From NCBI RefSeq assembly GCF_000003605.2, contig NW_003120922.1, positions 374,045-406,265 of the forward strand: a stretch of DNA of 32,221 nt. The letters run 5' to 3'. Positions 1 to 32,221 of the stretch are shown here, one piece after another (positions within the stretch are counted from its first letter, which is position 1; every line of letters begins with the position of its first letter). A program made the translations under genes and the position numbers. Source of the stretch: Saccoglossus kowalevskii. Its lineage: Eukaryota; Hemichordata; Enteropneusta; Harrimaniidae. The notes under the pieces are model-generated. The model searched no databases and was not told where the DNA came from. It saw only the letters and a program-made list of their open reading frames with translations.

Positions 1-291
1 ACTCTGCCATTAAAAAATAGGGGTGTTTTCAGCAAACAACGAATAACCCTGGAATGCACACAAAATACTGAATTTTCGGAACAAATCGTGCATTACTTAC
101 AGCAGCAGAATACCACAGAAATATCAGACGAAACATGAAAACACTATATATTGTATTTCGGCCTGAACCCTCTATATTGCAATTCAAGGAATTAACCCCT
201 TATGTGCATCCATTTCCCACCTTGGTATCACCCACCCCTGAAAACAAACTCTTAATACCACGCTGAAGCGTTTGGTAATAATATGTTACAA

Positions 292-389
292 GCTCATTTG
301 CATAACTAATTAACTGATATCGTATTTGGCCGTGACTGCATAATTAATGAGCTGACATCAAGCTACCTCATTAATGCATAATTAATGAG
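292..389. promoter_or_regulatory. AT-rich motif cluster with repeated TGCATAATTAATGAG
   Basis: The 15-mer TGCATAATTAATGAG occurs exactly at 337-351 and 375-389. The second is half of an inverted repeat, CTCATTAAT (367-375) and ATTAATGAG (381-389). A diverged third unit (CTCATTTGCATAACTAATTA) starts at 293 and contains the octamer ATTTGCAT (296-303). The cores are POU/homeodomain type; enhancer function is inference. Confidence 0.3.
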
Positions 390-1500
390 ATAATTAAAAT
401 TGAAAATGAAGAACAAACAGCATTTGGCGCGTTTTTAATGGCAATGCATTGACAGGTTGAACATGTTCAGAATGTTTTATTAAATCCCAGTAGTTTTGAA
501 GAAACGAGACATGCACTGTGTAAGTTGAATAACATCTACTGACTATGCACGGGGTGAAGGTCATGTCTATGCCATTTGTTCAAGTTCAACGTTAAATGTC
601 ATGCCAAAAGTTCAATACTCATTGACATTGACAATGCTCAGCAATAAAATATTAATAGAACTGACCGGTGGTTGACCTCACAGTTGTAGTGTCGGCGCAT
701 GCGCAGTGCTAACGTTGTCGTTTGATTGATATATGTTTTTGCGTCACATTTCCAACAACAACAGTACATCTATGCACCAGAGAGCAGTACATGGTGTTCT
801 GTTGCAGTTTCAGTTCCAATTTCAGGAAATGTTTTTTAATGTTCAAACTAAGCGGCGCGTGTCTAGGCATCGCATCACAGCTGTTGTCGAGATGCACTCG
901 TTACTCGCAGTGTGTCACATTTCGAGAACAATAATACGCAATATCGCACCGATGATTTTGATAGATAATAAACATAAACCCTGAAATGGCATTCGAACTT
1001 TTTTGACCAATCACAACGCCCCGTCGGATGAATACCGTCAGTATCGAATTCCTCAATGGTCAGTGCGATCTTTGGTCTCTAGTCTATCCCGACAGTATTC
1101 CTGCTAGCGGAAAATCAATATGCCAACTAAGGTAACGTGACGATACTATTTATACTATAAGAAATATATATAAGTGCGAACAATTTAGTTGATAAGTGTT
1201 TTGAATATATATATGATGAGATCTGTATTCTTCAAACGTCGATCGTGAACTACAGGAAGAATGATGGGTAAATTACGTCTTGGCTAATTTTTCTTTGGAG
1301 TTGAATGTAACGCGAGGATCGTCCATGGTGAATGTTTTATACGTTTTAGAAAAGCTGTCAACACCTTCGTGACAACTATAGTAAGTTATTAGGATGCTAA
1401 CTTAGGGCAAAGATGATAACACCAAGTTTACACCACTAATCAGCTGATGACGTGGCTACTAAAAGCAATGTTCTTGTTGTTGCCTTATCTATAAGTTACC
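390..1500. other. No gene seen
   Basis: Open frames at 709-984 on both strands have no recognisable domain. One NRF1-type site, and a possible CCAAT box (GACCAATCAC at about 1004) ahead of a weak donor near 1133. Confidence 0.5.
695..704. promoter_or_regulatory. NRF1-type palindrome
   Basis: GCGCATGCGC, the perfect NRF1 core, outside any repeat. No TATA box or convincing exon nearby, though ATGCCAACTAAG|GTAACG at about 1121-1138 could be a tiny first exon. Confidence 0.3.
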
Positions 1501-1506
1501 CAGATC

Positions 1507-1554
1507 ATGGCCGGGCATCGAACCCAAATGCTGATCTTGAAGCCAGACCGAGTT
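1507..1554 (-). repeat. Second tRNA-like fragment
   Basis: On the minus strand GGGTTCGATGCCC (plus 1513-1525) matches the B box well, and TAACTCGGTCTGG (plus 1542-1554) resembles an A box. They are only about 16 bases apart, too close for a tRNA. Possibly a deleted tRNA-derived SINE. Confidence 0.25.
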
Positions 1555-1765
1555 ATCGCACTGTTATTGCGAGGGCTAATACGAGTGAAAGGACTCAATA
1601 ATCTCGCGGTAATCGGCTACTCTTACAGATAAACGTGCTCTGCTGACTGGAAGAGCAAATTTTAATATCGAACTCATTCAATACAACACCATTCATTCAA
1701 ACCTGATACTGCGTGTTTGAACGCGGTCCACCACTAGGCAGAACGCACTGCTGTACACCGCAATC

Positions 1766-1836
1766 GGCTGATGGGGATTCCACCCATAGAAAGGCGAACA
1801 CTCTTACCTCTGCGCCACGCGCTGATAGATTCAGGA
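1766..1836 (-). repeat. tRNA-like remnant, possible SINE head
   Basis: On the minus strand TGGCGCAGAGG (plus 1807-1817) fits the pol III A box. About 25 bases on, GGGTGGAATCCCC (plus 1773-1785) looks like a decayed tRNA T arm or B box. Spacing is tRNA-like, but the B box lacks its TTC core and no acceptor stem closes, so this is a remnant, not a working tRNA. Confidence 0.35.
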
Positions 1837-1839
1837 AAC

Positions 1840-4130
1840 AGACACGTAGTCTTAGACTAGCGCGTCTATACATTCACAGAACGGTGTGCGAATGTAAAAG
1901 ATGTTATAGTTACTCATCCCCGGGTATCCATCTTCTATCTACATATTACCTTGACATTCAACTTGCATGTAGTTCTTTCTATAGTCAATTAAAACAACTG
2001 TCAATATATTCAACCATCGGTGACATTTATTCTCCTCAAAACATGTAAGAAGAAAACACAATTATTTTGTTCCTAATTCTAACATCAGCCAGAGTAATAT
2101 ATAAGTCGAAATGTTTGTTAAGAGATCCCTCGCGTTCGTTCCAGATAAGCCATTGAGTTGACAGCAATACCAGAGTAGTCACCTGCTAAAATAATCTTCG
2201 GCAGAATACGTGTCTGTATTGTATGTTTGGCGCGTAAATACCTATGTGCAGACGACACAGACACCTGTTTTATGAGAACGATATTGGATCTTTTTTAGAT
2301 TTTATGTCAATTTCAAAGCGAGTATATGCGGACAAACAAACGTGCATTGCAAAACACAGCAACAATTGTATGTATACATCAATAATTAATCCGTTTATTC
2401 CGTAGAATTGATGAAGCGAAGGGGTATAACTGATTAAAATTGCGAGTTTGATTGCTAGCCGCCAAGTATTCACTGACAAGTCTTATTAGTTTAGTTCAAT
2501 CTTGCCCATTGTTGCACTGTTTTGGACGCACGCACAAAAAGTTCTGTTGATTAAATATGCATACAAATGCATACGGGCGTTGAGAATTACCGCTACGTAC
2601 TATGAATTTACAGCGCATGCGCAGTTACATTTGAAAATTAAAAAACAACGTATAATCCCCCAGATTGCCTGTATTTTCTTGTGTGACTAAATACATTGTA
2701 CAAACATTCCGTTTATAGTCAAAGTTAGCACTATATAAGCATTACGTAGCGACGCTTGCATACCTCTTAAAATATGTGTTATCAAAAGCGGAACTATACT
2801 ACTAAACTTAGACTTATATATTGTAGGAATTGATGATTTACTTGTTTCAGCACGGGAAGTGAGCATACCTATACAGCATTTTCACAGTGTGAAAAACCCG
2901 ACGTTATATTGTCATGCATGTGTGCGTTTCAGGTGTGACAAGATGAAATGTACGCGTATATTACCAAGGTTTTCGGAGTAACGGAGTAACGACCAAGTGT
3001 CATAAATACGGCGGAGTTCACGACATCATGTTCCATAAAGAGGTGGTGATTTGCGACGTTGTTTCACGCTAGCTGTACTTCGATGTGCAGACGTTGACGT
3101 CATTTCTTATTGGAGTTCATGATATTCTGACAAACGAACGACCGACCGATTGATTGTACGTGACAAAAATGATAATTTTATCGAAATATTCAGCACGTGA
3201 CTTGCCATCTGAGTAACAAAATACAGAAAAAACAAAACTAAAAAACAAAAAGCAACAACACAAAATGGCCTAGATGTAATTGAATACACATCATCACCAT
3301 GGTAACCAGGAACATCGTAATACTTATTTGTTATTCTTAGCGATACATAGATTAAGAACGACAATATTGTATGAAAATGAATTTTTAATATTTAAACTAT
3401 TATTAAACAGAAGAACATTGCAGTATAATAGTTTATACTACATACGTGGCATTTTGGATGTGGTGGTCTTCTAGTGTGCGTTTATCGACTTATACCCTCG
3501 CTAACCTACATCGGTGAAATCATGAAATACAATCTCATACGGAACATCTCACGTACCGCGGTCGGCATCTATCTCTTGTAAAACATTAAACACACATTTT
3601 CTTCATCGCTTTCGGCACGCACACACACATACACACAAAATACATTTGAGAGAGTATATCATAGCGTGTGCTAGAAAGGTAATGCACAAAAAGAAATATG
3701 AGAACGTAGCTTTACTGATTGTCATCTCTCTGTTCAATAAGCTGATACATTATTATTGTTGCATCGTGGTCACCTCCCTCAGTTCCTGTCGTGTGTATTC
3801 TTGGCCATTCACATTTGATTTCACGCTCACAGTATGTTAAAATTATAACATGCACTTTTTGTCAAGTTTAAGCCATCTATCTCACTTTTGTACATGACTC
3901 CCGCTTCTTTTGGGCTAGTAGGTTTCATGAATTGTGCCATAGTTGTCTCGCAACTCGAGTTCGAATTTCATGCAAAGTATTTTACTCGCGTTGTATACGT
4001 AGCATAGAAACCATGTCAAACATTTAGTACATCTTTTTCTTGTCCTAACAATATGTTTATTGTGTAAATGTTGTAATAGGTCGTCTTACAGATATAAAAG
4101 AAATAAATATCACGTACAAATAAGTAGATA
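1840..4130. other. No gene seen
   Basis: Frames of 60-85 codons only, none recognisable. Holds an NRF1 palindrome (2613), a CRE palindrome (3095-3102) and an X-box-like CCATGGTAAC (3297-3306). Confidence 0.5.
2613..2622. promoter_or_regulatory. NRF1-type palindrome
   Basis: GCGCATGCGC, followed 110 bases later by TATATAAGC (about 2733-2741). No supported exon follows. Confidence 0.3.
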
Positions 4131-4264
<134 letters not shown>

Positions 4265-6103
4265 TGTGTCCCTTTTGAACTTGGCTGGATTTCATATTTA
4301 TGTCATTCTGTTATCATCTGTTGTGTCATCTGCTGTCTCTGTACCATACTTCGAAACACTCTTTCTCATGTGTATGTGTGATCTGATTTCCTTGTCTAGT
4401 GTCATACCTCTGACATGATGTCTGTCTAGTCATACCTAGACATTTTTATCACCGTATAGGATTGCCATCTTATTTGGTACGGGTTCTGTTTGTCATCATT
4501 TGATATCTGGCTTCAACGTACCTTATATTGTATACTAAGTGTTTCAACAATAGTAAATGTGTTTCTATATTATCAAGCACTGCCTGTTAACTACACCTAC
4601 TACACAGCTACACCAATTTCATTATTGTTATTATACATCTGTCACCGTAACGCCATAAGTTGCAGCATGCCGTAAGTTTGCGTTTATTGCACTAGATATT
4701 TTCATCCTACCATATTAAGAAATGTGAATTCCAAATATGGCTTCCCCCGGGGGTTTGACCGTACCCCACACAAAGAAGTTCGCTAAATCTGTTCTAAACA
4801 TTTAGGATTTCGGCATTAGTGCATTGATGCATTTCTGGGAGCAAAAGATGTATAATACAAAAGGTTATTACGAGGATACTGTAAAGTATGCACTCAGACA
4901 GTACGCGGTCGAATCGAACTCCGCTGCGCGTCAGCCGAAACTGTGCAGTATCCTTGCAATGGCCTCATATTATTATTACTGAGTTTTCTGGATCAGTTAG
5001 TGCAGTGTACCAATTTGCCTATTCCTGTTTAAGGTCGAGGTCAAAGAATGAGCCCGAAGCCAATGCGCAATTCGAAGATTTTCATGGAGCTCGACTTTGC
5101 AGACACGTGATCACAATTGCAGACTATATTGTTTCGCACCAAAACACCACATTCAAGTGAAGTTTATTCCCGCCTAGTCGTGTCTTTTTTTTATATTGCA
5201 GAATATTTTCAGAAATTGCTCAATAACAAAAGGCACAATTACCATGAAATATCATTCTTTTGTGTGTTACGGTGACGTAGTTTGAGAAACTTCATAAATC
5301 GTTATTTTTAGAAAAAGAAAATAACATTTTTGTCACTTTTTAAAACCCCGATTTTTTAAATAATAATGAACAACAAAAAGTATCCTACATTCAGCCTATG
5401 TCACCAGCCTACAATTTAAGATATTATATGTTTTCTCTGCCCTAGAAACATACGGTAAAAGTACTGTAATACTACCAAAATGGCCACTATCCACTAAAAT
5501 ACAACCATCATTTTCTCAAAAATTGAACCGGTGACGCCAACTGTTTGAAATGAATATCATTATATTGCTCGAAAATACAGTTTATTGGAAAATGAATAAG
5601 TTCTGGGCATTCTACCTTAACGACGCTATGTTGGTGATTATTTTCCAATTGACGTAGTATGCCGTGAAGCTCCCATTTCGAAGTCTCGCGAATAGCGAGA
5701 TGACCATAGACTCACAAGACAAAGGTTTTATTTTTTTCTTCTCAAGTCGTTTTCCTCGTGTCATACTAAGCATTATTAAGCGTGTTTGAGTACGGCGTAA
5801 GCTCCACCATTTTTGTTTATGCTGTTGAAGCATCACAAGCGTTCACTGTCTTCTGTGACGTCATTTGAGTTCGACCTACGCGCGCGTGGAACTCGCGTCG
5901 TCATCACGTATCACGTTTCGTGAATATCTAGGTTGCGCTTCCTCGTCTTGTAGATTCTTGAATGATATATCAGCCTGCGCGTGAGATTACTATAACACAG
6001 ATTGAGCTTTTCTTCTTTGTACCTAAATACTGGATAAGTCTTCTCTCATCCGAACTGAGACATCGTGTGGTATAATATCCCTCACTCGACTTAAACAACT
6101 GAC
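4265..6103. other. No gene seen
   Basis: The 90-codon frame at 4888-5160 has no identifiable domain. A CRE palindrome lies at 5856-5863 just before a CpG-rich stretch (5880-5960). Confidence 0.5.
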
Positions 6104-6236
6104 TTAAAGGGCGGCAGTCGTCATGCCGCGTCCTGTTCGATATGGGACTCATAGCGACGTATACAACGCGTGTAAAATACATTGTTTATTTACATGGAAT
6201 TCGAACACGCGCTGCGCGACGACCACCGCGCTTTAA
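6104..6236 (+). mobile_element. MITE, 125-bp family, copy 1, with TTAA at both ends
   Basis: The element 6108-6232 is flanked by TTAA on both sides. Its ends (AGGGCGGCAGTCGTC and CGACGACCACCGCGCT) are imperfect inverted repeats. It is closely similar and equal in length to 14430-14562 in the same orientation. No coding capacity; short frames across it are incidental. TTAA duplication points to a piggyBac- or Kolobok-type transposase acting in trans (inference). Confidence 0.75.
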
Positions 6237-6239
6237 AAT

Positions 6240-9200
6240 TACAAACTTGTGTTGGTATCATACGTGGGCTTGTATGTCATATTCTGCATGCTGTTACGGT
6301 AGAAATTCGACATGTTCATCCAGCCACACTGTATTTCTACGTTAACTTTATTGCACGCTACTTCGATCCGTCTTTTTGTAGGGACGGTGATTGTGGAGTC
6401 TGCTTTACACTGCTTGTTCGTCTATGTGCCTGTAATTTATATCATAAGCTAGTGGAAAATTTACTAGTTCATCTGTTACATCGATAATCTGTCACTTGTC
6501 TGATGTAGACCATAGTGAAACTATTTGACCAAGTCTTACGTTGATATATTGTGGGCACACAAAGAAGGGACACCGTTTCTGTTCGAAACGCCCGGCATCA
6601 CTTATTGGTCGACGTGTGTCTATATCTTTCTATCACTGATAAGATCATGTGTTATTGCTTTCGTTTATATCAGTAACCTTATTGGATTGCCAATTTGGTA
6701 ATTGATAGAGTATTAATTGAGAATAATATTAACGATGTTGCAATAATCATATAAATAGTATTCTGATTACGCCATATAGGGATATCCCAGAAGCCCTACA
6801 CGATGATCTTGAATAAAGTGTGTATATGATTGAATCTAGCTAATGATTCTCGATCGACAAAAAAAATGACTCACGTAACCCCACTTCAATTCTTACCAAA
6901 TGTCACTGGATATTTTTGCTGGAATTTTAAGTAGACTAATACTCGGGCTTACGTGGAATGTACATCTTTGTATTTTATGGAAAGAATGATGCTACTTAGT
7001 CCATGGTTCCGCCAGTGTATTCATCGATCATCGACCATGTACGAGTTTTCCTAATCCATGCCGATAAAAAATATTTGTTAAATAATTGTGTGAAATCATT
7101 AATCAACGTGTGCAATATAGTGTGTCAATTATTATAAACTTAAATATTTTCAATAATAAACGTTCTATGTTGTAGATCAGACCAAGCGTTGCGTGCAATT
7201 GTATCTGAATAGTAATTATTCAACTATTGTGCATACAATGTCATCATGTTGCGATCAAAGACTAATAACCACATGATTCGTCAATTAATTAATTGACAAA
7301 TCATCACCGTTTTAGAATGCGAGAATCACAAACCAAATAATGAGAAAACAATTATTTTACTATAATTATAATGCATACAAGTTTTGTAATACATAGAATT
7401 CCTGGGAGATTCTTTGCAAAATGTCTTTAATGTTTTACTATTCTAAAGTAAGATCATTTGAGACGTTCTTAAAAGGTAAGAATCGTCTATTTCATCAATT
7501 GCTACATGCTCGGAAAGGCAATGTGACATGCCTTGAGCTACTCGGGTACTAGACGACTACTTAATCATTTGGGTACGTGTTCGCGAGTCCCGGTGGAGGT
7601 AGATCTAACGTTTGCATGAATAAACGTACTCGTTACCAAATCATGATCGCAGCATTCCAAGCATGCTACAACAGACACATGTGCGCAAAATAACTTGACC
7701 CTTAGTATTAAGTTGAATTCGAATTTGGAATAAATAAATCACATTTTGCGTACAATCATCAAATCTGTTCGCGTAATATACCCCGGTACGTTGCGTATTT
7801 GAGTATCAGTGGGATCCGTTGTACGTAGACATCATGATTGTCAGTCAATTGATCCAGATACTGTCAACACACGTGTGCATCCTTGACGAGATTGACTACG
7901 ACTTATAATAACAGAGATCAGCACGTCACAATGCAATGCGTGGATTAAATATGATTCGCAATAGCATAAATACGTTCAAAGGCTTCACTGAAAGAATGAC
8001 ATCGACGTTCGTGATGGTAATTTACGTGTATAATCTTTGATGTATATATGATTCCGCTAAAGTTGTTGCCATGGAGATGCGCGTTTGTACGACAACAGTT
8101 TCACATTGTTCTAAACCACATGTGATAGAAAACGCTAACTAAATGCCGTAATCCTAATAGTATTTAAACAAATTTACGGACTGACATAATTCAGGATAAA
8201 AAAAGTTAGTTAAATCATTAAATATTTTTTATCGTGTTGAAGAAATGGAAAGGCGAATAAACCAGTTAAACAGCTAGCTGACTGTTTTGACATACCCTGC
8301 CAGCGAGGAGAAAAAAAAAAGCGTCATGTCAAAGGCCTCCGGCATTGATAGACAAAAGATGCACAGGTTTCGTCGGGACACGATCACTTCATTAAAATCT
8401 ACATACGCCAATACAGTAACCGTGTTGTGATTTATTCGACTAAGTCCATTTCAATGTTACTTGATATTAAAAAGTGCTCATTGGAAGAAGAGGGTGTTAT
8501 TAAGAATTCACGTTGCTAACGAAACTGAAGATGACGCAAACAAGTTTAACGTACTGCAGTCGTAGTTTAGTCAGCTCTGTAACAATGAGGCAGTATGCGC
8601 TTGATATACAAGGAAGCGATTTTCCAAGCGTGGAGTGTGGTTTCTAAATGTATCATGGTACACTTTTCGCCAACCAACCAACTAACCTTTGAAATTGGGG
8701 TTGAGTTGACTTTACAGTCTGTTGGACAATTTCGTGGGTGGTTACTCGGGCACAGTTTCACTTGATTTTAAACGTTCGTTTACACACGGTGTCTTCGCGT
8801 CCAAAACCGCAGTTATTCAAAAGCAAATCGCGTAATTTATGCGTGAAATGATATACACGTTTACTACGGGGAATCGTCAATCCAGGCAACAGATCACTTC
8901 ATATATATATGGGTATAATCAGTATCAGACCGACCGTTTGCAGGCAACTGAACTGTACGAGACAGAGATTCGGGGTGGCTTTGTATGATGAGATCAGTGA
9001 GATACTAGTAGTTAGCGCTGTGTACATTTAGGCTCCTTGCTTGTATGTATGTTTAGATACTAAACCAGGCTCCGTAATTTTTGCTTATAGCGTAACGATC
9101 CTCTTTGTGTATTTGACTTACATTATCCTAGTATATAAGCATAGATCCTTCGTATGCCCATATTAGGTGCGCAGCCATTTTTTGTTGGAGTCTTAGTGGC

Positions 9201-9680
9201 ATAACAGTGGTCGTGGTTTCACGAATGGGTGATATGTTTACTTGAGGTGGCCTTCGAAGCATGTGGCTTAGCGGAACTTGAACTTGAAGATGCTTAGAGT
9301 TATGGCCTAGTGTGAAATGGTGCAACTATGATCGACTGGCACAGTGAAAGAGTTAAATTGCAATGACGAAATATATTTGGTTTGGCTTAAATTGTTTGAT
9401 GCACAAATAATCCCTCAGAACCTCTGGTTTTTTAAATTTAGAATACGCCCGTGATCACATTGAGACATTTGTCGTTTTAATCTGTATATTAATATTTGTT
9501 TAACATTCCCATTTCCTCGAGTCACAATGATGAATTTATAGTCGTGCTCAGTCAGGTCATTTACTGGAAGAGTGGTGTTCAACATGTTGTGATAAATTCC
9601 CCCAAATGAAGAGATTTTTACTAAAGTGGTAAACGAGAATCCGATATACAAATACTTGTTTTCGAATTTACAGCAAAAAT
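6240..9680. other. Long gene-free stretch
   Basis: Few frames reach 60 codons; about 2 kb (6490-8560) has none at all. Holds the 7273 palindrome and an X-box-like GTTGCCATGG (8065-8074). Confidence 0.6.
7273..7304. repeat. 32-bp near-perfect palindrome
   Basis: ATGATT, CG, a perfect 16-bp core TCAATTAATTAATTGA, then CA, AATCAT. 15 of 16 pairs match. Contains repeated ATTA homeodomain cores. Confidence 0.6.
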
Positions 9681-10018
9681 TATACCTTGACATTTGAGTC
9701 TAAGTACGCAGTGATGATCGTGCTTCCGGGTTTGCCGCCAGAAATACTACTTATGTCGTCTGCGAGTGCGACATTTGGTGCCGCCCCATGCTTTCTATTA
9801 ATAGAGTCCATCCACGAGCGGGAACAGGGGCTTTTGTCGGGTGAGATTACCAGTGCGCTTTTCCGCCAAATCTCTGTCAATACTTCTAACCGATACTCCT
9901 GGGAACTCGCAGAATGCGTGGCGTCTCGTGTGATAGCAACGGACCCGCGGATGTCTCAAGTGGTATCAGCTGACCGAGAGAACGCATGCGCGCAACGTAT
10001 GACGTACCTGGCCAGAGT

Positions 10019-10029
10019 ATAAAAAGCGA
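10019..10029 (+). promoter_or_regulatory. TATA box of a candidate promoter
   Basis: TATAAAAAGCG is a consensus TATA element. Within the 60 bases upstream are a CRE-like ATGACGTAC (9999-10007), an NRF1-like CGCATGCGC (9983-9991) and an E box (CAGCTG). A consensus splice donor lies 115 bases downstream, which strengthens the reading as a plus-strand promoter. The target gene is not visible; the insulin-like gene is about 15 kb downstream on the same strand. Confidence 0.4.
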
Positions 10030-10048
10030 TGAAATGCCAGAATAATGC

Positions 10049-10143
10049 GTCGATGCCAACTGTATTTCACGGCGCGGACATTGCAGCGTAACACCACCTG
10101 CTTTTATAGTCATATCTAGGCGCATTTTTACTTTTACAATCCA
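10049..10143 (+). ncRNA. Candidate non-coding first exon ending at a consensus donor
   Basis: A start about 30 bases after the TATA box would fall near 10049. The exon would end at AATCCAG|GTGAGT (donor GT at 10144). It holds only a very short ORF (ATGCCAACTG... to TAA at 10088-10090), so it would be 5'UTR or a lncRNA exon. Its partner exon is not identified. Confidence 0.3.
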
Positions 10144-12341
10144 GGTGAGTATTCCGATTATTTCCTATATCCCGGATATAGCTTACTGGTCATCTGTACT
10201 GCAATAGACGATGTAATACAGATATGGGTTTCCTGAAATACGTGTTCAGTTCTAAGAAGAATTGAAACCAATCAATAGTGTCACCGAGTCAATCTATTTT
10301 ACGTTAATACAAACGGCAAATTTCCGCTGTGCTTTAAGGGACTCGTGCGTAAATGCGGTACAATCTCACTGGAGGATGTGTGCGTATCACGGTCGGTAGA
10401 ATATACCTTCTTATTTACGATTAACGGATCGGTAGAAACATCGTGGTTACTCAATTTATTCCGAGGCCGGACATCACAAAACATATTTAAATTTGTGTCT
10501 TTAAGTTAATTAAAAAAATTGTATGTTCTTTGTGAACATCGCAATTTCCCATGATTACGTTTTAAACAAATAATCCACGTAGCTCCTATTTTCCCTGAAA
10601 ACGCGATCTAAGTCCGCGTGCCGCCGTTACCATGACCACCAGCGGTATTCGATCACGTATCTGTATCTTCGTTGAGATTATGGGCGCACGATTCGTGAAT
10701 CTACTGTGAGAAAACTCCGGATTGATTATCAATTATTTGTCTTAGTCATCGAGAACATCGTCACTCCCGACTCCTGTACCCTCCCTCAGTTTAGATACCC
10801 TGGCATTCCCATCAAATTCTGCGTTTAAAAGAAGTAGCGAAAATTCGTGGACATGTACTGCGGCGATAAAATAGAAATCTATTTTAAAACATGTGTGAAT
10901 ATTGAAACCTAAAATCTGCAGTGTTATGTAATGTTTTATTTATTTTAAATTGTTTATAAAACAGTAGTCATGCGTGTTTTGGGCAAACAACCATCGGTAA
11001 AAAAATACAATGATTGGGAACATGACCGCCAAGCTTTATAACATTTATAACTGATTCTCTCCAGTGAACTGACATATTTCGTCGACCTCCATCTGCCGAT
11101 CCACGCGTCCTGTGAACCGCCGAAAACCCTCACGGGTTTGTAAAATATTTTTGCCGAACGGTAGAATTCAAAATGCCAAACCGCAGCTAAATACCATTAA
11201 CCTTTGTCAACTCAAGCGTTTCGTTTTAACTCAATCTACGCCATTGTTAACTTTGACTGTCCATAAACCGGAGGTACTCGTTTTCATCAAAGACGTAGTT
11301 CAGAAACTGTTTTTCATATGCAGTGTTGTAAAACAGACAAGGAAGGGAACACAACTTGTTTGTCTGTTACTGGCGTGTGCCAGTGCGAGAGGCTTTTCGA
11401 TGTCAGCAACGCGGTGCTTCCATCCCTGCTGCAATTTTTTTTTCGATTTGTCGCGCATCCAACGCACCGGCCTACGCAGCATTTATTCACCGTGTGGTCG
11501 TAAATTGTATGTTATCAGGTTGCCTGTAAGTGCTAGCTAAAGTTACGTATGTGAATAATATTTTGATGTCTGAAACCATCGGTGAAATAGGGCGTTACAT
11601 GAGCGGTCGGCTGTCTTGACAGTCGCTCTAGTCACTTTTATTACATGTGAGACGTGTTACACGTGACACTTTCACCGTGGACTTTCTTCGGTCGTGAAAG
11701 TACAGTGCTAATCAGGTCACGTGCCGGCTGACGGACTTGTCGGCCTATATTAAAACGGCTAGAAAGGCCAAGATATGCTCAATAGTCGCGAAGCAGTCGC
11801 GGCAGTATACAGTATATCAACCCCGTTTTCATCTTGGGGTGAAATAGCGGTGACCAACTCGGCGGACATGCGATATCCTTCCCGCAAAAGTCACAACAAG
11901 CTGCAAGTCACGGTTCTTACGTTTCACGCAGCAAGAGGTGGCAGAGAAATGTCCGGTCACGCCCTTGCCCACATCATATTACGTAACAGTAGCGATATAT
12001 AGCAATTTCAAAATCGGGCAAATGCTACACTTAAACTGTAACACCATGCAAAAATCCCTGTCATAATATCATCATAAATTTCTCAGTGAATCTCAATCAC
12101 AAAAATCGTTTCCAGGAATAAATATGCAACAGTCTTTATAATATATGAGGAGTTGGACTGGTCGTCAATTACATTCCTATTACATTCTTACGTCTGTGCT
12201 CAGAGGCTGTTATTTCAATTCAAGAGAACCAAACGCATACTTATTTGCTGTGTTGGTGGTCTCATTAGACACACGACACGTGTCTCGGTGATATAAAAAT
12301 CCTTAATTCTTATTCAGCTGAATTTAATGTACCACGCCACT

Positions 12342-12362
12342 ACGATCGTTGGTAACGATCGT
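12342..12362. repeat. Short hairpin, 9-bp arms
   Basis: ACGATCGTT, GGT, AACGATCGT. A perfect inverted repeat with a 3-base loop; function unknown. Confidence 0.5.
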
Positions 12363-12633
12363 TGTTAAGACAAGAAATATGACATACATCAAAATATTGG
12401 TAAGTAAAATCTCGACCGCATGTCGTACCAACTTCTGCATGAACTGAGGACATGAACGAAATTTGAGTGCGTTATTTCGGAATTGAAATATAACAGCGCA
12501 TCGATTGGCTAACCGGCGATTATAGTGGAAACCAGGCCGCGAAGGCGTTACTTCTTGAGACACAGAATAACTAAGTGACGATAACGAACTAGAATTAAGG
12601 AGAGCGCTTCAATCAAGCTACAAGCGCCGCGTC

Positions 12634-12651
12634 TTTTTTTTTTTTTTTTTT
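12634..12651. repeat. Poly(T) tract, 18 T
   Basis: Homopolymer run; could be the tail of a minus-strand retroelement, but no body was recognised beside it. Confidence 0.9.
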
Positions 12652-13427
12652 ATTGTAGACTCTGAGTATGATAATTCCTCACACACGTGGAAATATTTTT
12701 TGAGAGTACTTTAAAAAATAATCGCAAATCACTAATGTTTTTTTGCACACAATAATTAGTAATATGAACATTATCTACTACAGTAGTCATGGCTTTAGTG
12801 AAGTCGGTCGCGCGCACCCGTTGAGTGATCGAACGATTGAGTGGGCGGACGAAGCTAATACCACGCAATTTAACACCTACTATTTTACAATCAAAAAGTA
12901 CCGTATAATGATATTTACAATGTGTATAGCGTATACGATTTCCTAATCATTTTGGGATATGACAACTCCTAAAAAAACCATGAATGAATGAAACTAACAC
13001 GCGGAATATTTGTTCAATTTCCTAAATATTCACGGAAGCGCTTTTGGAGAAATGCGCAGTAAAAAAAATCATCATCCTGCGTCCGTGGGAATTGAGGCGC
13101 TGCAAACTTAAATCTTTCGATCGAGGTGGGTGTTTATGTAAACTACGTGGCGCAATCTTCGCAACATAAATTCGAAAAATAAAACGCTTTCATGAAATTA
13201 AATGAAGAACTATTTTAAGAATGTTAAAACACGGTTATTCGTCTGAATCGGGTTTACTCTGCGCATATGGTATACCAATAAAGCGCCTAAACGAGATTAC
13301 ACGCGATGAGTGAGGTTTGACGGGAGAGGCAATTACAATCCGTAATCTTTGACACGCCGGTTCTATTCTTCTCGATTGTATTTTTACTTCGCGCATATCA
13401 TGAAGCTGTCATTCTGTTTCATACGCC

Positions 13428-13452
13428 AAAAAAAAAAAAAAAAAAAAAAAAA
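13428..13452. repeat. Poly(A) tract, 25 A
   Basis: Homopolymer run. No recognisable SINE or LINE body upstream. Confidence 0.9.
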
Positions 13453-14429
13453 CCCACGCTCTGGAGCCGCGTAGTTAACCGGGCTTAATAGTAATTTGCT
13501 TTTAAGTACTCGGTGTCTGCAAACAATATTCCGCTTAATGACAATCCGACCGTTTCCATGTCGGATTTCATATTTATCCGTAGAAATGAACCGAGGGGAA
13601 ATGTCACAGGTCAGACCACCTCGGTATGGAAATTAGTACTAATTTCCCCAAACTGACTGTAATCGGAATTGCTTTCTCAGTAATGTGACAAAGGTTACAG
13701 TAAAGACGATGACCCCCACAGGCTGGCAACAGAATGTGATCTCGCTTAGCTCGTTCTTTATTCATTTCTGTGTTGATATACGGCAAAACATAACTTCTTA
13801 ATATTTCTCATAAAAAAGTGAATTATGAACAAAAAGGGGAAAAAAACAGCAATCATCATATCCGAATCTCATAACATATCTTTTATGTCATGTGACCTTA
13901 CGCGGGCAGTTCCCCGAGTTCTGTGTCATAACATTGAACGAATTAAATAATAGCAGACAGCGTCTAATTAGCATAACAATTATGATTATCTAAGACATGC
14001 AAATACGCGTTGCCTTAATTCTCGGTTACTGATAAACTTTGACATTTTGGTTATAAAAGCAAAACTAACAAAACTATAAATAGACATAATTTTAATATCA
14101 ATGACCTCCGCTGTATCAACTTTCCCCCACTCCCAAATGCTATTCCATGAATACAATATTATTACAATAATCAATATCTGTCGTCCCTTATTGGACGAGG
14201 AATTAATTCGACTCCTGGAGACATATTTTATTTTAGCAAACTTGTTATTTTTAGCATGCATGGTAATGCGTAACTGCACATTTATCTGACTTGACTCTCT
14301 TGCTGTCTGGGTTAAGTTGAAACTGTATGACGCATGCGCAGTGCAGAGGACAGTGTTCTCTCTATGTTGATACACTTTCAACGGTTTTATTTTTCGTATC
14401 ATCATGCTCGAATATTTTGCATTATTTTT

Positions 14430-14562
14430 TTAAAGGGCGGCAGTCGTGGCGCCGCGTTCTGTTCGATATGGGACTCATAGCGACGTACACAACGCGTGTA
14501 AAATACATTGTTTATTTACATAAAATTCGAACACGCGCTGCGCGAAAACCACCGCGCTTTAA
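14430..14562 (+). mobile_element. MITE, 125-bp family, copy 2, with TTAA at both ends
   Basis: The element 14434-14558 has TTAA on both sides. It matches copy 1 along its whole length with a few substitutions (for example ATGCCGCGTC against GCGCCGCGTT near the left end). Long shared runs include GATATGGGACTCATAGCGAC and AATACATTGTTTATTTACAT. Left terminal repeat AGGGCGG, right CCGCGCT. Confidence 0.75.
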
Positions 14563-14676
14563 TTAACGTACCGATGATATATTTCAGACTGAGGGCGAAG
14601 TGAACACGATCTCCCAATACACTCGACACACGTAATCCAACGGCCCAATAGATACAGATATACAAGGCGGTCGTGA

Positions 14677-14723
14677 TTAAATTATATTAAATTAAAATTA
14701 AATTAAATTAAAATTAAATTATT
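14677..14723. repeat. Degenerate ATTAA repeat tract
   Basis: Tandem ATTAAATTAAA-type units, about 47 bases, starting 115 bases past the second 125-bp MITE. A shorter TTTAA run lies at about 17426-17444. Confidence 0.7.
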
Positions 14724-15522
14724 AGTCCTATTCAAAGTTGAATTAAAAATTCATTATATGTTCTGCATAGTATTGATTATGGTGATGAAATTCATTGATT
14801 AATTCCTGGTGCCTCATTAAAAGAAACACGTGTATTTATTTTTTAAATGATATTCCCCATGTTTTTGATTTGAATATTTAAGTAATTGATAAAATTTGTA
14901 TCAAAATACTTTTACACTTAAGGTTATCGCGCGTCATAGTCACTCAGTAGTCTTGCCGATGTTTGTTTCATTAAGACAAACAATTGGTATATCATGATGT
15001 AGTGTAACTTTTTCTAATATATTGTTGCCATGGTTATTTTAACCTTTAAAACCTATATGGATATCAGGGTAGGCACGTGTCATCTTCGGAAAGCGATTAG
15101 ATTTTTCTGGAATACCGTAAGTCATCTGAGCAACTGGAGTTGGATTGAATTCAGACCGCACGAGTGATAATATATCGCATTGGCTTGTGTGAGGGTGACG
15201 TAGCTCCGGGGTCAAAGGTCAAACGAGGAGAACCCCATCTTCAAGTTGGGTTTTAATATCAACTGAATGCACTGTATGGAGTCAAACCATGACGTCATAT
15301 CTTCCACAGTGAAATCAATCCGTATAACAGCACTTATTTCTTCTTTTCTTAAAAGACACCAAAATAAAGTAGATAATTGGTTTCATGTCCGACAATAGAA
15401 TAATATATCTGTTACTTTGAGTTGCTTTGTTGTAAGTGAGGATTAATCTTCCGGTGAACTTTTGAAAAAAGGTCATTGTAGAAAAATCCAGAAACCTTAG
15501 GAATGGCAATTCGAAATTTTGG

Positions 15523-15559
<37 letters not shown>

Positions 15560-16085
15560 ATTCCACTTTCAGCTGTTCAATCATATCTAACAATAAATTC
15601 ACAGAAAAATAATCAAATCCAGAAACAAATTTACTCGAAAATATTTTTAGCGGGAAAAAATAAATTAAACGAAGATTAATGTCGTATGGAATAATTTCCG
15701 GGTACTTATTGATACTTAATGACTGCCGCAACGTTCTTCAATAACCATCACCACCTACGGCGCAAGAATGTTTCAACTCAAGACAAATATACGATGTTTT
15801 TAGTAATATCATCAACGGCCCACCCCCTGAGATGAACAGGGTAATTATGTCAGAATCACGCTACAGGCGTGCTATCTTGAATCGTTTATTATTTTTTGCA
15901 CATATGCATGAAAAGTCTGGAGTCGTATATAAACCCGTAAGATTTGATGAGCTGCTTCTTTTCCCAGTAACAGTGGCACTTAAGCAAATAATGACGTCAC
16001 GATCAGCAGGGTTGCGTTGCGTTGATGAGTACAGAGGATATTCACATTGCGTATATACAATAAAGACATGTTCATTTCTGTTCTA
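14724..16085. other. No supported gene
   Basis: CRE palindromes at 15290-15297 and 15992-15999, an X-box-like GTTGCCATGG at 15024-15033 and a TATATAAA at about 15926. The poly(A) tract is listed separately. Confidence 0.5.
15528..15558. repeat. Poly(A) tract, 31 A
   Basis: Longest homopolymer in the window. The minus-strand frame with a Phe run (15315-15731) simply reads through it. Confidence 0.9.
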
Positions 16086-16252
16086 TTAAAGCGGGAGCGT
16101 CGTCACCTGCGCACGCACGGGAATTGAGTCCCATGATGCGATGATAACAACACAAGTTGAGAACGCAAAGGCTCGTGGGTAGACGCTTGTTTGTAAACAA
16201 TTACACGCCATGGCCACCTGACGCATGTGTAGGTGAAGACTCCCCCGCTTCA
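16086..16252 (-). mobile_element. MITE, ~160-bp family, minus-strand copy
   Basis: The left end is TTAA then AGCGGGAGCGTCGTCACCTG; the right end is AGGTGAAGACTCCCCCGCT then TTCA, a mutated TTAA. Terminal inverted repeats are about 30 bp. The interior (reversed) carries the same TTTACAAACAAGCGTCTACC and GGGACTCAATTCCCG blocks as the copies at 30001 and 31043. Non-coding; a 190-codon minus frame crosses it by chance. Confidence 0.75.
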
Positions 16253-16393
16253 CGTTATACGTGCACCGTGAAATCGCAATCGAACTTCGTATTCCGACGC
16301 CAAAATGACGTAAACGCTTGCTTTTTCCGCATTGTGTTTTGATCGAGTTTTTGAAGCAAAATCTAGTCAAAGTGTCACAGTGGCAGCGTATCG

Positions 16394-16480
16394 GGTTCGA
16401 GACGGAATCCATGCAACGCGTACGAAGCGTATAACATATATATTGTATACGTGGAATTGAAACGCGCTGCGTGACGTCTG
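16394..16480 (+). mobile_element. Degenerate fragment related to the 125-bp MITE family
   Basis: Shared blocks in order with the two intact copies: GTTCGA, a CAACGCGT block, a GTATAC/TTGTATAC-like middle, then GGAATTGAAACGCGCTGCG against GGAATTCGAACACGCGCTGCG. No TTAA ends. It lies 142 bases from the larger MITE at 16086-16252. Confidence 0.45.
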
Positions 16481-16489
16481 TCACGTTTG

Positions 16490-17911
16490 TAACTACTTGG
16501 ATGGAGTCATGGCGCCAAATATAAGACAGTCCACATTCTCGACTACGTAAATAAATAATCAAGTCACATGGTATAACGTGACGACTTTCGAAACGAAGGA
16601 CGATTCCTCTTTGGACACATAAAAGAAAACACGTCGCTTCTGTATGTGGTTCGTACATTTACGTGGTTTGATGATGTAATTTCCGGAAGTATCAAATTAA
16701 CATATACAGCGTGCACGGGAATAGACACCTAAAATAAAAGGGTACTAGAAGTATCCAAGGGGATCTTATTTCCTTTCAAGGATTGTTGAAAGCACTTAAA
16801 GACCATATTTTAAAAATGAAGTCTGATAATCGATAGCTTATATTGCCGTACTTGAACGCGTTTGTCTCTTTACCACTCAAAACAAATCACCCGAAACGGT
16901 CGATGAGATTCAAACGCGTAGCCATAATCAATTGAATTGTCTCCGTTCACGTGATATAGGCGCGTTCAGGTTGAGCACATGTTTATATAAAAAAATATTT
17001 TTGTTATTACTACGTGCATAATCAATATAGTGTTCAAGAAATTGGTTCGAATAACGACGAGTATTCATAGAAAAAGTCGGTTGATTAATTGCAAATCCAA
17101 GTTAATAAAAAGGATGTTCATTGATTGGCTAGCTGAATAAATAAATAAATATAAAGGCAGATTGGGCAGTCTGTAAGCCGTTGTCGAATATACCACACTA
17201 TGCAGACGAACGCATTACGATTTTCTTGATGTCCTCGATACAATAATGAACGATGCAGTTTAGCGAGATTCATTCTTTATTTTAGTTTTTGTAAAATCAT
17301 TTATTTTCACTGAAATTTAATTTTCATTATTTTGGATGACTATATATCTCTGGTTTTGAATAACCCGGCAGTGAAGCAATGAGATGTTATTGTTACTGTT
17401 GTTATTCTACATGTTCACTTAGCGATTTAATTTAATTTAATTTAGCGATTTTTACTTATCAACGAAAATAAAGAAGTTTAAAAAACATCGAATAACTAAT
17501 GTGTTTACACCAATCTTCAAAAATGTCGTGATAGAACGAAAATTAAAACAAAAAAAAAGTACTTTTGTCAACTTCCGATTATATTATTCCTGCTGTATCG
17601 GAAGTTACTGCAATAACTGGCGACACAATCGCTGACATATCGTGTACTTCAGTTAATTCAATCACAGCTGAGAAATTGGCAATTTCATTTGAACGTAATA
17701 CGAGACTCGTCATATGTGATGTCTTTAAAACTATATCCTGTCAATCGATTAACATAACACTGCACTTCCGTCTTACTTCTTCGTGATTGCTGGTCGATTG
17801 TTCAACGACACTCACCCTTGGCCCGAGAAATTGATGTCGTGCTCTTGGGTGCGAGGCTTTTGCGTCATTTGGAACGCCGTTGCCTAGTTACCGACTGCAT
17901 TGCAGTCTAGT
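16490..17911. other. No gene seen
   Basis: AT-rich; the 73-codon frame at 17565-17786 is not recognisable. Contains a block at 17280-17335 resembling the element at 17912-18094. Confidence 0.5.
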
Positions 17912-18094
17912 TTACTATAAAATACTTTATTTTCTCTTGAGATTTATTTTCACTATTTTTGCTGGAGGGATGAATCGGTGGAAATAAAATCCACTCAAAA
18001 TAGCATTTTTCCTACATGAAAATAAACTTAATATGAAAATACAAAGCAGCCAAAATACAACTATTTGCAGCTAAAATAATGTATTTTACAGTAA
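17912..18094. mobile_element. Candidate MITE with TTACT(A/G)TAAAATAC terminal inverted repeats
   Basis: The left end TTACTATAAAATAC (17912-17925) and right end GTATTTTACAGTAA (18081-18094) are inverted repeats with one mismatch, followed inward by TTATTTT on both sides. The interior is made of ATTTTC/AAAATA-rich blocks. A related AT-rich block lies at 17280-17335. No clear target duplication; unrelated to the TTAA families. Confidence 0.4.
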
Positions 18095-18205
18095 TGTAAT
18101 GTCCGGTTTAAAGTCTTTATGCAAGAAAAGGGTATATCTATGCGTTTCGATGAATATACTGAGTCCGCTATCGAAATTGTACTACCAGCGAATAGACGAG
18201 TTGCG

Positions 18206-18247
18206 GGTTGAAGCTCAGACTAGTAATACACTAGTCTGAGGTTGAAG
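18206..18247. repeat. Perfect 11-bp-arm hairpin framed by direct repeats
   Basis: CTCAGACTAGT (18214-18224), loop AATAC, ACTAGTCTGAG (18230-18240). GTTGAAG stands directly on both sides, 8 bp as GGTTGAAG if one base is shared. It resembles a tiny foldback insertion with a target duplication. Confidence 0.6.
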
Positions 18248-18249
18248 TA

Positions 18250-20900
18250 ACACGTGCAATTTTGTGGCCGAGTACTACGTCATACATTCTATGAACATGT
18301 ATGAATTATTTTTTACTGTGATTTTACAATTATCGTAATAGACCCCATATGATTCATGTTGTTATTGTCGATAAAGAGGTCATTAAAAGGTCAAAGTGGA
18401 TCGATTGATTCTACTCAAATACAATAACCTTGGGAACCACTTGAAAATTTCCCAGATGACCATCACAAAATAAACTAGCATATATATTTGTTTTCAAGAA
18501 AATATGACCAACACCTGTACACAGTACACAATTATACCTAATCGGTTTCCAAAATTAACTAAATCAAATGCGCTCAATGTCGAACTAGTAAAAACATGAT
18601 TGACAAATTATGTTACAAGAGGTAAAGCTTAGTAATTTGTGTTGCACGATCTAGAAACTCGGTCCAAATTTGACAATTATTTGTTTTTTGAATAAACTTG
18701 ACACTATTTTCGACACATACGACGGCCTCGTTTAGACGGACACATTTATAAGAAATAGGGGTATGGTTGAATTTGCTTCATTTTCGGGACTGTGATGATA
18801 CCGCTGATATGAACCTGAAACAAAATATGGTGTTTTGTTATCATTTGTTATTATTATTATTAATATTATTATTTTTATTGCATACATTTTATTTATTGCA
18901 TAACCTTGTGCGCTGACATAATGATAAACAAAACTTTAAAACACTCCCAGTAAATAAATATTAATTATATAAAAAAAATAATCATTAAATACATATTATA
19001 AGAAAATGATGGACAAAACGTAAAATAAGAAAGAAAGCCCGAACTAAGATATTATTTTAATCCACTTGTTAGTATGAACTATTTAATTGTAAAAGCTATA
19101 CAAATAACGCTATTAAAAAGTACACGTCACATGTAAAGACTGTGTGAAATTATATTATCCAACGTGTTAGGATTTTGGCCCACAACTTGTGTAATATGAC
19201 GCGGAATTACTAAAAAGTGTCACTACAAGCTTGGGCGGAGTGTATTGCCGGTCAATGATATGGTAATTTCCTCTGACGTGTGGAGATAACTCACTGTTAC
19301 ATACAACTTAATTTGCAGTCTTTTTCTCTGCTACCCTTTCTCCCTGTAATCGAATCAAAAATATCAGACGAGAATTATGTTACTTCTTTTTTTCTTCAAA
19401 TTATTAAATTCTATATCATCTTTGTGAAGCGTGTACGTCATTTCCGGTACAACGCGACTGATTTCTTCTGCCATTGTCCCCGTAATTTGATCATCGTTAC
19501 CACTTAACCACACAAGTATTAAAACGTGTACATGAGTCATGTAGGTTATTGAAAACGATAAATAAAGGTGAAACGAAGTTTACAGAAATGAAGGAAAGTA
19601 CAATTATATAATTGAAATAGAGGAAAGAATATTGATAGCAAAAAAATGCTTTAACGAGAAAGAAGACTGTGAACATTCTATCATGATAACGCAATGTTGC
19701 TATGGGAAATTCCCTTGCACGAGTATGACGTCACATGCGGTTTAGCACACGTAATATGCGTAACCAAAAGGAGGAATGGTCTGCGGACATGTGTCGTGGC
19801 CATTTACAGCCAACAACTGTCCCTTGAAAACGCGCACTCGAGAGTAAGTTTTTAAATATTTTTAAGCACCGATCACTAGAAAATGATTTAATTTGCTAAT
19901 ATTGTGAAGTAAGGTAGTGTAACTAGAACAAAAAGGTATGATACAGAAAAAAAGATTACAGTAGACAAATGTGTATATACGGATATACGGAGTATTTACG
20001 ATATGAAAAAAGAAAGGTTCACAGACTAGGCCACAGTTTTAATTAGTAATCCAACACAGCTCCAAGCACGAAATGAGATTGATGACTCTAGTGGGATTTT
20101 ATGTAAACAGTAAATTTTCCATTCAATGTTTGGGGCTACATGGCAAGGTTTTTGCGATCATCATCATCCTATCATAGTGGCATTATAGCAATTTCATGTC
20201 ACCCTGCCCAGTCGTACCCATTCACTTGCAGAACTTAATGCCGGCAAGGCACTTTCATGAAGATTCTTTTTGAGAGAGAAAAAAATGATGAAATCGGATT
20301 TGTAATTTAACAATACCTCATTTTAGTGGTGATTTGTTCATTGCATTATCAGTGCCTATTGAACTTGCGTATTTTTTTAGAATTGCCAAAACATTGTCCG
20401 TTGTGGTATAATGATGGTTTGTTATCACGTGACACACACACATTATATAGCAACACTTTCCTATTTTTCGATTTTACGTCAACATCGTATTATCAGTTGC
20501 GGTTTCACTCCACAATTATAATTTGTTTCAAGGTGCGACTCTTTTATTTAATGGAACACAAGAAAATACAATCTCTTGGGATGTGAGTGTACTATTCGAT
20601 TTAAAACTATACAAAACACTCTTTGTTATTTGAATCTTGGGCGTTCGACTTATTTCTAGTCACTGTGTGTGTAAAAATAGCTCTGCTTTATAAGATTGTA
20701 GCTGCTGACACTATGAGTGTTTAATTGTATTATTACACCTCAAGCGTGTAACATTAAAATGAAATTTTGATAAAACCGCTGCCATTTTCATCTTTTAGTA
20801 AGGCTATCATTTTACTTTTAATGGAAGAAACACACAAGCATTAATGCTCGAAGGGTCATTTGCTATGTAATAACGCCGCAGGCAGAAGTACGAGGTTCAA
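18250..20900. other. No gene seen
   Basis: Very AT-rich. Only a CRE palindrome (19726-19733) stands out. Frames at 19280-19507 and 20326-20586 have no domain. Confidence 0.55.
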
Positions 20901-21317
20901 TTTAAATTTGAAAAGTAATAAATAAGTGCCAAATTTGTCGTTCCAAATCAAAGTGCGGTGCGGCGGTGATCGAATTTCGTGTACTAGTACTACATTATGT
21001 AATTTACACGCGTTATATAGTGGGACCCACACCGAATACCACGAGGCACGACGACTGTGGCGTTGTAACTTTCGGTCTCGGACCAATAATAAAGGTACGA
21101 TATCTCAGCAATTAAAGCGATCGCGAGAGGCGCCATTTGTGATGAAAAACAGTTATAATAACTGGCATAAGGCGTCCGTTATCGCGCCCTCTTTCGACGA
21201 GCTCTGCTGTGACGCAAATGGGCATGGAACCATTCACACCATTATTATTGTTTAAATTATAAGTGTCGAACGACTGAACAAAAAAAAAATATTTTTATAT
21301 CTGAACGCAAGTACCTC

Positions 21318-21367
21318 ACCAATCAACGTTATATGACGTCACAGACACGCTTTGTTGCTAGAGGGCG
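21318..21367 (+). promoter_or_regulatory. CCAAT box, CRE palindrome and CTCF-like core together
   Basis: ACCAATCA (about 21318), TGACGTCA (21334-21341) and TAGAGGGCG (21359-21367) lie within 50 bases. A CpG-rich open frame follows to 21558. This could be a promoter or insulator; no transcript can be assigned. Confidence 0.35.
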
Positions 21368-21950
21368 CGACTTTAAGTGTATTAGGTATATCAGGTGATA
21401 CGGCGCCGCGGAGCATAGAAAGAGAGCATTGTCTACTCTTAATCGAATCAATATATAACGGCCTCACAAAAGCTGACGATACGGCTGGGCACGTGACTCG
21501 CGGTAAAAGGTTTCATATTGATTTCGCAGCTGATGGTAAAAAGACGGTGAAATTGTGAAATACCAAATGGTGTCTCACTAGTGTCAGCTAAATTATTTGA
21601 TCGATTCTAGAAGCGACTTGCCACTTATATTAATTATCGGTCCCACGCTCGTCCGGATGACGCTGGGCAGGCGGCGGCAAGTAGTGTGGAAAGAAAGTGC
21701 TTCCCAAGAACGTGCTCAGCTGGAATTACTTTTATATTAGTAAACTAATGGAAAAAAATGCTCGAGAAAATCAAAATTAATAAACAGTAAATCAGTAATA
21801 ATCAGAAAATCAAAATTAATAAAATCAGTAAACAAGGAAACAAATTGAGAAGAGCGAGGCATTCCAACGATCACAAGTACATTAAAACGATCGCGTAAAT
21901 GCCCACAGAAATCTACTTTCAGTGTGTATAGTGAATATATTTTTATTCAG

Positions 21951-22192
21951 ATATAGTTCATCTAAACGATACCCAGGTTGATTTGTCGCCTGCCATTATG
22001 CGGCTAGACGTGTTGAGAGGCGACTCTTACAAAACTCGTCGTTTAACGACAGTCGGTCGAAAGCGCGATAAAACACAATATGCGTCATCGTCGTTGAATC
22101 ATTCAGTGACGTTAAAACGGAACATTCTGCTAGACATGTCAAGTATTACTCCCCCAAGGGAAAACGAGTACTTTCCCGAGTTGGACTTATGA
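21951..22192 (+). CDS. Candidate terminal coding exon, unidentified
   Basis: Possible 3'-terminal exon, plus strand. An acceptor-like run (ATATATTTTTATTCAG) ends at 21950; from there one frame stays open, entered in phase 1, to TGA at 22190-22192, about 80 residues. The product is basic in its first half (YKTRRLTTVGRKRDKTQ) and Ser/Pro/acidic at the end (SSITPPRENEYFPELDL), a texture common at real protein C termini. No ATG is needed if it is an internal or terminal exon; the first Met is well inside. No AATAAA lies close behind and no upstream exon was identified, although a 60-codon frame ending at 21558 lies in the same CpG-rich tract. No family recognised; chance remains quite possible. 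Confidence 0.25.
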
Positions 22193-22423
22193 GTATCGCC
22201 ATTCTGTTGTGAAATCAGGGGAGTACCTCGTTTGTTAACATACAATAGCTTCACTGTAATTAATTATTGTAAGCAAAGTATGTAGAGATTGAGAAGAATT
22301 CTAAATTTAAAAGTTTGCTTCAGTCGCTTATCGCATGATTATTCATTTTTGTGATACGGTTGTTGATACCTAACCGCAATAGTCCGTTGCTTCGTTTTGT
22401 TCAATCAGACTTAGTGAAAATAC

Positions 22424-22468
22424 TATGGCCATCTCACGCATGCGCATGTGACGACTCTCCCGCTTTAA
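22424..22468 (-). mobile_element. MITE, ~160-bp family, terminal fragment
   Basis: ATGGCCATCTCACGCATGCG followed by CATGTGACGACTCTCCCGCT and TTAA (22465-22468) equals the reverse complement of one end of the family. The rest of the element is absent or too diverged to see. Confidence 0.6.
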
Positions 22469-22559
22469 TGCTGTACTCCAGCATTTTTCGACTTTCCGGC
22501 ATTTTAAAAATCCTCCAAAAAATACAAGAATCGAATTAAATACGTATTTGAATATTATT

Positions 22560-22868
22560 TTATTGTGCCCATTTCCACCATAATGCAGATCTATTGCCAG
22601 CAAATGCGATATATGTTCTATGTAAACAAAATCCGAATGCTGTTAAATCGAGTGTTAATCCAGTCACGACTAACTTGATGTGACGAATGACAAAGTGATT
22701 GTAAAACCGTACTTGTATGCCAAAAATAGATTTCCTATCAATTTGCTTAGCATCCAGTTTCTCTTCTGCAATGCTGTCAAACACTTTCGTCACGAAACCA
22801 GGACGATATCGTCTCTTTACTGTAATCTCTGAAAGTACTAGCTTTAATCCAAGTGGCATTGTCTCCAT
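22560..22868 (-). CDS. Candidate small single-pass membrane protein, 102 aa, family not recognised
   Basis: Unspliced minus-strand frame from ATG at 22868 to TAA at 22560-22562. Seen: strong start context (TACCATGGAG); a basic N-terminal third (KRRYRPGF at about 18-25); a charged middle (EEKLDAKQIDRKS, 35-47); one hydrophobic stretch at about 66-82 (LVVTGLTLDLTAFGFCL); and a Trp-rich C terminus ending WWKWAQ. Codon use looks coding-like and the opposite strand carries a 93-codon shadow. An AATAAA overlaps the stop codon, which would leave a very short 3'UTR. A basic N terminus plus one membrane span suits a small mitochondrial inner-membrane or ER protein, but I could not match a family; resemblances to ATP synthase f or NDUFB1 were too weak to use. 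It could be an intronless gene, a retrocopy or a chance ORF. Confidence 0.4.
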   Translation of the reverse strand: METMPLGLKLVLSEITVKRRYRPGFVTKVFDSIAEEKLDAKQIDRKSIFGIQVRFYNHFVIRHIKLVVTGLTLDLTAFGFCLHRTYIAFAGNRSALWWKWAQ

Positions 22869-22879
22869 GGTAACGCACT

Positions 22880-24650
22880 ATGTTTATTCGCTGCTCCCTT
22901 CGTCGTCTTTCACAACTCGCCGCTTTCGCTACAAAGGTTATAATTACCGAACAGCCTATCGCGTGTCAATTAAAGCATTCTCCACATCAGCTGTGTAAAC
23001 GTGCCCATCCACCGATCAAACACCGTTCACACCCACGGACATACGCTCCCCATCATTATCTCTGAAATGAAACACAGCAGCGAATATAAGAAGAAGAATG
23101 GTGCCACAATGTCTGCATCTGTCTGTATGTTGCTGCGAGTGATGGTCTAGTTCGGCCTACTGAAGAGTTTTCTCAGCTTCGTTTACGCAAATATCGTATC
23201 GTAAAAAACAAATAAAGAACTCATGTCTCGAACATTAGAACTTCGGTGTGTTACTAGATTGCTTGTTTGTAGATTGATATTATAGTATACACGTGTATGG
23301 TGGAGATAAACTATTTTGTTCTTGTGTATATATACTTGTATATTTAATTTTTGGCGATATACATTTAAAATTTTAAAAAAGCCTCAGGCTTGTACTTTTG
23401 TAACTGGAAATATTAACAACAATCACGTGACTTAGATATTTATTTTAATGACGGTGAACAGCGGGTCCAAACAATAGACCACTTTCCCGGAAGTAGCAAA
23501 ACTGGGTTGCAAAAATACTCCTGCCTTGTCATGGCGGAAAATACAAACATGTCAGTTTGCTGATAGTCGATAGAAAAGAATTTTATTGCTGTTACGTTAA
23601 TTGGTACACCCAGAAGCACAATATCACGCGTGCAAGTTAACGTTACACCCCAAAAAGGCATGCGCGCGCATGCGAAAAGCCGTATCTTCTATTTTCGGGA
23701 AAGTCGTCTATAGTATAGTGATAATCGTTGTGTCGTCACAGGAAGCGCTGTCCCAGCACAGACCTGTGTCATATGACGCCTTAATAGCCGATTTTGGCTA
23801 AAATAGCGCTCCGCCGGCTCTTAACGTGTTTATACACGGAACTTGATATTGCTTTTCACAGTTTAAGTTGCTTAATATTTTTAGTGAAATATTGTTTAGT
23901 GAGTGAAATAGTAATGTCATAAATAATTCAATTTTCGAAACAACAGAAACTAACACATAATAACGATAATTTGTATTTGAAGTTCTAAAGTACTTGCGTA
24001 ATTTCCGGTTTTAACTAGTTCGAAAATATAACTTGAACTCGATAAAATCACGCATATAACGTCTTCTGAATCAGACACTAGAAGCGTAAACTTGTTGCAA
24101 ATATGCGGAATTTAGGCCCAGTTTGTTTTTACAAGTTTTCTAAGTTTCATTTATCATTATTTAGTAAACAGGCCCATGAAACGATTTATTAAATCTGCAA
24201 AATACGTGGCAATCGACGAGAACTTTCGAAACGTTCGAAGTTTCGAACAAAGTCCCGGCACACCTTGCGCGATGTGCGTCAGATCGGTGTAGAAGACGCC
24301 GATCTGCAGCGTCAATGTATTGGCTGGTTCCCGCCTCAAGTGTAATGGTGTACCAAGCCACAAGAGGCCGGTAACTAGTAACGAATCCGGCATTCCGATT
24401 GGTCCATCACTTTTTCGTTGCTTGTTCTATTTCCCTTGGTTACCTGGCGTCATCGCTTGCGCTCGTGGCCGTTCAGAGGTTTCCTTTTACTTTCGAAAGT
24501 TGGGCGAATAAAAAACTTGTTATAAATTTGCACAGAAACAGTGAGGAATTTCAGAAAAATCTCAAATATGTAAATCTAAGCAGGCAGTATGTATGAGCAT
24601 GGCTTTATTGTAGTGTTACAGACACGTTTACGTAGAACGAAACTTGAAAT
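22880..24650. other. No supported gene
   Basis: The CpG-rich part at 22880-23050 would be the 5' side of the minus-strand ORF at 22560-22868. Overlapping minus frames at 24157-24393 are not recognisable. ATTGG (CCAAT type) at about 24398. Confidence 0.45.
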
Positions 24651-24654
24651 GTTT

Positions 24655-24725
24655 TCAAATTACGTCACTCAGTCACGTTCCTTCCGGCCGGAAAACCGGT
24701 CCAAATGGAACAATATGGCGATTAC
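24655..24725 (+). promoter_or_regulatory. Housekeeping-type promoter motif cluster (CRE half-site, ETS palindrome, YY1-like)
   Basis: In 71 bases there are TTACGTCAC (CRE-like), the palindromic double ETS site TTCCGGCCGGAA (about 24682-24693) and CAATATGGCG (YY1-like; the ATG opens a 32-codon frame to TAG at 24811). YY1 plus ETS close to a start site is typical of TATA-less animal promoters. Neither strand nor target is certain; the insulin-like gene begins about 750 bases downstream. Confidence 0.35.
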
Positions 24726-24810
24726 TAGTTACCTGCGTCCTACTGGCCATTCGCCGGGAACCAGCGAACGTCAATGTAGTGATGATTTATTTGCTCAAGC
24801 GCGTCGTCGC

Positions 24811-24819
24811 TAGAGGGCG
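24811..24819 (+). promoter_or_regulatory. CTCF-like core
   Basis: TAGAGGGCG within GCTAGAGGGCGCAG; same core as 21359-21367 and 29156-29164. It lies 650 bases upstream of the insulin-like start. Confidence 0.35.
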
Positions 24820-25019
24820 CAGTCGGCTATCATTGTTCGTTGCGCAATCGAACGAAACTATCCCTGGGCTATCCGTCACATAATGACATCAAATGTTACG
24901 GGAAAGTATTTATTTGTAAGCAACCAATTACCAGGGAACACGAGTTTTAGCTTTGAGAAACCAGAGGGCTGTCCAAGTTGGCATTAGCGTTGCTATAACA
25001 ATCGGGGTATCTGATACTA

Positions 25020-25045
25020 TCCTCGGGGGCGGAGCAACGTCACAG
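25020..25045. promoter_or_regulatory. GC box next to CRE-like element
   Basis: CCTCGGGGGCGGAGC (Sp1/KLF-like) is followed at once by AACGTCAC (CRE-like). It lies 410 bases upstream of the insulin-like start codon inside a CpG-rich 137-codon chance frame (24953-25366). It could be the proximal promoter; CAC|GTAAGA at 25207-25215 is a possible donor for a 5'UTR exon. Inference only. Confidence 0.3.
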
Positions 25046-25440
25046 ACGTTCCACGTTGCTACGACGCGCACCACTGTACATGCATTTCTATGGGCTCTGT
25101 GCGCGCTGCTGTGGAACGCCGGTAGAGCCGGTGAAAATTCGAGAAAACAACACAAACTCAACTTTGAAGTAATCCCGAACAACCAAATTTATATAGTATG
25201 TTACACACGTAAGACTAATCTTGTTACACTGTTCAGAGGAGTCTCAACAATCATCCCAAAATACCGTTTTCTGCGAGTTTTGGGCCTTTGTTTTCACCTC
25301 CTCCGGTTGCCAGGCGGTGAAAATGCCCGGATGTCCACCCCCGAGGATTCCAAGAACCATCACTGAGCTCAATCTTTTATTCATATCAAGGTTTTTATCG
25401 GCATCATCTACTTAGCGCCCCATGTTAATATATCTCTGTC

Positions 25441-25457
25441 TTAATTTTCAGGTAACC
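25441..25457 (+). other. Splice acceptor and short 5'UTR in front of the insulin-like start codon
   Basis: A pyrimidine-rich run (ATCTCTGTCTTAATTTTCAG) ends at 25451, followed by GTAACC and then the start codon at 25458. This implies a spliced 5'UTR whose upstream exon was not located. A transcription start just upstream, without splicing, is the alternative. Confidence 0.5.
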
Positions 25458-25659
25458 ATGGATACAAAAAGCCCAACAAATCTCAGCTTAAAGCTTATCA
25501 TATTTATAGTAGTAATAACAATGTTAATGTCGACGTGTTACTCAATGTCTAGAAACTGGCATTGTGGACGACCTGTTGAGACCATGCACGAGGTATGTCA
25601 GGGATGCTACGCCGGACATGTAAGGCCGAGAAATACAAGGAGTGTAGACGGTGTTCAAG
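25458..25659 (+). CDS. Insulin-like (octinsulin-type) preprohormone, exon with signal peptide and B chain; join with 27017-27267
   Basis: First coding exon of a secreted insulin-superfamily hormone; the spliced CDS is 25458..25659 + 27017..27267, 150 aa. Seen: ATG in a strong context (ACCATGG) six bases after a pyrimidine-rich acceptor (AG at 25450-25451), so an upstream 5'UTR exon is likely. Residues 1-29 form a signal peptide with hydrophobic core LKLIIFIVVITMLM (11-24). The B chain has Cys36, Gly37, Cys47 and an extra Cys50 in HCGRPVETMHEVCQGCY; the Cys-Gly start is an insulin/IGF B-chain hallmark. An RNTR furin-like site (58-61) may end the B chain. The exon stops in the C peptide at CAAG|GTAAGT, phase 1, the conserved position and phase of insulin-family introns. 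Odd: ten residues separate Cys36 and Cys47, where canonical B chains have eleven. Family assignment is firm; the octinsulin label is inference from the eight-cysteine pattern. Confidence 0.85.
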
Positions 25660-27016
25660 GTAAGTAGAGGCCATAGTAATCAACTTATTTGCATATTTCG
25701 CACATTGCTGAGTGTGAACAGGGTGAGCATTTTGCCATCTCTCGCAAGTCATCCCCAAATTTGGCACACTGGGGATCCATTCAAGCAATGTGGGGGAAAT
25801 AAACATCAAATTTTCAATATTACTTATTAAGAGAAAAATATTTATTTAAATATTATTGAAATTACAAAATCTTCCATAATTGATATGCATATTGCAATCG
25901 ACTTGCACACTCTTTAACAAATGGACGCCAGTTGTATTAGTTGTAATAATACGTTTCAAGCTGAACTTTTCAAACTTGTTTTCAGCTAATATGAAAATAT
26001 ATAGATTTTTGAACGGCAATAAGACTCAGTTAAAAAAATCCACGCCTCCCCAGAAGATTGATAGTTCGCTGAGGGTGTTAATTCAATAACGTACTCGTTA
26101 TCTTAGATCGGGTGTGATAACCAGCCTGAGAGTGTTGTATAAATCGTATCCTATAGCAACATAGCGCTTCAGTGACGTGTGTGAGTGAACAAAAATTGCG
26201 TTTAAATCGTGGATATTGTAGTTATGATTGGTTGTCGTCCTTTAAGAATAAAGATCCTTTTTTTTTTTTTTTTTTTTTGGAGAAATTTTACTAAATTCTA
26301 AATGACGAACGCCTACACGACCAAACGTAGTTTTCTGTTTGAACGTCATTACTTATATTCATATACGTCATTTTGACGTAACCGATTGCGAGGTGGCGAA
26401 TATGCGATTTCTTTAATTGTCGATATTTCCCATGGGACATGGCACGGTCGTGAATCCACCACTGTGAGTTCTCCGATAAGTGTGCAGCGCCCTCGCTCTC
26501 TTGTGAACCGCACTTTAAATGAATGTAGCTGGTTGGTTACTTAGACCGAAGGGAATACTTATACATTCATTTTTATATTGACCTTTATATAACACAATAA
26601 ATTACGTGAGAAGTGAAGAGCACGAACACCTGAAGTATTTAATAGCTTGAAAAAATAACAATGTTATGCTGTAAGATGACATCATTAGTCGATACTGCTC
26701 GTGTGAGCGAAAACTTTCTATACTAGCTAATGGTCGGGCCCAATTTGTAGTTCTGAAACACAGGGAGTGGACCTTGAAATAATTTTAGAAAATATTGAGT
26801 ATTAATATTTATGGCAGAATTGATTAATTGGGAATATTTGATATATTGATAATCTTAAATTTAACAAAAATGCAATTAGATCGCCGAATGACGAAGAGAA
26901 TAAAATACACGTAACCATAACTAAGTTTTCGTGGCGGAATCCATTAGTGTTGAAACGTGATCTGTGAATATCATTCTGTTTTATAAATAAGTTGTCTATT
27001 TCTTCTTTTGTCCCAG
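25660..27016 (+). other. Phase-1 intron of the insulin-like gene
   Basis: The intron runs from GTAAGT at 25660 to CCCAG at 27016, 1357 bp, and interrupts the C-peptide coding sequence between codon positions 1 and 2. A phase-1 intron here is conserved across vertebrate insulin, IGF and relaxin genes and many invertebrate homologues. It contains a 21-base T tract (26258-26278) and a near-match to the CTCF core on the minus strand (about 26485-26495). I see no additional exon or transposon in it. Confidence 0.8.
26258..26278. repeat. Poly(T) tract, 21 T, in the insulin-like intron
   Basis: Homopolymer run inside the intron, about 740 bases before the acceptor. Confidence 0.9.
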
Positions 27017-27267
27017 CATTCATCAGCAGACGAGATGCCAATATGTTTACCAAGGGGATGTCACCGGATGTAAAACGCGCCATTGATGGCGGCCTCATTG
27101 AAGAATGCTGCTACTCGCAGTGCAGTTTAACTCATATGATTACGTACTGTTGTGCTGAAGTGCAAAATGAGTTCCAAGTGTTTATAAATATTCTGGGTAA
27201 TACGGATGAAAGCAGTGAAAATGATGGCGATGATGGGGAGGAGAGCAGTAGTGTACATGAAGATTAG
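27017..27267 (+). CDS. Insulin-like (octinsulin-type) preprohormone, exon with C-peptide end, A chain and acidic tail; joins 25458-25659
   Basis: Second coding exon (residues 68-150) of the insulin-like hormone. Seen: acceptor TTCTTCTTTTGTCCCAG directly before 27017; the phase-1 join makes an Ala codon and keeps the frame open to TAG at 27265-27267. Dibasic sites RR (72-73) and KR (87-88) would release the C peptide. The A chain starts after KR and contains GGLIEECCYSQCSLTHMITYCC: CC, three residues, C, eight residues, C is exactly the insulin A-chain signature, and the GLIEECC start resembles the vertebrate GIVE/GIVD motif. An added Cys113 next to Cys112 gives five A-chain cysteines; with three in the B chain, one extra interchain disulfide is possible. 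Residues 114-150 are an acidic tail rich in Asp, Glu and Ser, placed like an IGF E domain. Known family role: ligand of insulin/IGF-type or relaxin-type receptors; which one applies here cannot be read from sequence. Confidence 0.87.
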
Positions 27268-27612
27268 AAAGACAAACAAAACGAAAACTCATGTTTCTGT
27301 GTTCAATATTTCGCGCAATCGCTTTGCCACATATCACCCAAGGGAACAAGTGACTGAAATAGAAAGAGAATCGACACTGGAATCTTCGCCAACTTGAGCT
27401 TAATGAATTCAGTCGCCCAGGAATGGTCTCAGGACATTACATCACTGATGGCTTCTTCAAATCACGTGACAATATATGGTCTGAGATCATCCGAATTTTG
27501 AAAGATATTATCGACCCTGTGTAGTGTACACCTACTTGAATATCACTGCCATTTCAACAACTACTTCTCGCGAGATTCGACCTTATTTATTGCTGAATTT
27601 AAAAGGAAAAAA
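27268..27612 (+). other. 3'UTR of the insulin-like gene (presumed)
   Basis: This stretch lies between the TAG stop at 27265 and the first AATAAA. The open frame at 27206-27397 overlaps the hormone's acidic-tail codons in another frame and looks like a shadow. No other signal seen. Confidence 0.5.
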
Positions 27613-27680
27613 AATAAACAAAACTTATTTTTTGTGTTTTATGGAATTATTTTTCCATTTACCTACAAATCTGAAATAAA
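27613..27680 (+). terminator. Polyadenylation signals for the insulin-like transcript
   Basis: Canonical AATAAA hexamers occur at 27613-27618 and 27675-27680, about 350 and 410 bases past the stop codon, with T-rich sequence after each. A third AATAAA lies at 27842-27847. Which is used cannot be told from sequence. Confidence 0.5.
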
Positions 27681-28955
27681 TAGCTTTCTTCATGGATTGA
27701 ATTCAATTCTCATCTTAGACGAGACTTGAGTCACGTAACAGTACAAATGGAGTAACACTTGGATATGACGACATCGGAAGCTGCTGTGTAATGTCATAGT
27801 TTTTGTAGCTTTCTTGTCTGATTTCGTTCAGTATTTTCCAAAATAAAATTTGATTCGCCAGAGGCAACAACGTGTAATAATCGGTGATAGAAACAGCAGT
27901 AATACAATTATATATATTTTCAAAACATAAGTTTCCCTACCCAGACAAATGACTGTAAACTCCAGTTTCCGGTTGTCGAGATATCTACATTTAAAAGTCT
28001 GATTACATAATCATGTATATGACTCGATTGTGTACGTTTCATATTAAAAGAAAACGGCTCTAACGAAAATATATGTCCATTAATCGGGTAGACATGCGTA
28101 AAATTTAAAATGGTGGAAGACAACAGACATAAATATATACCCCTTGTCATAGGGGGACTTGTGCGTCAACAGTTGAATCATAGCATATATGTATATAAGG
28201 CAGGATTTGATACGTCAACAAAGAAGCGGCTTTCTGATTGGTCTGAGTGTTAGGTGTTAGGGTTGGGTAGCCAATCATGTACAATCTTGTGATTAGCTTT
28301 GCCATATACTCCATCCACGTTAGATGATTCCTGAATACTGAGTTGAGGGCACTAATCGTGGAATGTTAAAATTGATGGAGTGCAAAGTTGAGAGCGCTTA
28401 TACTTTACGCCATAAAAGGTGATTTTCCTTTAACTGTGAGATTTCGCGCATTGCGTGAATAGTGAGGACGGAATGTCTGCTTTTTTCAAAGCTCAATGTC
28501 TAAAGGCCGATCCTTGAGAGGAGAATATTGTGTTGAGATTTCCTTACTTCATCAAAATTGACCATAATCAAATGAGTATAGCAAATTATGAAAAAAAAAA
28601 AAGCATGAAAAAAAATATTTTTGAGTTTGTCGACTTACCGCATTGATTTAACGTCACTACGACGATATGGCCTTTGTTTTCCCGGTATTACGTTCCATTT
28701 CACGCATTATCTCGCACTGAACGGAAAACGGCCTTTTAATGGAATAAAGCATGGGGTTGTAAGACATGACAAGGTGGTCATCACTAGGTGGTGCTAGTTT
28801 CATAAAAGTTATCAAACGTTCAGCCAAGCCAAGTATTTTCGTTTTGAATTCTGTCATCGAAGACACAGGAATATAAAATGAAAGCATGCTGTTTTGAATA
28901 ATACAACACCAACATACCAACAAGGCTATGTTATCAGCCAGCTAATAGGAAAGAG

Positions 28956-28964
28956 CGCCACCTA
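28956..28964 (-). promoter_or_regulatory. CTCF-like core
   Basis: Minus strand TAGGTGGCG within GTAGGTGGCGCTC. Fits the YAGRKGGCR core. It lies 192 bases before the divergently oriented core at 29156. Confidence 0.3.
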
Positions 28965-29155
28965 CGTGCACACTAACCTGTCGATGTTCTACATGCCTTT
29001 TTTGCTATCAGATACTTTTGCTTTTAGATTTCATAATCGTTAAATTCACATCAGTAAAACAGAATAGAAAGCTATCAATATTGTGAGATTACTATTTTAG
29101 TGCCAGTATATTGAATCTATTCAAATATTTGCACTGTACCACATATAGCAGATGA

Positions 29156-29164
29156 TAGAGGGCG
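29156..29164 (+). promoter_or_regulatory. CTCF-like core
   Basis: TAGAGGGCG within GATAGAGGGCGCTATG. Confidence 0.35.
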
Positions 29165-29423
29165 CTATGTTGACTCAGAGATAAAAAAACGGGTTAATAT
29201 CCAATACAGATTGCAATCTCGAGATCTTGTGATTCAATACTCGCTCCCTCTTTAGTGAAAATAATTGTCCGGTTCGCCATATGCGGATTTACCAGCTAAT
29301 CGAATGCTATTATGTGAAAGTTTCAATAAAAATGAGAACATTTTTAAAACACTGATGTAGTGTTATTGTGCACTGTTCAATTAACTTCACATACTCAACA
29401 CCTTCCACGTGTTTGTTTACCAG

Positions 29424-29672
29424 TATTCTTAAAATTATTTAAATATGTTGTCCGAGGCGTGGCGGCGAGGGTTCGGGGGTCGTGTCAGTACTGTAGTTGT
29501 AGCCAAGGATGCTGGATCTAGTACTGGTATACCCATACCAACTAACGACGCATCTATTGAGAATGGAAGCCCACAATTGCCAGAGTGGTCAGCTATTTTG
29601 CGTTTGTTTTTATTATGGAAGCAAGGCCACCCAAACAATGACTGTAAAAAATTGCAAAATATTCTCTTATAA
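29424..29672 (+). CDS. Candidate small terminal exon or ORF, unidentified
   Basis: An acceptor-like sequence (GTGTTTGTTTACCAG) ends at 29423; ATG at 29445 opens a 75-codon frame closed by TAA at 29670-29672, and AATAAA follows at 29766-29771. The product starts MLSEAWRRGFGGRVSTVVVA and ends LFLLWKQGHPNNDCKKLQN. The combination of acceptor, ORF and poly(A) signal is suggestive, but each part is common by chance, a 67-codon frame lies opposite, and no family is recognised. If real it could be the last exon of a gene whose other exons lie outside the window. Confidence 0.22.
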
Positions 29673-30000
29673 GTGTTTTTGTCATTCGTCGTTTAACTTT
29701 AAAAGTCAGCTACATAGTACTTAATCAATTATTGTTGAATTTTATGGCTGTGAATGTTTGTGTATAATAAACATCTAAAGATCTCGTATTGAGATCACGT
29801 GACCATGTAATAATTGCCGGTATTTTCACGACAAATTGGGCAACTCTACCTTCACAGTTCGGAACCGTACAACGCCAGAGTGGCTTGCCTCTGCTAAGAT
29901 TAATCGCAATCTTTGTTTTTTATCCCGGAATTTTAGTGACAAACCAAAATGTCGTTTTGTATATGCTCACTACACGCATATTTTTTTTGGCAAAACACCA

Positions 30001-30169
30001 TTAAAGCGGGAGAGTCGTTACTTACGCATGCGTCAGGTGGCCATAGCGTGTCATCGTTTACAAGCAAGCGTCTACCCATGAGCCTTTGCGTTCTTAGAGT
30101 GTGTTGTTGTCTTAGCTTGGGACTCAATTCCTGCGCATGCGAAGGTGACGACCCCCCCCCCCTGCTTCA
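30001..30169 (+). mobile_element. MITE, ~160-bp family, plus-strand copy
   Basis: Starts TTAA, AGCGGGAGAGTCGTTACTTA, and ends GAAGGTGACGAC, a C run of 11 or 12, TGCT, then TTCA. Element body 30005-30165, 161 bp. Terminal inverted repeats of about 30 bp each contain CGCATGCG. It matches 31043-31154 and the reverse complement of 16086-16252. Confidence 0.75.
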
Positions 30170-31042
30170 AATATTTAAATTTAAGTAGACGCTGATCGAT
30201 ATTTACAAATCACCATAAATAAGTACACAAATAGATCGACATATTAAAAAATTATCATGATACAGCTTTAAAAAGCACCAACAACTTCAAGTTTCGAAAA
30301 TCAATGCACTGACGCTCTCTGGATGCCGATTCTTTGTTTGTGTATCGGTGTCACAAAAAGTATCATTTATTCTTCGATGTTGTTAACAATGCATATAATA
30401 TATAAATGTTGTGTCACAGTAAATACCCGCACGGGATATATTAACCTAATTGTATTTTTCTACGGACGGAATTGTAAATAGTTCACTGCTCTCGCGTGCA
30501 TTCGTGCGAACAATATGTAAGAAGGGCCTATTACTTTCCTGGAAATTGATGACCACACTGCAAAATAACTTCTATATCCTGTAAACCATCTGGGCGAGGC
30601 CATGACGTTCTGTCATGCTATTTGTAAAGTCGTTTTTGTCCTTTTCAACTACCTTCCAACAGTGACTGTTGGTTGTAAAGTTGGATGCCAAAACTTAATA
30701 AAAAAATGCACCAGCTATATTCATCATACTAACTACGAGACGAATATTCAGAAAAGTAGGAAAATTACAACCAGACATGTACCTCACCATTAGAAAATAA
30801 AAACGCCCTCTTGCGTCCAGTACCTCTCTCCTCAATTGTTGGTTGAGTAAGAAAAGCACGTCAATGAGTTCAAATATTAAGAAAACGTTGAGCATGGGCA
30901 TTCAACAAGAAAAAATGGGGAAGCAAACACACATGAAACGCATCCCGTTTATAACTAAGTTTTCAACTAGTGTTTTGTTGATGATTTCAACACAATCACT
31001 CACCAAAACCACAACAATCAAGTGTTTGTGTACACATGAAAC
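30170..31042. other. No gene seen
   Basis: Between the two larger MITE copies; a CTCF-like near match (minus, about 30804-30815) only. Confidence 0.5.
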
Positions 31043-31154
31043 GTGTTTACAAACAAGCGTCTACCCATGAGCCTTTGTGTGTTTAGCGTGTGTTGTTGTC
31101 GTCGCTTGGGACTCAATTCCCGCACGTGCGCAGGTGACGACCCTCCCGCTTTAA
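31043..31154 (+). mobile_element. MITE, ~160-bp family, 5'-truncated copy
   Basis: Similarity begins near GTGTTTACAAACAAGCGTCT and continues to the right end GCAGGTGACGACCCTCCCGC then TTTAA (TTAA at 31151-31154). The left terminal repeat is missing. Confidence 0.7.
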
Positions 31155-32221
31155 CATCTCCGGACATTGAAATCGCTTTTGTCTCCCTTGATTTATTTTG
31201 TCATAGGTGTTTATTGCAAGCACGTGTGTGTAAACCAGTCTCCCAAACCTAATACCGCGTGTTTGAAGGGAACTGAAGATTGTGGCCGGATTTATATTCC
31301 TGAATATAAAGTCAGCTCCGGGAATCGATGGGTGGAGGGGGGGGGGCGACGTTTATTTACTTCAAGTTCCGGTCAGCAGTTTTATGCAGTTTTAGACATT
31401 TATTTTACCATACCAGTTTCACTTTTGTCGCTAGCATGTTGATCCTGTGTTTGTTTTCTAAAATATTTCCTAGGGGACAATACACTATAAGTAGTTGTTT
31501 TCAATTTTTAAAACGACTGGTTATATAAGCAACGCGTTTAATGTAACCAACAGGCTCAGTAACGTAGCAACCATGGAATACGCCTCGGGAACTCGAAACT
31601 TGTTCATTGTGTTCAGAAATATCAATATGCAGAGACACGTATCTGCTAGAAATGAAATGAATTTGTGCATATCATAAATATATCTGTAGGCAAGAATTTT
31701 GCCTTATAATAAAACCTCAGAGAACTATACATTAAAATATTAAACTGAAAGTAGGCGATTAATGTTTTACGTCAAAATACTTTTCATCACAATGAATACA
31801 AGGTGTCCGATATTTTGTAGGTTTAATATATCACGGGTGATGCACGTGGAGCAGGGTGTGTAAAAACATTTGTCTTTAATTACCAACTGCATTGATGTAG
31901 CCTTTATTTTGTATTTTTTATTTAAAAGTATTTATTCACACTATTACTAATACATTACGTGCTCTCAACTGCAAAAACATTCTATTTAGAAATCACACAG
32001 CGATATACTACCTTATACTACATTATCGCCTTTTTTTAGTTAGCTTTGTTAATGAAATAGTGATATTGCATTCAAACATACTGTGATTATTTGTCGTCAT
32101 ATGAAGATGTTAAAATTCGGTTAGTTTGCAGCACTCTGCTGAATATTCATGTAAGTGTTGCGCGGTTGCATTGTTTGGTAGTGTGTTGTCCATTTTTAAC
32201 TTAAAGTGTGAGGGGGGGTCG
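31155..32221. other. No gene seen
   Basis: Frames up to 91 codons without domains; a 10-G run at 31337-31346 and G-rich sequence at the window end. Confidence 0.5.

Follow-up and report, generated by a model that had tools for sequence, protein, structure and literature searches.

The window examined here, 32,221 bases of a Saccoglossus kowalevskii contig (NW_003120922.1, C1344 below), contains a two-exon gene of the insulin superfamily that is, with high likelihood, a Saccoglossus octinsulin gene. It is very probably the same gene already described by Veenstra (2021), and the family is known rather than new: its species range, its copy number and its linkage have already been published, and the gene confirms what was described. 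What the present analysis adds is a definite prediction of how a fourth disulfide would be paired, and a genomic setting, with two octinsulins and an IGF on one contig, that makes Saccoglossus a clean place in which to ask about the ancestral ligand of LGR3.

Structure of the gene

Two exons on the forward strand are predicted to splice into a precursor of 150 residues. The earlier note had read the same stretch as a two-exon insulin-like gene, and that reading is borne out by a GT-AG intron in phase 1, an uninterrupted 150-residue frame and a match of the spliced product to the Pfam Insulin family (E 3.9e-7; score 31.4 bits, cut-off 23). The features, in window coordinates, are as follows.

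25450..25451, + strand: acceptor-like AG with a pyrimidine-rich stretch before it, 6 bases before the ATG
25458..25659, + strand: coding exon 1, running from the signal peptide through the B domain into the C domain and ending in the donor AAG/GTAAGT
25458..25544, + strand: putative signal peptide, residues 1-29, with hydrophobic core LIIFIVVITMLMSTC; placed by hydropathy, cleavage point predicted
25545..25640, + strand: B domain, residues 30-61, with Cys36, Cys47 and the extra Cys50, and RNTR at its end
25660..27016, + strand: phase-1 GT-AG intron of 1357 bases in the C domain, as read from the sequence
27017..27267, + strand: coding exon 2, 251 bases (remainder of the C domain, A domain, C-terminal tail, TAG)
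27073..27078, + strand: Lys87-Arg88, likely convertase site ahead of the A domain, as judged by sequence
27079..27153, + strand: A domain, residues 89-113, with Cys98, Cys99, Cys103, Cys112 and the extra Cys113
27154..27264, + strand: tail beyond the last cysteine, its EVQ..F..F part resembling the paralogue and the rest acidic and unshared
27613..27618, + strand: candidate polyadenylation signal AATAAA, with another at 27675-27680

The start codon at 25458 lies within AACCATGG. Exon 1 contributes 202 coding bases up to a consensus donor, and the intron is therefore in phase 1; its pyrimidine-rich acceptor ends at 27016, with TTCTTCTTTTGTCCCAG directly before exon 2. When the four acceptor offsets from 27016 to 27019 were compared, the frame stayed open to the TAG at 27265-27267 from 27017 and from no other. 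The span from ATG to stop is covered by two exons with a single coding intron between them, an additional upstream coding exon being possible, and the signal region and B domain lie close together in exon 1.

A chance open frame as the origin of the gene was ruled out by counting motifs against 20 dinucleotide shuffles. In the visible part of the contig (111,230 bases), the strict A-domain motif CCx3Cx8C occurs three times in six frames (shuffle mean 0.15, maximum 1) and the B-domain motif CGx9Cx2C twice (shuffle mean 0.4, maximum 3). A looser A-domain pattern gives six matches, half of which are the insulin-family exons of the octinsulin gene, its paralogue and IGF, while the other three are not insulin-family exons. 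Elsewhere in the window, none of ten open frames picked from the longer ones, among 82 stop-to-stop frames with 70 or more residues, has a Pfam match at E 0.1, ARAGORN finds no tRNA, and Rfam returns nothing at its gathering score.

Acceptor-like AGs, each following a run rich in pyrimidines, precede the ATGs of all three insulin-family genes on the contig, at 6 bases in the window (25450-25451), 24 bases in contig stretch L025 (about 1377) and 11 bases in L001 (about 394). Their placement suggests a 5' UTR intron common to the octinsulin gene, the paralogue and IGF.

The precursor and its cysteines

The product belongs to the insulin superfamily. Among PDB sequences its best match is IGF-II (E 1.9e-4), followed by IGF-I, and the best-matching stretch comprises residues 70-118. 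Past the signal region there are eight cysteines, three in the B domain (36, 47, 50) and five in the A domain (98, 99, 103, 112, 113), a count that assumes signal cleavage after Cys27, which lies in the signal region itself. The same set had been counted in the earlier note, and it holds in the spliced product. As to the B domain, the three cysteines stand as proposed, and the spacing is amended to C-x10-C; the neighbouring IGF has C-x11-C, with one residue more.

The hydrophobic N-terminus suggests that the precursor would enter the secretory pathway, where cuts at two predicted convertase sites, RNTR (residues 58-61) behind the B domain and KR (87-88) ahead of the A domain, would release a secreted peptide of two chains, B and A. 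If it is a peptide hormone of this kind, its most likely source would be neuroendocrine or enteroendocrine cells, the cell types suggested for other octinsulins.

Neighbouring paralogue and IGF gene

A second gene of the same type lies in the same orientation on the contig, starting 67 kb downstream (C1344:466488-466656 and 468628-468809). Its product of 116 residues is 40% identical to the 150-residue product in a MAFFT alignment; it too has a phase-1 intron in the C domain, and it keeps all eight cysteines with identical spacing. Conservation of the two extra cysteines, which the octinsulin reading supposes, was thus found in the paralogue, the one sequence compared. The A domains open alike, with GLIEECC in the octinsulin gene and GIIEDCC in the paralogue, both resembling insulin and IGF. 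The paralogue has RQSR before its A domain rather than KR, its own KR sitting earlier, and its spliced product scores 21.1 bits with Pfam Insulin, under the cut-off of 23, while its A exon by itself scores 23.8.

A search of the genome with the 150-residue product (E up to 10) returned six matches. Four of them are exons, two from the gene itself and two from the paralogue; the other two are weak. Both weak matches were dropped as insulins, the one on C3809 (E 2.09) because the motif is absent and the one on C1400 (E 2.75) because it falls inside a retroelement-like frame. A search with the paralogue product yielded four matches, all of them exons of these two genes. The genome therefore holds at least two octinsulin-type copies. 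The Pfam Insulin profile, run over the genome at E up to 10, gave at least four candidates, all of them matched and all on this contig; these four profile matches are two IGF exons and the A exons of the octinsulin gene and its paralogue.

The IGF gene shares contig and strand with both (C1344:525766-525940, 526811-527451 and 528016-528237), starting 126 kb downstream of the start of the octinsulin gene and 124 kb past its end. Its introns are in phase 1, in the C domain, and then phase 0, and its C-terminal region is basic, as described for ambulacrarian IGF in the account of Veenstra (PMC8286064). The octinsulin gene has in common with it the insulin domain, the phase-1 C-domain intron and the strand. 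The IGF differs in having six core cysteines, a C-x11-C B domain, a second intron in phase 0 and a long basic C-terminal region, whereas the octinsulin gene reaches its stop in exon 2 after an acidic tail. An IGF identity for the octinsulin gene was rejected on introns. A motif scan of the 111,230 visible bases found no dilp7 gene; these belong to a stretch of 200,000 bases, the remaining 88,770 of which read N.

Assignment to the octinsulin family

Octinsulins, as Veenstra (2021, PMC8286064) describes them, have eight cysteines and one phase-1 intron, occur in all ambulacrarians, are present in several copies in hemichordates, and in several genomes have IGF and dilp7 as neighbours. The legend of Figure 5 in that paper gives them typical KR sites, and S. 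kowalevskii, one of the genomes surveyed, is named in the legend of its synteny figure. The proposal that our gene is of this ambulacrarian type agrees with that description at each point of likeness: eight cysteines, a phase-1 intron within the C domain as the sole coding intron, one KR site, a paralogue of the same spacing and hence more than one hemichordate copy, an IGF on the contig, and a Saccoglossus genome. The likeness is to the published description rather than to a published sequence, and the convertase sites depart from it in part, the B domain here ending in RNTR and not KR and the paralogue having RQSR ahead of its A domain. A further octinsulin-like peptide, that of Xenoturbella, is reported to resemble ambulacrarian octinsulin in sequence and to have the same atypical arrangement of cysteines (PMC11521371). 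Among the matches listed, the literature on extra insulin disulfides and eight-cysteine insulins in other animals held no closer family. Arthropod gonadulins, which have been proposed as octinsulin orthologues, have six cysteines (PMC7357564), and the proposed orthology therefore gains no sequence support here.

Could the gene instead be a peptide of the relaxin/RGP (GSS) or dilp7 type, with the extra cysteines a local gain? We think this very unlikely. Starfish RGP/GSS and vertebrate relaxin do share with it the insulin superfamily and a single phase-1 intron, and they are known to be ligands of RXFP/LGR3, which is the type of receptor put forward for octinsulin; neither is known to carry an extra cysteine pair. 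Although a single phase-1 intron is indeed common to relaxin/RGP genes (PMC11863921), and the A-domain spacing CCx3Cx8C is common across the superfamily, the A-domain start G[LI]IE[ED]CC is that of insulin and IGF, a local gain is at odds with two copies that carry both extra cysteines at identical places, and GSS is reported to be absent from hemichordates (PMC8286064). In dilp7 genes an additional phase-2 intron separates the signal peptide from the B chain (PMC11863921), and no such intron exists here because exon 1 encodes the two together; dilp7 identity was rejected on introns. Less credible still is that the gene is a decaying or unexpressed copy. Its long acidic tail, with no counterpart in the paralogue, might be read in that way, but frame, splice sites and start context are intact, and all eight cysteines have been retained at 40% identity to the paralogue.

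A predicted fourth disulfide

In the octinsulin product, three of the bonds would be the canonical ones of insulin: Cys36-Cys99, Cys98-Cys103 and Cys47-Cys112. The extra cysteines can be placed by comparison with IGF. At the end of the B domain, the C-NGR of IGF corresponds to C-QGC in the octinsulin gene and C-RGC in the paralogue; the A domain closes in YCA in IGF and in YCC in the octinsulins. At the B-domain end, where MAFFT introduced gaps, the sequences were lined up by eye at the last canonical cysteine of that domain. This alignment places the extra cysteines at insulin positions B22 and A21, which in some crystal structures and NMR models of insulin are joined by a salt bridge (PMC12302216). 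We infer that the fourth disulfide probably joins Cys50 to Cys113 (B22-A21), the simplest and likeliest pairing, and would thereby fix covalently a contact that in insulin is a salt bridge. Two features of the sequence bear on this pairing. The B helix is one residue shorter (C-x10-C), by which the disulfide register could shift, and a swapped pairing of Cys47 and Cys50 with Cys112 and Cys113 is conceivable.

Possible receptors

The likeliest receptor for octinsulin is a G-protein-coupled receptor of the RXFP/LGR3 type, though only at about even odds. In assigning octinsulin to LGR3, the gonadulin receptor, Veenstra relied on synteny, on a count of receptors and, in part, on there being no other ligand in sight (PMC8286064). 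Since then, starfish RXFP/LGR3 has been shown (2025) to respond to RGP1 and RGP2 (PMC11863921), a response that weakens the argument for octinsulin as the sole plausible ligand in echinoderms. In hemichordates, octinsulin is the best candidate for an LGR3 ligand because RGP/GSS is reportedly absent there.

Octinsulin might instead act through an insulin receptor tyrosine kinase, an alternative that we regard as unlikely while taking it seriously. The GLIEECC start of the A domain and the tyrosine before the A20 cysteine resemble insulin and IGF, and activation of receptor tyrosine kinases by octinsulin is left open in the legend of Figure 12 in PMC8286064. That paper nonetheless favours the gonadulin receptor, and a B22-A21 disulfide would probably restrain the C terminus of the B chain. 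Returning to the GPCR, one can imagine a more elaborate scheme wherein the hemichordate octinsulins are native RXFP/LGR3 ligands and the B22-A21 disulfide, in replacing the salt bridge, steers the hormone away from the insulin receptor and toward the GPCR. This scheme is speculative, and we doubt it more than we credit it.

Other features of the contig and genome

The contig carries at least two families of dispersed repeats. Copies of a repeat of about 133 bases lie in the window at 6104-6236 and 14430-14562, at C1344:488790-488922 and 527714-527846, and elsewhere; most full-length copies are 90-95% identical, and one sits within the second intron of IGF. The second family (window 16081-16250, 30001-30158 and 31044-31154) is represented many times on the contig, its copies sharing roughly 72-93% identity. 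Just upstream of the octinsulin gene, window positions 25019-25333 are about 70% identical to C1344:511308-511589 and 509252-509418, and are perhaps an old mobile element.

On the reverse strand at about 348.2-350.7 kb of C1344 (L003 4203-6746), an open frame of 848 residues contains repeated CC...CF units and is serum albumin-like, with a Pfam Serum_albumin match at E 2.5e-8 and 34.3 bits against a cut-off of 34.4. These units may resemble ECM1 repeats.

The observed/expected ratio of CpG is about 1.17 over the 111 kb of visible contig and 1.22 in the window, ranging from 0.88 to 1.37 by stretch; the CpG depletion usually left by DNA methylation is absent from these visible 111 kb.

The mitochondrial contig of the same genome matches Saccoglossus in both code and gene order. 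COX1 was recognised by Pfam and the remaining mitochondrial genes by eye. In COX1, COX2 and ND1, the genes examined for codon use, AAA reads as Lys, ATA as Ile and AGA, in one case, as Ser, and AGG is absent. COX1 runs in the opposite direction to ND1 and COX2. Cytb comes after ND5, and ND6, on the other strand, comes after Cytb. The same code is described for S. kowalevskii, in which the COX1 inversion is one of two changes relative to the Balanoglossus order (PMC3121625), and the ATA and AAA assignments and the nd5-cob order agree with PMC2697986.
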